Positions 1 to 64,000 of a DNA stretch of 64,000 nucleotides are shown here, piece after piece; the first letter of the stretch is position 1, and the number at the start of each line of letters is the position of its first letter. The DNA is from an uncultured Pseudacidovorax sp. (GTDB lineage Bacteria > Pseudomonadota > Gammaproteobacteria > Burkholderiales > Burkholderiaceae_C): NCBI RefSeq assembly GCF_913773995.1, contig NZ_CAJYES010000249.1, forward strand, positions 1 to 64,000. The letters run 5' to 3'. The notes below the pieces were generated by a model. The model made no database searches, was not told the origin of the DNA, and saw only the letters and a list, made by a program, of their open reading frames with translations. Made by a program: the position numbers and the translations under genes.

Positions 1-995
1 ACCACGGGCGTGAGTACGGTGCCCAGACCGTCGGTGACGCTGTCCACGCTCTGGTCGACGGGGTCGAGGGCGTTGGGATCGTTGGCGGTGAATTCGGAGC
101 CGACCAGGGGTGCGAGGGTGTTGTCCAGCACGGTGGTCACGTTGTCGACGACGCCGACCACGGGGCTGAGCGAGTCGCCCAGTCCCACGGCGTCGGAGAC
201 ACCACCGACGACGGTGCCGCCGAGGCTGTCGGTGGGGTCGAGCAGGGCGTCTGCGTCGGCGTCGGCGTCGGCGTCGGCATCCGCATCGGCATCGGCATCG
301 GCATCTGCGTCGGCATCTGCGTCGGCGTCGGCGTCGGCATCCGCATCCGCGTCCGCATCCGCATCCGCATCGGCATCGGCATCCCCATCCTCTCCGGGCT
401 GCGGGACCAGCAACGGCAGCACGCTGCTGTCGTCGCCGCCGCTGTCGGCCACGGCAGCCAAGGCGACGCCGCCCAGCGCGGCCAGCGCGAAGTCGGCCAG
501 TCCGAGTCCGCCCGTGGCGGCCAGCGTCTTCTTCACGGCCAGGGCCGCGCCCTCGGCATCGGCGGCGGGCGCCACGGCAAGGTCGCCGGCAGCCAGATCG
601 ACGTCGACCTGCTGCAGGCCACCCGGCAGCGCCGTGGTGGAAATGGTGGCATCGGTGCCGCCGGTGAAGGTGCCGACGAGCGGCGCCTGGTTGGCGCCCG
701 CGCCCGGAAAGTTGACGGCCGCCTGGCCGCCGTCCGGCACCAGAACCCGGTCACCGGGCAGCAGGGCCTGGGTGCCGTCCACAGGCATGCGGACGCCCTC
801 GCGAATGACTGCGACACCCGGCGTGGCATTGGACAAGGTGCCCACGCCCGCCGTGGCGGCGCTGCTGGCCGCCGCCGAGGTGGCGACCGGCGCAGCGGGT
901 ATCGCCGTCGCCTGGGCCAGCATCATCGGCTTGTCGCCGACCGAGGGCGCCGAATTGGCGGAAGAAGAAGCGGAAGTCGGAGTCTGGAGCGTCAT
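1..995 (-). CDS. Large surface adhesin-like protein, N-terminal part (truncated by window edge)
   Basis: The frame is open without a stop from an ATG at 995 to the window edge (331 codons visible) and is preceded by GAGG. Residues about 63-98 carry an unusual spacing of Gly/Asp ([21 protein letters not shown]) that resembles the N-terminal retention or prefix module of type I-secreted giant adhesins (LapA/BapA class). A hydrophobic Gly/Ala/Leu stretch at about 165-182 is followed by an acidic SGGDDS. Residues 205-250 are 23 Asp-Ala dipeptides, and the rest is Val/Thr/Asp-rich, as in adhesin linkers. The family call is by resemblance only. No convincing LapG cleavage site and no type I secretion genes are visible. 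The opposite strand is also open here and reads as Ser-Ala repeats; I regard that as the shadow. It is divergent from the response regulator at 1434. Confidence 0.68.
246..383 (-). repeat. Asp-Ala coding hexanucleotide repeat (23 units)
   Basis: There are 46 codons alternating GAY and GCN with no exception, so 23 consecutive Asp-Ala units lie inside the adhesin-like gene. The third base varies between units (GAT/GAC and GCC/GCA/GCG), so the protein repeat is kept while the DNA has drifted. Gain or loss of hexamers would keep the reading frame, so length variation is more likely than on/off switching. Confidence 0.95.
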
Positions 996-1270
996 GAGGG
1001 CCTCGTTGTGCGACGGAGATGACCCTGTGGGGCAACATGCATGCCGCCACGGCCTCGGCTCACCGCCCTCATCGCTGCGCGATCGCAAGTCGTTGCCAGA
1101 AAAGGCATTTTTTCCGATTCATGCCCCTTCGACACAGCGCTGGCGCCGCTTTGCGCAGCGGGCGTTACGGGCTGGCGGCACGTAACGCCGTAACGACATG
1201 CGGACGCTGCCTGCCCCCCAGGCCGGTCAAATAAACATTTCTATTCCTATAGGACACGATGTTGTTATCG

Positions 1271-1282
1271 GTAAATATTTAC
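1271..1282. promoter_or_regulatory. 12-base perfect AT-rich palindrome, candidate operator
   Basis: GTAAATATTTAC reads the same on both strands. It lies in the AT-rich half of the adhesin/regulator intergenic region, about 150 bases before the regulator start. A role as a binding site for a dimeric regulator is inference. Confidence 0.45.
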
Positions 1283-1286
1283 ATTC

Positions 1287-1305
1287 TTGAATCAATGATA
1301 TTCAA
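1287..1305. promoter_or_regulatory. Inverted repeat TTGAAT-N7-ATTCAA, candidate operator
   Basis: Perfect 6-base arms flank the 7-base spacer CAATGAT. The repeat starts 5 bases after the 12-base palindrome, so the two may form one composite control site. Confidence 0.4.
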
Positions 1306-1433
1306 ACATCTTCAATGGTCATTTCGCCTTCTCAACAATAGGCGCGAAATTTAACAGTGCACCTTTTATGTCCTGTCTAATGGCGTCGCTTCCCCGCTAA
1401 ATCGAATTCCAAACCCTTTCAGGAGAGAGCGAT

Positions 1434-2198
1434 ATGCGTATTGCAGTTGTGGACGACGAACCGGCGTCGCTGGATTTCCTGCACCGGACCATCACCCAGG
1501 AAGGCCACGAATGCTTCGGCTTCACCAGCGGCCTGGATCTCCTGCGCACCCTGCGTCACCACAGCTTCGACCTGCTGGTGATCGACTGGACCCTGCCCGA
1601 CCTGACTGGCGCCGAATTGATCCGCATGATCCGCAACGGGCTACCCAGCACCGTGCCGATCATCTTCATCACCACCGGCGACAACGATGCCGACATGGTC
1701 GAAGGCCTGGGTGCCGGGGCGGATGACCACCTGTGCCGACCGGTGCGCAGCGGCGAGCTGGCCGCACGCTTGCAGGCCCTGCTGCGCCGCACCTACCCGC
1801 AGCTGACGGAGGCCGAACTGGAATTCGGCGTGTACACCTTCCTGCCCCGCCGCCGTCAGTTGACGGTGCGCGGCACCATCGTGCCCCTGACCAATCGGGA
1901 ATTCGAGCTGGCCCTGCTGCTCTTCCGCAACCTGGGCCGCCTGCTGTCGCGCGAGCACCTGTGCGGCACGGTGGTGGGCCCGGGCGCCGAGACGACGTCC
2001 CGCTCGCTGGACACCCACGTCTCGCGCCTGCGCCACAAGCTGGACCTGCGGCCCCACAACGGCTACCTGCTGTCGGCGATCTACCGCATGGGCTACCGGC
2101 TCGATGCGATCGAGGAGCGCGCGGTCGGCGCCGCCGCGGCGGCGGGCACAGAACGTCCGCTGTCGCCGGGCCGCAGCCGCACGCCGCCGGCCGCCTGA
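1434..2198 (+). CDS. OmpR/PhoB-family response regulator, orphan
   Basis: A DNA-binding response regulator of 254 residues. The receiver domain spans about 1-118, with the acidic pair D8/E9 after VVDD, a phosphoacceptor Asp51 (VIDWTLPD) and Thr at 80/81. A winged-helix output domain spans about 127-225 (LTNREFELALLLF, SRSLDTHVSRLRHKL, GYRL). The normally invariant Lys before the conserved Pro is Arg here (CRPVRSGEL, about residue 102), which could alter phosphorylation signalling. AGGAGAG before the ATG supports the start. No histidine kinase is adjacent, so the partner is unknown. The divergent adhesin-like gene is a plausible target (inference). A strong hairpin follows the gene. Confidence 0.92.
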   Translation: MRIAVVDDEPASLDFLHRTITQEGHECFGFTSGLDLLRTLRHHSFDLLVIDWTLPDLTGAELIRMIRNGLPSTVPIIFITTGDNDADMVEGLGAGADDHLCRPVRSGELAARLQALLRRTYPQLTEAELEFGVYTFLPRRRQLTVRGTIVPLTNREFELALLLFRNLGRLLSREHLCGTVVGPGAETTSRSLDTHVSRLRHKLDLRPHNGYLLSAIYRMGYRLDAIEERAVGAAAAAGTERPLSPGRSRTPPAA

Positions 2199-2310
2199 CG
2201 TCCCCGCGCCGCAGGCTGCAACGCCGCGGCGCATGTGGCCCAGTCGACCGCAGACGCAGACCGCCCCGGCGGTTGCGCACGCGCCAGTCACTCCAAGCCT
2301 TGCCCCCATG

Positions 2311-2341
2311 AACGGCCGCCCTCGATGGCGGCCGTTTGCTT
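2311..2341 (+). terminator. Rho-independent-like terminator after the response regulator
   Basis: The perfect 10-base arms AACGGCCGCC and GGCGGCCGTT flank the loop CTCGAT and are followed by TGCTTT, about 110 bases past the stop codon. The T tract is imperfect. Confidence 0.65.
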
Positions 2342-2485
2342 TGTGTCGCGCCAGGGGTGTCTCAGTGAAAACCCGAGGCCCGGCCTTCCTCTGAATCCAG
2401 TGCATGCGCAGTGCCGTATCCGATCTGCCGATGCGAAATCGGTCGAGTCCCACTGCCCATCACTCCACCTACAGAGGTCACGCCG

Positions 2486-3979
2486 ATGAGACTGTCCACC
2501 CCTGCCAAGGCGCTCGGCATTGCCGCCGCCGGCGCGCTGCTGATTGCGGGCGCGCATGCGTCCAGCCACCGCGAGGCACCCTCCATCGCGGGCATGCCCA
2601 AGCTGGATGCCACCGATTTCTACATGTTCCGCAGCTACGAGGCCGGCCGCCAGGACTACCTGACGCTGATCGCCAACTACCAGCCCGACCAGAGCGCCTA
2701 CGGGGGGCCCAACTACTTCAGCATGGATCCGAACGCCCTGTACGAGATCCACCTGGACACCAACGGCGATGCGGTGGAGGACCTGACCTTTCAGTTCCGC
2801 TTCAAGAACACGCTGCGCGACATCCAGCTGCCCGTGGGCGGCAAACAGGTGTCGATCCCGCTGATCCAGGCCGGCGGCATCACGGGGCCCAACCAGGCCA
2901 CCAGCAACCTGCGCGAGACCTACACCCTGAGCGTGGTGCGCGGCGACCGGCGCAAGGGCACCGTGCAGCCGGTGACCGGCCCCGGCGGCGCCACCGAGTT
3001 CGACAAGCCGACCGACAACATCGGCGAGAAGACCTTCGGCGCCGGGGCGGGCTATGCCAACTACGCCAACCAGCACATCTACACCGTCAACATCCCCGGC
3101 TGCAGCGCGCCCGGCCGCGTGTTCGTGGGCCAGCGCAAGGACCCGTTCAGTGTGGCGCTGGGCCAGGTGTTCGACCTGGTCAACCTCAACCCGCTGGGCG
3201 CGCCCGATGCCAATGCCGACGCGCTCGCGGCCAAGAACGTGACGACGATGGCGGTGGAACTGCCCATCGCCTGCGTGACCACCGCCAGCCAGCCCATCGT
3301 CGGCGGCTGGACCACCGCCAGCGTGCGCCAGGGCCGGCTGATCGCTAGCCCGCCCAAGAGCGGCCACGGCACGACCGCCATCCAGGGCGGCGCCTGGGCG
3401 CAGGTCTCGCGCCTGGGCATGCCCCTGGTCAACGAGGTGGTGATCGGCCTGAAGGACAAGGACCGCTTCAACAGCTCCAAGCCCATGGACGACGCCCAGT
3501 TCGCCAACTACGTGACCAACCCCACGCTGCCGGCGCTGGTGCAGACGCTGTTCTCGGCGCCCGCCCCGACGAACTTCCCGCGCACCGACCTCGTCGCCGC
3601 CTTCCTCACCGGCGTGGACGGCCTGAACAAGCCGGCCAACGTGAAGGCCTCCGAGATGCTGCGGCTCAACACCAGCATCGCCGCGACGCCCAAGGCGCAG
3701 CAAAGCAACCTGGGCGTGCTGGGCGGCGACAACGCGGGCTTCCCCAACGGCCGCCGGCCCGGCGACGACGTGGTGGATGCGGAACTGCGCGTGGCCATGG
3801 GTGCGCTGTGCGTCGCCACCGGCGCCAACGATGCACTCAAGGTGGGCTGCAAGCCCGCCGACGCACCGGCGGGCAGCGCGGCCTTGACCGATGGCGCGGC
3901 GCAGTCGCCCGCGCAGTTCCCGGACGCCTTCCCCTACCTCAACACACCGCTGCCGGGCGCGACCCTGGCGCGCCAGTGA
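2486..3979 (+). CDS. DUF4331 family exported protein
   Basis: A 497-residue protein with a signal peptide (MRLSTPAKALG..., hydrophobic core, cleavage after GAHA) followed by the hallmark SSHREAP and DATDFYMFRSY of DUF4331. The biochemical role of the family is unknown to me. The start at 2486 is chosen because AGAGGT lies 7 bases upstream and the signal peptide begins there; an upstream ATG at 2411 would add 25 residues without signal character. It is the first gene of a compact set with a lipoprotein, a TPR protein and a HupE/UreJ membrane protein, so a periplasmic role linked to that membrane protein is likely (inference). Confidence 0.9.
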   Translation: MRLSTPAKALGIAAAGALLIAGAHASSHREAPSIAGMPKLDATDFYMFRSYEAGRQDYLTLIANYQPDQSAYGGPNYFSMDPNALYEIHLDTNGDAVEDLTFQFRFKNTLRDIQLPVGGKQVSIPLIQAGGITGPNQATSNLRETYTLSVVRGDRRKGTVQPVTGPGGATEFDKPTDNIGEKTFGAGAGYANYANQHIYTVNIPGCSAPGRVFVGQRKDPFSVALGQVFDLVNLNPLGAPDANADALAAKNVTTMAVELPIACVTTASQPIVGGWTTASVRQGRLIASPPKSGHGTTAIQGGAWAQVSRLGMPLVNEVVIGLKDKDRFNSSKPMDDAQFANYVTNPTLPALVQTLFSAPAPTNFPRTDLVAAFLTGVDGLNKPANVKASEMLRLNTSIAATPKAQQSNLGVLGGDNAGFPNGRRPGDDVVDAELRVAMGALCVATGANDALKVGCKPADAPAGSAALTDGAAQSPAQFPDAFPYLNTPLPGATLARQ

Positions 3980-3990
3980 AAGGGCGCGTC

Positions 3991-4305
3991 ATGACCAGCG
4001 ACAACCGGCTGTCCCTCCGGCTTGCGGGCGCCTTGCTGGCCGCCGCCGCCCTGGCAGGCTGCGGCGGTGGCGGCGGCAGCTCCTTCGCGTTCTTTCCGGC
4101 GACACCGCCCGGCAACGGCACGACGAGTCCGCCCCCCCCCACCGCGCCCTCACCCTCCACACCGCAGGCGAGCGCCTATGACCAGTTCGTGGCCTACGTG
4201 GTGGCACTCGTGAGCAGCGTGCAGGACACGGCCGAGCCGGCGGACGTGGCGGCCTTCGATCCGCCGCCGACCTCGGAAACCGCCGAACCGACCGCCACGC
4301 AATGA
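3991..4305 (+). CDS. Small predicted lipoprotein
   Basis: 104 residues. The N-terminus MTSDNRLSLRLAG leads into a hydrophobic segment and a lipobox LAGC, then Gly-rich and Pro/Thr/Ser-rich low-complexity sequence and an acidic Pro/Thr tail. GAAAGG lies just before the ATG, 11 bases after the DUF4331 stop. The stop overlaps the next ATG (ATGA). I do not recognise a family. Its position suggests an outer-membrane- or periplasm-anchored partner of the DUF4331/TPR/HupE set. The middle stretch looks like a flexible linker, and the short C-terminal part (residues about 55-75) could form a helix. Confidence 0.75.
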   Translation: MTSDNRLSLRLAGALLAAAALAGCGGGGGSSFAFFPATPPGNGTTSPPPPTAPSPSTPQASAYDQFVAYVVALVSSVQDTAEPADVAAFDPPPTSETAEPTATQ

Positions 4306-5486
4306 GCGTGCAGCCACTGCGCGGCGGGCGCATGCCGGCCCTGGGCCTGGCGCTTGCCGCCGCAGTGGCCTCGGCCGGCGCTGCGCCGCACCTGCCGACT
4401 TCCGACGCGCAGGTCGTCGAGACACTGCCGGGCGGGCCCGGCGCGGCCGAGGCTAAGCGCCGACTGCGTGCCAGCCTCGGCGTCAGCGCCGCGGATCCGA
4501 AAGCCGCCGTCGAGGCGGCCAGCGCCTATCTCGGCCTGGCCCGCACCCAGGGGGACGCCCGTTACGCGGGACAGGCCCTGGCCGCACTGCGGCATTGGGC
4601 GACTGTGCCGCCGGACCAGACGCCTCCCGAAGTGCTGGTCATGCGGGCGACCGTGCAGCAGTTCATCCACGACTTCGACGGTGCCGAGGCCTCGTTGAAG
4701 TCCGCGCTGGCCCGCCGGCCGGGTGACGCCCAGGCCTGGCTGACGCTGGCCACCATCCGCCGCGTGCGGGGCCGGCTGGCCGAATCCGACGCGGCCTGCC
4801 AGGCCACCGGCCGCACCGGCCCCGCCGTCTACGGCATCGCCTGCCTGGCCGAGAACGCCGCTCTGCGCGGCCGGCACGAGGAAGCGCGCGCCAGCCTGCG
4901 TGCCCTGCTGCAGGAGCCCGCGCTGCGCGGCGCGGCACAAGCCGGCCTGCGCCAATGGTTGTCGACCACGCTGGCGGAAGTCGAAGAGCTGGCGGGACGC
5001 CCGGCCGATGCCGACGCCGCGTACCGCGAAGCGCTGCCGCTGGGCGAGGACGGCTACCTTCGACTCGCGTACGCCGACTTTCTGCTGCAACAGGGCCGGG
5101 CGGCCGAAGTTGCCCCTCTGCTGGCTGCTGAACCGCGCAGCGACGCCGTGTTGCTGCGCCTGGCCATCGCCGAGACCCGCAACGGCCAGCGCAACGGCGC
5201 CGCCCGCGAGGAACTGGCACGCCGCTTCGATGCGGCGGCGCAGCGCCCCGAAGGCGCCGTCGGCCATGCGCGCGAGCAGGCGCTGTTCGCCCTGGACGTA
5301 CAGGGCGATGCCCGCCAGGCCGTGGCGCTCGCCCGCCAGAACGTTGCCCTGCAACGCGAACCGATCGACCTGCTCCTGCTCGCGCGGGCCGCGATGGCGG
5401 CCAAGGACGACACGGCCTTGGCCGAGCTGCGGCGTCTGCGCGACGAAACCGGCCTGAAGGACGCCCGCATCGATGCGCTGCGCTGA
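4302..5486 (+). CDS. Exported tetratricopeptide-repeat protein
   Basis: 394 residues. After a likely signal peptide (residues about 11-28, ending ASAGAA), the chain is a run of helix pairs with TPR spacing and residues, for example AEASLKSALARRPGDAQAW at about 128-147 and the A-G-A-Y pattern after AGRPADADAAYREAL. The ATG overlaps the stop of the preceding lipoprotein gene by 4 bases, and the gene overlaps the next one by 14 bases, so the set is very likely co-translated. TPR proteins act as scaffolds, and here the scaffold would be periplasmic. The substrate or partners cannot be read from the sequence. Confidence 0.85.
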   Translation: MSVQPLRGGRMPALGLALAAAVASAGAAPHLPTSDAQVVETLPGGPGAAEAKRRLRASLGVSAADPKAAVEAASAYLGLARTQGDARYAGQALAALRHWATVPPDQTPPEVLVMRATVQQFIHDFDGAEASLKSALARRPGDAQAWLTLATIRRVRGRLAESDAACQATGRTGPAVYGIACLAENAALRGRHEEARASLRALLQEPALRGAAQAGLRQWLSTTLAEVEELAGRPADADAAYREALPLGEDGYLRLAYADFLLQQGRAAEVAPLLAAEPRSDAVLLRLAIAETRNGQRNGAAREELARRFDAAAQRPEGAVGHAREQALFALDVQGDARQAVALARQNVALQREPIDLLLLARAAMAAKDDTALAELRRLRDETGLKDARIDALR

Positions 5487-6660
5487 ACGACCCCATCGCG
5501 GCCGTTGGCGCCTCGCGCTGGCCATGGTCATGCTGCCGATGCTGGCCCTGGTAATGGTGGCATGGCCGCGCGCCGCCCACGCGCACAAGGCCAGCGATGC
5601 CTATCTGCTGATCGACCGCGACGGGCCGACGCTGACCGTGCGCTGGGACATCGCGCTGCGCGACCTCGATGCCGCGCTCGACCTGGACGCGAACCGCGAC
5701 CAGCGCCTGCAATGGGGCGAAGTGCGCACCCGACTGCCCGAGATCACCGCCTATGCCGCCGCAAGATTGACGCTGCAGAACGGCCAGTGCGCCCTGCAGA
5801 CGCGCGAGCCGGAAGGCATCGACGACCGGGTGGACGGTGCCTATCTGGCACTGCGCTTCACCGCCACCTGCGCTGCCACCGATGCGCTGACGGTGGACTA
5901 CCGGCTGCTCAGCGATGTCGACCCCACCCATCGCGGACTGCTGCGTCTCGGCGCAGCAGGCGGCCAGGACTTGAGCGTGCGCTCGCTCGATCCGAATGGC
6001 GGCGCGGTCACGGTTCGCTGGCCAGGCAGTGCCGACGCGGGTGCCGGCGGCGGACACGGTTTCTTTGCCGATGGCCTGCACCACATCCTGATCGGCTACG
6101 ACCACCTGCTCTTTTTGCTGTGCCTGCTGCTGCCGGCCGTGATGCGCCGCAGTGCCGCGGGCTGGACGCCGGTGGGCCGCTGGCGCGACGCCGTCTGGCC
6201 CATCGTGAGCTGGGTCACGCTGTTCACCCTGGCGCACTCGCTCACGCTGGCACTGGCAGCGCTCAAGATCGTGAGCCTGTCGCCGCGCATCGTCGAACCG
6301 GCCATCGCGGCCACCATCCTGCTGGCGGCGCTGGACAACCTGCGGCCGCTGCTCGGCACACGTCGGCGCTTCTTCAGCTTCGGCTTCGGGCTGATCCACG
6401 GCTTCGGCTTCGCCGGTGCCCTGGCCGAGCTAGACCTGCCCACCCGGGCCTTCGCCAGCGCCCTGCTGCAGTTCAACCTGGGCGTGGAAGCGGGGCAACT
6501 GCTGGTGGTGGGCATCGCCATGCTGTTGCTGCTGGCCCTGCGGCGCTGGCGTGGCTATGTGCCCGTGGTGCTGCGCGGTGGATCGGTGCTGGCGGCGATG
6601 CTGGCCATGGTGTGGCTGGTGGAGCGGGTGTTCGACCTGTCGCTGCTGCCGATGGGGTGA
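5473..6660 (+). CDS. HupE/UreJ family membrane protein with periplasmic N-terminal domain
   Basis: 395 residues. An N-terminal signal segment (to about residue 36, ending AHAHKASDAY) and a periplasmic domain of about 160 residues precede a membrane part with roughly six or seven helices. That part contains HHILIGYDHLLFLL, GLIHGFGFAGAL and further His, the pattern of HupE/UreJ proteins, some of which are associated with nickel or cobalt transport. Metal specificity here is inference. The start lies 14 bases inside the upstream TPR gene. It is the last gene of the DUF4331 set, with no strong hairpin directly after it. Conserved His and Asp in helix 1 are compatible with metal binding. Confidence 0.88.
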   Translation: MRCAERPHRGRWRLALAMVMLPMLALVMVAWPRAAHAHKASDAYLLIDRDGPTLTVRWDIALRDLDAALDLDANRDQRLQWGEVRTRLPEITAYAAARLTLQNGQCALQTREPEGIDDRVDGAYLALRFTATCAATDALTVDYRLLSDVDPTHRGLLRLGAAGGQDLSVRSLDPNGGAVTVRWPGSADAGAGGGHGFFADGLHHILIGYDHLLFLLCLLLPAVMRRSAAGWTPVGRWRDAVWPIVSWVTLFTLAHSLTLALAALKIVSLSPRIVEPAIAATILLAALDNLRPLLGTRRRFFSFGFGLIHGFGFAGALAELDLPTRAFASALLQFNLGVEAGQLLVVGIAMLLLLALRRWRGYVPVVLRGGSVLAAMLAMVWLVERVFDLSLLPMG

Positions 6661-6764
6661 AGGCGGCGGCGGCCGCGCTCCGAGGCTCCGATGGCGAACC
6701 GCGGCCGGGAGCCGGCCCGCCTCTGCCTATAGTCACGGCCGCCGCCACTCTTCGCCTCGATGCC

Positions 6765-7172
6765 GTGTCCTTCATTGACGCCCTGCGCCGTTGGGCACGT
6801 CAGCTCAAGCGCGACGTACTCGCCCTCTGGTTCGCCCGCCGTCATCCACAGGCGCCCTGGCATGCCAAGGCCCTGGGCGCCTTCGTCGTGGCCTACGCGC
6901 TCAGCCCCATCGACCTGATCCCGGACTTCATTCCGGTGCTGGGCTTTCTGGACGACGTGATCCTGCTGCCCGGCCTGATCTGGCTCACGCTGCGCCTGCT
7001 GCCTCCGCAGGTGCTGGCCGATTCGCGCGACAAGGCACAGGCCTGGATGGACGCGCGCCGCGACCGGCCGCGCAGCCGGGTGGGGGCGGTGGTGATCGTG
7101 CTGCTGTGGGTGGGGATGGTCGCGGCGCTGGCGGTCTGGGCCTGGCCGTGGGCCCGAAAACGCTTCGGCTGA
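6765..7172 (+). CDS. DUF1232 (YkvA-like) small membrane protein
   Basis: 135 residues from a GTG start at 6765, chosen because no in-frame ATG is near the domain. A basic N-terminal helix is followed by the DUF1232 core, AYALSPIDLIPDFIPVLGFLDD at about 45-66, then an amphipathic segment and a C-terminal membrane helix (VIVLLWVGMVAALAVWAW). The function of DUF1232 proteins is unknown; the family is widespread and membrane-associated. It lies 104 bases after the HupE-like gene and may share its transcript. It is the last gene of normal base composition before the low-GC island. Confidence 0.8.
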   Translation: MSFIDALRRWARQLKRDVLALWFARRHPQAPWHAKALGAFVVAYALSPIDLIPDFIPVLGFLDDVILLPGLIWLTLRLLPPQVLADSRDKAQAWMDARRDRPRSRVGAVVIVLLWVGMVAALAVWAWPWARKRFG

Positions 7173-7191
7173 AAGGCGCCGTTAAGCTGAT

Positions 7192-7226
7192 CCGTGGGAT
7201 TAACGTCTGTCGGTTCTCTCCCACGG
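7192..7226. other. 8-base inverted repeat at the left edge of the island
   Basis: The perfect arms CCGTGGGA and TCCCACGG are separated by 19 bases, starting 20 bases after the DUF1232 stop. It may be a terminator for the upstream operon, but no T tract follows on either strand. Confidence 0.4.
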
Positions 7227-7391
7227 CTGAATCCCAATTTCGGAAGTCAAGGGGCATATGGTGCTCGACAACTGATCACCTTTCTACTTGTGCCCACGCA
7301 ATAAGGCCTGTCGAGCGCTGTAACAGACTCGTGAGAGCCGGCAGGACCTCTCCTTGCTCCACGGACCAACGCTGCCGGCCGAAAGAGGGTC

Positions 7392-7420
7392 TTGGACGGC
7401 AACTTGGGAATTTGTATATT
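7392..7420 (+). promoter_or_regulatory. Candidate sigma-70 promoter of the island genes
   Basis: TTGGAC, a 17-base spacer, then TATATT. The expected start site is near 7427, giving a leader of about 20 bases before the ATG at 7447. The surrounding AT-rich stretch is unusual for the window. No experimental support is available. Confidence 0.5.
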
Positions 7421-7446
7421 TGTACAGCCCCACTCAGATAAGCGCC

Positions 7447-9477
7447 ATGAGCGATTTCGCCACTGCCGAGCCGACGAGCACCCGGTTCATCCACGTTCAG
7501 GCGCAAGCCGACCACCTTGAATCTCTAGCGCGAGGGAAGCCAGTGACGGCGCTGGCTGAGCTCGTTTGGAACGCTTTGGATGCCGATGCGGACCGGATCC
7601 GCATTGGTATCACGGACAACGATCTGGGGAGCCCGGTTGCCGTCGAGATCGCCGACAACGGCAGCGGCATCAGCCTGAGCGACGCAGAGCGTGCGTTCGG
7701 CAATCTTGGTGGTTCATGGAAGCGTGAGCAGCGCCTCACGCAGCGGGCCCACAAGAAGATGCACGGGCGTGACGGCAAGGGCCGTTTCAAGGCGTTCGCC
7801 CTTGGCCATCGCGTCGAATGGGACACAGTGTTCCTCGGAGAAAATGACGAAGCTCAGCACTACGTCATAAAGGGAAGTAGCGACCGGCTGCAGGATTTCG
7901 AGATTGGCTCGCCATCCCCGCCGCCGAATGGCCGAGGCCGAGGCACGCGGGTTCGCATCACCGGTATCCAAGAGTCGCTTAGCGTGCTGTCGCGAGATGG
8001 TTCAGCGCCTCGCCAATTGGCGGAAGTATTTGCGCTGTACCTGCGCAACTACCCGGCCACCGACATCATCTATCGGGGTGAGCGCCTTGATCCCAAGGCG
8101 GTGCAGAAGGCTCACGAGACGTACGTTCTGCCGGCCTTCGTGACCGAGAACGGTGTGAGTGTCTCGGGTGAACTGGACATCGTCGAGTGGACCTTTTCGA
8201 AAAAAGAGCGCCGTATCTGCATGTGCGACTCGGATGGCTTCGTCCTCCACGAGATAGAGGCCGGCATCCGCCCGGGGAGCGAGTTCAACTTCACCGCATA
8301 CCTCCGCTCTGACTACGTTTCGAAGCTGCAGCAGCAGAACGTTCTCTCGTTGGAAGAGCTTGAGCCAGGCCTGCGCCGGCTGGTAGAGGATGCTCGAGCA
8401 TCACTGCGTTCCCACTTTCGTCGCCGAAAGGCCGAATCGGCTTCTGAACTCGTGAAGCAGTGGAAGCAGGAGGGTGTGTACCCGTTCGCTGGCGATGCGA
8501 CGGGGCCACTCGAAGCCGCTAGGCGTGAGGTCTTCGACATCTGCGCATTGAGCATTCATCAGTACCTCGACTCCTTCCGGGAGGGCCCGGTCAAGGACCG
8601 GCAGTTCACCCTGCGCATGCTCAAGACAGCACTGGATGAAAACCCCGAATCTCTGAAGCGCATTCTTTCGGAAGTCCTCGAACTGCCGAAAGAGCGACAG
8701 AACGAACTCGCGGACTTACTGCAGTACACGACCTTGTCATCCATCATCGAGGCCAGCAAGCTCGTTGCGGACCGACTTCATTTTCTTGCTGGCCTGCAAG
8801 AGTTGCTTTTCCGCGAAGAGACCAAGCGTGATCTTCGCGAGCGATCGCAACTGCATCGCATGCTCGACAACGAGACCTGGATATTCGGTGAGGAGTACCT
8901 CCTCACAAGTAGCGACGAGAATCTGAACACGGTCCTGCACAAGCATCTCTCAACACTGCGGCCTGAGTTGAGCAGGAAGAAAAGCAAGCAGAAGGCAGTG
9001 CTCCGCGACGACGGCACGCAAGCCGTTATTGATCTGATGCTTGCCAGGGAGATTCCGGCATACGCGCAGACACAGCGTGAGTTTCTGGTCGTTGAACTCA
9101 AGCGTCCATCTCAGAAGATCGACCTTGACGTCCAGCGACAGATCCTCGGCTACGCGATGGCAGTGGCAAGCGACGAGCGGTTCGACACTCAGAACACTCG
9201 CTGGACGTTCCTCGCCGTTTCGAACGAGATGACGCCAGACGCACGTCGAACGATTAGCCAGGATGGCAAGCCGTACGGATTCTTCCACCATGAGAAGAAC
9301 ATTAGGGTCGGCCTCGCAACCTGGGGTGAGGTGCTCAACGCATCTCGTGCTCGACTCGAGCTGTTCCGCACGAAGCTTGACTACACGGCGACAAAGGACC
9401 AAGGCGTAGCGCTCCTGCATCGGAAGTACGCACAGTACCTTCCGGAGAGCCTCGCTCCGCCGGAGAGCGACCGTTAA
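7447..9477 (+). CDS. GHKL (Hsp90-like) ATPase with C-terminal PD-(D/E)xK-like nuclease motif
   Basis: 676 residues. The N-terminal ATPase has the Bergerat-fold motifs: Asn42 in ELVWNALDADA (N box), DNGSGI at 70-75 (G1) and GRDGKGR at 107-113 (G2). The middle third is helical and charged. The C-terminal third has WIFG at 478-481, then Asp529 (VIDLML) and E550-L-K552 (VVELKRP), followed by a Gln-rich helix. This spacing fits a PD-(D/E)xK nuclease, and the WxFG-D-ExK order recalls Shedu-type (DUF4263) proteins. ATP-dependent conformational control of a DNA or RNA nuclease is inference. The start is the first ATG after the promoter-like site. A second gene with its own nuclease domain follows 36 bases later. 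Confidence 0.8.
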   Translation: MSDFATAEPTSTRFIHVQAQADHLESLARGKPVTALAELVWNALDADADRIRIGITDNDLGSPVAVEIADNGSGISLSDAERAFGNLGGSWKREQRLTQRAHKKMHGRDGKGRFKAFALGHRVEWDTVFLGENDEAQHYVIKGSSDRLQDFEIGSPSPPPNGRGRGTRVRITGIQESLSVLSRDGSAPRQLAEVFALYLRNYPATDIIYRGERLDPKAVQKAHETYVLPAFVTENGVSVSGELDIVEWTFSKKERRICMCDSDGFVLHEIEAGIRPGSEFNFTAYLRSDYVSKLQQQNVLSLEELEPGLRRLVEDARASLRSHFRRRKAESASELVKQWKQEGVYPFAGDATGPLEAARREVFDICALSIHQYLDSFREGPVKDRQFTLRMLKTALDENPESLKRILSEVLELPKERQNELADLLQYTTLSSIIEASKLVADRLHFLAGLQELLFREETKRDLRERSQLHRMLDNETWIFGEEYLLTSSDENLNTVLHKHLSTLRPELSRKKSKQKAVLRDDGTQAVIDLMLAREIPAYAQTQREFLVVELKRPSQKIDLDVQRQILGYAMAVASDERFDTQNTRWTFLAVSNEMTPDARRTISQDGKPYGFFHHEKNIRVGLATWGEVLNASRARLELFRTKLDYTATKDQGVALLHRKYAQYLPESLAPPESDR

Positions 9478-9513
9478 GCTACATGCTCTTCACGTTCAAG
9501 CAGGAGGGACGCG

Positions 9514-11376
9514 ATGGACGCGAATGCAATTGCGCTGCTGGACATCTTTGAAAAGAAGATGCGACTTGAGGTGCCGATGTTCCAGCGGCAGTACGTCTGG
9601 AAGCAAGAGCATCAGTGGGCTCCACTTTGGGAGGACATCTCTCGCAAGTTCGTGGAGTTCATCGAAGGTCGTACAGACGCGCCAGTTCACTTTCTCGGCG
9701 CGATGGTGCTCGATCAACGACAAACGCAGACAGGCCGCGTCGAGCGGCGCAGCGTAATTGACGGTCAGCAGCGTCTTACGACTCTTCAGATCTTCCTTGT
9801 AGCCTTTCGCGACTTCTGTCGAGGTGAAGGGCTGGTCGACTTCGCCGACGAGTGTGAGAAGTACACAGTAAACACTGGCCGAATGACCGAGCCCAAGGTG
9901 GAGAAGTACAAGGTCTGGCCAACGCTTAGCGACAGACAGCAGTTCATTGACGTCGTTGACGCAGGGTCACGAGATGCACTCGAGAAGCTTCACCCTCTAA
10001 CGAGACGCAAGTATTCGCGGAAGTTCGAACCCCGTCCTAGGATGGTGGAGGCCTACTTGTTTTTCTATGACAGTCTTGCTGAATTCTTCAAGGGAACCCC
10101 GACCGAGCCACCAGTAGCGGCCGAAAAGCCGCTGGCAGATCGTCTTGAGGAGTGCTTTGAAGCCTTGAAGACGGCGCTGAAGGTGGTGGCCATCGATCTT
10201 GACCGAGACGACGACGCTCAGGTCATATTCGAGACTCTCAACGCACGCGGAGAGCCGCTGCTACCTGCTGACCTCCTTCGGAACTTCATCTTCCTGCGAG
10301 CCGCTCGGCAGAACGAAGAGCAGGAGACTCTGTACAGGAAGTATTGGGCGGCGTTCGACGAGCCCTTCTGGCGCCAGGAGGTCGTACAGGGACGCCTAGT
10401 GCGGCCACGCAGTGACCTGTTCATTCAGCACTTTCTTGCCGGCAAGCAGGCCAGAGACATCCCGATCAAGCATTTGTTCGTCGAATACAAGTATTGGGTC
10501 GAGCGCACCGCTCCCTATAAGACGGTCGAGGCAGAACTTGCGGCGTTGGCGAAGCAAGGCAAGGACTACAGGCGTCTTGTCGTTCGTAGTGACGCCGATG
10601 CGCTCGGCCCGCTCGCTCATTTTTTGGAGACGTTCGATGTGAGTACCGTCTTCCCGCCGCTCCTCGCGATGCTTGATCTTCAGGCTAGCGACGACGAGAT
10701 GCGCGAGACGGCACGCGTGCTCGAGAGCTATCTCTTACGCCGGACGGTTTGCGTGTCGGACACCAAAGCGTACAACCGTGTTTTCATGAGCCTCACGCGT
10801 GCGATTCATCGAGATGGGGCAACTGCTGCGGTTGTCCGCTCTCACCTGGCAAGTCTGCAAGGCGCCACTGATGCATGGCCGAGCGACGAGAAGTTCTCGG
10901 ATGCCTGGATGACGGGGCATGCGTATTCGGCGCTCAACAACGCCAGGATCGTCTACATCCTCAGCAAGCTCAGCGATACCTATCGCACCTCCAAGACCGA
11001 ACAGGTCAAAGTAAGTGGGCAGCTGACCGTGGAGCACCTGATGCCGCAAGGCTGGATCACCCATTGGCGGCTGTCGGATGGAAGCAAGGGCCTCGAGAAC
11101 CCTTGGTCAGCTCCGGCAGATGACCCAACAGCGTTGGCAACGCGCGCTCGCAGCGCCATCGTCCAGACATTTGGCAACCTCACACTAATCACGGGCGGTC
11201 TAAACAGCTCGATCTCGAATGGCGATTGGGCAACCAAGCGGGCAGCCATCGAGGCGAACAGCTTGCTGCCGATCAACCTTCAACTCCGGAGCGCCGAAAC
11301 TTGGGACGAAGCAGCGATTGAGCGGCGCGGTCGCGACCTGCTTTCTCGGGCGCTTCACCTTTGGCCGCGAGGGTGA
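9514..11376 (+). CDS. DUF262/DUF1524 protein (GmrSD-like restriction factor)
   Basis: 620 residues. The N-terminal DUF262 domain carries FQRQYVW at 23-29 and the signature DGQQRLTT at 83-90, which in GmrS/BrxU/SspE-type proteins forms the nucleotide-binding site. The C-terminal DUF1524 HNH domain carries TVEHLMPQ with His508, then GNLTL (Asn555) and a downstream Asn/Lys-rich LNSSISNGDWATKR. Related proteins cut modified phage DNA. Whether this one recognises a modification is unknown. AGGAGG lies just before the ATG, giving a strong ribosome-binding site, and the gene is 36 bases behind the GHKL gene, so the two are probably one operon. Low GC and codon use match its partner. Confidence 0.88.
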   Translation: MDANAIALLDIFEKKMRLEVPMFQRQYVWKQEHQWAPLWEDISRKFVEFIEGRTDAPVHFLGAMVLDQRQTQTGRVERRSVIDGQQRLTTLQIFLVAFRDFCRGEGLVDFADECEKYTVNTGRMTEPKVEKYKVWPTLSDRQQFIDVVDAGSRDALEKLHPLTRRKYSRKFEPRPRMVEAYLFFYDSLAEFFKGTPTEPPVAAEKPLADRLEECFEALKTALKVVAIDLDRDDDAQVIFETLNARGEPLLPADLLRNFIFLRAARQNEEQETLYRKYWAAFDEPFWRQEVVQGRLVRPRSDLFIQHFLAGKQARDIPIKHLFVEYKYWVERTAPYKTVEAELAALAKQGKDYRRLVVRSDADALGPLAHFLETFDVSTVFPPLLAMLDLQASDDEMRETARVLESYLLRRTVCVSDTKAYNRVFMSLTRAIHRDGATAAVVRSHLASLQGATDAWPSDEKFSDAWMTGHAYSALNNARIVYILSKLSDTYRTSKTEQVKVSGQLTVEHLMPQGWITHWRLSDGSKGLENPWSAPADDPTALATRARSAIVQTFGNLTLITGGLNSSISNGDWATKRAAIEANSLLPINLQLRSAETWDEAAIERRGRDLLSRALHLWPRG

Positions 11377-11522
11377 GCCTCACCTGGTGCTAGAGCAACC
11401 GTTGGCGGCTGTCCGCTCATGGCCAAAATCCGTTGATTATTGCGGGGCCAGATCGCGATCTCTCGGCACTTCGCCATCAATCAGAATGACCGGGCAAGCC
11501 CGCAATTAAGCGGCAGAGCCCC

Positions 11523-13400
<1,878 letters not shown>

Positions 13401-13557
13401 GGGAAGGTCTCCAGGTAGATGGAAGCAGCGAGCAGGCTGCCGAGGTGGGCGATGCTAGGTCAGGCAGAATGAACGTTGCTTTCTATTTTTTCATCTATTT
13501 GGTGATTAATTTCATCTTACCCAGATGCCGGAATAAATAGCCATCTTATGGCCGATT
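13401..13557. promoter_or_regulatory. Divergent glmS / Lrp-family control region
   Basis: 157 bases between two divergent starts. The half nearest the Lrp gene (about 13481-13550) is AT-rich with T tracts and GATTAATTTC, suitable for promoters and for binding by an Lrp-type protein. I could not assign individual elements. Confidence 0.5.
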
Positions 13558-14031
13558 ATGGAATCATTAAACCTCGACGCTATCGACCGCCGCCTGCTCG
13601 ACGCCCTGCAGCGCGATGCGTCTCGAACCAACCAGCAACTGGCGGCGGACTTGCACCTGTCCCCGCCCACCTGCCTGCGGCGCGTGCAGCGCCTGCGCCA
13701 GTCGGGCCTGATCGCGCGCGAGGTGGCGTTACTGGACGTAGACCGCCTGGGCGCCACGCTCACCGCCATCGTGGAGATCTCGCTGGACCGGCAGGATGAG
13801 CAATCGCTCACCGCCTTCGAGGCGCGCGTCGCCCCCGACGGGGCGGTGCAGCAGTGCTACCGCGTCTCGCCCGGGCCGGACTTCGTGCTCATCGTCACCG
13901 TGCGCGACATGCCCGCCTACCAGGCGCTGGCGCAGCGGCTGTTCACCAGCGACGCGAACGTGCGCAACGTGAAGGCCTTCTTCAGCGTGCGCCGGGCCAA
14001 GTTCGAGCCACGGGTGCCGCTGGCGGATTGA
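13558..14031 (+). CDS. Lrp/AsnC family transcriptional regulator
   Basis: 157 residues. The N-terminal helix-turn-helix (LDAIDRRLLDALQRD, then LAADLHLSPPTCLRRVQRL) is joined to a C-terminal RAM-type ligand and oligomerisation domain (VQQCYRVSPGPDFVLIVTVRD). The length is typical of the family. These proteins usually sense amino acids and often control a neighbouring gene. Here the divergent neighbour is glmS, so a link between amino acid (glutamine) status and amino-sugar synthesis is possible but unproven. The ribosome-binding site is weak. The start ATG fits the beginning of the conserved domain. Confidence 0.93.
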   Translation: MESLNLDAIDRRLLDALQRDASRTNQQLAADLHLSPPTCLRRVQRLRQSGLIAREVALLDVDRLGATLTAIVEISLDRQDEQSLTAFEARVAPDGAVQQCYRVSPGPDFVLIVTVRDMPAYQALAQRLFTSDANVRNVKAFFSVRRAKFEPRVPLAD

Positions 14032-14070
14032 GCGCTGGGCTTGTCAATGGCCCCCGGCGCTTCGACAGGC

Positions 14071-15504
14071 TCACTTCTTCTTCGCGCCCTTCACCGGCCG
14101 CTTCCAGTCCGCAAAGCTCACCTGCCGCGCGCGCGCCACAGTGAGCGCGCCGGGTTCGGTGCTCTTGCTGACCGTCGATCCACCGCCGATGGTGCCGCCC
14201 GCGCCCAGGGTCACCGGCGCGATCAGCACGCAGTTGCTGCCCACGTGCACGTCGTCGCCGATCACGGTGCGATGCTTGTTGGCGCCGTCGTAGTTGGCCG
14301 TGATGCTGCCCGCGCCGTAGTTGACGCGCTCGCCGACGGTGGCGTCGCCCAGGTAGGCCAGGTGGTTGGCCTTGGCGCCATCGGCCAGGGTCGAGTTCTT
14401 CACCTCGACGAAGTTGCCGATGTGCACCTCGCGGCCCAGTTGCGCGCCGGGCCGCAGACGGGCATAGGGGCCGATCAGCGCACCCACGCCCACCACCACA
14501 CCGGCCGCTTCGCCGGCGATGTGGGTGTAGGGATGGATCACCGCGCCGGCCTCGATGCACGCATCCGAGATCACGCAATGCGCGCCGATGCGCACGCCCT
14601 CGCCCAGGCTCACGCGCCCTTCGAAGATGCAGTTGATGTCGATCTCGACGTCGGCGCCGCATTCCAGCTCGCCGCGCAGGTCGAAGCGCGCCGGGTCGGC
14701 CAGGCGCACACCCGCGTCCATCAGGCGCTCGGCCTGGCGCCGCTGCCAGTCGCGCTCCAGCGCGGCCAGTTGCGACGGGCTGTTGATGCCGGCCACCTGC
14801 AGCGCGTCGGTGGTCTTCTGCGCCACCACGGGCAGGCCCTGCGCCACCGCCATGCCCACCACGTCGGTCAGGTAGTACTCGCCCTGGGCGTTGTCGTTGG
14901 ACAGCCGCGCCAGCCAACCCGCCAGCGCGCGGGCCGGTGCGGCCATCGCGCCCGAATAGATCTCGCGCACCTGGCGCTGGGCCTCCGTCGCGTCCTTGTG
15001 CTCGACGATGGCCTGGACGCCGCCGGCCGCATCGCGCAGCACCCGGCCGTAGCCGGTGGGGTCGGGAAGGTCGATGGTGAGCAGCGCGAGACGCTCGCCG
15101 CCGCTGGCCTCGACCAGGGCGCGCAGCGTGTCCTCGGCGATCAGCGGCACGTCGCCCGAGAGCACCAGCACCACGCCATCGCCGGCCAGCGCCGGCACCG
15201 CCTGCTGCACGGCGTGGCCGGTGCCCAGCTGCGGCGACTGGCGCACGCAGCGCACATCGGTGCCCACCTGCCAGGCCGGGATGGCGGCCTCGACCTCCTC
15301 CGCGCCATGGCCGGTGACCACCACCACGCGCCGCGCCCCCAGGCGGGCGGCCGTACGCAGCACATGGGCAAGCAGCGGCCGGCCGGCCAATCGATGCAAC
15401 ACTTTGGGCAGGCGACTCTTCATGCGCGTGCCCTTGCCGGCGGCCATGACGACGACATCGACGGCGATCGAGGAAAGGCTGGACGTGGTGGGTGCAATGG
15501 TCAT
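14071..15504 (-). CDS. glmU: Bifunctional UDP-N-acetylglucosamine pyrophosphorylase / glucosamine-1-phosphate N-acetyltransferase
   Basis: 477 residues. The N-terminal pyrophosphorylase has the nucleotide-binding loop VVVMAAGKGTRMKS at about 17-30 and LSGDVPL. The C-terminal left-handed beta helix has hexapeptide repeats (VRIGAHCVISDA, VHIGNFVEVKNS, NYGAGSITANYDG) ending in a Lys-rich tail. It acetylates glucosamine-1-phosphate and then makes UDP-GlcNAc in the cytoplasm. With glmS nearby, two of the three core pathway enzymes are here; glmM is not. The N-terminus is about 14 residues longer than in E. coli. The start is about 85 bases from the divergent lipoprotein gene. Confidence 0.98.
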   Translation of the reverse strand: MTIAPTTSSLSSIAVDVVVMAAGKGTRMKSRLPKVLHRLAGRPLLAHVLRTAARLGARRVVVVTGHGAEEVEAAIPAWQVGTDVRCVRQSPQLGTGHAVQQAVPALAGDGVVLVLSGDVPLIAEDTLRALVEASGGERLALLTIDLPDPTGYGRVLRDAAGGVQAIVEHKDATEAQRQVREIYSGAMAAPARALAGWLARLSNDNAQGEYYLTDVVGMAVAQGLPVVAQKTTDALQVAGINSPSQLAALERDWQRRQAERLMDAGVRLADPARFDLRGELECGADVEIDINCIFEGRVSLGEGVRIGAHCVISDACIEAGAVIHPYTHIAGEAAGVVVGVGALIGPYARLRPGAQLGREVHIGNFVEVKNSTLADGAKANHLAYLGDATVGERVNYGAGSITANYDGANKHRTVIGDDVHVGSNCVLIAPVTLGAGGTIGGGSTVSKSTEPGALTVARARQVSFADWKRPVKGAKKK

Positions 15505-15589
15505 GGTCGGTGCTGCGTCGGCAGCGTGCGAAGAGGCGGAAAGCGGTCCGCGCGAGGGGCCGCGAGGCGGCGGCAGCGGGCTGCGAAAA

Positions 15590-16444
15590 GTGGCGCGGAT
15601 TATCGGCGCGCTGCTGCTGGCCTTCGTGCTCGGCGGCTGCAGCGCGGTGCGCCTGGCCTACAACAACCTGCCCGAGATCAGCTACTGGTGGCTGGACGGC
15701 TACCTGGACTTCGATGGCGCCCAAAGCCTGCAGGTGAAGGCGGCCCTGGCCGGGCTGCAGGAGTGGCATCGCCGCGAGGAACTGCCCCGCTTCGTCGCCC
15801 TGGCCGGCCAGGCCCGCGACCTGGCGCGGGGCGACATCTCGGCGGCGCAGGTCTGCGCGCTGTCGGAGGCGGTGCAAGCACGCCTGCTGGCCCTGGCCGT
15901 GCGGGCCGAGCCCGAGGCGACCACGCTCGCACAGAGCCTGTCACCCGCACAGATGCAGGTGCTGGAGCGCAAGTTCACCCGCATCAATGGCGAGTTCCGC
16001 CGCGAATGGCTGCGCCTGCTGCCGGCCGAGGTGCAGGACAAGCGTTACGACACCTTCCTGGACCGTTACGAGGACTTCTACGGCCCGCTGGACGCGCGCC
16101 AGCGCGAGCTGCTTCGGCAGCTGGTGCGCCAATCGGCCTTCAGCCCCCAGAAGCTGGACAACGTGCGCCGGGCGCGTCAGACCGATGTGATGGCGCTGCT
16201 CCGGGGACTGCAGCAGCAGCCCGGCCTGCCGGCGGCGGAGGCGCAGCAACGTGTGCACGCGCTGGTGATGCGCGTCTTCGAGCCGCCACCTGGCGAATGG
16301 CGCACCCAGCAGGACGCGCTGACGCAGGAGGGCTGCCGCAACACGGCCCAGTTGCATGCGGCGATGAGCCCCGCGCAACGCGAGCGGGCGGCGCAGCGCA
16401 TCGAGGGTTATCGACAGGACCTGATCGCACTCACCGCACCTTGA
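15590..16444 (+). CDS. DUF6279 family lipoprotein
   Basis: 284 residues from a GTG at 15590. The N-terminus is a lipoprotein signal (ARIIGALLLAF, lipobox LGGC) followed by SAVRLAYNNLPE, the DUF6279 hallmark, and a long, charged, helical C-terminal part with many Arg/Gln/Leu. The start is uncertain: in-frame ATGs at 15497 and 15503 would add about 30 residues of non-signal sequence and would overlap the glmU start. I prefer GTG because the lipoprotein signal then begins at residue 1. The function is unknown; it is probably an outer-membrane-anchored periplasmic protein. Confidence 0.82.
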   Translation: MARIIGALLLAFVLGGCSAVRLAYNNLPEISYWWLDGYLDFDGAQSLQVKAALAGLQEWHRREELPRFVALAGQARDLARGDISAAQVCALSEAVQARLLALAVRAEPEATTLAQSLSPAQMQVLERKFTRINGEFRREWLRLLPAEVQDKRYDTFLDRYEDFYGPLDARQRELLRQLVRQSAFSPQKLDNVRRARQTDVMALLRGLQQQPGLPAAEAQQRVHALVMRVFEPPPGEWRTQQDALTQEGCRNTAQLHAAMSPAQRERAAQRIEGYRQDLIALTAP

Positions 16445-16532
16445 GGCGGCCGCAGCGCCGCGCGGCGTGTCAGCTTTCCAGGGCAGAGACGCGCCGCCCA
16501 CACGGCATGAAACTGGCGCCGCCACACCGATC

Positions 16533-16620
16533 AAAGGGCCGCGGAGCAGGCCACGCCAGCGCACCCGCGGAGCGGGCTTCGCCCGGCCGCCGGGTGCGCC
16601 CCTTGAGGGGGATGGGACTT
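16533..16620 (+). repeat. Dispersed intergenic repeat, copy A
   Basis: Shares GGGCCGCGGAGCAGGCCACG, then GC-rich hairpin arms around a GGCTTCGCCCGGCCG core, and a GTGCGCCCC/GAGGGGG end with copies B (17927-18038) and C (37039-37153, opposite strand). The 211-base gap after the DUF6279 gene otherwise holds nothing I recognise. The right end is less conserved than in the other two copies. Confidence 0.7.
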
Positions 16621-16655
16621 CCACACGCAGTGAGGAAGTCCAAACGGGGTGAGCT

Positions 16656-17405
16656 TTAAAGCAGCGGGACCGGCCGCATGGGGCGCTCGAAGTAGTCGCC
16701 CAGCGCTTCCAGCGCGTGGGGCTCCAGGATCTCCAGCCAGCCGCCTTCCAGCCGGTGCAGGCCCAGGCGTTGCAGCTTGCGCAGCGTCTTGTTGGTGTGC
16801 ACCAGCGACAGGCCGAGCGCATCGGCGATGTGCTGCTGCTGGAACGGGAACTCCACCTTGCCACCCTCCGTCATCCCCAGGTGCTGGGCACGGCGGTAAA
16901 GATGCATCAGCAGCATCGCGACCCGCTCGGCCGCCGTGCGGCGGCCGGTGGTGACGAGGTTGTCGTCCACCATCTTCTCCTCGCGTGCGGCCAGCCAGGT
17001 GATGTCGTAGCCGAGCTTGGGGTGCTGCAGGAAGAAGTCCCACAGCCGGTCACGGGGGAAGGTGCACAGCACCACGTCGGATGCGGCCTCCACACCGTGG
17101 GTACGGCCATCGGCAAACTCGTCCTGCAGGCCGAGCAGATCGCCGGGCAGCAGGAAGTTCAGGATCTGCCGCCGCCCATCGCTGAGCGTCTTGTAGCGGA
17201 AGGCCCAGCCCGAATAGAGCGTGTAGAGCTGATCGCTGCGCACATGCTCGCCGATGATGCGTTCCCCTGCGGCCACACGCCGGCTGCCGGTGCGCCATTC
17301 GGCGACGGCTCGGCGTTCGGGTTCGGAGAGGGCAAGAAAGGCGGGAAGGCTGCGCAGGCGACATTTGCTGCACGGATGGCCACAGGCCGAATGGGACACC
17401 GACAT
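16656..17405 (-). CDS. FNR-like Crp/Fnr family regulator with four candidate Fe-S cysteines
   Basis: 249 residues from the ATG at 17405. N-terminal Cys8, Cys12 and Cys15 (ACGHPCSKC) plus Cys114 (VVLCTFP) match the three-plus-one Cys layout of oxygen-sensing FNR, where the fourth is Cys122 in MVCEIP. A cyclic-nucleotide-type beta roll (FLLPGDLLGLQDEF) and a winged helix follow. The recognition helix reads LSLVHTNKTLRKL, not the ExxSR of true FNR, so the DNA site probably differs. A TTG at 17474 with an overlapping GGAGG would add 23 residues with four more Cys; I prefer the ATG but cannot exclude it. It is divergent from a BLUF photoreceptor gene. Confidence 0.85.
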   Translation of the reverse strand: MSVSHSACGHPCSKCRLRSLPAFLALSEPERRAVAEWRTGSRRVAAGERIIGEHVRSDQLYTLYSGWAFRYKTLSDGRRQILNFLLPGDLLGLQDEFADGRTHGVEAASDVVLCTFPRDRLWDFFLQHPKLGYDITWLAAREEKMVDDNLVTTGRRTAAERVAMLLMHLYRRAQHLGMTEGGKVEFPFQQQHIADALGLSLVHTNKTLRKLQRLGLHRLEGGWLEILEPHALEALGDYFERPMRPVPLL

Positions 17406-17507
17406 CGGGCAGATGCAAGGGTTGGAGGTACCCCAATATAGACATTCGCCCTGTGTCTTTTGACATTCCTCCAACGCCGCCTGGCGTCGGCCGGCGCCCT
17501 AAAGTGG

Positions 17508-17921
17508 ATGGCGATGCCTGCTGACCCCCACAGCCTCTACGAGTTCTTCTACACCAGCCAACTCGATCCGCAGACCTCCCCCGGTGTGGTGGGACAGATC
17601 CTGTCCAAGGCCCGCCCGCACAACGCGCAGGCCGGCGTGAGCGGACTGCTGGTGTTCGACGGCCTGCGCTTCTTCCAGCACCTGGAAGGGCCGCGCATCG
17701 CGCTCGAACCGCTGATGGGCCGCATCGTCGAAGACATGCGGCACGAGGACGTGCGCATCCTCCACGAAGGCCTGCTCGACCAGCGGCGCTACCACCGCTT
17801 CGACATGGGCTACGCGCAGACCGACGACTTCGATGCGCTGGCTGCATTGATGACGCTCTCGGGCCTCCCGGCGGTGGAGCAGTTCCTGCGCATGCGCGCC
17901 GGCTTTGACATCCAAGCCTGA
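17508..17921 (+). CDS. BLUF-domain blue-light photoreceptor
   Basis: 137 residues, a single-domain BLUF protein. The flavin-site residues are present with exact family spacing: Tyr15 (YTS), Asn39 (PHNAQ) and Gln57 (FFQHLEG). These are 24 and 18 residues apart, as in AppA Tyr21/Asn45/Gln63. GVSGLLVFDG is also characteristic. The C-terminal helices (about 100-137) would be the output surface; there is no attached effector domain, so it must act on a partner. Alternative start: ATG at 17514. Its start is about 100 bases from the divergent FNR-like gene, so joint light and redox control is a reasonable guess. Confidence 0.9.
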   Translation: MAMPADPHSLYEFFYTSQLDPQTSPGVVGQILSKARPHNAQAGVSGLLVFDGLRFFQHLEGPRIALEPLMGRIVEDMRHEDVRILHEGLLDQRRYHRFDMGYAQTDDFDALAALMTLSGLPAVEQFLRMRAGFDIQA

Positions 17922-17926
17922 CCTAA

Positions 17927-18038
17927 GAAGGCCGCGGAGCAGGCCTAGCGGGAACATCCGCGGAACCGGCTCCGCCGGGCCGCAGGATGTGCCCCCCCGA
18001 AAGGGGGTAGGCGAAGCGCGAAGCGCGCAGCCTGGGGC
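17927..18038 (+). repeat. Dispersed intergenic repeat, copy B
   Basis: About 112 bases between the convergent BLUF and DUF2917 genes. It begins GGCCGCGGAGCAGGCC, continues with GCATCCGCGGAACCGGCT-like sequence (CATCCGCGGAACCGGCT here) and ends in GAAGCGCGCAGCCTGGGG. It agrees with copy C over nearly its full length. It can form several GC-rich hairpins, so it may double as a terminator for both neighbours. Confidence 0.75.
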
Positions 18039-18353
18039 TTAGCCCTGATCCCAGGTGTAGGTCGCGCCGAAGCCGTCCCACGGCTCCATCACGATGCGCT
18101 GGCCGGCCTCGACCACCAGCGACTCGCCGGGGCCGACGACCAGGTCTTCGCTGCCCCACTGGGCCGTGGCGTCGCGGGTGACCCACACCCGGCCCTGCCG
18201 CATCCGCAGCACGCTGCGGCTCTGCGCCCGCAGGCTGATCGCCTGCCCCGCCTTGAGCTGCCAGGCGCCGCGTCGCACGGCCGGCGGAATCGCGGCGGCA
18301 GGGGCGGCGATCAGGGCTTCGCGGGTCGTGGTGCTCAGGGTGGCGGCGGTCAT
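18039..18353 (-). CDS. DUF2917 family protein
   Basis: 104 residues from the ATG at 18353, chosen for the GAGGAG 8 bases upstream. The body is a small all-beta, cupin-like domain (LKAGQAISLRAQ, VLRMRQGRVWVTRD, LVVGPGESLVVEAGQRIVMEP), the pattern of DUF2917, with a flexible Ala-rich N-terminus. Function is unknown and no metal-binding His cluster is evident. It is divergent from a LysR regulator with a T-N11-A palindrome between them, so LysR control is likely (inference). A similar small protein next to another regulator lies at 29069-29449. Confidence 0.85.
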   Translation of the reverse strand: MTAATLSTTTREALIAAPAAAIPPAVRRGAWQLKAGQAISLRAQSRSVLRMRQGRVWVTRDATAQWGSEDLVVGPGESLVVEAGQRIVMEPWDGFGATYTWDQG

Positions 18354-18462
18354 GGCGGTTTCTCCTCGTCGAGCAGCGTGTCGCCCATTGCGCCACGTCT
18401 GCTTCGGGAACCGATCATCTGCAGCAAGGCGCGGCCGGTCCAATGAAAACGCGCTAGGCTAC

Positions 18463-18481
18463 TGATGCCGGCGACGCATCA
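18463..18481. promoter_or_regulatory. LysR-type palindrome (T-N11-A) between DUF2917 and LysR genes
   Basis: Arms TGATGC and GCATCA with a 7-base spacer. T18466 and A18478 give the T-N11-A geometry of LysR-type sites. It lies 32 bases before the LysR start codon. Confidence 0.5.
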
Positions 18482-18513
18482 ATCGCCGCCCGCCCCACCT
18501 GTCCGTCCAGCTC

Positions 18514-19497
18514 ATGCAGCACTCCCAGACCCACCTGCGCACCCGGCCCATCGGCGCCGGCTACCTGCGCGCCTTCGAGGCTGTGGCCCGGCACCTGAAC
18601 TTCCGCGCCGCGGCGGAGGAAATGGCGCTGACCCAGTCCGCGGTCAGCCGCCAGATCCAGTCGCTCGAAGAAGAGGTGGGCGTGCCGCTCTTCCTGCGCC
18701 ACACCCGGGCGGTGGAGCTGACCAGCGCCGGCGCACAGCTGCTGCTGGCCACGCAACAGGCGCTGCCGCGCATCGACGGCGCCGTGCGGCAGATCCGCCA
18801 GAGCGCCGGCCGCAAGAGCGTGGCGCTGACCACCTTCGCCTCCTTCGCGTCGATGTGGCTGATCCCGCGGCTGGAGGCCTTCCAGCAGGAGCATCCGGAC
18901 ATCGACATCCGCATCGATGCCAGCGACGTGGCGGTGGACCTGGACCTGGTGGACATCGACATGGCGCTGCGCTACGGCCCGGCCGAGGCCATGCCCGTGG
19001 GCGCGGTGCGCCTCTTCGGCGAGACGCTGATGCCGGTGGCCAGCCCCTGGCTCATCAAGAGCAATCCGGCCATCCGCGAGCCGGCGGACATCACCCGCTT
19101 CACGCTGATCGAGGCCGGGGACGCGCATCGCACGCACCTCGAATGGCTGACCTGGCGGCGCTGGTTCGAGACCAATGGCCTGGCCCGCTCGCAGCCGCGG
19201 CGCTGGCTGTACTTCAACTATGCCTACCAGATGGTGCAGGCTGCGCTGTCGGGCCAGGGCGTGGTGCTGGCGCGCAGCCCGCTCATCGCCGAGAGCCTGG
19301 CCAGCGGCGACCTGGTGGAGGTGCTGCCGCGCCAGCGCATGGATTCGCCGATGGCCTACTGGCTGCTGGTGGCGCCGCGCAGTACGGCGCGTCCGGAAAT
19401 CCGCGCCTTTTGCGAATGGCTGCGCGAACAGGCCGCGGTCACGCGCAAGACCATCGGCGACGGGCCGGACCCGGACACGCTCACGGAGTTGGACTGA
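18514..19497 (+). CDS. LysR family transcriptional regulator (GcvA-like)
   Basis: 327 residues. The helix-turn-helix lies at about 15-75 (LRAFEAVARHLNFRAAAEEMALTQSAVSRQIQSLEEEVG) and is followed by a two-lobed effector domain (SVALTTFASFASMWLIPRL, then ALSGQGVVLARSPLIAESLASGDL). The overall pattern resembles the GcvA branch. The C-terminus is about 25 residues longer than usual and hydrophilic. The divergent partner is the DUF2917 gene, and a T-N11-A palindrome lies in the gap. The effector is unknown. It is convergent with the cyclo-ligase gene, 76 bases apart. Confidence 0.92.
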   Translation: MQHSQTHLRTRPIGAGYLRAFEAVARHLNFRAAAEEMALTQSAVSRQIQSLEEEVGVPLFLRHTRAVELTSAGAQLLLATQQALPRIDGAVRQIRQSAGRKSVALTTFASFASMWLIPRLEAFQQEHPDIDIRIDASDVAVDLDLVDIDMALRYGPAEAMPVGAVRLFGETLMPVASPWLIKSNPAIREPADITRFTLIEAGDAHRTHLEWLTWRRWFETNGLARSQPRRWLYFNYAYQMVQAALSGQGVVLARSPLIAESLASGDLVEVLPRQRMDSPMAYWLLVAPRSTARPEIRAFCEWLREQAAVTRKTIGDGPDPDTLTELD

Positions 19498-19573
19498 ACA
19501 CCGGCGCCGCAGCGTGTCGGCGCAATCGCCCATCCAGCGAAATCGGTACCCCTGAGGCACCCCGAGGCGCCGG

Positions 19574-20191
19574 TCAGCCGACGGGCCAGACCACGCCGTT
19601 GTCGTTGAGGATGGCGTCCAGCGGCACGTCGTGGGCTTCGGGCTCGAAGTCGTCGACGAAACCGTTGGCAAAGCCCAGCCCGACGGTGAAGGGTCGGGGC
19701 TCCAGCGCCGCCAGCGTGCGGTCGTAGAAGCCGCCACCGTAACCCAGCCGGTAACCGCCGGCGCTGTAGCCCAGGCAGGGCACGAACAGCAGCGTAGGCA
19801 CGATCAGCTCGGTGTCCTTGGGCTTGGGGATGTCGTAGGCATCGTTCTCCATCGGGCAGCCGGGGTACCAGACGTGGAAAGTGAGCGTCTTGGTCTCGCG
19901 GTCCACCACCGGCAGGCCGATGCGGCGGCGCTGAGGCTCTTCCATCAGCTCGCCGTCCTCCTTCCAGCGGTGCAGTGCCGGCAGGGGGTCGAACTCGCCC
20001 TTGATGGGCCAGTAGGCGCCGATCACCGTGTCGGGCCGGCCCACCAGCCAGAAGCGCATCACACGCTGCAGCAGGTCGGCGCGCTGTAGGCGGTCGGGCA
20101 TCGCCAGGCGTTGCTCGATGAGCGCCGCGCGGACCTGGGACTTGAGAAAGGCCGCCGTGCCCGCGCGTTCTTCACCGTGTGCTTTGTCCAT
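19574..20191 (-). CDS. 5-formyltetrahydrofolate cyclo-ligase
   Basis: 205 residues from the ATG at 20191, preceded by GAAGGATT; an in-frame start 7 codons upstream is also possible. It carries the family elements FLKSQVRAALIEQR (basic N-terminus), VIGAYWPIKGEFDPLPAL and the nucleotide-binding GYSAGGYRLGYGGGFYDRTLA. It converts 5-formyl-THF to 5,10-methenyl-THF with ATP, in cytoplasmic folate recycling. The start codon is only 9 bases from the divergent lytic transglycosylase start, so the two promoters must lie inside each other's coding region or be coupled. Confidence 0.95.
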   Translation of the reverse strand: MDKAHGEERAGTAAFLKSQVRAALIEQRLAMPDRLQRADLLQRVMRFWLVGRPDTVIGAYWPIKGEFDPLPALHRWKEDGELMEEPQRRRIGLPVVDRETKTLTFHVWYPGCPMENDAYDIPKPKDTELIVPTLLFVPCLGYSAGGYRLGYGGGFYDRTLAALEPRPFTVGLGFANGFVDDFEPEAHDVPLDAILNDNGVVWPVG

Positions 20192-20200
20192 AATCCTTCG

Positions 20201-22198
20201 ATGCAGTTTCAAGGCATTTTGTCACCCCGCCGCGGCTGGCTCGCCGCCCTGGCCCTGGTGGCCGCCACCCTCGCACCGCCGGCCTGCGCCCAGGCCAACC
20301 GCAACGACGACGTGCTGCTGCAGATGAAGCAGGCCTTCCAGCGTGGCGACAAGGCCCGGCTCACGGCCCTGCTGCCGCAGGCCCGCGGCCATGCGCTCGA
20401 ACCCTGGGCCGCCTACTGGGAGCTCAAGGCGCGGCTCGGTGAAGCCAGCAGCGACGAGGTCAACGCCTTCTTCGCCCGCTACCCCGGCACCTACCAGGAA
20501 GACCGCCTGCGCAACGACTGGCTGCTCCTGCAGGGCCAGCGCCGCGCCTGGGACGAGTTCGCCGCCGCCCATGCCGCCTTCCGCATGAACGACGACCGCG
20601 AGGTGCAGTGCTATGCCGTGCTGGTCGATGCGCTGCGCAGCGGCCGCGCCACCACGGCGCAGGTCGAGCAGGTGCGCCGCAACTGGCTGGCGCAGCGCGA
20701 CCTGGACGACGGCTGCCTCACCGCCGCCGATCGGCTGATCGCCGCGGGCGCCATGCCGAAGTCCGACGCCTGGAAGAAGGCGCGCATCGCCATGGAGGCC
20801 AACCGGCCGGGCGCCGCCCGCGCTGCCATCAACCTCGTCGCACCCGATGCGCTGCCGACCTTCGACCAGGTCAACGCCAGCGCGGTCAAGTTCCTGCTCG
20901 GCGCCGCCTCGGCGGCTTCGCGCGGTCGTAAGGAAATGGTGGTCCTCGGCTTGCTGCGCATGGCCGTGGCCGATCCCGACACCGCGGCCGCGCAGCTCGA
21001 CAGCAAGTGGGGGCCCATGCTCAGCCCCGAGGAGCGCAACTGGGTCTGGGGCAGCATCGGCCGCCAGGCGGCGCAGAAGCTCTCGCCGCAGGCCTTCGTC
21101 TACTTCGCCAATGTCAGCAAGAACAGCGACCTGACCGACGACATGCTCGGCTGGAAGGTGCGCGCCGCGCTGCGCATGGGCGAGTGGAAAGAGGTCGACG
21201 CCGCCGTGCGCGCCATGAGCGAAGAGGCGCAGCAGGACCCGACCTGGGTCTACTGGCGCGCCCGCGCCCTGCTCGCCCAGGGTGGCGAGCGTCGCCAGCA
21301 GGAGGCCCGCACGCTGCTGGAGACCATCGCCGGCACGCGCGGCTTCTATGAGCTGCTCGCGCTCGAAGAGCTGGGCCAGCGCGCCCAGGTGCCCACGGCG
21401 CCCGCGCCCCTCACGCCCGAGGAGCGCGCCGCCGCGCAGAACAACCCCTCGCTGCAGCGCGGCCTCTACGCCATCGCCATCGGCTTGCGGCCCGAGGGCG
21501 TGCGCGAATGGAACTACGCCACCAACCTGCACGACCGCGGCGGCATGGACGACCGCGCGCTGCTGGCCGCCGCCGACCTGGCGTGCCAGCGCGAGGTGTG
21601 GGACCGCTGCATCAATACCAGCGAACGCACCAAGGGCACCATCGACGCGGTGCAGCGCTTTCCCATGCCCTTCCACGACACGGTTCTGCGCAAGAGCCAG
21701 GACATCGGCCTCGACCCCGCCTATGTCTACGGCCTGATCCGCCAGGAAAGTCGCTTCATCATGGACGCCCGCTCGGGCGTGGGTGCCTCGGGCCTGATGC
21801 AGGTGATGCCGGCCACCGCGCGCTGGACGGCGCGCAAGATCGGCCTGCCCTACTCGCCGGACATGATCACCGACCGCGAAACCAACATCACCATCGGCAC
21901 CAACTACCTCAAGCTGGCGCTGGACGACTTCGACGGCTCCATGCCGCTGGCCGCCGCTGCGTACAACGCCGGCCCGGGCCGGCCGCGCAACTGGCGCAAC
22001 GGGCCGGTGCTCGATGCCGCCATCTGGGCCGAGAACATCCCTTTTGCCGAGACGCGCGACTACGTGAAGAAGGTGATCGCCAACACCACCAACTATGCGG
22101 CGCTGATCTATGGCCGCCCGCAGTCCATCAAGGAGCGGCTGGGCCGCGTGGGCCCGCGCAACGCGGCCGAGCCCGAGCCGAACAAGGACCTGCCCTGA
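20201..22198 (+). CDS. Soluble lytic murein transglycosylase (Slt family)
   Basis: 665 residues. A signal peptide (about 1-33, ending ACAQA) is followed by a long alpha-solenoid ring of paired helices (LTALLPQARGHALEPWAAYWELK and onward). The C-terminal catalytic domain has Glu516 in RQESRF, then GLMQVMPATARWTARKIGL and AAAYNAGPGRPRNWR. It cuts the MurNAc-GlcNAc bond of peptidoglycan in the periplasm, forming 1,6-anhydro muropeptides, which the AmpD homologue at 58.2 kb would recycle. It is divergent from the cyclo-ligase and followed 23 bases later by an MgtC-like gene, possibly co-transcribed. Confidence 0.95.
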   Translation: MQFQGILSPRRGWLAALALVAATLAPPACAQANRNDDVLLQMKQAFQRGDKARLTALLPQARGHALEPWAAYWELKARLGEASSDEVNAFFARYPGTYQEDRLRNDWLLLQGQRRAWDEFAAAHAAFRMNDDREVQCYAVLVDALRSGRATTAQVEQVRRNWLAQRDLDDGCLTAADRLIAAGAMPKSDAWKKARIAMEANRPGAARAAINLVAPDALPTFDQVNASAVKFLLGAASAASRGRKEMVVLGLLRMAVADPDTAAAQLDSKWGPMLSPEERNWVWGSIGRQAAQKLSPQAFVYFANVSKNSDLTDDMLGWKVRAALRMGEWKEVDAAVRAMSEEAQQDPTWVYWRARALLAQGGERRQQEARTLLETIAGTRGFYELLALEELGQRAQVPTAPAPLTPEERAAAQNNPSLQRGLYAIAIGLRPEGVREWNYATNLHDRGGMDDRALLAAADLACQREVWDRCINTSERTKGTIDAVQRFPMPFHDTVLRKSQDIGLDPAYVYGLIRQESRFIMDARSGVGASGLMQVMPATARWTARKIGLPYSPDMITDRETNITIGTNYLKLALDDFDGSMPLAAAAYNAGPGRPRNWRNGPVLDAAIWAENIPFAETRDYVKKVIANTTNYAALIYGRPQSIKERLGRVGPRNAAEPEPNKDLP

Positions 22199-22221
22199 TC
22201 CGCTGATCGCCCTGGAGCGCC

Positions 22222-22800
22222 ATGGACTGGATGGACATCGTCGCCGACACGCTGGCCACCGAGTTCTCGGACGTGCCCGATCTCGCCCAGCTGGTGCGCA
22301 TCGTGGTGCGCCTGCTCCTGGCAGCGTTGCTGGGTCTGCTGCTGGGCTTCGAGCGCGAATACGAGGGCAAGGCCGCCGGCGTGCGCACGCACATGCTGGT
22401 GGCCATCGGATCGGCGCTGTTCGTGCTGGTGCCGCAGCAGGCCGGCATCGAGCCGGGCGACATGAGCCGCGTGATCCAGGGCCTGGTCGCCGGCGTGGGC
22501 TTTCTGTGCGCGGGCACCATCCTCAAGCGCGGCCGCAACGAGGAGCAGGTGGAAGGCCTGACCACCGCCGCGGGCCTCTGGATGACGGCCGCCATCGGCA
22601 TGGCCTGCGGGCTGGGTCGCGAGGTGACGGCCATCCTGAGTGCGCTGCTAGGCCTGGCGGTGCTGCAGGCCATGCCGCGGCTGGTGATCTGGGTGAGCCG
22701 CATGACCGGGCCGCCACGCGGCGGCGATCGCGCCCAGACGACGCGGGCGCCAGCCAGCCACGGCGACGAAGCGCGCCGAGGCCCCGGCCGCGGTCACTGA
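22222..22800 (+). CDS. MgtC/SapB family membrane protein
   Basis: 192 residues with about five membrane helices and the MgtC signature: LLLGFEREYEGKAAGVRTHMLVAIGSALF, VIQGLVAGVGFLCAGTI and GLTTAAGLWMTAAIGMACGLG. MgtC proteins affect growth at low magnesium and survival in hosts, and in some cases inhibit the ATP synthase. The molecular role of this lone copy is not known. It lacks the C-terminal ACT-like domain of longer family members and ends with a hydrophilic Arg-rich tail (about 165-192). It lies 23 bases after the transglycosylase gene. Confidence 0.9.
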   Translation: MDWMDIVADTLATEFSDVPDLAQLVRIVVRLLLAALLGLLLGFEREYEGKAAGVRTHMLVAIGSALFVLVPQQAGIEPGDMSRVIQGLVAGVGFLCAGTILKRGRNEEQVEGLTTAAGLWMTAAIGMACGLGREVTAILSALLGLAVLQAMPRLVIWVSRMTGPPRGGDRAQTTRAPASHGDEARRGPGRGH

Positions 22801-22952
22801 GCAACGCCCGCACGCCGCATGCGTCCTGCCGGTGGCGGCGCCGCGTCACCGCACGGCCCGCATCAATCGCCGTCATTTTTTGCATCGATACGAGCGGGAA
22901 TCGCCCCTAGCATGCCGCTGGCCCTGTATCCCTCATCCCCTCGGAGATTCCC

Positions 22953-23645
22953 ATGTCCACGCTCCAGCTCTACATCGGCAACAAGAACTACTCGTCCTGG
23001 TCCATGCGCCCCTGGGTGCTGATGAAGCAGGCCGGCATCGCCTTCGAGGAGGTGATGGTGCGCTTCGACAGCTTCGAGGCCGACTCGCGCTTCAAGGCCG
23101 TGGTGGGTGCCGTCAACCCGACCGGCAAGGTGCCGGTGCTGGTCGACGGATCCATCGTCGTGTGGGACACGCTGGCCATCGCCGAGTACCTGGCCGAACG
23201 CTTTCCCGACAAGCAGCTCTGGCCGGCCGACACCGCCGCCCGCGCCCATGCCCGCAGCATCTGCGCGGAGATGCATGCCGGCTTCGGTGCGTTGCGCAAC
23301 CACTGCGGCATGAACATCGAGGCTTCGCTGCCCCAGATCGGCGCCCGCCTGATGCGCGAAGAGCCGGCCGTCGCCGCCGACCTGGCGCGCATCTGCCAGA
23401 TGTGGGAAGGCCTGCTGCAGCGGCACGGCGGCCCCATGCTCTTCGGCGAATTCGGCATTGCCGATGCGTACTACGCACCGGTGGCCACGCGCATCCGCAC
23501 CTACGGGCTGCCGGTGCCCGCGGCCGTCGATGCCTACATCGGCCGCCTCTACGCGCTGCCGGGCGTCAAGACCTGGATCGACGAGGCCCTCGCCGAGCAC
23601 GACTTCGTGCCGATGGACGAGCCGTACCGTACCTCGCGCGACTGA
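22953..23645 (+). CDS. Glutathione S-transferase family protein
   Basis: 230 residues. The N-terminal thioredoxin-like domain has LYIGNKNYSSWSMRPWVLMKQAG (the catalytic Ser/Tyr region), NPTGKVPVLVDG with the cis-Pro and WDTLAIAEYLAERFP. An all-helical C-terminal domain follows. The NKNYSSWS opening is typical of a bacterial GST group seen in proteobacteria. It probably conjugates or reduces small electrophiles with glutathione; the substrate is unknown. It has its own 152-base upstream gap, with a TTTTTTGCATCGATACG stretch but no clear promoter. Confidence 0.92.
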   Translation: MSTLQLYIGNKNYSSWSMRPWVLMKQAGIAFEEVMVRFDSFEADSRFKAVVGAVNPTGKVPVLVDGSIVVWDTLAIAEYLAERFPDKQLWPADTAARAHARSICAEMHAGFGALRNHCGMNIEASLPQIGARLMREEPAVAADLARICQMWEGLLQRHGGPMLFGEFGIADAYYAPVATRIRTYGLPVPAAVDAYIGRLYALPGVKTWIDEALAEHDFVPMDEPYRTSRD

Positions 23646-23723
23646 GCCACTCAGCCGCTGAGCGATAGAGCAGCAGGCGGCAGCGCCACCGATCAGCGGT
23701 GCGCCCGCCCCTACACTGCCCCG

Positions 23724-24983
23724 ATGCAGAAGTTTCTCGTCGGCGGCGCCATCCGCGACGCGCTGCGGGGCCGGCCCGGCAGCGACCGCGACTGGGTGGT
23801 GGTGGGCGCGACCCCGCAGCAGATGCTGGACGCCGGCTACCTGCCTGTGGGCCGCGACTTCCCGGTCTTCCTCCATCCCGACACGCGCGAGGAATATGCC
23901 CTCGCCCGCACCGAGCGCAAGAGCGGCCCGGGCTACCGCGGCTTCGTGGTCCATGCCGCGCCCGAGGTCACGCTCGACGAAGACCTGGCCCGCCGCGACC
24001 TGACCATCAACGCCATCGCCCTGCCTGCCGAATTGGCCGACTTCGAGCCACTGCGCACCGACGCCCTCGTCGATCCCTTCCACGGTCAGCGCGACCTGCA
24101 GCAGAAGGTGCTGCGCCATGTGACCGAGGCCTTCCGTGAAGACCCAGTGCGAATCCTGCGCCTGGCGCGCTTCGCCGCCAAGCTGCACGACTTCAGCGTG
24201 GCGCCCGAAACCCTGGCGCTGATGCGCGGCATGGTGGACGCCGGCGAAGTCGACGCCCTGGTGCCCGAACGCGTGTGGCAGGAACTGGCCCGGGGGCTGA
24301 TGGAGCCCAAGCCTTCGCGCATGTTCGAGGTGATGCGCGCCTGTGGCGCCCTGCGCGTGCTGTTGCCGGAAGTGGACCGCCTGTGGGGCGTGCCCCAGCG
24401 CGCCGAGCACCACCCGGAAGTCGACACCGGCGTGCACCTGATGATGGTGCTGGACATGAGCGCCCGCCTGCAGGCCCCACTGCCCGTGCGCTTCGCCTGC
24501 CTCACGCACGACCTCAGCAAGGGCACCACGCCCGCCGACGTGCTGCCGCGCCACATCGGCCACGAACAGCGCAGCGCGCGCCTGCTGGCTGGCCTGTGCG
24601 AGCGCTGGCGCGTGCCCACCGAGGTACGCGAACTGGCCGACGTGATGGCACGCGAGCACGGCAACATCCACCGCAGCGGCGAGCTGGGCCCCGCCGCCCT
24701 GCTGCGCCTGCTGGAGCGCTGCGACGCCCTGCGTCGGCCGGAGCGCTTCGCGGATGCACTCCTCGCCTGCGAATGCGACGCCCGCGGTCGCCTGGGCTTC
24801 GAAGAGCGGCCCTACCCGCAACGCGAACGACTGCTAGCCGTCCTCGCTGCCGTGCAGGCCGTCGCCACCGAGCCCATCGCCCGGGAAGCCCAGGCCCGCG
24901 GCGCCAAGGGGCCCCAGATCGGGCAGGCGATCCAGGCGGCGCGCGAGGCGGCAGTCGCTGCACATCTGAACGTTCCGAACTGA
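23724..24983 (+). CDS. cca: CCA tRNA nucleotidyltransferase with HD phosphohydrolase domain
   Basis: 419 residues, class II. The nucleotidyltransferase head begins [13 protein letters not shown] and has the catalytic DRDWVVVG, then [10 protein letters not shown] and the motif [17 protein letters not shown]. The HD domain is at about 210-330, with THDLSKG and HEQRSARL. It adds or repairs the 3' CCA end of tRNAs and, by family knowledge, the HD part can have phosphatase or phosphodiesterase activity. The length matches the HD-bearing gamma/beta-proteobacterial enzyme (about 412). It is a single gene with no obvious operon partner. Confidence 0.97.
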
Positions 24984-25074
24984 TCGAAGCGACCAACAAG
25001 CGCTGGCTTGGACTTCGGCGATAAAAGGCATTGGCCGACGCAGCCCCCGCCCCGCGGCTGCTAAGGTCGTTACG

Positions 25075-25824
25075 ATGCAAATGCCTTTCCTGCCAGGGCG
25101 CGACGCCGCCCTGTTCCTGGACTTCGACGGCACGCTGGTCGGCATCGCGGAGACGCCCGAGGCGGTGAAGGTGCCGGACGGTCTGGTGCCGCTGCTGGCG
25201 CAGCTGCACGATGCGCTCGAGGGCGCCGTGGCGATCGTCTCCGGGCGACCCGTGGATGTGCTCGACCGCTTTCTCGCGCCCCTGCGTCTGCCTACCGCTG
25301 GCGAGCACGGTGCACACCGGCGCGATGCCGAAGGGCAACTGATGGAGCGCGCGCCGACCGACCTGTCCGAGGTGATCGCCGCGGCCAACGCGCTGGCCAA
25401 CCGGCACACCGGCCTGCTGGTCGAGCGCAAGCAGGCCGCCGTCGCGCTGCACTACCGGCTCGCGCCGGAACTGGAGCAGCTCTGCCTGGACACCATGGCG
25501 GAGACCGTCGGTGACCGCCCAGAGTTCGAACTGCTGCACGGCAAGTGCGTGGTCGAGATCAAGCCGGCGGGCACCAACAAGGGCACCGCCATCACGGCCT
25601 ACCTGAAGGAAGCACCCTTCCTCGACCGCAAGCCCTTCTTCTTCGGCGACGACACCACCGACGAAAGCGGCTTCGCCGTGGCCCAGGCCTTCGGCGGGCT
25701 TGGGATCAAGGTAGGACCGGGCAGTACGCGCGCCGCGGCGCGGGTCGACGGTCCGGCCGCCGTGTACGAATGGCTGAAGCACGCGGCCGACGCGCTGGCC
25801 GATGCTGGGAAGACGCCTCGTTGA
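25075..25824 (+). CDS. otsB: Trehalose-6-phosphate phosphatase
   Basis: 249 residues, HAD superfamily. The nucleophile is Asp16 with Asp18 acting as acid/base (LFLDFDGTLVG). The cap region has VSGRPVDVL and GEHGAHRRD, and the C-terminal metal loop is FFGDDTTDESGF. It hydrolyses trehalose-6-phosphate to trehalose. It stands 35 bases ahead of otsA in the same direction, so the two trehalose genes form an operon in the order otsB-otsA. Trehalose protects against osmotic and drying stress. Confidence 0.97.
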   Translation: MQMPFLPGRDAALFLDFDGTLVGIAETPEAVKVPDGLVPLLAQLHDALEGAVAIVSGRPVDVLDRFLAPLRLPTAGEHGAHRRDAEGQLMERAPTDLSEVIAAANALANRHTGLLVERKQAAVALHYRLAPELEQLCLDTMAETVGDRPEFELLHGKCVVEIKPAGTNKGTAITAYLKEAPFLDRKPFFFGDDTTDESGFAVAQAFGGLGIKVGPGSTRAAARVDGPAAVYEWLKHAADALADAGKTPR

Positions 25825-25859
25825 GGGGCCACACAACCGACGAGGAGAAGCAAAGAGAC

Positions 25860-27245
25860 ATGGCAAGACTGGTCGTGATTTCCAACCGCGTGGCCGATCC
25901 GCGCAAGGTGGCCGCAGGCGGCCTTGCGGTGGCGCTGGGCGAATCGCTGCAGCAGACGGGTGGCCTGTGGTTCGGCTGGAGCGGCACCATCGTCGAGGAC
26001 GGGCCCACCGGCGAAGGTGAGCTGCATCGCCACCAGGCCGGCAAGGTGACGCTGGCCACGCTGGACCTGTGCCGCGAGGACCACGACGCCTACTACCTCG
26101 GCTACAGCAACAAGGTGCTGTGGCCCGTCTTCCACAACCGCCTGGACCTGGCCAATTTCGACGCCGGCTTCATCGGCGGCTATCGCCGCGTGAACCAGCT
26201 GTTCGCGCGCAAGCTGATGCCCCTGCTGCAGGAAGACGACATCCTGTGGGTGCACGACTATCACCTGATCCCACTGGCCGCCGAGCTGCGCGCCATGGGC
26301 TGCAAGCAGAAGATCGGCTTCTTCCTGCACATTCCGCTGCCGCCGCAGATCATCCTGGCGGCCATTCCCCAGCACGAGTGGCTGATGCGCTCGCTGTTCG
26401 CCTATGACGTAGTGGGCTTCCAGGCCCAGCAGGACGTGCAGCACTTCGAGCGCTATGTGAGCAACGAGGCGCATGGCGAGGCCCTGGGCAACGACCAGTT
26501 CCGCGCGTGGGGCCAGACGGTGCGGGCCAGCGCCTTTCCCATCGGCATCGACGTGGACGAGTTCCTGGCCCTCACGCATGCCAAGGAAGCGCGCGACATG
26601 CACGAGACGGTGCGGCGCGAGTATTCGCAGCGCCGCCTGCTGCTGGGCATCGACCGGCTCGACTATTCCAAGGGCATTCCGCAGCGGGCACGCGCCTTCC
26701 GTGAGCTGCTGGCGCGCTATCCGGAAAACCACCGCAGTGCGACGCTGATCCAGATCGCCTCGCCCACGCGCGAGGACGTGGATGCCTATGGCGACATCCG
26801 CCGCGAGCTGGAGTCGCTGTGCGGCGCCATCAATGGCGACTACGGCGAGCTCGACTGGATGCCGGTGCGCTACATCCACCGCACGGTGGCCCGCAAGCGG
26901 GTTCCGGGCCTGTGCCGCGCGGCGGCCGTGGGCTTGGTCACGCCGCTGCGCGATGGCATGAACCTGGTGGCCAAGGAGTACATCGCCGCGCAGGACCCGG
27001 CCGATCCGGGGGTGCTCGTGCTCTCGCGCTTTGCGGGCGCGGCCGAGCAGCTGAAGGAAGCGCTGCTGGTCAACCCCTACGACACCCACGGCACGGCCGA
27101 GACCATCCAGCAGGCCCTGCACATGCCGCTGGAAGAGCGCCGGGCCCGCCACCAGAAGCTGCTGTCGCGCATCCGCGAGCACGATGTGCACTGGTGGCGC
27201 CGGACCTTTCTGGACGCGCTGCGCGAGGCGCCGGGCGTGGACTGA
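25860..27245 (+). CDS. otsA: Trehalose-6-phosphate synthase
   Basis: 461 residues from the ATG at 25860, preceded by GAGGAG. GT20 family. It contains [11 protein letters not shown], the Gly loop [50 protein letters not shown] and the UDP-binding [18 protein letters not shown]. It joins UDP-glucose and glucose-6-phosphate. Length and motifs match E. coli OtsA (474). The stop is 18 bases before the convergent LysR gene end, with no clear hairpin between. UDP-glucose is also the donor for OpgH at 50.2 kb, so both osmoprotective pathways draw on one pool. Confidence 0.97.
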
Positions 27246-27263
27246 CCGCGCCGCGCAGAGTGC

Positions 27264-28187
27264 TCAGCGGCTGCGGGCCGCGTCGTCCTCGGCCAAGGCC
27301 TGGCCGACCAGGCCAGCCAACCAGTCCATGAAGACCTGGAGCCGACGCGGCACCTGCCGCCGGTGCGCGTAGAGCAGCGTGATCGGCAGCGGCGGCGCAC
27401 GCCATTCCGGCAACACCTCCACCAGCTCCCCGCGCGTCAGGGCCTCGCGGTGGCCCAGCACCGGCGCCTGGATCAGCCCAAGGCCGGCGCGGCAGGCAGC
27501 CTCGTAGGCCAGCGTGTTGTTCACCGTGATGGCGGCCGGCATCTCGAAGCTGCGCGTCTCGCCGTTCTCCACGTATTCCCACAGCGCCGGCCAGCCGGCC
27601 AGGCGAGAGGAATAGCGAACCAGCCGATGACCGCGGTGCAAGTCCTCCAGGCGGCGCGGATGTCCATGTTTCGCCAGGTAGGCGGGCGAGGCCAGGTTGG
27701 CCTGCACCATCTGCCCGACGGGCCGCGCCACTAGGCCCGACTCCTGCAGCACGCCGACGCGCAGCACGCAGTCGAAGCCGTCATGCACCAGGTCCACCCG
27801 CCGGTCGGTGCTGCCCAGGTCCACCTCCAGCAGCGGATGGTCGGCCAGGAAGGCAGGCAGGTTCGGCAGCACCACCCGTGCGCCCAGTTGCAGCGGCACG
27901 TCAGCACGAATGCGCCCCCGCAGTGACCCAGGCTGGCGGCTGAACAGCGACTGCAGGTCTTCCGCGTCCGCGAGCAGCGTCTGCGCCCGCTCCAGGAAGG
28001 CCTCGCCGTCGGGCGTGACGCGCACGGTGCGGGTCGTGCGCTGGAGCAGCCGAGTACCGAGGCCAGCCTCCAGCTGCTGCACGATGGCCGACACGCGCGC
28101 CCGCGTCAGGCCCAGGCGCTCGGCCGCTCGCGTGAAGCTGGCGAGCTCGGCCACCTGCACATAGACGCGAAGGGAATCGAGGTCCAT
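27264..28187 (-). CDS. LysR family transcriptional regulator
   Basis: 307 residues. The N-terminal helix-turn-helix (LRVYVQVAELASFTRAAERLGLTRARVSAIVQQLEAGLG) and the CrgA/DmlR-like effector domain (RVGVLQESGLVARPVG, LAGWPALWEYVENG) are clear. It is divergent from an SDR gene, with a 7-base inverted repeat 12-31 bases before its own start codon. It probably regulates that SDR gene and itself. The effector is unknown. The C-terminal tail (residues about 285-307) is Arg/Ala-rich. Confidence 0.93.
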   Translation of the reverse strand: MDLDSLRVYVQVAELASFTRAAERLGLTRARVSAIVQQLEAGLGTRLLQRTTRTVRVTPDGEAFLERAQTLLADAEDLQSLFSRQPGSLRGRIRADVPLQLGARVVLPNLPAFLADHPLLEVDLGSTDRRVDLVHDGFDCVLRVGVLQESGLVARPVGQMVQANLASPAYLAKHGHPRRLEDLHRGHRLVRYSSRLAGWPALWEYVENGETRSFEMPAAITVNNTLAYEAACRAGLGLIQAPVLGHREALTRGELVEVLPEWRAPPLPITLLYAHRRQVPRRLQVFMDWLAGLVGQALAEDDAARSR

Positions 28188-28198
28188 TGGTCACCCAG

Positions 28199-28218
28199 AA
28201 ATGACAGTGAAGTCATTT
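28199..28218. promoter_or_regulatory. Inverted repeat AAATGAC-N6-GTCATTT, candidate LysR site
   Basis: Perfect 7-base arms in the divergent gap of the LysR (27264-28187) and SDR (28297-29076) genes. The following TTTTGCGCGG and T-rich stretch may belong to the SDR promoter. The spacing does not give T-N11-A exactly. Confidence 0.45.
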
Positions 28219-28296
28219 TGCGCGGCTTTTTCTGGGGATTGCGTTTACCTAAAGTTCCAGTCATCCCATCCACCGCTCCACACAAGGAAACCGACC

Positions 28297-29076
28297 ATGA
28301 CCGATACCGCCACCCCGAACACACCTCGCATCGCCCTCGTCACCGGCGGCAGCCGCGGCCTGGGCAAGAGCGCGGCCCTGCATCTGGCGCGCGACGGCGT
28401 CGACCTGATCCTCACCTACCGCAGCCGCGCCGACGAAGCCGAGGCCGTGGTGCGCGAGGTGCAGGCCCTGGGCCGGCGCGCCGTGGCCTTGCCGCTGGAC
28501 GTCGCGCGCGCCGATACCTTCGCCGGCTTTGCCGCGGCCGTGCGCGAGGCGCTGGCCGCCACCTGGGGCCGTACGCAGTTCGACATCCTGCTCAACAACG
28601 CCGGCATGGGCATCCATGCCAGCTTCGAAGCCACCACGCAGGCCCAGTTCGACGAACTGATGGCCACGCACCTGAAGGGGCCCTTCTTCCTCACGCAGGC
28701 GCTGCTGCCGCTGCTGGCCGATGGCGGCAATGTGCTCAACGTGTCCTCCGGTCTCGCGCGCTTCTCGCTGCCCGGCTATGCGGCCTACGCCACCATGAAG
28801 GGCGGCATCGAGGTGCTGACGCGCTACCTGGCCAAGGAGCTGGGCCCGCGCCGCATCGCCGTGAACGTGATCGCTCCCGGCGCCATCGAGACCGACTTCG
28901 GCGGCGGCGTGGTGCGCGACAACGCGCAGATGAACGCCGCCATCGCGGCTCAGACCGCCCAGGGCCGCGTGGGCCTGCCCGACGACATCGGCGGCGCCGT
29001 GGCCGCGCTGCTGCGGCCGGGCAATCACTGGATGACCGCCCAACGCGTCGAAGTCTCGGGCGGGATGTTCATCTGA
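28297..29076 (+). CDS. Short-chain dehydrogenase/reductase
   Basis: 259 residues from the ATG at 28297, preceded by AAGGAAA. The NAD(P)-binding fold has VTGGSRGLGKS, NNAGMG and the catalytic Ser-Tyr-Lys set (NVSSG, then YAAYATMKGG), and ends in the family-typical QRVEVSGGMFI. An acidic or basic cofactor-selecting residue is suggested by TYRSRADEA (Arg after beta 2), which favours NADP. The substrate is unknown. It is probably controlled by the divergent LysR protein. Its last 8 bases overlap the end of the convergent DUF2917-like gene. Confidence 0.9.
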   Translation: MTDTATPNTPRIALVTGGSRGLGKSAALHLARDGVDLILTYRSRADEAEAVVREVQALGRRAVALPLDVARADTFAGFAAAVREALAATWGRTQFDILLNNAGMGIHASFEATTQAQFDELMATHLKGPFFLTQALLPLLADGGNVLNVSSGLARFSLPGYAAYATMKGGIEVLTRYLAKELGPRRIAVNVIAPGAIETDFGGGVVRDNAQMNAAIAAQTAQGRVGLPDDIGGAVAALLRPGNHWMTAQRVEVSGGMFI

Positions 29077-29449
29077 GCGCAGTCGGCCCACTGATCCTGC
29101 CGACGCGCGCCAGCCGCGCCAGGGCCGCCCGCCAGAGCGCCCGCAAGCCGACCGCCAGCGCGGAGGTCGGCGCCGGTGGCGTGAGCCGGGCGACCCGGGC
29201 AGGCACACCGTCCAGCGCCAGCACCTGAACCCAGCCCTCGGCATCGACCTGATGGGCTTGGCCAGCGTCCAGATGCTGGTACACGGGTAGCATCTGCTCC
29301 GCGACCCAGCGCGGCGGCTCCACCACCCGCACATGGCCTTCCACGGCGAAGAGCAGGGTGCCGCGGCTCACCGGCAGCAGCAGGCATTCGCCGGGGGCGA
29401 TGCAGGCCGGGTCGGCAGAAGGGGAAAAGGCGGCGGGGCGGGCGGTCAT
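29069..29449 (-). CDS. Small DUF2917-like protein
   Basis: 126 residues from the ATG at 29449 with GAGGAG upstream. The core (PGECLLLPVSRGTLLFAVEGHVRVVEPP, then LDAGQAHQVDAEGWVQVLAL) has the same beta-strand order as the DUF2917 protein at 18039-18353. The C-terminus is Arg/Leu/Ala-rich, perhaps an amphipathic helix. The family call is by resemblance and less certain than for the first copy. It is divergent from a MocR-type regulator with a 7-base inverted repeat between them. The stop overlaps the convergent SDR gene by 8 bases. Confidence 0.65.
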   Translation of the reverse strand: MTARPAAFSPSADPACIAPGECLLLPVSRGTLLFAVEGHVRVVEPPRWVAEQMLPVYQHLDAGQAHQVDAEGWVQVLALDGVPARVARLTPPAPTSALAVGLRALWRAALARLARVGRISGPTALR

Positions 29450-29499
29450 GGAAGCTCCTCGGACAAGACGTTGAAGTGGCCTCCAGCGTAGGCCTGACA

Positions 29500-29518
29500 G
29501 TGCCTGCAAAACAGGCAC
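29500..29518. promoter_or_regulatory. Inverted repeat GTGCCTG-N5-CAGGCAC, candidate operator
   Basis: Perfect 7-base arms with the spacer CAAAA, 50 bases upstream of the DUF2917-like start and 112 bases upstream of the MocR start. It is a plausible site for the GntR-type domain of that regulator. Confidence 0.5.
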
Positions 29519-29630
29519 ACCCCGTGCGAACATCGACCGCAACAGCGGCGCCGAGAGACGCTCTGTTATGGTCGATTCGCCGCCCAACTGCATCTGTTCC
29601 GATCCACCCGGGCGGCGCACCATCGCAGCC

Positions 29631-31091
29631 ATGTCCCCCCTGCCCCGCTACCGCCAACTGGCCCAGCACTACACCCAGGCCATCCGCGCCGGCACGCTGC
29701 AGCCCGGCGAGCGCCTGCCCTCGCTGCGCGAGCTGATGAAGCTGCACGGCGTGAGCCTGTCCACCGCCTTGCAGGTCTGCCGCACCCTCGAAGGCGATGG
29801 CTTCGCCGAGGCGCGCGAGCGCTCGGGCTACTTCGTGCGCCAGCCGCGCCGCCTGGCCATGGTGCCCATGGACGAGCCCGCCGCCGACCGGCCGCCCGAT
29901 CCGGCGCAGTTCGTCGGCATCCACCAGACGGTCTCGGACTTCGTCACCCGCCGTCGCTGGGGCGAGGTGCACCTGGACCTGTCTTCCGCCCGCGCCTCGC
30001 CGGAGTTCTACCCAGCCGAGGCCCTGCGCACGGCCATGATGCGCAGCCTGCGTCAGCGGCCGCAGTTGCTCACGCAGGCATCGCCCTCCCGCGCCCGCAC
30101 GCCCTTCCGCGAGGCGGTGGCGCGGCGGGCGCTGCGCGCCGGCATGCACCTCGCGCCCGAGGACGTCCTGCCCACCAACGGCTGCATCGAGGCGCTCAAC
30201 CTGGCGCTGCGTGCCGTCGCCCAGCCCGGCGACACGGTGGCCGTCGAATCGCCCACCTTCTACGGCCTGCTGCAGGCGCTCGAAAGCCTGGGCATGCGTG
30301 CGCTGGAGATTCCCACCAGCCCGCAGACCGGCCTGTCGCTGGACGCGCTGGAGCTCGCCCTGCGCACCTACGAAGGCATCAAGGCCGTCGCGGTGGTGCC
30401 GCACCTTCAGAACCCGCTGGGCAGCGTCATGCCCGACACCCACAAGCAGCGGCTGGTGCAGTTGTGCCGCGCGCACGGCACCGCGCTGATCGAGGACGAC
30501 ACCTACACCGAACTGCTGGACATGGACGCCGTCCCGCGCGCCATCCAGTCCTTCGACACCGACGGCGGCGTGATCCACTGCGCCTCGCTGCACAAGGTGC
30601 TGGCGCCCGGCCTGCGGCTGGGCTGGATCCATGCCGGCCGCTGGCATGCGCGGGTGGAGATGCTCAAGTTCGCCCAGACCCGGATGAACGAGGAACTGTC
30701 GCAATGGGCCGTGGGCGAGTACATGGCAACCAGCGCCTACGACCGCCACCTGCGCCGCCTGCGCGAGACGCTGCGGCTGCAGCGTGAGCGCACCGCCGAC
30801 GCCATCGCCGCGCACTTTCCGGCAGGCACCCGCATCAACCTGCCGCCGGGCGGGCTTCAGTTGTGGGTGGAGCTGCCGCCGGGCACGCAGGCGCAGGCGC
30901 TGTTCGATGCGGCGCTGGAAGAACACATCCTGATCGCCCCGGGCACGCTGTTCTCCAACAGCGCGCGCTGCGACGGCTTCGTGCGCATCAACTGCGGCCT
31001 GCCCTGGTCGCCGACGCTGGCCGCAGGCCTGAAGCGGCTGGGGGAACTGGCGCACGCCGTCGCTGCGCCGCGGGCGCGCCGCGCCGCCTGA
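29631..31091 (+). CDS. MocR-type regulator: GntR DNA-binding domain fused to a fold-type I aminotransferase
   Basis: 486 residues. The GntR winged helix lies at about 1-75 (YRQLAQHYTQAIRAGTLQPGERLPSLREL). An aminotransferase-like domain follows with NPLGSVMP, EDDTYTELL and the PLP lysine in ASLHKVLAPGLRLGW. MocR proteins use PLP as an effector to control, often divergent, genes. The neighbour at 29069-29449 is the likely target. The start at 29631 places the winged helix at the N-terminus; an upstream ATG at 29568 would add 21 residues. Confidence 0.92.
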   Translation: MSPLPRYRQLAQHYTQAIRAGTLQPGERLPSLRELMKLHGVSLSTALQVCRTLEGDGFAEARERSGYFVRQPRRLAMVPMDEPAADRPPDPAQFVGIHQTVSDFVTRRRWGEVHLDLSSARASPEFYPAEALRTAMMRSLRQRPQLLTQASPSRARTPFREAVARRALRAGMHLAPEDVLPTNGCIEALNLALRAVAQPGDTVAVESPTFYGLLQALESLGMRALEIPTSPQTGLSLDALELALRTYEGIKAVAVVPHLQNPLGSVMPDTHKQRLVQLCRAHGTALIEDDTYTELLDMDAVPRAIQSFDTDGGVIHCASLHKVLAPGLRLGWIHAGRWHARVEMLKFAQTRMNEELSQWAVGEYMATSAYDRHLRRLRETLRLQRERTADAIAAHFPAGTRINLPPGGLQLWVELPPGTQAQALFDAALEEHILIAPGTLFSNSARCDGFVRINCGLPWSPTLAAGLKRLGELAHAVAAPRARRAA

Positions 31092-31107
31092 ACGTCGACG
31101 TCGTCGC

Positions 31108-31755
31108 TCAGGCGATCTTGCGGCGCGAGAGGCACCACTGGCGCACGCGTGCGCTGCCGATCACGCGCAGCACCAACGCGGCGACCAGCAGGGCCACCGC
31201 CAAACCATAGGCCGCAGACATTGGGATACGCTTGCCGAAGGTCGCCATGAAGCTGATCCATAGGTAGGCGATGCCCACCGTGTGCAGCAGACGCCAGCGG
31301 CGCACGCCCATCCACCGCACCGCGCCGTCCCACGACGTCGCGGCCAGCAGGGCGATGAACACATAGGCGATGCCGCCCGTCACCCAGTCCAGCGGGCGTG
31401 TCTGCTGCGCGAAGGCCGCCGCATCCAGCCGTGCGAAGGCCAGGATGGCGACCAGGTGCATCGCGTGCGAGAAGGCAAACGCCAAGCCGAAGGCGCGGCG
31501 GTGGCGCAGCAGCCACTGCGTCCGCGGGCCCGGCCACAGACGCGCCATCGCAGACGCCGTGAAGGCAAACAGGAACAACACCAACGAGGTACGGGCCGTG
31601 AGCCGGATCACCATCCGCGCGCCCTGGACAGGGTCGGCGCTGGCAGCCAGCACGACTCCGACGGCCAGGCCGAGCGCAAGCGCCAGGGCCGCGAAGGTGC
31701 GGCCGGTGCGCGGTGCCGGAGCCGCTGCAGAAGAACGAAAAGCGGGAGAAGTCAT
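31108..31755 (-). CDS. Ferric reductase-like transmembrane protein
   Basis: 215 residues from the ATG at 31755. There are about six membrane helices with several His placed as possible haem ligands (RHRRAFGLAFAFSHAMHLVAI, WRLLHTVGIAYLWISF). The layout matches the membrane-haem ferric reductase-like group that includes MsrQ and YedZ. No MsrP partner gene is adjacent, so a methionine sulfoxide reductase role is not supported. It is divergent from a TetR-family gene, which may repress it. Base composition is normal. Confidence 0.82.
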   Translation of the reverse strand: MTSPAFRSSAAAPAPRTGRTFAALALALGLAVGVVLAASADPVQGARMVIRLTARTSLVLFLFAFTASAMARLWPGPRTQWLLRHRRAFGLAFAFSHAMHLVAILAFARLDAAAFAQQTRPLDWVTGGIAYVFIALLAATSWDGAVRWMGVRRWRLLHTVGIAYLWISFMATFGKRIPMSAAYGLAVALLVAALVLRVIGSARVRQWCLSRRKIA

Positions 31756-31840
31756 GGTCGGAAATGAGCGCAACAGCCAAGGAGCAGGCATTACATTGGC
31801 CGCCCCGGCATCGCGTCGACCTTTCCCACAAGGTGCTTAC

Positions 31841-32551
31841 ATGGGCTTGGACCGCCCCACCTACCACCACGGCAACCTGCGGCAGGCCCTGATCGAGGCG
31901 GCCCTCGAACTGGCGCGGCAGCGCGGGCCTGAGGGCGTCAGCGTGCGCGAGGCGGCGCGACGGGTCGGCGTCTCCAGCGCCGCGCCCTTCCGCCATTTCC
32001 CGAGCCGCCGCTCGCTTATGACGGCCGTGGCCGAGGAAGCGACGACGCGCCTGCGCATCGAAGTCCGGCGCGCCATCCGCCCCACAGACCGCACCGCCCT
32101 GCGGCGGCTGACCGCGCTGGGCCGCGGCTACCTGCGCTGGGCGGCCGAGCACCCTGCGCATTTCCGCATCGTGTCCGCGCGAGAGCAGATCGACATCGAC
32201 GCCTCGCCCGGCCTGCTGCACGGCATGCTGGACGTGCGGGCGCTGACCGAGGAAACGCTGCGCACCGCCCAGGCCACGGGGCAGGCCGATCCGGCCCACG
32301 ACCCGGCGCTGCTGGCCCTGCTGACGCGGGCCTGTGCCTATGGCCTGGCGCGCATGCGGCTGGACGGCCATCTGCCGCAATGGGGCGTGGCGCCCGGCGA
32401 CGAGGACCGCAAGCTCGACGCGGCCCTGGCGCTGCTGGTTTCGCTGATCGGCAGCCACAGCCACGCCGGGACGGCGGCGCCTGGCGACGGCCCCACGGCA
32501 TCTGCGCACGACGACCCTGTTTCGACCATCTTCAAGAAAGGCCACTCATGA
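31841..32551 (+). CDS. TetR/AcrR family transcriptional regulator
   Basis: 236 residues from the ATG at 31841, with AAGGTG upstream. It has an N-terminal TetR helix-turn-helix (YHHGNLRQALIEAALELARQ, then VSVREAARRVGVSSAAPFRHFPSRRSLM) and a helical ligand domain resembling the WHG/AcrR C-terminal type. The YHHGNLR opening is typical of one TetR branch. The last 4 bases overlap the GFA gene start (ATGA), suggesting co-expression with it. The divergent ferric reductase-like gene is another candidate target. The inducer is unknown. Confidence 0.92.
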   Translation: MGLDRPTYHHGNLRQALIEAALELARQRGPEGVSVREAARRVGVSSAAPFRHFPSRRSLMTAVAEEATTRLRIEVRRAIRPTDRTALRRLTALGRGYLRWAAEHPAHFRIVSAREQIDIDASPGLLHGMLDVRALTEETLRTAQATGQADPAHDPALLALLTRACAYGLARMRLDGHLPQWGVAPGDEDRKLDAALALLVSLIGSHSHAGTAAPGDGPTASAHDDPVSTIFKKGHS

Positions 32552-32967
32552 AAGGCCAATGCCTCTGCGGCGCCGTGCGCGTCGACTCCCCGGATGCGCG
32601 CGAGATCGGCGCCTGCCACTGCGGCTACTGCCGCCGCTGGGGCGGCGGCGGCCCGATGCTGGCGGTGCACTGCGGCACCGGGCTGCGCGTCGAAGGCGAG
32701 GCGCAGGTCGGCGTCTACGCCTCGTCGGACTGGGCCCAGCGGGCCTTCTGCACGCGCTGCGGCACGCACCTGTACTACAAGCTGCTGCCCACGGGCGAGT
32801 TCTTCGTGCCGGCCGGCCTGTTCGACACGGACGACTTCGAGATCACGCAGCAGATCTACGTCGACAAGAAGCCGGGCTTCTATGCGCTGGCCAACCAGAC
32901 GTCCGAACTGACCGAGGCGCAGGTGCTGGCGCAGTTCGCGCCGCCGGGGGACGGCGGGGCCGGTTGA
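32548..32967 (+). CDS. GFA family zinc protein (CENP-V/GFA fold)
   Basis: 139 residues. It carries the zinc-binding Cys pairs of the family: CLCGAV near the N-terminus, CHCGYCRRW and FCTRCGTHL. Although the family is named after glutathione-dependent formaldehyde activation, enzymatic activity is doubtful for many members, so no reaction is assigned. The ATG overlaps the TetR stop by 4 bases, so translation is probably coupled. It is convergent with the ROK kinase gene, 15 bases away. Confidence 0.9.
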   Translation: MKGQCLCGAVRVDSPDAREIGACHCGYCRRWGGGGPMLAVHCGTGLRVEGEAQVGVYASSDWAQRAFCTRCGTHLYYKLLPTGEFFVPAGLFDTDDFEITQQIYVDKKPGFYALANQTSELTEAQVLAQFAPPGDGGAG

Positions 32968-32982
32968 GCGGCGGGCCGTGGT

Positions 32983-33909
32983 TCAGTCGACCAGCGCCAG
33001 CGCCGCGTAGTCGCCGACCTTGTCGCCCAGGCCCGCTGCGACCAATTCCACACCATCGGTGAGCGAAGGCAGGCGCCCCTCCAGCTGCGACTGCAGCCGC
33101 GGGAGCAGGAAGTCGCGGTTGTGCCAGAACACACTGCCGCCCAGGCTGATGCGCGACAGGTCCAACGCAGCCACCAGGTTGTAGAGCAGGCGGCCCATCA
33201 CGCGACACAGCGCGTCCACCGTGGCCAGGGCCTTCGCGTCGCCCTGCTGCGCGGCACCGAAGAGCTCGGCCGCATCCACCCCGAAACGCCGGGCGATGGC
33301 ATTGCCCGCCACCAGCGATTCCACGTCGCCGCGGTTGCCGCAGCCACACAGGGCCTCGTTGTCGTCGTCGCTGACGAACAGGTGGCCGGCATGGCCGGCA
33401 TTGCCGTTCTTGCCACGCAAGGTGCGCCCGTCCACGCACAGGCCGACGCCCACGCCGGTGCTCCAAGTGACGTAGGCGCAATGGTCCTCGCCCTTCAAGG
33501 CACCCCAGCGCCGCTCGGCCTCCAGCGCGGCGACGGCGTCGTTCTCCACCCGCACGCGGGCAAATCGTGCGGCCAGCGGCGCCTCGATGGGCGCAAAGGT
33601 CCAGTCGTTGGGGAGGCCGCGGTCCGGACCCGCCAGGCCGCCGCAGATGTTGGGCGTGGCCAGGGCGATGGCGCCGTCCCGCAGCACGAAGGGACCCGCC
33701 GACGACACGCCCACCTGGTCCACGTCGGACACCGGCACGCCGGCCTCGGCACAGGCGGCCTCGATGAGCTGCATCACCTGCCGGGCCACCGCCTCGTTGT
33801 CGCCGGTCTTGGCGGTGGGCGCGTTCTGCCGGGCGATTAGGTCGGTGCTGCCAGCTTTGGCCAGGCTCACCGCCACCTTGGTGCCGCCGATGTCGACGCA
33901 GGCTTTCAT
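32983..33909 (-). CDS. ROK family sugar kinase
   Basis: 308 residues. The ROK signature is complete: the ATP loop DIGGTKVAVSL, catalytic Asp in ENDAVAALEAERR, the ROK motif with GHAGHLFV, and a zinc site with Cys in CGCGNRGDVESLV. It phosphorylates a hexose (fructose, mannose, glucose or N-acetylmannosamine; not distinguishable here). It is probably the last gene after DUF2905 on the minus strand, with a hairpin between them. Neighbouring genes give no sugar-transport context. Confidence 0.92.
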   Translation of the reverse strand: MKACVDIGGTKVAVSLAKAGSTDLIARQNAPTAKTGDNEAVARQVMQLIEAACAEAGVPVSDVDQVGVSSAGPFVLRDGAIALATPNICGGLAGPDRGLPNDWTFAPIEAPLAARFARVRVENDAVAALEAERRWGALKGEDHCAYVTWSTGVGVGLCVDGRTLRGKNGNAGHAGHLFVSDDDNEALCGCGNRGDVESLVAGNAIARRFGVDAAELFGAAQQGDAKALATVDALCRVMGRLLYNLVAALDLSRISLGGSVFWHNRDFLLPRLQSQLEGRLPSLTDGVELVAAGLGDKVGDYAALALVD

Positions 33910-33944
33910 GCGCAGGGTTTCCTTGGGTCGTTGAAAGAGAAGGG

Positions 33945-33969
33945 AAAGCTCAGAGGCTGAGAGCTTTTT
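33945..33969 (-). terminator. Possible bidirectional hairpin between DUF2905 and ROK genes
   Basis: AAAGCTC and GAGCTTT arms around an inner CAG/CTG pairing with a 2-base bulge. On the minus strand TTTCCC and a pyrimidine-rich stretch follow; on the plus strand TTTTT follows. It sits 36 bases before the ROK start and may terminate the upstream minus-strand transcript. Confidence 0.45.
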
Positions 33970-34009
33970 GGCCGTGCAAGGTGGGCATGGGCAAAAGACG
34001 CGCAGCCTC

Positions 34010-34204
34010 TCAGAGCAAGCGAGCCACGCCGGCCGCGATCATGCTCAGCACCACGGTGCTGGCGACAGGCACTTGCCACACGCGGCCGAAGAGCTTGAAT
34101 TCGAAGTCGCCCGGCAGCCGACCGAAGCCCAGCTTGCGCAGCCAGCCGGTGAGGCCCTGCAACAGCAGCAGGGCCAACATCGTGACGAGCAGCCAGCGCA
34201 GCAT
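34010..34204 (-). CDS. DUF2905 small membrane protein
   Basis: 64 residues with two hydrophobic helices (LRWLLVTMLALLLLQGL and VASTVVLSMIAAGVARLL) and the DUF2905 signature GFGRLPGDFEFKLFGRVWQVP between them. Function is unknown. The start codon is 21 bases after the stop of the upstream phosphatase gene, so the two are likely on one transcript. It is easily overlooked because of its size, but the motif makes the call secure. Confidence 0.85.
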   Translation of the reverse strand: MLRWLLVTMLALLLLQGLTGWLRKLGFGRLPGDFEFKLFGRVWQVPVASTVVLSMIAAGVARLL

Positions 34205-34225
34205 CGACGAAGCGGCGCGGCGCGC

Positions 34226-34987
34226 TCAGCCGGCCAGGGCCGCGAGGGCCTGTCGGTGCAGCTCGGGCGTGGCGGCGGCGACCACGCGGCCGTCGGAATG
34301 CAGGCCCAGCGGCTGGCCGGCCCAGTCGGTGATCACGCCGCCCGCGGCCTCCACCAAGCCGGCGGGGCCCAGGTAGTCGTAGGGCTGCAGGCCAGCCTCG
34401 ACCACCAGGTCGATGGTGCCGCCGGCCAGCTGCGCATAGCTGTAGCAGTCGCCACCGAAGCGGCGCATGGCGCACTGGCGGCTCAGGCGGTCGAAGGCCG
34501 TCCATTCGTCGACCGAGAAGATGTCGGGCGAGGTGGTGAAGATGCGCGCCTCGGACAGCTGCGTGCAGTCGCGCACGCGCACCGGTTGGCCGTTGCGCAG
34601 GGCCACGCCGTCCTGACCCACCCAGCGCTCGCCGAGCACCGGCATGTCGACCAGGCCCAGCACCACGCGCCCGCCCTCCATCGCGCCGATCAGCGTGCCC
34701 CACAGGGGTGAGCCGGTGATGAAGCTGCGCGTGCCGTCGATGGGGTCGAGCACCCACACGCGGGCCGCGTCCAGGTTCTGCTGGCCATGCTCCTCGCCAT
34801 AGATGCCGTCCTGCGGCAGGGCCTGGCCCAGGATGTCGCGCATGGCCTGCTCGGCCGCGCGGTCGGCCAGCGTGACCGGGCTTTCGTCGGCCTTGGTGAT
34901 GATGTCCAGCGGCTGGCGGAAATGCGCCATCGACTGGGCGGCGGCGGCATCGGCCAGGGCGTGGGCGGTACGGAGCAGGTCGTTCAT
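34226..34987 (-). CDS. Inositol monophosphatase family phosphatase, probable histidinol-phosphatase
   Basis: 253 residues from the ATG at 34987. The metal-binding motifs are present: GEEHG (motif around residue 67), DPIDGTRSF at about 81-89 and PYDYLGPAGLVEAAGG near the C-terminus. Within the family the sequence looks like the HisN histidinol-phosphatase group, but inositol-1-phosphatase activity cannot be excluded. No other his genes are nearby. It is followed by DUF2905 and preceded by MidA-like, 44 bases apart, on the same strand. Confidence 0.88.
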   Translation of the reverse strand: MNDLLRTAHALADAAAAQSMAHFRQPLDIITKADESPVTLADRAAEQAMRDILGQALPQDGIYGEEHGQQNLDAARVWVLDPIDGTRSFITGSPLWGTLIGAMEGGRVVLGLVDMPVLGERWVGQDGVALRNGQPVRVRDCTQLSEARIFTTSPDIFSVDEWTAFDRLSRQCAMRRFGGDCYSYAQLAGGTIDLVVEAGLQPYDYLGPAGLVEAAGGVITDWAGQPLGLHSDGRVVAAATPELHRQALAALAG

Positions 34988-35031
34988 GGGCGGGCGGGGA
35001 TGGCGCGGGGCGGTCGGTGAAATGAAGGAAA

Positions 35032-36162
35032 TCAGAGCGTATGGCTGCGGTCGCCCTGGCGGAAGCCGACGGCATCCCACGATTCGCTGGCGGCGAAGGC
35101 GATCACCTTGAACAGCTCGCCCATCTCGTGCTCGTGGATCAGGCGGGCAGCCAGGGCTCGCTCGGCCAGCGGGGCGGCCATCATGCGCTCGGCCAGACCG
35201 CAGTCGAGCAGGAAGCGCGCCTGGCTGGTGTAGCCCAGCACTTCCAGACCGGCATCCTGGCCGGCCAGCGCGACGCCGGTGAAGTCGACATGGGCGGTGA
35301 TGTCCTTGTCGCCCACGGCCACCAGCGGGTTGTCGTCGGAGCGGTGGGCCTGGTGGCACATCAGCGTGCCCATGTGGCGCTGCGGGTGGTAGTACTCGGC
35401 CTCGGGAAAGCCATAGTCCAGGAAGTAGGCGGCGCCGCGCTTCAGACGCTCGGCCAGCGTGGCGATGAAGGCGCGGGCCTGCGGATGCACCTCCGTCAAG
35501 TAATCCTGAGGACCATCGGGCTCGACGGGCGGGCGCAGGTCGGTCAATCGGTCATCCCAGCCGAAGCTGCCATCGGACTGCACGACGACGCCGCGCTCCA
35601 GCCACTGGCCGCCACGCCGCACCAGCAGCTGGACCGGCATGGCGTCCAGCACCTCGTTGCCGACGACCACGCCTTCGATGCCATCGGGCAGTGCATCGAC
35701 CCAACGCACGCGGCCGGCCCAGGGCGCCAGGCGCTCCTGCTGGCGGGCGCGCAGGGCGCCCGAGAGGTCGACGATGGTGTAGCGCGAAACGCGCTCGCCC
35801 AGGCTTTCCAGCAACTGCGCGGCCAGCGCGCCGCTGCCGGCACCGAATTCCCAGACCTCGTCGGTACCGGTATGGTCGAAGGCGTCGGCCACGGCCACGG
35901 CCAGGCTCTGGCCGAACAGGGGCGACAGCTCGGGCGCCGTCACGAAGTCGCTGCCCGACTGCGGCAGGTGGCCGAACTTGCGGCTGCCGTGCGCGTAGTA
36001 GCCCAGCCCCGGCGCGTAGAGGGCCAGCGCCATGAAGCGGTCGAACGGCAGCCAGCCACCATCCCGCTCGATGGCGCGCCTCACCAGCGCTGCACAGGCA
36101 GAAGTGGCGGAAGAGGCGGTCGGTACACTGGGCGGGGTCGTCGGGGTGCTCACGGCACCCAT
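35032..36162 (-). CDS. MidA/NDUFAF7-like SAM-dependent methyltransferase
   Basis: 376 residues from the ATG at 36162. It has the COG1565 hallmarks: FDRFMALALYAPGLGYYAHG, FVTAPELSPLFG and the SAM-binding EFGAGSGALAAQLL, then VVGNEVLDAMPV and AYFLDYG. Eukaryotic relatives methylate an arginine of respiratory complex I subunit NDUFS2. The bacterial target is not established. It is divergent from the pteridine reductase-like SDR gene across 96 bases, an arrangement common in Burkholderiales. The substrate-binding C-terminal half is present and full-length. Confidence 0.93.
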   Translation of the reverse strand: MGAVSTPTTPPSVPTASSATSACAALVRRAIERDGGWLPFDRFMALALYAPGLGYYAHGSRKFGHLPQSGSDFVTAPELSPLFGQSLAVAVADAFDHTGTDEVWEFGAGSGALAAQLLESLGERVSRYTIVDLSGALRARQQERLAPWAGRVRWVDALPDGIEGVVVGNEVLDAMPVQLLVRRGGQWLERGVVVQSDGSFGWDDRLTDLRPPVEPDGPQDYLTEVHPQARAFIATLAERLKRGAAYFLDYGFPEAEYYHPQRHMGTLMCHQAHRSDDNPLVAVGDKDITAHVDFTGVALAGQDAGLEVLGYTSQARFLLDCGLAERMMAAPLAERALAARLIHEHEMGELFKVIAFAASESWDAVGFRQGDRSHTL

Positions 36163-36258
36163 TCTCCCTGCAACCTCCGGGCGGCCCGGCGCCTGGGGTC
36201 CTTGCCCTTTCGCGGCATGCCCGGCCGACCGACCGATGCCCCCACCGATCACCCAACC

Positions 36259-37035
36259 ATGAGTGCCCTTCCCTCTGCCAGTGAACCGCGTACCGTGCTG
36301 GTGACCGGCGCCGGCCGCCGGCTCGGCCGCGAGATCGCCCTGGCGCTGGCGGCGGGCGGCTGGCAGGTGGCGGTGCACTACCGCAGCTCGCGCGACGAGG
36401 CCCAGACCACCGCCGCCGATTGCGCCCGGCTGTCGGGCCGCGCCGCGATCATCAGCGCCGAGCTGGAGGACGAAGCCGCCGTGCGCGCCATGGTGCCGCA
36501 GGTGGTGGCCGAGTTCGGCCGGCTGGACGCCGTGGTGCACAGCGCCTCGCGCTTCGAGCACGACGACGCAAGCAGCTTCGGCTACGCCGCCATGGAGGCC
36601 CATCTGCGCAGCAATACCGGCGCCGCCATCCTGCTGGCCCAGGCGCTGCGTCAGCACCTGGACGAGCGCGACGGCCACGGCGCCGTGGTCCATCTGCTGG
36701 ACCAGAAGCTGTGGAACCCGAATCCCGACTTCCTGAGCTACACGCTGTCGAAGGCGGCGCTGGAAGCCGCCACGCCGCTGCTGGCGCTGGCGCTGGCACC
36801 GCGGGTGCGCGTCGTCGGCGTGGCGCCGGGCCTCACGCTCACCAGCCACATGCTGAGCGACGAGCGCTTCGAACAACTGCACCGCCTCTCGCCGCTGGGC
36901 CGCTCCTCCACGCCACAGGACGTGGCGGCCACGGTGCGCTTCGCGCTCGAGAACAACTCGATGACCGGCACGACCCTGCTGGTCGATGGCGGCCAGCACC
37001 TGATGCGCTTCGACCGCGACTTTTCATTGATGTGA
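36259..37035 (+). CDS. Pteridine reductase-like short-chain dehydrogenase
   Basis: 258 residues from the ATG at 36259; an in-frame ATG at 36217 is possible. NADP-binding TGAGRRLGREIALAL with Arg after the Gly loop and HYRSSRDEA, as in FolM/PTR1-type reductases. The catalytic Tyr-Lys is in SYTLSKAALE, although the usual catalytic Ser position reads HLLDQK, as in pteridine reductases. Probable product: dihydro- to tetrahydro-pterin reduction. The next gene, folB, supports a pterin/folate role. Copy C of the dispersed repeat sits between them. Confidence 0.88.
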   Translation: MSALPSASEPRTVLVTGAGRRLGREIALALAAGGWQVAVHYRSSRDEAQTTAADCARLSGRAAIISAELEDEAAVRAMVPQVVAEFGRLDAVVHSASRFEHDDASSFGYAAMEAHLRSNTGAAILLAQALRQHLDERDGHGAVVHLLDQKLWNPNPDFLSYTLSKAALEAATPLLALALAPRVRVVGVAPGLTLTSHMLSDERFEQLHRLSPLGRSSTPQDVAATVRFALENNSMTGTTLLVDGGQHLMRFDRDFSLM

Positions 37036-37038
37036 AAC

Positions 37039-37153
37039 ACCCCCAGGCTCCGCGCTTCGCGCTGCGCCTCCCCCCTCCAGGGGGCGCATCCAGCGGCCCG
37101 GCAAAGCCGGTTCCGCGGATGCCCACGCGTGGCCTGCTCCGCGGCCCTCTGCA
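37039..37153 (-). repeat. Dispersed intergenic repeat, copy C
   Basis: Read on the minus strand it starts GGGCCGCGGAGCAGGCCACG, runs through GCATCCGCGGAACCGGCTTT, and ends GCGCGAAGCGCGGAGCCTGGGGG. It is in the 160-base gap between the SDR gene and folB and is the best match to copy B, so the orientation relative to genes differs between copies. Confidence 0.75.
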
Positions 37154-37195
37154 TCCCGCAGGCGCATCGGCCGCCGACTCTCTTCACGACATGCC

Positions 37196-37582
37196 ATGAA
37201 TGTCCAGCCTACTTCTCCCCTCCTCGGCCAGCAGCGCCTGACGCTCACGGGCCTGCGCTTCGATGCCAACCTGGGCATCCTCGACAGCGAGAAGACCGCG
37301 CCCCAGCCGATCCGCGTCGATGCCGAGCTCAACCTGGGGCCGCAGCCGCTGGCACCGCAGGACGACGACATCTTCCATGTGCTCGACTACCGCAAGGTGC
37401 GCAAGATCATCATCGACGAGTGCACCGCGCACCATGTGAACCTGCTGGAAAGTCTGATCGGCCAGGTCGCCGGCCGGCTGATGCAGCTGCCCGGCGTGCT
37501 GGGCGTGCGCGTGAAGATCGCCAAGCTGGAAATCTTCGACGACTGCGAAGTCGCGATTCAAGTCGAGACCGGCCAGTGGTGA
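37196..37582 (+). CDS. folB: Dihydroneopterin aldolase
   Basis: 128 residues. The tunnelling-fold aldolase shows LTLTGLRFDANLGIL near the N-terminus, VLDYRKVRKIIIDE and the catalytic HHVNLLESLIGQVA with its conserved Glu; the C-terminal strand is VRVKIAKLEIFDDCEVAI. It converts dihydroneopterin to 6-hydroxymethyl-dihydropterin in folate synthesis; an epimerase-type FolX role is possible. It follows the pteridine reductase-like SDR. In related genomes ttcA commonly comes next; here a catabolic module intervenes. Confidence 0.92.
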   Translation: MNVQPTSPLLGQQRLTLTGLRFDANLGILDSEKTAPQPIRVDAELNLGPQPLAPQDDDIFHVLDYRKVRKIIIDECTAHHVNLLESLIGQVAGRLMQLPGVLGVRVKIAKLEIFDDCEVAIQVETGQW

Positions 37583-37619
37583 GCGCTGGCGAGGCCCGTC
37601 GAGTCGGATTGCATCGTGC

Positions 37620-38609
37620 TCATTCGGGTTGGATCCCGGCACGCTTGGCGAGCGTGCCGTAGAGGCCGATGTCCCGGTGGAGGAGCTCCGCCAGCTGACG
37701 CGGCTCGCCGCCCACCGGCACCAGACCCTGCTGCGCCAGCACCTGGCGCATGCCCGGATCGTCGAGCGCCGCACGCACGTTGGCATTCACGGCCCGGATG
37801 ACGGCGTCCGTGGTTCCGCGCGGCGCAAAGAGGCCGTACCACAGCGTCATCTCCAGGCCGGCCAGACCGCTCTCGGCGAAGGTGGGAACGTTCGGGAAAT
37901 CAGCGCTGCGGCGCTTGGCCGCGAATGCCAGGGCCCTCAGGCGACCCGCCTGCAGCTGGGGCCCGACGCTGGGCGCCGAGCCGATCAGGAACTGCACGTC
38001 TCCCGCCATCAGTGCGGTGACGGCCTCTCCCGCGCCTTTGTAGGGAATGTGGACGGCCTGCACGCCAGCGACATTGAGGAAGTTCTCTGCTGCCAGGTGA
38101 AAGGCATTGCCCACACCCGGAGAGGCATAGGCCAGCTTGGCGCCCGGCCGTCTGGCCGCCGCGATGAAGTCGGCCAGCGTCCTGGCAGGGTTGGCCGCAT
38201 TGACGACGAGCAGCATGCCCTCGGCCGCACAGACCTCCACCACCGGGCGCAGGTCGCGCTCCGTATCGAAGGGAAGCTTCTTGTAGATGCTGGGATTGAT
38301 GGCCAGGGAAGGACCATGCAGGAGCAAGGTGTGGCCATCCGGCGGCGCCTTGGCCACGATGTCGGCGCCGATGTTGCCGTTGGCACCCGCGCGGTTCTCG
38401 ACGATGAAGGTGTTTCCGGTGCGCTGGCCCAGCACGTTGGCCAGCAGGCGGGCCACGATGTCGGGCGCACCGCCCGTGCCGAAGGGCACGATGATCCGTG
38501 TCACCCTGCTGTCGCGCTCCTGCGCCAGTACCGGCGGCACGCCACCCAGGCAGGCTGCGGCGGCCAGTGTGGCAAGGAAGGATTTTCTTGTGATTCCAGA
38601 GTCGGACAT
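37620..38609 (-). CDS. Bug-family tripartite tricarboxylate transporter substrate-binding protein
   Basis: 329 residues from the ATG at 38609 with TTGGAGACACC upstream. The signal peptide ends PVLAQ, and then comes the Bug core: IIVPFGTGGAPDIVARLL, FIVENRAGANGNIGA, HTLLLHG, YASPGVGNAFHLAAE, HIPYKGAGEA and WYGLFAPRGT. It is a periplasmic receptor for a carboxylate, but the TctA/TctB membrane partners are not here, as is common for Bug proteins. It is the last gene of the minus-strand hydrolase operon, 64 bases after the second hydrolase, and so probably serves uptake of the same compound. It is convergent with folB. Confidence 0.93.
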   Translation of the reverse strand: MSDSGITRKSFLATLAAAACLGGVPPVLAQERDSRVTRIIVPFGTGGAPDIVARLLANVLGQRTGNTFIVENRAGANGNIGADIVAKAPPDGHTLLLHGPSLAINPSIYKKLPFDTERDLRPVVEVCAAEGMLLVVNAANPARTLADFIAAARRPGAKLAYASPGVGNAFHLAAENFLNVAGVQAVHIPYKGAGEAVTALMAGDVQFLIGSAPSVGPQLQAGRLRALAFAAKRRSADFPNVPTFAESGLAGLEMTLWYGLFAPRGTTDAVIRAVNANVRAALDDPGMRQVLAQQGLVPVGGEPRQLAELLHRDIGLYGTLAKRAGIQPE

Positions 38610-38673
38610 GGTGTCTCCAAGGTAGGGCCCGCGCTGTCTGGCCGGCCTCTTTCTGAGCCCGAGGGCTTCTGCT

Positions 38674-39444
38674 TCAGGGTTGCAGGAAGGCGTCCACCGT
38701 CTCGGTGAACGTCGCAGCCTGCTCGACATGACTCATGTGCGCGGCGTCGGCCATCAACCGGAACTCGGCATGCTGGATGCACGCGGCCAGCGCCTGCGAG
38801 ACCGCCGGGTTGACCGCCATGTCCTGTTGACCTGCGATCACCAGCGTCGGCATCTCCAGCCGCCCCAGCGAGGCGATATGGTCCAGGCCGCAGATGGCAT
38901 GGACCGCCGTGGTGTATCCCGTCACGGAGGTGTCGGCGACCATGCGGCCGATCCAATCGGTGGTCGCGGGCGCACGGGCCAGGAAGTCCGGCGTGAACCA
39001 CCGTTCCAGGGTCGGACGGACCTGCTGCGCCATGCCGCCGGCCTGTGCGTCCGCCACCCGCTGCTGCCAGACGGCCCTCACCGGCGCCGGCGTCACCGCG
39101 CCGCAATGCGCGAGCACCAGTCGTCGGATGCAGGAGGGCGCCGCGAGCGCCATGGCCTGGGCCACCATGCCGCCGAACGACAGGCCTGCGAGGGAAAACT
39201 CCCGCAGTCCGAGGGGCTCGAGCGCGAGCAGGACCGCGGCCGCGTAGTCATGCAACGCCGCCCCGGGTGGCAGGGCCGCAGAGCGGCCATGGCCGGGCAG
39301 ATCCGGAACGATGACGCGGAAGCGACGCGCCAGCACGGGAATCTGCAGGCGCCATGCCTCCGCGCGGGTCGCGATGGGATGCAGCAGAACGACGGCTGGC
39401 GCGGACTCGGCACCGAAGAGGTCCAGGTGCAGCGGCCAGCTCAT
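38674..39444 (-). CDS. Alpha/beta hydrolase, 3-oxoadipate enol-lactonase-like
   Basis: 256 residues. Alpha/beta hydrolase fold with VVLLHPIATRAEAW (oxyanion region), PDLPGHGRS, the nucleophile elbow GLSFGGM, Asp in VIAGQQDMAV and His in DAAHMSHVEQ. The catalytic set is complete. The pattern resembles PcaD-type enol-lactonases, but no other catechol or protocatechuate pathway gene is present, so the substrate is open. Its ATG overlaps the stop of the upstream hydrolase by 4 bases; the pair was probably recruited together for breakdown of an aromatic or lactone compound. Confidence 0.88.
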   Translation of the reverse strand: MSWPLHLDLFGAESAPAVVLLHPIATRAEAWRLQIPVLARRFRVIVPDLPGHGRSAALPPGAALHDYAAAVLLALEPLGLREFSLAGLSFGGMVAQAMALAAPSCIRRLVLAHCGAVTPAPVRAVWQQRVADAQAGGMAQQVRPTLERWFTPDFLARAPATTDWIGRMVADTSVTGYTTAVHAICGLDHIASLGRLEMPTLVIAGQQDMAVNPAVSQALAACIQHAEFRLMADAAHMSHVEQAATFTETVDAFLQP

Positions 39445-40598
39445 GCTGGAACTCCCAGCTGTCCCGCCAGCCAGGCAACGATGGTGGGCAAGGTCTGCGG
39501 CGTCAGGCCCATGTGCCCGCCCGGGAACAGCCGCACATGCTTGGGATTGCCGTGTTCGGTCAGCAAGTGCAGATCGGCGATCGGGCACTGCTTGTCCTCG
39601 CGCCCGTTGACCAGCAGCAGCGGCGCGCTGCGGCGGTCGAGCAGTCCCTGGTCGAGCAGGGAAAGACGCTTGAAGAAGGCCAGGTATTCCTCGTCGTTGC
39701 GGGCGCCCAGCATGCGGCAGCGTGTCTCCACCAGTCCCATCAGGTAGCTGTCGGGATAGCGGGACGCGCCGATCCATTCAGGCTGGAACATGTAGTGCGC
39801 GCCACCGCCCCAGTTCACTGCGCCCCGCAGCCGGTCGGGGTAGAGCAGTGCAAGTTTGGTGGCCCAGTAGCCGCCGAACGAACGGCCCAGGCAGGCCAGG
39901 CGCTCGCCGTCGAGATCGGACTGCGTGTCGATCCAGTCGAACACCGTGGTGAACTGCCTTTCGGCGTCCTGCACACCCTTGACCGGGGACTCCCCCGTGC
40001 CCGCGTTGTCCATCGCGACCGTCGCGATGCCCAGCGCCAGCAGGGCATCGCAGGCCTGGGTCATCTGCTCCTTCCAGGCATCGACGCCGCCCCACATGAC
40101 CACGACGGGAGGACGTTCGACATTCGCGGGCTTGCGCAGCAGGGCGGTGATCGAGTCCCCCTCGCCCTCCCGGCCAGCGAACGGAATGCGCACCACCTGC
40201 ACCGGCAGCGTCCAGAGCCGGGCGGCTCTCAGGTAGGTTTCCCGCTCGAGTTCGGCGCAGCGCAGCTTGGCCGGATGATCCGGGCAGGGGAAGCGGCCCA
40301 TGAAGTAGAGACCGCTCGCCTTCATGAACAGCTTGCAGGCCTCGTCCAGGGCGCCCGCCTGCTCGGCCTTTTCCGCGGAGGCGCTGCAGGCGTCGCCGGC
40401 CTCGCGCCAATGCGCGGCCCACTGGGCGCCGTCGAGTCCCGGGAGGCGGTCGATCAGGTCGATGCCCTCGTGCGGATCCAGCGCATTCATCGGGTGGGTG
40501 CGAGAGCGCAGCCTCGTCTTCATCCAGACACGCGCCTCGGCGAGCGTCTTGGGGCGTCCCTGGACATCGCCATCCGGCGTCTGCTGGGCATCCTGCAT
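39441..40598 (-). CDS. Alpha/beta hydrolase, FrsA/DHPON hydrolase-like
   Basis: 385 residues. An N-terminal helical region of about 150 residues (HWREAGDACSASAEKAEQAG, ACKLFMKASGLYFMGRFPCP) precedes the hydrolase core with VVVMWGGVDAWKEQ, the nucleophile elbow GRSFGGYWA, Asp in LVNGREDKQC and His in FPGGHMGL. The long helical lid matches the group of FrsA and 2,6-dihydroxypseudooxynicotine hydrolase, some of which cut C-C bonds. It is the first gene of the minus-strand module, divergent from a LysR gene with a T-N11-A operator in the 111-base gap. Confidence 0.88.
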   Translation of the reverse strand: MQDAQQTPDGDVQGRPKTLAEARVWMKTRLRSRTHPMNALDPHEGIDLIDRLPGLDGAQWAAHWREAGDACSASAEKAEQAGALDEACKLFMKASGLYFMGRFPCPDHPAKLRCAELERETYLRAARLWTLPVQVVRIPFAGREGEGDSITALLRKPANVERPPVVVMWGGVDAWKEQMTQACDALLALGIATVAMDNAGTGESPVKGVQDAERQFTTVFDWIDTQSDLDGERLACLGRSFGGYWATKLALLYPDRLRGAVNWGGGAHYMFQPEWIGASRYPDSYLMGLVETRCRMLGARNDEEYLAFFKRLSLLDQGLLDRRSAPLLLVNGREDKQCPIADLHLLTEHGNPKHVRLFPGGHMGLTPQTLPTIVAWLAGQLGVPA

Positions 40599-40679
40599 GG
40601 GGTCTCCTGTTCAATCGGCGTTGTTCGCAACGGGACTGTGCCAGCGGGCGCCCATAAACAAAAACTGTTCTTGTGGATT

Positions 40680-40706
40680 CAAACTATTTGTCTGACCTAT
40701 AGTTTG
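40680..40706. promoter_or_regulatory. LysR-type operator, perfect 8-base palindrome with T-N11-A
   Basis: Arms CAAACTAT (40680-40687) and ATAGTTTG (40699-40706) with an 11-base spacer, so T40687 and A40699 form exact T-N11-A. The right arm ends 3 bases before the LysR ATG at 40710, so binding should block the LysR gene itself while activating the divergent hydrolase operon. Confidence 0.8.
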
Positions 40707-40709
40707 CGG

Positions 40710-41642
40710 ATGCGCGTCAACCGGCTGGATCTCAATCTCCTTGCATGTCTGGACGCGTTGCTGGCGCACCGCAACGTCAGCCGGGCGGCCAAGCAGATGC
40801 ACCTGAGCCAGCCTGCGACCAGTGCCGCGCTGGCAAGGCTGCGGGACTACTTCCAGGACCCATTGCTGCTGCGGGAAGGGCGGCATTACGCGCTGACGCC
40901 GTTTGCGGAATCCCTGATCGATCCTGTGCGGGACATCTTGTCGCGCGCCCAGGCGCTGACGCAGCTGCGGCCCGAGACGGACCCGCTGCGCATGGAGCGG
41001 AACATCACGATCGTGGCGTCGGACTATGTGTTCAGTACCGTCCTGGTGCCGCTGTTCCGGATGGCCGAGACGACCGCGCCTCGGCTCACGTTCGCGGTCC
41101 GGCCGGTCTCGGGATACGACTCGCCCGAACTGGAGAACCAGCATGTCGACCTGGTGCTGCTGGGCGCCTCCGCCGTCGCCAGCCATCACCCCAGCGAGCT
41201 GCTGCTCTCGGACTCGTTCTGCTGCATCGCGTGGGCCGAGAACCCCCTGATCGGCCGGACCCTTTCGCTCAAGGCCTTCCAGAAGATGGGGCACGTCGTG
41301 CCGCTCCTCGGCGACGGCCGATTGCCGACCCTGGATCAGGTCGCTTATGAGATGCAGGGCGTCGTGCGGCGCATCGCGATGCGCGTCCCGACCTTTTCGG
41401 CCGTGGCGGAATGCGTGGTCGGGACTTCGCACATCGCCACCATTCCGAAATCCTTCGCCAAGAGCTTGTTGAAGACGCTGCCGCTGCGGCTGATGACCTG
41501 CCCGATCCACATCCCGCCCGTGCGCATCGCGATGCAGTGGCACCGGCACCAGGTGGACGACCCGGTGCTGCGCTGGGTGAGGCGCAACCTGCAGGATGTG
41601 GCGGTACAGCAGGGATTCCTCCGCCCTCACTCTCCGTCGTGA
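40710..41642 (+). CDS. LysR family regulator of the hydrolase/Bug module (NodD/LinR-like)
   Basis: 310 residues. The N-terminus [41 protein letters not shown] is the NodD/NahR/LinR-type opening, often linked to aromatic-compound catabolism. The effector domain includes [17 protein letters not shown] and [26 protein letters not shown] perfect T-N11-A palindrome ends just before the ATG, so the leader must be very short or the message leaderless. It is the likely activator of the divergent hydrolase operon; the inducer is not predictable. Confidence 0.93.
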
Positions 41643-41775
41643 ACAGCGCGGGCGTGGTCGCGCAGAAATCTTCCGCGATAGTCCGCGCCCGAGGCATCCC
41701 TGCGCACCCCGTTTCACGGCACCGAAGGCCCGCGCGGTCCATGAGGATGTGGCGTCCCGGGCAAAATCGCGCCCC

Positions 41776-42717
41776 ATGAACGCCGTCTGGACCGAACCCG
41801 AAGCCCCTGCAGCCGCCGCCCCCAGCCACCAGGCGGCCGCGAAGATCGAGCGCGAGACGCACAAGCTGGAAAAGCGCCTGTGCCGTGAAGTCGGCCGCGC
41901 CATCACCGACTACAACATGATCGAAGAGGGCGACAAGGTCATGGTGTGCCTCTCGGGCGGCAAGGACAGCTACGGCATGCTGGACATCCTGCTCAAGCTC
42001 AAGGCCCGGGCGCCGGTCAACTTCGAGCTGATCGCCGTCAACCTCGACCAGAAGCAGCCCGGCTTTCCGGAAGACGTGCTGCCGGCCTATCTGAAGCAGG
42101 TGGGCGTGCCCTTCCACATCGAGGAGCAGGACACCTACAGCATCGTCAAGCGCGTGGTGCCCGAGGGCAAGACCACCTGCGGCCTGTGCTCGCGCCTGCG
42201 CCGCGGCATCCTCTACCGCGTGGCCGACGAGCTGGGCGCCACCAAGATCGCGCTGGGCCACCACCGCGACGACATCCTGGCGACCTTCTTCCTCAACATG
42301 TTCTTCGCCGCCAAGCTCAAGGCCATGCCGCCCAAGCTGGTGAGCGACGATGGCCGGCATGTGGTGATCCGCCCGCTGGCCTACGTGGCCGAGAAGGACC
42401 TGGTGCGCTGGGCCCAGCACCGCGGCTTTCCGATCATTCCCTGCAACCTGTGCGGCAGCCAGGAGAACCTGCAGCGCCAGGTGGTCGGCGACATGCTGCG
42501 CGACTGGGAACGCAAGCATCCGGGCCGGCTGGAGAACATGCTGCACAGCCTGCAAAGCGTCGCGCCTTCGCACCTGCTGGACGGAACCCTGCACGATTTC
42601 AAGGGTCTGAAGCCGACCGGCGTGGCCAGCGAGGACGGCGATCGGGCCTTCGATCCGCCCGAACTGCCGCCCGTGCCCGCCATGCCCTCGGCGGTGCAGG
42701 TGGTGAGCCTCGGCTGA
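41776..42717 (+). CDS. ttcA: tRNA 2-thiocytidine(32) synthetase
   Basis: 313 residues from the ATG at 41776. PP-loop ATP-binding motif SGGKDS at 60-65, the CxxC pair in TTCGLCSRL and a third Cys site in IPCNLCGSQ, which hold the Fe-S cluster, and GHHRDDI. It thiolates cytidine 32 in several tRNAs. The length matches E. coli TtcA (311). The N-terminus has a short Ala/Pro extension and the C-terminus a disordered Pro-rich tail. The previous gene ends 133 bases upstream. Confidence 0.97.
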
Positions 42718-42818
42718 CACGCGCTTCCGCCAAGTTCCAGCCACGACGCGCGACCGCGCGTCCAGCCGATGCGACAACGACACAGGGGCCGGCCAACGGC
42801 CCCAGGGATGACGACGAC

Positions 42819-43541
42819 ATGCAACGTGCAGTGCGACTCCTCGGCTTGGCCGCCATGACGGCGGTGGCCGCCGGCCTGGCGGGCTGTGCCACCTCCTACG
42901 TGGTGGACAACAACGTCCAGAGCTATGCCAAGGCACCCATTCCGCCTGGCGCCACCTACCGCTTCGAACGCCTCCCCTCGCAGCAAGCGAACGACGCGGC
43001 CCAGACCGACCTGGAAACCCTGGCCGAGCCCTCGCTGGCCGCCGCGGGGCTCCGGCGCGACGACGCCAATCCGCGCTATGCCGTGCAGGTGAGCGCCCGC
43101 TCGCAGCTGGAACTGTCGCCCTGGGCCGATCCGTGGTTCGATGGTCCGGGCTGGGGCCCCGGCTGGGGTCCGCGCTGGGGCGTGGGCCTGGGCTATGGCC
43201 GCCCCGGCTGGTACGGCGGCGGCTGGTGGGGCCCGGGCGCCCTGCCGCCCAACCAGACCTGGTACGGCCGCGAAGTCTCGATCGTGATGCGCTCGCTGCC
43301 CGACCGGCAGGTCGTCTACGAAACCCATGCCCGCAACGACGGCCCCTACCCGGACACCCGCCGCATCCTGCCGGTGATGTTCCATGCGGCGCTGCAGGGC
43401 TTTCCCAATCCGCCGCAGGCCGTGCGGCGGGTGGACGTGACGGTGGAGACCAAGCCGCAGACCATCACGCCGGCTGCGTCCGCACCTCAAGCGGGCACGC
43501 CTGCGCCATCGGCGCAGCCTGCGGCACCGGCCCGCCCCTGA
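42819..43541 (+). CDS. DUF4136 family lipoprotein
   Basis: 240 residues from the ATG at 42819. A lipoprotein signal (MQRAVRLLGLAAM..., lipobox LAGC) opens the chain, followed by the DUF4136 pattern TYRFERLPSQQAND...AEPSLAAAGLRRDD and YAVQVSARSQ. The middle has Trp/Gly/Pro-rich repeats (GPGWGPGWGPRWGVGLGYGRPGWYGGGWWGPG region, about 107-140), and the end is a Pro/Ala-rich tail. Probable outer-membrane lipoprotein of unknown function. It follows ttcA by 101 bases. Confidence 0.9.
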   Translation: MQRAVRLLGLAAMTAVAAGLAGCATSYVVDNNVQSYAKAPIPPGATYRFERLPSQQANDAAQTDLETLAEPSLAAAGLRRDDANPRYAVQVSARSQLELSPWADPWFDGPGWGPGWGPRWGVGLGYGRPGWYGGGWWGPGALPPNQTWYGREVSIVMRSLPDRQVVYETHARNDGPYPDTRRILPVMFHAALQGFPNPPQAVRRVDVTVETKPQTITPAASAPQAGTPAPSAQPAAPARP

Positions 43542-43601
43542 CGCCACGGGGCCCGCCCGCCGCGTTCCGCCCGCTGGCGCGTTCTGGGTGACACTCGGCC
43601 G

Positions 43602-44249
43602 ATGGACCTCACCCGCCTGATCGCCGTCCGCCATGGCGAGACACTCTGGAACGTCGACACCCGCATCCAGGGCCAGCTCGACATCCCGCTCAACGACGAA
43701 GGCCAGTGGCAGGCGCAGCAGGTGGGCCGCGCGCTGGCCGACGAGCCCATCGCCGCCATCTACGCCAGCGACCTGGCCCGCGCCTGGCAGACGGCCAGTG
43801 CCATCGCCCAGGCCCACCCCGCCGCACCCGCCCTGATCGCCGAGCCGCGGCTGCGCGAACGCGGCTTCGGCATCTTCGAGGGCCGCACCTTCGCCGAGAT
43901 CGAGGCCGAGCTGCCCGAGCAGGCCCTCAAATGGCGCAAGCGCGTGCCCGACTTCGCGCCCGAGGGGGGCGAGAACCTGCTGGTCTTCCGCGACCGCATC
44001 GTGGCCGTCGCCGCCGAACTGGCGGCGCGGCACCCGGGCGAGCTGATCGTGCTGGTCGCCCACGGCGGCGTGATGGACGTGCTCTACCGCGCCGCCACCG
44101 GCCAGGAGCTTCAGGCGCCTCGCACCTGGGAGCTGCGCAATGCGGCCATCAACCGTCTGCTGTGGACGCCCGAGGGCTTCTCGCTGGTGGGATGGGCCGA
44201 CACCGGCCACCTGAGCCGCGACTTGGCGCGGGACGAGACCAGCAGCTGA
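43602..44249 (+). CDS. Histidine phosphatase family protein (GpmB-like)
   Basis: 215 residues. The phosphohistidine motif RHGETLWN at the N-terminus, LRERGFGIFEGRT with the second catalytic site, and VAHGGVMDVLYR with the second His. It belongs to the cofactor-dependent phosphoglycerate mutase superfamily, but such GpmB-type members are usually broad phosphatases, so mutase activity is not claimed. It stands alone between the DUF4136 lipoprotein and a small secreted protein, with 61- and 47-base gaps. Confidence 0.92.
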   Translation: MDLTRLIAVRHGETLWNVDTRIQGQLDIPLNDEGQWQAQQVGRALADEPIAAIYASDLARAWQTASAIAQAHPAAPALIAEPRLRERGFGIFEGRTFAEIEAELPEQALKWRKRVPDFAPEGGENLLVFRDRIVAVAAELAARHPGELIVLVAHGGVMDVLYRAATGQELQAPRTWELRNAAINRLLWTPEGFSLVGWADTGHLSRDLARDETSS

Positions 44250-44295
44250 GCGCGGCAGACCCTGCCGCCTAGAATCCGCGCTCGCCAGCCTCTGG

Positions 44296-44745
44296 ATGAA
44301 CCCCATGAACCGCTGCAGCCCACGACTCGCTTTTCCCTTTCTCGCCGCCGCCCTGATCTACCTGGGCACCGCGGCCCTCCTGTCGCCCCTGCCGGCGCAG
44401 GCCCAGACCCAGAACGAAGCCGCCAACGGCGGCCGCAACTTCCCCGATGGCACATTGCGGGGACGCCTGCGCATGCTCGACTTTCCCCAGGCCGAGCTCG
44501 ATGGCCGGCTGGAAGTACTGGCACCCGGCACCCGCATCCGCAATGCCCAGAACATGGTCGTGACCGGCAGCACGCTGCTGGGCCAGGACCTGGCCGTGAA
44601 CTACCTGCGCGATCCTGCCGGGCAGGTGCAGCAGATCTGGATCCTCTCGCCCGACGAGGCCGCCACCGAGCGCGCGTCGGCCGGCGGCAAGCCGCTGCTC
44701 AACATCTGGCCCTTCGTCACCCGCGCCGACAACGAAGGCGGTTGA
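44296..44745 (+). CDS. Small exported protein of unknown family
   Basis: 149 residues, or 146 if translation begins at the ATG at 44305. The signal peptide runs through [20 protein letters not shown], with likely cleavage near PAQAQ. The mature part is a compact domain with beta strands ([64 protein letters not shown]) reminiscent of an OB- or Sm-like fold. No known family or catalytic motif. It lies 47 bases after the phosphatase and 124 bases before miaB; no clear terminator is seen in the gap. Confidence 0.7.
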
Positions 44746-44869
44746 GCCCATACCTCCGCGGCCCCTGCCCTGCGGGCACACGCACGGCAGGCTGACCGCA
44801 CCGATCCACGCATTCCATCGATCCCGCCGCCGGTGCCACCGGCCGGCCGCCTTGCAAGAAAGCCCCGCC

Positions 44870-46237
44870 ATGTCCCGCAAAGTCTTCATCAAGACCTTCG
44901 GCTGCCAGATGAACGAGTACGACTCGGACAAGATGGCCGACGTCCTCGCCGCCGCCGAAGGCTACGAGCCCACCCAGAACGTCGACGAAGCCGACCTGAT
45001 CCTCTTCAACACCTGCTCCGTGCGCGAGAAGGCGCAGGAGAAGGTCTTCTCCGACCTCGGCCGCGTGCAGCACCTGAAGGCCAAGGGCGTGAAGATCGGC
45101 GTCGGCGGCTGCGTCGCCAGCCAGGAGGGCGAGGCCATCATCGCCCGCGCGCCCTACGTGGACGTGGTCTTCGGCCCGCAGACCCTGCACCGCCTGCCCG
45201 AGATGCTGGCCCGCCGCGAGGCGGAGCGCCGGCCGCAGGTGGACATCTCCTTCCCCGAGATCGAGAAGTTCGACCACCTGCCGCCCGCGCGCGTCGAAGG
45301 TGCGACGGCCTACGTGTCGATCATGGAAGGCTGCTCCAAATACTGCAGCTACTGCGTGGTGCCCTACACCCGCGGCGAGGAGGTGAACCGCCCGCTGGAC
45401 GACGTGCTGGTCGAGGTCGCCGGCCTGGCCGACCAGGGCGTGCGCGAGGTCACGCTGCTGGGCCAGAACGTCAATGCCTACCGCGGCAGGATGGGCGACA
45501 CCAGTGAGATCGCCGACTTCGCCACCCTGATCGAGTACGTCGCCGAGATCCCCGGCATCGAGCGCATCCGCTACACCACCAGCCATCCGAACGAGTTCAC
45601 GCCGCGGCTGATCGAGGCCTATGGCAAGGTGCCGCAGCTGGTGAGCCACCTGCACCTGCCGGTGCAGCACGGCAGCGACCGCATCCTGATGGCGATGAAG
45701 CGCGGCTACACCGCCATGGAATACAAGAGCACGATCCGCAAGCTGCGCGCCATCCGGCCGCAGCTGGCGCTGTCCAGCGACTTCATCGTCGGCTTCCCGG
45801 GCGAGACCGAGGACGACTTCGCGAAGATGATGAAGCTGATCGAGGACGTGGGCTTCGACGCCAGCTTCAGCTTCATCTTCAGCCCGCGACCCGGCACGCC
45901 CGCCGCCGCGCTGCACGACGACACGCCGCACGAGGTCAAGCTCGCGCGCCTGCAGCACCTGCAGAAGACCATCGACGACAACGTGCGCCGGCTGTCCGAT
46001 GCGCTGGTCGGTACCACGCAGCGGCTGCTGGTGGAAGGCCCCTCCAAGAAGAACCCGGCCGAACTGATGGGCCGCACCGACTGCTTCCGCGTCGTCAACT
46101 TCGAGGCGCCCGCGCGGCTGGTGGGCCAGATGGTGGACGTGAAGATCACCCGCGCCCTGTCGCACACCCTGCGTGGCGAGATCGTGACGCGCGAGCATGA
46201 CGGTGCCGGCGCCGCGCGTGCCGCGCAGACCGCCTGA
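44870..46237 (+). CDS. miaB: tRNA-2-methylthio-N6-dimethylallyladenosine synthase
   Basis: 455 residues from the ATG at 44870. The N-terminal methylthiotransferase domain has [15 protein letters not shown] and NTCSVREKA (cluster Cys). The radical-SAM CxxxCxxC is in [17 protein letters not shown], and a C-terminal TRAM domain follows ([16 protein letters not shown]). It adds a methylthio group to i6A37 of tRNAs. Start, length and motifs match E. coli MiaB (474). Its stop overlaps the glrK start by one base (TGATG), so the two are probably on one transcript. Confidence 0.97.
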
Positions 46238-47664
46238 TGGCGGCCAGCCGGCCGCGCGCACGCGGCTCCTTCCAGCAGTTGATGCTGGCCGCCTTCCTGG
46301 TGGTCACGGCGCTGGTGGTGGGGGTGGCGCTGCGCGCCGTCTTCCAGTACGACCAGCTCATCACCCAAAGCCGCGAGGCGGCGCGGCGCGCGCTGCTGCT
46401 CTCAGGTGCAGCCCAGTCGCTGGCCGAGCGCAGCGCGGCCATGGAACGCTCGGGCCGCCAGTCGCTGGTGCTCAACGACGCCGTACTGCGCCGCCGCTTC
46501 GCCGACGCGCAGAAGGACGCGCAGAACGTGGTGCAGCGACTGGTCGACAACGGGCTGCTGCCGCAGTCGGCGCAGCTCTGGCGCGAGCAGATGAGCGCCA
46601 TCGAAGGCCTGATGAACGGAGCGCCCGAGACGGCGCTGGCCCGCGAGGGCTCGATGGCGCTGCAGTTCCGCGAGCTGGATGCGCTCAACACCCAGCTCGC
46701 CCAGCAGGCGCAGATGCTGATCGAGGCGCAGAACAACGCCCTGGCCGACCGGCTCGAAGGCGCGCGGCGCCGGTTGACACTGCAGGTGGTGGCGGCCAGC
46801 GCGCTGGCCGCCGCGCTCGCGCTGGCCTTCGGCATCTGGCTGGCGCGACCCTTCAAGCGGCTGGAGCGCGCCATCGTGCGCCTGGGCGAGAACCGGCTGG
46901 ACGAGCCCATCGACATCCTCGGCCCGGCCGACGTACGCCGTGTGTCGCAACAGCTGGACTGGCTGCGCCTGCGGCTGATGGAGCTGGACGCCGACAAGGC
47001 GCGCTTCCTGCGCCATGTGTCGCACGAGCTCAAGACGCCGCTGGCCGCGCTGCGCGAGGGCGTGTCGCTGCTGGAGGACGGCGTGACCGGCGAGCTCAAC
47101 CCGGCCCAGCGCGAGGTGGCGCAGATCCTGCAACAGAACGCCGTGTCGCTCCAAAGCCAGATCGAGGCGCTGCTGCGCTTCAACGCCGCCGCCTTCGAGG
47201 CCCGCCAGCTCAGGCGCGAACGCTGCAACCTGGTCAAGCTGGTGCAGGAACAGATCGAGGCGCAACGGCTGCAATGGCAGTCGCATGGCCTCACGGTGCG
47301 GGTGGAGGGCGAGCCGGTGACGGTGATGGCCGATCCCGCCAAGCTGGGCACGGCGGTGGCCAACCTGCTGTCCAACGCGATCCGCTTCTCGGCCCGCGGC
47401 GGCACCATCGCGCTGGCCGTCTCCAGCACCGGCGACACCGCCAGCATCGAGATCAGCGACGCCGGCCCCGGCATCGCGCCGGAGGACCGCGACCGGGTGT
47501 TCGAGCCCTTCTTCCGTGGTGAGCGCCAGCCGGAGCACACCGTGAAAGGCACAGGCATCGGTCTGTCCATCGTGCAGGAGTACATTGCGGCCCATGGTGG
47601 CCGCATTGCGCTGCTGCCCACCGGCCCCGGCGCACGATTCCGCATCGACCTGCCGCACGGCTGA
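46237..47664 (+). CDS. glrK: GlrK/QseE-type sensor histidine kinase
   Basis: 475 residues. Two membrane segments (about 12-32 and 183-203) flank a periplasmic helical sensor region of about 150 residues. HAMP-like residues (RPFKRLERAIVRLGE) precede the H box with His263 in RHVSHELKTPLAAL, then the N box (NLLSNAIRF) and the G1 box (SDAGPGI). The linear order kinase-lipoprotein-sigma-54 regulator is that of QseE-QseG-QseF (GlrK-QseG-GlrR). It is expected to phosphorylate GlrR encoded 0.7 kb downstream. Its start overlaps the miaB stop. Confidence 0.92.
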   Translation: MAASRPRARGSFQQLMLAAFLVVTALVVGVALRAVFQYDQLITQSREAARRALLLSGAAQSLAERSAAMERSGRQSLVLNDAVLRRRFADAQKDAQNVVQRLVDNGLLPQSAQLWREQMSAIEGLMNGAPETALAREGSMALQFRELDALNTQLAQQAQMLIEAQNNALADRLEGARRRLTLQVVAASALAAALALAFGIWLARPFKRLERAIVRLGENRLDEPIDILGPADVRRVSQQLDWLRLRLMELDADKARFLRHVSHELKTPLAALREGVSLLEDGVTGELNPAQREVAQILQQNAVSLQSQIEALLRFNAAAFEARQLRRERCNLVKLVQEQIEAQRLQWQSHGLTVRVEGEPVTVMADPAKLGTAVANLLSNAIRFSARGGTIALAVSSTGDTASIEISDAGPGIAPEDRDRVFEPFFRGERQPEHTVKGTGIGLSIVQEYIAAHGGRIALLPTGPGARFRIDLPHG

Positions 47665-47684
47665 CCTCTCCCGACCCCACGCCC

Positions 47685-48362
47685 ATGACGACCTTGTCCG
47701 TCCGCAGCCCCCTCCTTGCCATGACACTGGCCACGGCCGGCGTGCTGGCCGGCTGCGCCAACCTCGCACCCGCGCCGACGCCGCCAGCGGCGGCTCCGGC
47801 CCCAGCGGCCAGCGTCAGCACGCCCACCCCTGCACCTCGCCCGGCCGTCCAGCCGGTGGAAGTGCAACCGATCGCGCCCGCCACGCAGATGCAGCCGGCC
47901 GGCAATGGCGTCGGTGGCCATGGCTACGGCAACGCGAGCAGCGAAGCGCTTTCCCGCATGCTGGCCTATGCCGACCGGGCGCGGAGCATGCAGTCCGCCG
48001 AGGCCATCGCAGAGATTGCGCGCATCGGCGACCCCGGTGACTCGGCCCCGCTGCAGATCCAGCTCGCCCTGGCGCTGGCCCAGACCCGCAATCCGTCCGA
48101 TCTGGCCCGGGCCACGGCCCTGTTGCAGCGCGCCGCCGCCAGCACGCAGGCCGAGGCCCAGCCACTGCAGCCACTGGCGCGGGTGCTGGCCGCCCGCTAC
48201 CTGGAGCAGCGCCGCGTCGAGGACGACCGTGACCGGCAGGTGCAGCAGCTCAAGGAGGCGCAGCGCCGCATCGAGCATCTCAACGACCGCATCGAAGCGC
48301 TGCGCGCCATCGAGCGCAGCTTTGGCCGCCCGTCCAACGGCGCGGCGCGCCCCTCGCCCTGA
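47685..48362 (+). CDS. QseG-like lipoprotein
   Basis: 225 residues. Lipobox LAGC after a signal helix, then a long Pro/Ala/Thr-rich linker, then an all-helical C-terminal domain with a terminal coiled coil (QQLKEAQRRIEHLNDRIEALRAIERS). Position between the sensor kinase and its sigma-54 regulator and the coiled-coil end fit QseG, an outer-membrane lipoprotein that interacts with the kinase in enterobacteria. Sequence identity to E. coli QseG is not evident by eye, so the name rests on context. It lies 20 bases after glrK. Confidence 0.78.
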   Translation: MTTLSVRSPLLAMTLATAGVLAGCANLAPAPTPPAAAPAPAASVSTPTPAPRPAVQPVEVQPIAPATQMQPAGNGVGGHGYGNASSEALSRMLAYADRARSMQSAEAIAEIARIGDPGDSAPLQIQLALALAQTRNPSDLARATALLQRAAASTQAEAQPLQPLARVLAARYLEQRRVEDDRDRQVQQLKEAQRRIEHLNDRIEALRAIERSFGRPSNGAARPSP

Positions 48363-48403
48363 ACCCGCCGGCACGGCCGCACCCACCCGAACCAGGCAAG
48401 CCC

Positions 48404-49822
48404 ATGAGCGATACCGCCAAAGCCGCCGCCACCGGCGCCCGCATCCTGGTCGTGGACGACGATGCCGACATGCTGCGGCTGCTGTCGCTGCGCCTTGCCG
48501 CGGCGGGCTACCAGGTCACGGCAGTCACGTCGGCCGAGTCGGCGCTGACGCAACTCGAGATCGAGCATCCCCGCCTGGTGCTCAGCGACGTGCGCCTGCC
48601 GGGGCGCGATGGGCTGCAACTGTTCGACGAGATCCGCAAGCGCCATCCGACGCTGCCGGTGATCCTGCTCACGGCGCACGGCACCATTCCCGACGCGGTG
48701 GAGGCGACATCCCGCGGCGTCTTCACCTACCTCACCAAGCCCTACGACGCCCGCGAGCTGCTCGACAAGATCGGCCAGGCGATGGCCCTGGGCGCCCCCG
48801 CCGCCACGCCGGCCGCGGGCGGCGACGAAAGCTGGCGCGCCGAGATCGTCAGCCGCTCCAGCCGCATGGCCGAGGTGCTGGCCGAGGCGCGCATGGTGGC
48901 CAAGTCGGACGCCAGCGTGCTGCTGCGTGGCGACTCCGGCACCGGCAAGGAAGTGCTGGCCCGCGCCATCCACAAGGCCAGCGACCGCGCACGCAAGCCC
49001 TTCGTGGCCGTCAACTGCGGCGCCATTCCCGAGGCGCTGCTCGAATCCGAGCTGTTCGGCCACGTCAAGGGCGCCTTCACCGACGCCCATGCCAACCACA
49101 AGGGCCTGTTCCAGCAGGCCGATGGCGGCACGCTGATGCTGGACGAGATCGGCGACATGCCACCCGCCCTGCAGGTCAAACTGTTGCGCGTGCTGCAGGA
49201 GCGCGCGGTGCGTCCGGTGGGCGCCACTCAGGCCATCGCGGTGGATGTGCGCATCATCTCGGCGACCCACCGAGACCTGGAGGCGGCCATGGCGGCGGCG
49301 CAGTTCCGCGAGGACCTCTACTACCGCCTGAACGTCGTCACGCTCACGCTGCCACCGCTGTCGGCCCGGCGCGAGGACATTCCGCTGCTCGCCAACCACT
49401 TCCTGCAGAAGCTGGCCGGCAAGTACGGCAAGCGGCTGTCGGGCTTCGCCCCCGAGGCGCTCAAGGCCCTGACCACCGCCCCCTGGCCGGGCAACATCCG
49501 TCAGCTCTACAACGTGGTGGAGCAGGTGTGCGCCCTGTCCAGCTCGCCGCTCATTCCGCTGGCGCTGGTGCAGCGGGCGCTTCGCGTGCCGACCGTGGAG
49601 GTGCAGACCTATGCCGAGGCCAAGCAGCGCTTCGAGCGCGATTACCTGGTCGGGCTGCTCAAGCTGACCGACGGCAACGTGGCCGATGCCGCGCGGCTGG
49701 CCGACCGCAATCGCACCGAGTTCTACCGTCTGCTGCAGAAGCACGAACTCACGCCTGGCCACTTCAAGAACGACGGTGTCGCTGGCGCCTCAGAGCCTGT
49801 CGCCGACGAGCGACAGGGCTAA
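48404..49822 (+). CDS. glrR: GlrR/QseF-type sigma-54-dependent response regulator
   Basis: 472 residues. The receiver has the acidic patch DDDAD at 15-19, phosphoacceptor Asp62 (VLSDVRLPG) and KP at the conserved site. The AAA+ domain has Walker A GDSGTGKE, Walker B-type GGTLMLDEIGDM and R-finger region DLYYRLNVV. The loop 1 motif is GAFTDA at 223-228, instead of the usual GAFTGA. A Fis-type helix-turn-helix (GNVADAARLADRNRTEFYRLL) closes the chain. It should activate sigma-54 promoters; two TGTC-N10-GACA sites, one inside its own 3' end, and a sigma-54 element lie just downstream. Confidence 0.94.
   Translation: MSDTAKAAATGARILVVDDDADMLRLLSLRLAAAGYQVTAVTSAESALTQLEIEHPRLVLSDVRLPGRDGLQLFDEIRKRHPTLPVILLTAHGTIPDAVEATSRGVFTYLTKPYDARELLDKIGQAMALGAPAATPAAGGDESWRAEIVSRSSRMAEVLAEARMVAKSDASVLLRGDSGTGKEVLARAIHKASDRARKPFVAVNCGAIPEALLESELFGHVKGAFTDAHANHKGLFQQADGGTLMLDEIGDMPPALQVKLLRVLQERAVRPVGATQAIAVDVRIISATHRDLEAAMAAAQFREDLYYRLNVVTLTLPPLSARREDIPLLANHFLQKLAGKYGKRLSGFAPEALKALTTAPWPGNIRQLYNVVEQVCALSSSPLIPLALVQRALRVPTVEVQTYAEAKQRFERDYLVGLLKLTDGNVADAARLADRNRTEFYRLLQKHELTPGHFKNDGVAGASEPVADERQG
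49798..49815. promoter_or_regulatory. GlrR-type upstream activating site 1 (TGTC-N10-GACA)
   Basis: Exact TGTC-N10-GACA, extended to 8-base arms CCTGTCGC and GCGACAGG (49796-49817). It overlaps the last codons of glrR, about 160 bases upstream of the sigma-54 -24 element. The same motif is known for GlrR at enterobacterial glmY. Confidence 0.75.
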
Positions 49823-49864
49823 GTCATTGATTTGATTGGATTTGGACGCGCACCCTCGACGGTT

Positions 49865-49882
49865 TGTCGGGCTGCGGCGACA
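49865..49882. promoter_or_regulatory. GlrR-type upstream activating site 2 (TGTC-N10-GACA)
   Basis: A second exact TGTC-N10-GACA palindrome, 67 bases after the first and about 95 bases upstream of the -24 element. Two sites at this distance are typical of sigma-54 activators that loop to the promoter. Confidence 0.75.
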
Positions 49883-49944
49883 GATCCGGGGCCATTTGGG
49901 CTCTCGCTGCCAAAAATGCCAAAAATCCGCCGAGAAATCGACGG

Positions 49945-49957
49945 TAAGTTGCTGATT
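49945..49957 (-). promoter_or_regulatory. IHF-like site
   Basis: TAAGTTGCTGATT matches the reverse complement of the IHF consensus (WATCAA-N4-TTR) with one mismatch, and it lies between the GlrR-type sites and the sigma-54 element, where DNA bending would help looping. Confidence 0.4.
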
Positions 49958-49975
49958 CTTAAGCGCTAATTCGTG

Positions 49976-49992
49976 CTGGCATGGGGATTGCC
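49976..49992 (+). promoter_or_regulatory. Sigma-54 promoter upstream of opgH
   Basis: CTGGCATGGGGATTGCC: TGGCAT, 5 bases, TTGC, matching YTGGCACG-N4-TTGCW closely with GG and GC at correct spacing. The expected start site is near 50003. The 394-base region 49823-50216 otherwise holds the GlrR and IHF-like sites and a short open frame. Confidence 0.75.
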
Positions 49993-50003
49993 CTATGACC
50001 TGC

Positions 50004-50207
50004 ATGACCCTCCTCACCACACCCCCTGTCATCCTGCGTCCGCAGCGTGATGCCCTGCGTCGCAAGACCGCGCAGACGGCCCGCGCCCGCTCGGCACGGA
50101 GCCAGGCCCATGCGCCGGCGCTCGCCGCCAGCGCCAGCGCGGACTGCGTCTTCAAGCGCCTCCCCGCCATCGGTGAGACCCCCATTTCGAATTTCCAGCA
50201 CTGGTAA
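50004..50207 (+). CDS. Possible small open frame in the opgH leader (uncertain)
   Basis: 67 codons from the ATG at 50004; in the same frame an ATG at 49995 lies upstream of the predicted start site. No ribosome-binding site is evident and the ATG would sit at about +2 of the predicted sigma-54 transcript, so it would be leaderless. The product is Arg/Ala-rich and ends ETPISNFQHW, 9 bases before the opgH ATG. GC-rich DNA often has open frames of this length by chance. It could be a real leader peptide, an unexpressed frame, or part of a leader RNA. Confidence 0.25.
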   Translation: MTLLTTPPVILRPQRDALRRKTAQTARARSARSQAHAPALAASASADCVFKRLPAIGETPISNFQHW

Positions 50208-50216
50208 GGCCTCGCC

Positions 50217-52226
50217 ATGAAACCGAACGAGTTTTCGCACCTGAAGGTCCTGACGCCCGAGCAGTTCCAATCGCGCCGCCCTGCCGCCCGCGAGGAACGC
50301 CATCCGAATGCCGTCACGGCGCCGCCGATCAACCGCGGCTCCATGACGCCCCGCCCGTGGCGCGGTTTCTGGAACAGCATCGGCACCGCCCTGCTATTGA
50401 AGATGGGTGCTGGCCGCGCCAGCGCTGCCGCCCAACCCGCGGGTCCCGTTCAGCCTTGGGAGCGCGCCGCCAAGCGCCGCCGCCTGACCTTCACGATGCT
50501 GGCCCTGTTCAGCACCGTGCTGGCCTCGGCCCTGTTTGCCCAGGTGCAGCCGGACTACGACAACGCCTTCCTGGAATACGGCCAGATCGCGCTGTATGGC
50601 CTGCTCTCCGGTTGGGTGGTCACCGGCTTCGTGACCGCGCTGATGGGTTTCTACGTGTCTGTGCGTGGCGACAAGTACGCCCTGTCGGCCAAGCAGGTCG
50701 CCGACCATCCGATGAATCCGAAGGCCCGCACCGCGATCATCATGCCGATCTGCAACGAGGACGTGGCCACGGTGTTCGCCGGCCTGCGCGCCACCTGCGA
50801 ATCGGTGGCCAACACCGGCCATGCGAAGCAGTTCGACGTCTTCGTGCTGTCCGACAGCTACAACCCCGAGATCGCCAAGGCCGAACGTGCCGCGTGGGAA
50901 GAACTGCGCGCCGCCCTGGCCCAGTCCTTCGCCGACAGCCCGAACAAGCCGCAGGTCGAGGTGTACTACCGCCTGCGCACCCGCCGTACGCACCGCAAGG
51001 CCGGCAATGTGGCCGATTTCTGCCGCCGTTGGGGCAAGGACTACCGCTACATGGTCGTGCTCGATGCCGACAGCGTCATGAGCGGCGACTGCCTGACCAG
51101 CATGGTCAAGCTGATGGAAGCCAACCCCACCGCCGGGATCATCCAGACGGCCACCCAGGCCATCGGCCATGTGACGCTGCATGCACGCGCCCAACAGTTC
51201 GCCAGCCGCGTGACCGGCCGCCTGTTCACCCTGGGCATGCAGTTCTGGCAGCTGGGCGAATCCCACTACTGGGGTCACAACGCCATCATCCGCGTCGCTC
51301 CCTTCATGGAGCACTGCGCCCTGGCCCCGATCAAGGGCACGGGCGGCATGTCCGGCGGCATCATGAGCCACGACTTCGTCGAGGCAGCCCTGATGCGCCG
51401 CGCCGGCTACCACGTCTGGCTGGTGTCCGACCTGGTCGGCAGCTACGAGCAACAACCGCCGGACCTGCTGGCCGAACTGCAGCGTGACCGCCGCTGGTGC
51501 CAGGGCAACCTGCAGAACGCCCGCCTGATGGCCGAGCCCGGCATCCACCCCGTGCACCGCGCCATGTTCGTGACCGGCACGATGGCCTATGTGTCCGCCC
51601 CCATGTGGCTGGCGTTCATGACGCTGGGTACCGCGCTGTGGTTGACGGGTTCCCGCCTGGTCCAGGATTGGGCCGTGCTGCCGATGGAACTGGCCGGGCT
51701 GTGGGTGTGGACGCTGTGCCTGCTTTTCCTGCCCCGCATCCTCGGGGTGGCCGCCGTGTTCATGCGTGGCGAACAGAAGAATTTCGGCGGTGCCGCCCGC
51801 CTGTTCAAGAGCGCCGTGCTGGAAAGCGTCATGGCGATCGTGCAAGCCCCTGTGCGCATGCTCGCGCACTCTCTGTTCGTGATCGTTGCCCTGACCGGCC
51901 TCAAGCTGGAATGGAAGTCGCCTCCGCGGGAAGCTGCTGCCGTGCCCTGGAGCGAGGCGTTCAACCGCCTGGCCCCGATGAGCGGACTGGTTGCCGTGCT
52001 GGCCTGCGGTGTGGCCCTGATCGACGCCAGCGCGTTGGTGTGGCTCATGCCGGTCGGCCTTCCTCTGCTGCTGGCAATCCCGATGGCCGTGCTGACCAGC
52101 CGCATCGACGTTGGTGGCGTGATGCGCGAGCGCAACTACCTGCTGATTCCCGAGGAATCCCGCTCGCCCGCCGTGCTGCGCCGTGCGTGGGCCCATGCGG
52201 ACCGACTGGCCCTGAAGGCAGCCTGA
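50217..52226 (+). CDS. opgH: Glucans biosynthesis glucosyltransferase H
   Basis: 669 residues. N-terminal cytoplasmic part, then membrane helices flanking a large GT2 glycosyltransferase loop: DxD-type VVLDADSVMSGD, a TGGMSGGIMSHDFVEAALMRR region and the processive QRDRRWCQGNLQN (Q/RxxRW motif). C-terminal helices complete the membrane domain. It makes the beta-1,2-glucan backbone of osmoregulated periplasmic glucans from UDP-glucose. No opgG gene is adjacent, unlike in enterobacteria. It follows a sigma-54/GlrR control region and ends in a strong terminator, so it is a single-gene transcription unit. TAAGGCC precedes the ATG. Confidence 0.95.
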   Translation: MKPNEFSHLKVLTPEQFQSRRPAAREERHPNAVTAPPINRGSMTPRPWRGFWNSIGTALLLKMGAGRASAAAQPAGPVQPWERAAKRRRLTFTMLALFSTVLASALFAQVQPDYDNAFLEYGQIALYGLLSGWVVTGFVTALMGFYVSVRGDKYALSAKQVADHPMNPKARTAIIMPICNEDVATVFAGLRATCESVANTGHAKQFDVFVLSDSYNPEIAKAERAAWEELRAALAQSFADSPNKPQVEVYYRLRTRRTHRKAGNVADFCRRWGKDYRYMVVLDADSVMSGDCLTSMVKLMEANPTAGIIQTATQAIGHVTLHARAQQFASRVTGRLFTLGMQFWQLGESHYWGHNAIIRVAPFMEHCALAPIKGTGGMSGGIMSHDFVEAALMRRAGYHVWLVSDLVGSYEQQPPDLLAELQRDRRWCQGNLQNARLMAEPGIHPVHRAMFVTGTMAYVSAPMWLAFMTLGTALWLTGSRLVQDWAVLPMELAGLWVWTLCLLFLPRILGVAAVFMRGEQKNFGGAARLFKSAVLESVMAIVQAPVRMLAHSLFVIVALTGLKLEWKSPPREAAAVPWSEAFNRLAPMSGLVAVLACGVALIDASALVWLMPVGLPLLLAIPMAVLTSRIDVGGVMRERNYLLIPEESRSPAVLRRAWAHADRLALKAA

Positions 52227-52246
52227 GTCCGGCGCCTCGCCAAAAC

Positions 52247-52276
52247 AAAACGCCCGCGAATTTCGCGGGCGTTTTT
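52247..52276 (+). terminator. Strong rho-independent terminator after opgH
   Basis: Arms AAAACGCCCGCGAA and TTCGCGGGCGTTTT pair perfectly around a single-base centre (effectively a small AATTT loop), followed by TTTTTC. It begins 20 bases after the opgH stop. The A tract on the left side makes it usable for the convergent ffh transcript too. Confidence 0.92.
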
Positions 52277-52405
52277 CATTTGGGAGATCGGTCGTTTTAC
52301 CGAAGGATAGATGGGTCGAAGGGCTTACGCCGAGGTATTCAACAGGCTCAGCCCGAACGGCCTCGGGTCAACCGGACCGCATGACCGGGCGACCCGCTCC
52401 TCGCG

Positions 52406-53800
52406 TCAGAACGGCAGCTTGGGCCCACCAGGGCCGCCCATACCGGGCATTCCCGGCATGCCCTTCATGCCACCCAGCCGCTTCATCATCTTCATGAGGC
52501 CGCCGCCCTTCATCTTCTTCATCATGCCCTGCATCTGCTCGAACTCGTTGAGCAGGCGGTTGACCTCTTGAACCTGCACGCCCGCACCCGTGGCGATGCG
52601 CTTCTTGCGGCTGGCCTTGATGAGTTCGGGCTTGCGACGCTCGGCCGGCGTCATGCTGTGGATGATGCCTTCCTTGCGGCGGATGTCGCGCTCGGCGCGC
52701 GTGAGGTCGGCCTCGCTGGCCTTGGCGGCCAGCTGCGTCGGCAGCTTGTCCATGAAGCTGGAGAGGCCGCCCATCTGCTTCATCTGCTGCAACTGGGCCA
52801 GGAAGTCTTCCAGGTCGAAGTGGCCGCTCTTGACCTTGGTGGCAAGCTTCTTGGCCGCCTCCAGGTCGACACCGGCCGACACCTGCTCGACCAGCGCCAC
52901 GATGTCGCCCATGCCCAGGATGCGGCCCGCGTGGCGCTCGGCGTCGAATACCTCCAGGCCGTCGATCTTCTCGCTGGTGCCGGCGAACTTGATCGGCACA
53001 CCCGTGATCTGCCGCACCGACAGCGCCGCACCGCCACGCGAGTCGCCGTCCATCTTGGTCAGGATGATGCCGGTCAGCGGCAGCGCTTCCTTGAAGGCTT
53101 TGGCGGTATTGGCGGCGTCCTGGCCCTGCATGGCGTCGACGACGAACAGCGTCTCGACCGGGTTCAGCGCGCCGTGCAGTGTCTTGATTTCCTCCATCAG
53201 CACTTCGTCGATGGCAAGCCGGCCCGCGGTGTCGACCAGCAGAACGTCGAAGTAGTGCCGCTTGGCATGGTCGAGCGCGGCACGGGCGATGTCCAGCGGC
53301 TTCTGGTCGGGCGTGCTGGGAAACCACTCGGCGCCGGCCTGCTTCGTCACCGTCTTGAGCTGCTCGATGGCCGCCGGGCGGTAGACGTCGCCCGAGACGG
53401 TCAGCACCTTCTTCTTGCGCTTCTCGATCAAGTGCTTGGCCAGCTTGGCGGTGGTGGTGGTCTTGCCGGCGCCCTGCAGGCCGGCCATGAGCACCACGGC
53501 CGGCGGCTGGGCGTTGAGGTTGATGTCCGAGACGCCCTCGCCCATCGTGGCCGCCAGTTCGCGGTTGACGATGCCCACCAGCGCCTGGCCAGGCTTGAGC
53601 GAGCCCATCACCTCCTCGCCCATCGCCTTTTCCTTGACGCGATTGACGAAGTCGCGCACGACGGGCAGCGCCACGTCGGCCTCGAGCAGCGCCATGCGCA
53701 CCTCGCGCATCATGTCCTGCACATTGGATTCGGTGATGCGCGCCTGCCCGCTCATCTGCTTAACGAGACGGGAGAACTTGTCGGTGAGTGCGGTGGCCAT
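52406..53800 (-). CDS. ffh: Signal recognition particle protein
   Basis: 464 residues from the ATG at 53800; longer upstream openings lack family similarity. N domain, then the GTPase G domain with GLQGAGKTTTTAKLA, VDTAGR and TKMDGDSRGG, and the Met-rich M domain (MKKMKGGGLMKMMKRLGGMKG, ending GGPGGPKLPF) that binds signal peptides and 4.5S RNA. It targets nascent inner-membrane proteins to the translocon with FtsY. Length is typical (453 in E. coli). It is divergent from the ccsA-like gene, 116 bases apart. No 4.5S RNA gene is visible here. Confidence 0.98.
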   Translation of the reverse strand: MATALTDKFSRLVKQMSGQARITESNVQDMMREVRMALLEADVALPVVRDFVNRVKEKAMGEEVMGSLKPGQALVGIVNRELAATMGEGVSDINLNAQPPAVVLMAGLQGAGKTTTTAKLAKHLIEKRKKKVLTVSGDVYRPAAIEQLKTVTKQAGAEWFPSTPDQKPLDIARAALDHAKRHYFDVLLVDTAGRLAIDEVLMEEIKTLHGALNPVETLFVVDAMQGQDAANTAKAFKEALPLTGIILTKMDGDSRGGAALSVRQITGVPIKFAGTSEKIDGLEVFDAERHAGRILGMGDIVALVEQVSAGVDLEAAKKLATKVKSGHFDLEDFLAQLQQMKQMGGLSSFMDKLPTQLAAKASEADLTRAERDIRRKEGIIHSMTPAERRKPELIKASRKKRIATGAGVQVQEVNRLLNEFEQMQGMMKKMKGGGLMKMMKRLGGMKGMPGMPGMGGPGGPKLPF

Positions 53801-53916
53801 GGCTGGAGGGGAAGAAGGCTGGGGGAGGAAGGAGGCGGCGGCAGCCGACTCCGGGGCCGGCACGGCGGGGTGTCCGGCGGCCCCGTCCGCTGGGGCCCAA
53901 AGGCTAAACTCAGCCG

Positions 53917-54726
53917 ATGATTCTAGCGAGCCCCTCCCCACTCAGCGTGGCCCTGGGCATCGCCACGGCTGCGGCCTACGGCGTGGCCGCAGCCTTCTCC
54001 CACAGGCTCAACCGGGGTGCCACGCAGGCGCTCGTCGCCATCGCGTGGCTGCTGCATGCGGCGGCGCTGGCCACCGGGCTGCTGCCTGGCACGCCCCGCT
54101 TCGGCTTCGCGCCGGCCCTGTCGATCACCGCCTGGCTGGTGATGACGGTGTATGCCGTGGAGAGTCGGCTCTTCCCGGGCCTGACGGTGCGCCGCGCGCT
54201 CGCCGCGCTGGGTGCGCTGGCGGCACTGCTGGCGGCTGCTTTTCCGGGCTCGCCGCTGCATATGTCCGCCTCGCCGTGGCTGCCACTGCACCTTGCGTTG
54301 GGCATCGCTTCCTACGGACTCTTCGGCGCGGCGGTAGTGCACGCCTGGCTGATGACGCGGGCTGAGCGACGCATCCGCCAGGCGGCCGATCCGCACGCAG
54401 GTCTGCCGCTGCTGACGCTGGAGCGGCTGACCTTCCGCTTCGTCACCGCCGGCTTCGTGCTGCTGTCGGCCACGCTGCTGGCGGGCCTGCTGTTCAGCGA
54501 AACGCTGTACGGACCGCAGGTGCGTGCCTGGAAATGGGACCACAAGACGGTGTTCTCGCTGCTGGCCTGGCTGAGCTTCGCCATCCTGCTGGCCGGTCGC
54601 AGCCGGTTCGGCTGGCGGGGTCGCACGGCCAAGCGTGTGCTCTATGCGGGGGCCGTGCTGCTGCTGCTGGCCTACGTGGGCTCGCGCTTCGTGCTCGAAG
54701 TGGTGCTGCACCGGCCCGTCGCCTGA
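53917..54726 (+). CDS. CcsA-type cytochrome c biogenesis / YpjD-like membrane protein
   Basis: 269 residues with about eight membrane helices. The CcsA/HemX signature is present: the conserved Trp/His region WLPLHLALGIASYGLFGAAVVHAWLM, and later KWDHKTVFSLLAWLSF, where the His and Trp residues could handle haem. In this family CcsA carries haem for cytochrome c maturation; the YpjD branch next to ffh has an undefined role. Its stop overlaps the next start (TGATG), making an operon with the PP0621 protein, PilS and PilR. Confidence 0.88.
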   Translation: MILASPSPLSVALGIATAAAYGVAAAFSHRLNRGATQALVAIAWLLHAAALATGLLPGTPRFGFAPALSITAWLVMTVYAVESRLFPGLTVRRALAALGALAALLAAAFPGSPLHMSASPWLPLHLALGIASYGLFGAAVVHAWLMTRAERRIRQAADPHAGLPLLTLERLTFRFVTAGFVLLSATLLAGLLFSETLYGPQVRAWKWDHKTVFSLLAWLSFAILLAGRSRFGWRGRTAKRVLYAGAVLLLLAYVGSRFVLEVVLHRPVA

Positions 54727-54965
54727 TGAAATTCCTGCTCGTGACCCTCGTGGTGGCTGTGGCCATCTGGATCTGGCGGCGCAACCGCCAGGAAGAACTG
54801 GACGCCGCCCCGCCGCGCAAGCCCGCTGGCCGGCCGGCCGTCAAAGGGCCGCAGCCGATGGTGCGCTGTGCCCACTGCGGCCTGCATCTCCCGGCCGCGG
54901 ACGCCGTCGCCGGCCGCCACGGCATCTATTGCAGCGACCGGCACCGCAGCGCCGCGGAGCCATGA
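54726..54965 (+). CDS. PP0621 family protein
   Basis: 79 residues. A membrane helix at the N-terminus (MKFLLVTLVVAVAIWIWRRN) leads into a basic Pro-rich linker and a small Cys-containing end, CAHCGLHL...IYCSDRH, that looks like a zinc-ribbon half with the fourth ligand possibly His. The start overlaps the ccsA-like stop by one base, and the stop overlaps the pilS start (ATGA), so all are translationally coupled. This small protein is regularly found between the CcsA-like gene and PilS in Burkholderiales (family knowledge). Function unknown. Confidence 0.88.
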   Translation: MKFLLVTLVVAVAIWIWRRNRQEELDAAPPRKPAGRPAVKGPQPMVRCAHCGLHLPAADAVAGRHGIYCSDRHRSAAEP

Positions 54966-56656
54966 CACCGGACACGGACTTTCCGTCGAACACGGACTGG
55001 TCCGCGCTGGAGATCCGGACCGAGCGCAGCCAGGCCTTGCAGCGGGTCTGGCGCGGCTTCATGACGGCCCGACCCGCGGTGGGGCTGCTGCTGCTGGCGC
55101 TGCAGGGCATCGCCTTCGCCCTGGGCCAGCCCATGCACGCTCCGACCCTGGCCATCACCGCGCTCTACGCCGCCTTCACCTTCGCCGACCGGCTGCGCAC
55201 GCCCGCGCGGCTGCCGCTGCGGCGGCTGGGCATGACCTGGCTGCTGTGCATCGGCCTCGACGTGGCCGTGTTCGCGCTGCTGCAGGCCCTGCAGACCGGC
55301 ACCACGGTCAACTACACGCCCTTGCTGGCCCTGCCTGTGCTCATGGCGGCCGTGGCCGGTGGCTTGGTGGTCGGACTGGCCACCACCTCGGCCGCCACGC
55401 TGCTGATGCTGGCCGAGGCGCTGCGCTTCCAGCTGGCGGCAGGCCCCGACGGGCCCGGCCGTTTGCTTCAGGCCGCACTGACCGGCACGGGCCTCTTCGT
55501 GCTGTCGCTGCTGGCCCACCAACTGGCGCTGCGCCTGGCCCGCGAGGAGGCCCGCGCCAGCCGCAGCCAGGACTCGGCGCAGCTGCAGGCGCAGATCAAC
55601 GCCCTCGTGATCGAGGCGCTGTCCGAAGGCGTGCTGGTGGTGGACGAGGCCGGCCGCGTGCACACGGCCAACCCTGCCGCCGACGCGCTGCTGGGCGGCG
55701 GCCTGGACCGCGGCTCGCTGCCGCGCTCGCTGGTGGCCCATCCGGCCTGGCAGCCGCTGGCCGATCTGGCACAGCGCACTTTCGACGAAGGGGCCGACTG
55801 CAGCGCCGACCTGCCCATCGCCCAGCCTCATGCGACGCCGCGGGAACTGCGCGTGCGCACCCGGCTGACGGCAGTGGACGGGGCCCGCCACCGCGGCTTC
55901 TGCGTGATGTTCCTGCAGGACCTGCGCCAGCTGGAGGCCCGCATCCGCACCGAGAAGATGGCCGCGATGGGCCGCATGTCGGCGGCGGTCGCGCACGAGA
56001 TCCGCAACCCGCTGGCCGCGATCACCCAGGCCAGTGCCCTGCTGGAGGAAGACCTCGCAGAGCCGGCGCAGCAGCGGCTCAACGCCATGGTGCAGCAGAA
56101 CGCGCGCCGGCTCGGCCGCATCGTCGACGAGGTGCTGGACGTTGCCCGCGTGCGCCAGCAGGGCGGCGACGTGGGCAACGGCACGGCACTGCCGCTGGCA
56201 GCCAGCGTCTACGCCATGGTCGACGAGTGGAGCCGACAGAGCGGCCGCGTGCCGCCGTCCCTGCGCCTGGTGGAAAGCCTTCCGCCGGTGCGCTTCAATG
56301 AGGAACACCTGCGCCGCATCCTCGTCAACCTGCTCGACAACGCGACGCGCTATGCAGGGCCGGGCGCCGAGTCCATCCGCGTCCATACCTTCGCCACGGG
56401 CGATGGACGCCCCACCCTCGCCGTCTGGAGCGACGGCGCGCCGCTGGAGCAGGGCGTGGAGCGCCACCTGTTCGAGCCCTTCTTCTCCTCCGAGAGCCGC
56501 TCCAGCGGCCTGGGGCTGTTCATCTGCCGCGAGCTGTGCGAACGCCATGGGGCCACCATCCGCTACGAGCGCCTGCGTCCCGCACCCGACGTGCCCGCCG
56601 GCAATGCCTTCCTGCTGAGCTTCGAGCCAGCGCAGGCGGGCGCTTTGCCACAATAG
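54962..56656 (+). CDS. pilS: PilS-like sensor histidine kinase
   Basis: 564 residues from the ATG at 54962. Six or so N-terminal membrane helices (about 40-200), a linker and a PAS domain (VIEALSEGVLVVDEAGRVHTANPAADALLGG), then His345 in AVAHEIRNPLAAI, the N box (ILVNLLDNATRYA) and a G2-like SSGLGLFICREL. Membrane sensor of the PilS class that phosphorylates PilR. Type IV pilin genes are not in this window, so the output is elsewhere. It overlaps PP0621 by 4 bases. Confidence 0.92.
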   Translation: MTPDTDFPSNTDWSALEIRTERSQALQRVWRGFMTARPAVGLLLLALQGIAFALGQPMHAPTLAITALYAAFTFADRLRTPARLPLRRLGMTWLLCIGLDVAVFALLQALQTGTTVNYTPLLALPVLMAAVAGGLVVGLATTSAATLLMLAEALRFQLAAGPDGPGRLLQAALTGTGLFVLSLLAHQLALRLAREEARASRSQDSAQLQAQINALVIEALSEGVLVVDEAGRVHTANPAADALLGGGLDRGSLPRSLVAHPAWQPLADLAQRTFDEGADCSADLPIAQPHATPRELRVRTRLTAVDGARHRGFCVMFLQDLRQLEARIRTEKMAAMGRMSAAVAHEIRNPLAAITQASALLEEDLAEPAQQRLNAMVQQNARRLGRIVDEVLDVARVRQQGGDVGNGTALPLAASVYAMVDEWSRQSGRVPPSLRLVESLPPVRFNEEHLRRILVNLLDNATRYAGPGAESIRVHTFATGDGRPTLAVWSDGAPLEQGVERHLFEPFFSSESRSSGLGLFICRELCERHGATIRYERLRPAPDVPAGNAFLLSFEPAQAGALPQ

Positions 56657-56661
56657 CGCCG

Positions 56662-58183
<1,522 letters not shown>

Positions 58184-58200
<17 letters not shown>

Positions 58201-58774
58201 GCCCGGCGCGGGCATCTGGGACGACGGCTGGCTGCGGACAGCCCGGCGGCTGGACTCCCCCAACTTCGGCCCCCGCCCGGCCGGGGCATGCATCGATCTC
58301 CTGGTGGTGCACTCCATCAGCCTGCCGCCCGGGCGCTACGGCGGCGAGGAAGTGCAGCAGCTCTTCACCAACCGGCTGGACTGGAACGCGCATCCGTACT
58401 TCGCGCAGATCCGGGGCCTGGAGGTCTCGGCGCACTTCTACATCCGCCGCGATGGCGAGCTCTGGCAGTTCGTGAGCGCGGACGATCGGGCCTGGCACGC
58501 CGGCGTCTCGCAGTGGCGGGGACGCGCCAACTGCAACGACGACTCGATCGGCGTGGAACTGGAGGGCCTGGAAGGCGAGCGCTTCGAGGATGCGCAGTAC
58601 GACACCCTGGCCCAGCTTGCGCGGGCACTGTCGGTGCGCTATCCGATTGCCCACGTCGCCGGCCACGAACACATCGCCCCCGGCCGCAAACAGGACCCGG
58701 GGCCGGGCTTCGACTGGCGACGGCTGGCGCGTCAGCTCACGGGTGCCGGCATCGCCTTCCCGCCCAACCCCTAA
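58184..58774 (+). CDS. ampD: 1,6-anhydro-N-acetylmuramyl-L-alanine amidase
   Basis: 196 residues, or 193 if the ATG at 58193 is used. AmpD zinc amidase with LLVVHSISLPPG (metal His), VSAHFYIRRDGELWQFV, RAWHAG and the catalytic HEHIAPGRKQDPGPGFDW. A cytoplasmic enzyme that removes peptides from anhydro-muropeptides released by lytic transglycosylases such as the one at 20.2 kb; loss of AmpD derepresses AmpC in some bacteria. It overlaps the pilR end. The overlap is a conserved arrangement in relatives. Confidence 0.96.
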
Positions 58775-58994
58775 ATTTTTCAATCGATCCTCGCGAAGCG
58801 ATGGCGCGCGCGCTTTGCAGCGGGCTCCGGGGCAGGCGGGTGGCAAGCCAATATTCATGCGGGTTTGCGCGCCAAATCGCCCGGCAAGCCCCATCGTTGC
58901 GCCATCTTTGGCGCGACCGCCCACTGCCACTTGGCTTGGGCGCGCGACCTTGGGGTTTTACCGGAAGTCAAGGGTGACCCGGCAGTTCACCCAA

Positions 58995-59010
58995 ACACTA
59001 CCTGTAGTGC
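58995..59010. promoter_or_regulatory. NrdR-type box 1
   Basis: ACACTACCTGTAGTGC: perfect CACTA/TAGTG arms with a 4-base centre. NrdR boxes occur in pairs upstream of ribonucleotide reductase genes, and this one starts 32 bases before box 2, three helical turns. Confidence 0.75.
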
Positions 59011-59012
59011 AT

Positions 59013-59040
59013 TTGCCCCCTTCGAGACACCAGATATAGT
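59013..59040 (+). promoter_or_regulatory. Candidate sigma-70 promoter of nrdA
   Basis: TTGCCC, a 16-base spacer and TATAGT. The predicted start site is near 59047, giving a leader of about 75 bases. The -10 is inside NrdR box 2 and box 1 lies just upstream of the -35. Confidence 0.55.
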
Positions 59041-59042
59041 GC
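59027..59042. promoter_or_regulatory. NrdR-type box 2, overlapping the -10
   Basis: ACACCAGATATAGTGC: CACCA/TAGTG arms (one mismatch). It contains TATAGT, the likely -10 of nrdA, so NrdR binding should block RNA polymerase. Confidence 0.72.
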
Positions 59043-59051
59043 CCCCATCGA

Positions 59052-59079
59052 CGCGGCGGCATGACTTGCTGCCGCCGCG
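59052..59079 (+). other. Hairpin in the nrdA leader
   Basis: Perfect 10-base arms CGCGGCGGCA and TGCCGCCGCG around an 8-base loop, 42 bases before the ATG. No T tract follows, so it is more likely a stability or translation element than a terminator. Confidence 0.6.
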
Positions 59080-59121
59080 CGCCCTGATCGACGAACACCA
59101 AGCCCCCTCAAGAGGAACCGC

Positions 59122-62061
<2,940 letters not shown>

Positions 62062-62085
62062 TCGCTGCGCGCATCGCGCATTGAT

Positions 62086-62118
62086 GCATGCGTTCCTGCG
62101 CAAAGCAGGAACGCATGC
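62086..62118 (+). other. 14-base-pair hairpin between nrdA and nrdB
   Basis: Perfect arms GCATGCGTTCCTGC (62086-62099) and GCAGGAACGCATGC (62105-62118) with a 5-base loop GCAAA, 25 bases after the nrdA stop. No T tract follows, so it probably acts as an RNA stabiliser, processing site or partial attenuator that sets the NrdA:NrdB ratio. Confidence 0.8.
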
Positions 62119-62241
62119 CGTCATGTCGGGGCATCGGACGACAGACCCGATGCCCAGGCACAACAAAATTCAGCAACGACACAGTCGAAGAACTTTTCAA
62201 TCGTGTGTCGTTGCTCTGATAATTGAGCATTGGATTTTTCT

Positions 62242-63447
62242 ATGTTGACCTGGGACGACGAAGTCAAGCCCTCCAATTCGGGCGCACTGTCGAATACATC
62301 GGACATGGCCGCCGGCCGGTCGATGGCATCCCCTTCTTCCCCCGCTTCCTTTGCACAGCCCGCGTTGGCCACGCACAGCTTCAGCGCGCCCGTTGCTGCG
62401 CAACCTGTTGCAGCAGCAACCGCAGCGGCCCGTCGTGTGAATGCCGCCGACAAGCGCATCATCAACGGCCAGACCGACGTCAACCAGCTGGTGCCCTTCA
62501 AGTACAAGTGGGCCTGGGAAAAGTACCTCGCCACCTGCGCGAATCACTGGATGCCGCAGGAGGTCAACATGAACCGCGACATCGCCCTCTGGAAAGACCC
62601 GAACGGTCTGACCGAGGATGAACGCCGCATCGTCAAGCGCAACCTCGGCTTCTTCGTCACCGCCGACTCGCTGGCCGCCAACAACATCGTGCTCGGCACC
62701 TACCGGCACATCACCGCGCCCGAGTGCCGCCAGTTCCTGCTGCGCCAGGCCTTCGAAGAGGCGATCCACACCCACGCCTACCAGTACATCGTCGAGTCGC
62801 TGGGCCTGGACGAGTCCGAGATCTTCAACGCCTACAACGAAGTCCAGTCGATCCGCGACAAGGACGAGTTCCTGATCCCGTTCATCGACGCGATCATGAA
62901 CCCCGACTTCAAGACCGGCACGCCCGAGACCGACCAGACGCTGCTCAAGTCGCTGATCGTCTTCGCCTGCCTGATGGAAGGCCTGTTCTTCTACGTCGGC
63001 TTCACGCAGATCCTCGCGCTCGGCCGCCAGAACAAGATGACGGGTGCCGCCGAGCAGTACCAGTACATCCTGCGTGACGAGTCGATGCACTGCAACTTCG
63101 GCATCGACCTGATCAACCAGCTCAAGCTCGAGAACCCGCACCTGTGGACGCCCGAGTTCAAGGCCGAGATCAAGGCCCTGTTCCAGAAGGCCGTCGAACT
63201 CGAATACCGCTATGCCGAAGACACCATGCCCCGTGGCGTGCTCGGCATGAACGCCTCCATGTTCAAGGGCTACCTGCGCTACATCGCCAACCGGCGTGCC
63301 ACGCAGATCGGCCTGGAAGCGCTCTTCCCGAACGAGGAAAACCCGTTCCCCTGGATGAGCGAAATGATCGACCTGAAGAAAGAGCGCAATTTCTTCGAAA
63401 CCCGCGTGATCGAATACCAGTCGGGTGGTGCGCTCTCATGGGACTGA
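62242..63447 (+). CDS. nrdB: Ribonucleoside-diphosphate reductase, beta subunit (class Ia)
   Basis: 401 residues from the ATG at 62242; a TTG at 62230 would add 4 residues. Metal ligands of the di-iron site appear in [14 protein letters not shown] (Glu, His and, 4 residues on, the radical Tyr) and in DESMHCNF, with a further Glu in MEGLFFYVG-type helices. The C-terminal tail carries the NrdA-binding sequence. It generates the tyrosyl radical used by NrdA. The first 70 residues are a low-complexity Ala/Ser-rich extension absent from E. coli NrdB (376). It is followed by a strong hairpin. Confidence 0.97.
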
Positions 63448-63486
63448 GCAATCCTCTTTCCTGAAGGACGAATGGATCTGAGACCC

Positions 63487-63531
63487 GCCCTGAACGCCAT
63501 ACGCACCGCAGAGTGCGGCGTTCGGGGCTTT
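63487..63531 (+). terminator. Terminator-like hairpin after nrdB
   Basis: Arms GCCCTGAACGCC (63487-63498) and GGCGTTCGGGGC (63517-63528) pair over 12 bases with one G-T wobble, with an inner CGCAC/GTGCG stem. The right arm is followed by TTTCCC. It starts 40 bases after the stop. The T tract is short. Confidence 0.7.
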
Positions 63532-63641
63532 CCCATTCGTGGCGGCGGGGTGTGCCCCGGCGCCATGAATTGCCGTTCGCAGGCACACGTGCGGACGGTG
63601 CAATTCGAAGGTTGATTTCCAACTTGATCAAGGAGAAAGAA

Positions 63642-64000
63642 ATGGCAACTGCAAAGAAGGCTCCGGCCAAGAAGGTCGCTGCAAAGAAGGCCGCCCCGGC
63701 CAAGAAGGTCGCGGCGAAGAAGGCGGCTCCGGCCAAGAAGGCCGCACCGGCGAAGAAGGTTGCAGCCAAGAAGGCAGCGCCCGCGAAGAAGGTCGCAGCG
63801 AAGAAGGCTGCACCGGCCAAGAAGGCGGCGCCGGCGAAGAAGGTCGCGGCCAAGAAGGCTGCACCGGCCAAGAAGGTCGCGGCGAAGAAGGCTGCGCCCG
63901 CCAAGAAGGCCGCCGCACCGGCAAAGAAGGTTGCGGCCAAGAAGGCAGCGCCCGCGAAGAAGGTTGCCGCCAAGAAGGCTGCACCGGCCAAGAAGGTCGC
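63642..64000 (+). CDS. Histone H1-like Lys/Ala repeat DNA-binding protein, N-terminal part (truncated by window edge)
   Basis: 119 codons are visible, with no stop before the edge. AGGAGAAAGAA precedes the ATG, an excellent ribosome-binding site. The product begins MATAKKAPAKKV and is built only of Ala, Lys, Pro, Val and one Thr, in repeats such as KKVAAKKAAPA and KKAAPA, as in BpH1/HctB-type histone H1-like proteins of betaproteobacteria. Such proteins bind and compact DNA. There is no folded domain in the visible part; the C-terminus is unknown. The opposite strand is also open over most of this stretch and codes a hydrophobic repeat that I treat as the shadow. It lies 194 bases after nrdB. 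Confidence 0.88.
   Translation, partial: MATAKKAPAKKVAAKKAAPAKKVAAKKAAPAKKAAPAKKVAAKKAAPAKKVAAKKAAPAKKAAPAKKVAAKKAAPAKKVAAKKAAPAKKAAAPAKKVAAKKAAPAKKVAAKKAAPAKKV

Follow-up and report, generated by a model that had tools for sequence, protein, structure and literature searches.

Do two adjacent genes of unusual base composition, one encoding a GHKL ATPase with a nuclease end and the other a DUF262/DUF1524 enzyme, form one defence system or two systems that share a landing site? The question arises at a locus of the window (by which we mean the whole stretch of 64,000 nucleotides that was analysed), where a sequence-only reading had described a two-gene low-GC module at 7173-11522 and proposed that both genes, here called A and B, make up a single undescribed system. 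The coordinates and the shift in base composition are confirmed (58% vs 70% GC). The features discussed below are collected in Table 1.

Table 1. Features of the locus, with positions counted from the first letter of the window.
Feature	Position	Strand	Description
Low-GC insert, acquired	~7176..11517, ends approximate		Flanked by the ykvA-like gene and the 3' end of glmS
LexA-like palindrome, TTGTATATTTGTACAG	7412..7427		19 bp before gene A; overlaps the -10 element of the single promoter-like match
Gene A	7447..9477	+	676 aa; predicted GHKL ATPase, middle domain, helical linker, C-terminal PD-(D/E)xK nuclease
Ribosome-binding site of gene B, AGGAGGG	9502..9508	+	Read from the sequence
Gene B	9514..11376	+	620 aa; predicted GmrSD-type (type IV) restriction enzyme, DUF262 + DUF1524
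glmS	11523..13400	-	Open reading frame of the housekeeping flank; 3' end borders the insert

The insert differs clearly from its surroundings. Its GC content (7176-11510) is 0.5825; 510 equally long windows taken from the rest of the 64 kb average 0.696 (standard deviation 0.015), and none falls below 0.636. The two genes are alike in overall GC (0.591 for gene A, 0.580 for gene B), and their GC3 (0.71 and 0.68) compares with 0.83-0.94 in eight neighbouring genes. The insert is bordered on one side by a gene that we take to be ykvA-like, whose frame ends with a stop at 7170-7172 in the list of open reading frames, and on the other by the stop codon (11523-11525, minus strand) of what is, judging by its protein sequence, presumably glmS. 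Homology to other genomes of the genus ends at 7152-7175 and restarts at 11511-11527.

What occupies this position in other members of the genus? The glmS region was matched in all 15 same-genus genomes, including the window's own, and we compared one stretch beside glmS in each of the 14 others. The ykvA-like gene was kept close to glmS in three of them. In G1117 (L081), just 62 bp separate the two flank matches, so that the comparison with strains without the island, suggested in the earlier reading, has an empty site to refer to. In G1116 (L079), about 9.0 kb at the site include genes for HsdR-, HsdM-, HsdS-, and SIR2_2-type proteins (Pfam; 5987-12844). In G1124 (L082), about 9.2 kb include genes for DUF3375 and SbcC_Walker_B proteins (Pfam; 3810-6000), which we assume to be Wadjet-like; both appear incomplete. 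The remaining 11 stretches, among them that of G1121, where the contig flank spans only ~700 bases, lack a ykvA match next to glmS. None of the 14 stretches gave a blastn match to the insert, and gene A was found in one of the 15 genomes, the window's own (E 1e-10). Because the glmS side differs among these genomes and the insert has no match there, we conclude that the site varies and that the insert was acquired; the position looks like a variable defence site. The idea that the stretch is an insert, put forward from its letters, is thus supported by the comparison across the genus, and the acquisition may be recent. With three differing fillings and one empty site among 15 genomes, the 3' side of glmS would be a defence hotspot in this genus, and the window adds an example of two kinds of defence at one landing site.

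We considered how the insert could have arrived. A mobile element with recognisable ends was rejected: the repeats are short and imperfect, and inspection of the insert's reading frames by eye revealed neither an integrase nor a transposase. The position after glmS, which we take to be the Tn7 site, raised the possibility of a Tn7-like element. We do not claim one, because neither a transposase nor end repeats were seen.

Gene A starts with the ATG at 7447 and its frame is intact. The Pfam model HATPase_c_3 matches the protein above its cut-off (1.1e-13). We aligned the window's protein with 13 homologues (14 sequences, 35-41% identity) and, separately, with 28 proteins from IMG/VR contigs (29 sequences, 30-42%). 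The ATPase residues E38, N42, D45, D70, G72, G74, G107, G110, G112, and R113 are invariant in both alignments, and so are the nuclease residues E465, D529, E550, and K552, of which E465 is presumably the first glutamate of the E-D-ExK motif. The Bergerat-fold motifs that had been picked out by eye (N42; DNGSGI, with D70-x-G72-x-G74; GRDGKGR, with G107/G110/G112/R113) and the PD-(D/E)xK-like end (D529, E550-x-K552) are therefore not only present in the window's protein but conserved throughout the 14 and the 29 sequences. At E up to 1, the profile HSDR_N_2 matches 13 of the 14 members of the first alignment, with 1.7e-5 as the best value; the window's own protein is the exception. In the AlphaFold2 model (mean pLDDT 81; pTM 0.56, which leaves the placement of the domains uncertain) the C-terminal domain is alpha/beta. 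The best 50 Foldseek matches listed from the PDB are Hsp90/TRAP1 chains, with S5 itself not isolated, and the 50 listed from BFVD are mostly phage RIIA and topoisomerases. The GHKL part dominates the matches listed, so the nuclease half is not placed by fold. Profile searches with the gene A family against solved structures gave no nuclease-domain match, with none in 40 and none among the best 60 of 112.

This combination of domains has precedents. The paraMORC3 proteins join a GHKL-S5 ATPase to an E-D-ExK nuclease, and part of that family is stand-alone, without conserved neighbours, according to the available text of Iyer et al. (2008, PMC2292703). Gene A, in which a GHKL domain is followed by a C-terminal E-D-ExK nuclease, appears by its motifs and domain order to be an instance of this described architecture. 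It differs in its long helical linker, a feature absent from the description in the available text of PMC2292703. A second precedent is VcSduA of Vibrio cholerae, a GHKL-DUF4263 protein of Shedu type I-D that is anti-phage alone and whose protection needs the ATPase glutamate and the nuclease lysine (Adams et al., PMC12137116, available text). Gene A likewise encodes a single stand-alone protein with an N-terminal GHKL domain and a C-terminal PD-(D/E)xK nuclease; it has the motif-I glutamate and the nuclease lysine, and both proteins adjoin a GmrSD-like system.

The resemblance to VcSduA is one of architecture. Gene A has no Pfam SduA_C match, PF14082 (DUF4263) matched none of the 14 members of the first alignment (E up to 1) and nothing in G000 (E 0.001), and hhalign detected no similarity between the gene A family and six classical Shedu proteins. 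The PADLOC SduA model matches one of the 14 members (0.0014), which is not the window's protein. There is one bridge, a GHKL frame of 606 residues in G043. It aligns with the 29-sequence alignment over most of its length (99.5% probability), and its PF14082 match (1.8e-4) stays below the curated cut-off. Given the negative profile comparison with classical Shedu, the link to VcSduA rests on architecture and on this bridging protein, and a place for gene A within Shedu proper is not shown. We also considered the BbrUII/HgiDII restriction enzymes, whose model NF050001 is the best NCBIfam match of gene A (8.1e-13). The match covers residues 37-181 only, the likeness being via the GHKL domain, and its 47.8 bits fall far short of the model's cut-off of 550. 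As a side observation, classical Shedu genes adjoin a gene for an "ATP-binding protein" in Vibrio fluvialis and Rhizobium plasmids (L191, L193).

Relatives of gene A were found in 46 of 72,556 plasmid records, in 2 of 50,697 phage records, and at 42 IMG/VR loci; at E 1e-20, the class-level set (369 genomes) and the phylum-level set (398) each contain nine genomes with a match, a count that takes in the window's own genome both times. Named defence genes lie near the relative in 3 of the 12 annotated plasmid loci (Drt2 with a LlaMI-type restriction-modification system, a type ISP restriction-modification system, and an Abi protein). The other nine show none, apart from genes for toxin-antitoxin systems, helicases, methyltransferases, or antirestriction. 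The closest relative, in Schlegelella koreensis (L002, 6292-9487; 92% identity), has a frameshift near residue 430 and ends near residue 496. It adjoins a tyrosine-integrase-like gene that is split over two frames. Together with the gene content, this Schlegelella relative would point to a betaproteobacterial host for the window. A Cupriavidus plasmid (L030, 6905-8134) and a genome locus (L048, 14085-15185) have a shortened version that begins to align with gene A at about residue 300, at 54-58% identity. The two copies are 60% identical to each other; the GHKL domain is missing from them, and the D and ExK residues are kept. Both have a similar gene upstream, which we take to be YceH-like; the short form at L048 is cut by the contig end.

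The identity of gene B is more straightforward. Pfam places both GmrSD_N (PF03235, 6.5e-37) and GmrSD_C (PF07510, 1.7e-25) on it above their cut-offs, and the PADLOC model mREase_IV covers residues 1-619 (3.6e-96), with weaker PADLOC matches including the Orf5, HEC-06, and SspE models. No NCBIfam model matches it. In gene B and four homologues, the DUF262 residues Q24-R25, D83-R87 (DGQQR), and F239 and N243 (FxxxN) are invariant, as are H508, N555, and N564 of the DUF1524 His-Me domain. The DGQQR motif and the HNH residues H508 and N555 had been noticed before, and they hold in all five sequences. With both domains, all three DUF262 motifs (QR, DGQQR, FxxxN), and the His and Asn residues of the nuclease, the protein resembles GmrSD, BrxU, and SspE, and by domains and motifs it is a GmrSD-type (type IV) restriction enzyme. 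A single-sequence AlphaFold2 model of it (pLDDT 33) was discarded. Type I restriction-modification genes stand beside three of the four plasmid relatives (54-59% identity) that were read with their flanks, and a genome relative (L178) lies directly after HsdM- and HsdS-type proteins. At two other loci, where one neighbour was scanned each, this neighbour is a WCX-domain protein (L176) and a radical-SAM protein (L177). Viral contigs yielded five partial relatives, too few for an alignment, and none with the first query. Both genes of the insert are hence of kinds with published anti-phage members, as had been stated for the DUF262/DUF1524 kind.

Could the two genes simply be inactive remnants of a mobile element? 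The frameshifted and shortened relative of gene A in S. koreensis is what one would expect of such debris, and the lack of an integrase or transposase recognisable by eye in the insert's frames also fits. In the window, however, both frames are full length, the catalytic residues that are invariant in each family are intact, and a strong ribosome-binding site precedes gene B. We therefore regard decay of the locus as improbable.

A more interesting alternative is that genes A and B are one functional system, in which the GHKL clamp-nuclease would replace the DUF262-only partner of known two-gene systems (TgvA, GrwB) and load or activate the product of gene B on DNA. The two genes lie on the same strand, 36 bases apart and both full length, a spacing that a functional pair would show, and they are similar in GC. 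Published two-gene GmrSD-like systems require both proteins (PMC12137116, available text). The TgvAB and GrwAB systems contain one partner with DUF262 and DUF1524, as in gene B, and TgvAB sits in or beside type I restriction-modification operons, as do some relatives of gene B. In contrast, gene B has a GHKL-nuclease beside it: gene A gives no GmrSD_N match (E up to 1), so that a second gene with an N-terminal DUF262 is missing.

The neighbourhoods of the relatives also speak against a functional pair. None of 74 gene-A-type loci has a gene B match (E 0.001; 1e-4 for L002; 0.01 for viral loci). These loci comprise 14 plasmid loci (of the 46 matching records), 17 genome stretches (nine full-length relatives, one partial relative at a contig end, and seven distant GHKL proteins), the 42 IMG/VR loci, of which some are near-identical or truncated, and the S. 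koreensis locus; the flanks differ from locus to locus, and some contigs stop early. A frame with a DGQQR-type motif was absent from 65 of them, the nine others being plasmid loci covered by tblastn and annotation. Conversely, none of 14 gene B loci (4 plasmid loci out of 241 records and 10 non-self order-level matches at E 1e-50) has a gene A match. Searches of 399 order-level genomes, apparently the same sample for both genes and with the window's own included, gave strong gene A matches (E up to 1e-100) in 3 genomes and strong gene B matches (E up to 1e-50) in 11; the window's genome is the only one with both. A distant gene-A-like protein (E 1.7e-24) lies ~68 kb from a gene B relative in G255, and of the 10 other gene-A-positive genomes, three have a gene B match anywhere (E 1e-5), none of them nearby. 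None of the complete gene A relatives found exceeds 43% identity, and the closer ones (L002 at 92%; L030 and L048 at 54-58%) are incomplete, so pairing in the closest clade of gene A could not be judged. The two genes occur apart in the loci examined, an outcome that the earlier reading had itself named as a refutation. A conserved pair is therefore refuted in this sample, and the single undescribed system first proposed is not supported. We consider joint function of this kind highly improbable.

Nor does the combination of A and B appear to be new as a paired system. In the WASA lineage of V. cholerae, the GmrSD-like grwAB adjoins VcSduA on VSP-II; the two were dissected and act independently, and they are rarely together outside V. 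cholerae (PMC12137116, available text). These neighbours mean that the coincidence of a GHKL-Shedu protein with a GmrSD-like system has already been described. Among open-access titles and abstract openings, no GHKL + DUF262 system, or LexA control of one, was reported.

In our opinion, the locus is thus likely to be a two-gene defence cassette acquired downstream of glmS, encoding two self-sufficient nucleases of known kinds that are probably co-transcribed and directed against differing phages. The domains, the intact catalytic residues, the insertion, and the absence of conserved pairing in the loci examined all agree with this. How could such a cassette work? By analogy with GHKL relatives, the GHKL domains of a gene A dimer would bind ATP and close as a clamp on DNA, and some feature of the invading DNA would license the C-terminal PD-(D/E)xK domain to cut, so that the protein would act as paraMORC3 and VcSduA do. 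The product of gene B would act as GmrSD and BrxU, with DUF262 hydrolysing NTP and sensing modified bases and the His-Me (HNH-type) domain cutting the modified DNA. The two would cover different phages, and their expression, probably from one transcript, could possibly be raised by DNA damage.

The last point depends on the sequence before gene A. The early suggestion that the genes have their own promoter is not supported by a consensus scan, which found 1 site against 1.0 expected in shuffles. The strong ribosome-binding site suggested at the same time stands for gene B and falls for gene A, before which none was seen by eye. LexA binds the consensus CTGT-N8-ACAG. The palindrome TTGTATATTTGTACAG has one core mismatch to it and lies within bases common to the window and the S. 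koreensis locus, which has the perfect palindrome CTGTATATTTGTACAG. The window contains 14 sequences with up to one mismatch to CTGTN8ACAG, where chance predicts 17.8, so the site has no significance by itself. Upstream of the host's lexA are two CTG-N10-CAG sequences, and the genome contains no copy of the pattern CTGTATATNNNNACAG.

These palindromes raise a possible addition to the explanation that we prefer, namely, that the two nucleases are independent and that a single LexA-type promoter raises both after DNA damage, in which case restriction would rise when a phage infects or a prophage is induced. Of 59 distinct upstream regions in the gene A family, five carry a strong site (the window, L002, L047, L113, and L118). 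When the regions upstream of 588 ORFs were scanned mechanically, four of the five strong sites found precede genes of this family (Fisher p 4.8e-5, with the other ORFs approximated as 529, i.e., 588 minus 59). However, the threshold for a strong site was chosen with the window's site already in view. When the two discovery loci are left out, the enrichment is 3 of 57 against 1 of ~529 (p = 0.003), and dropping one more gives 0.026. In a looser shuffle test, 6 of 60 upstream regions reached a p of at most 0.05, with 3 expected, and 54 of the 59 family upstreams have no strong site; the core mismatch of the window's copy and the absence of CTGTATATNNNNACAG from the genome also count against it. 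The palindromes weakly suggest DNA-damage control of gene A. We treat LexA-like regulation as a lead rather than a result, and shared induction of both genes as a tentative addition, possible and on balance doubtful. A stronger version, a damage-inducible operon in which the GHKL clamp-nuclease and the type IV enzyme act jointly on one and the same invading DNA and the clamp delivers the second enzyme, is the least probable of the readings weighed here. If LexA-like control holds, it would link DNA damage to a GHKL-nuclease defence. Finally, at ~244-385 of the window the list of open reading frames reveals a simple repeat, which reads as a long Ser-Ala run in one frame and as Met-Pro and Met-Arg runs on the other strand.
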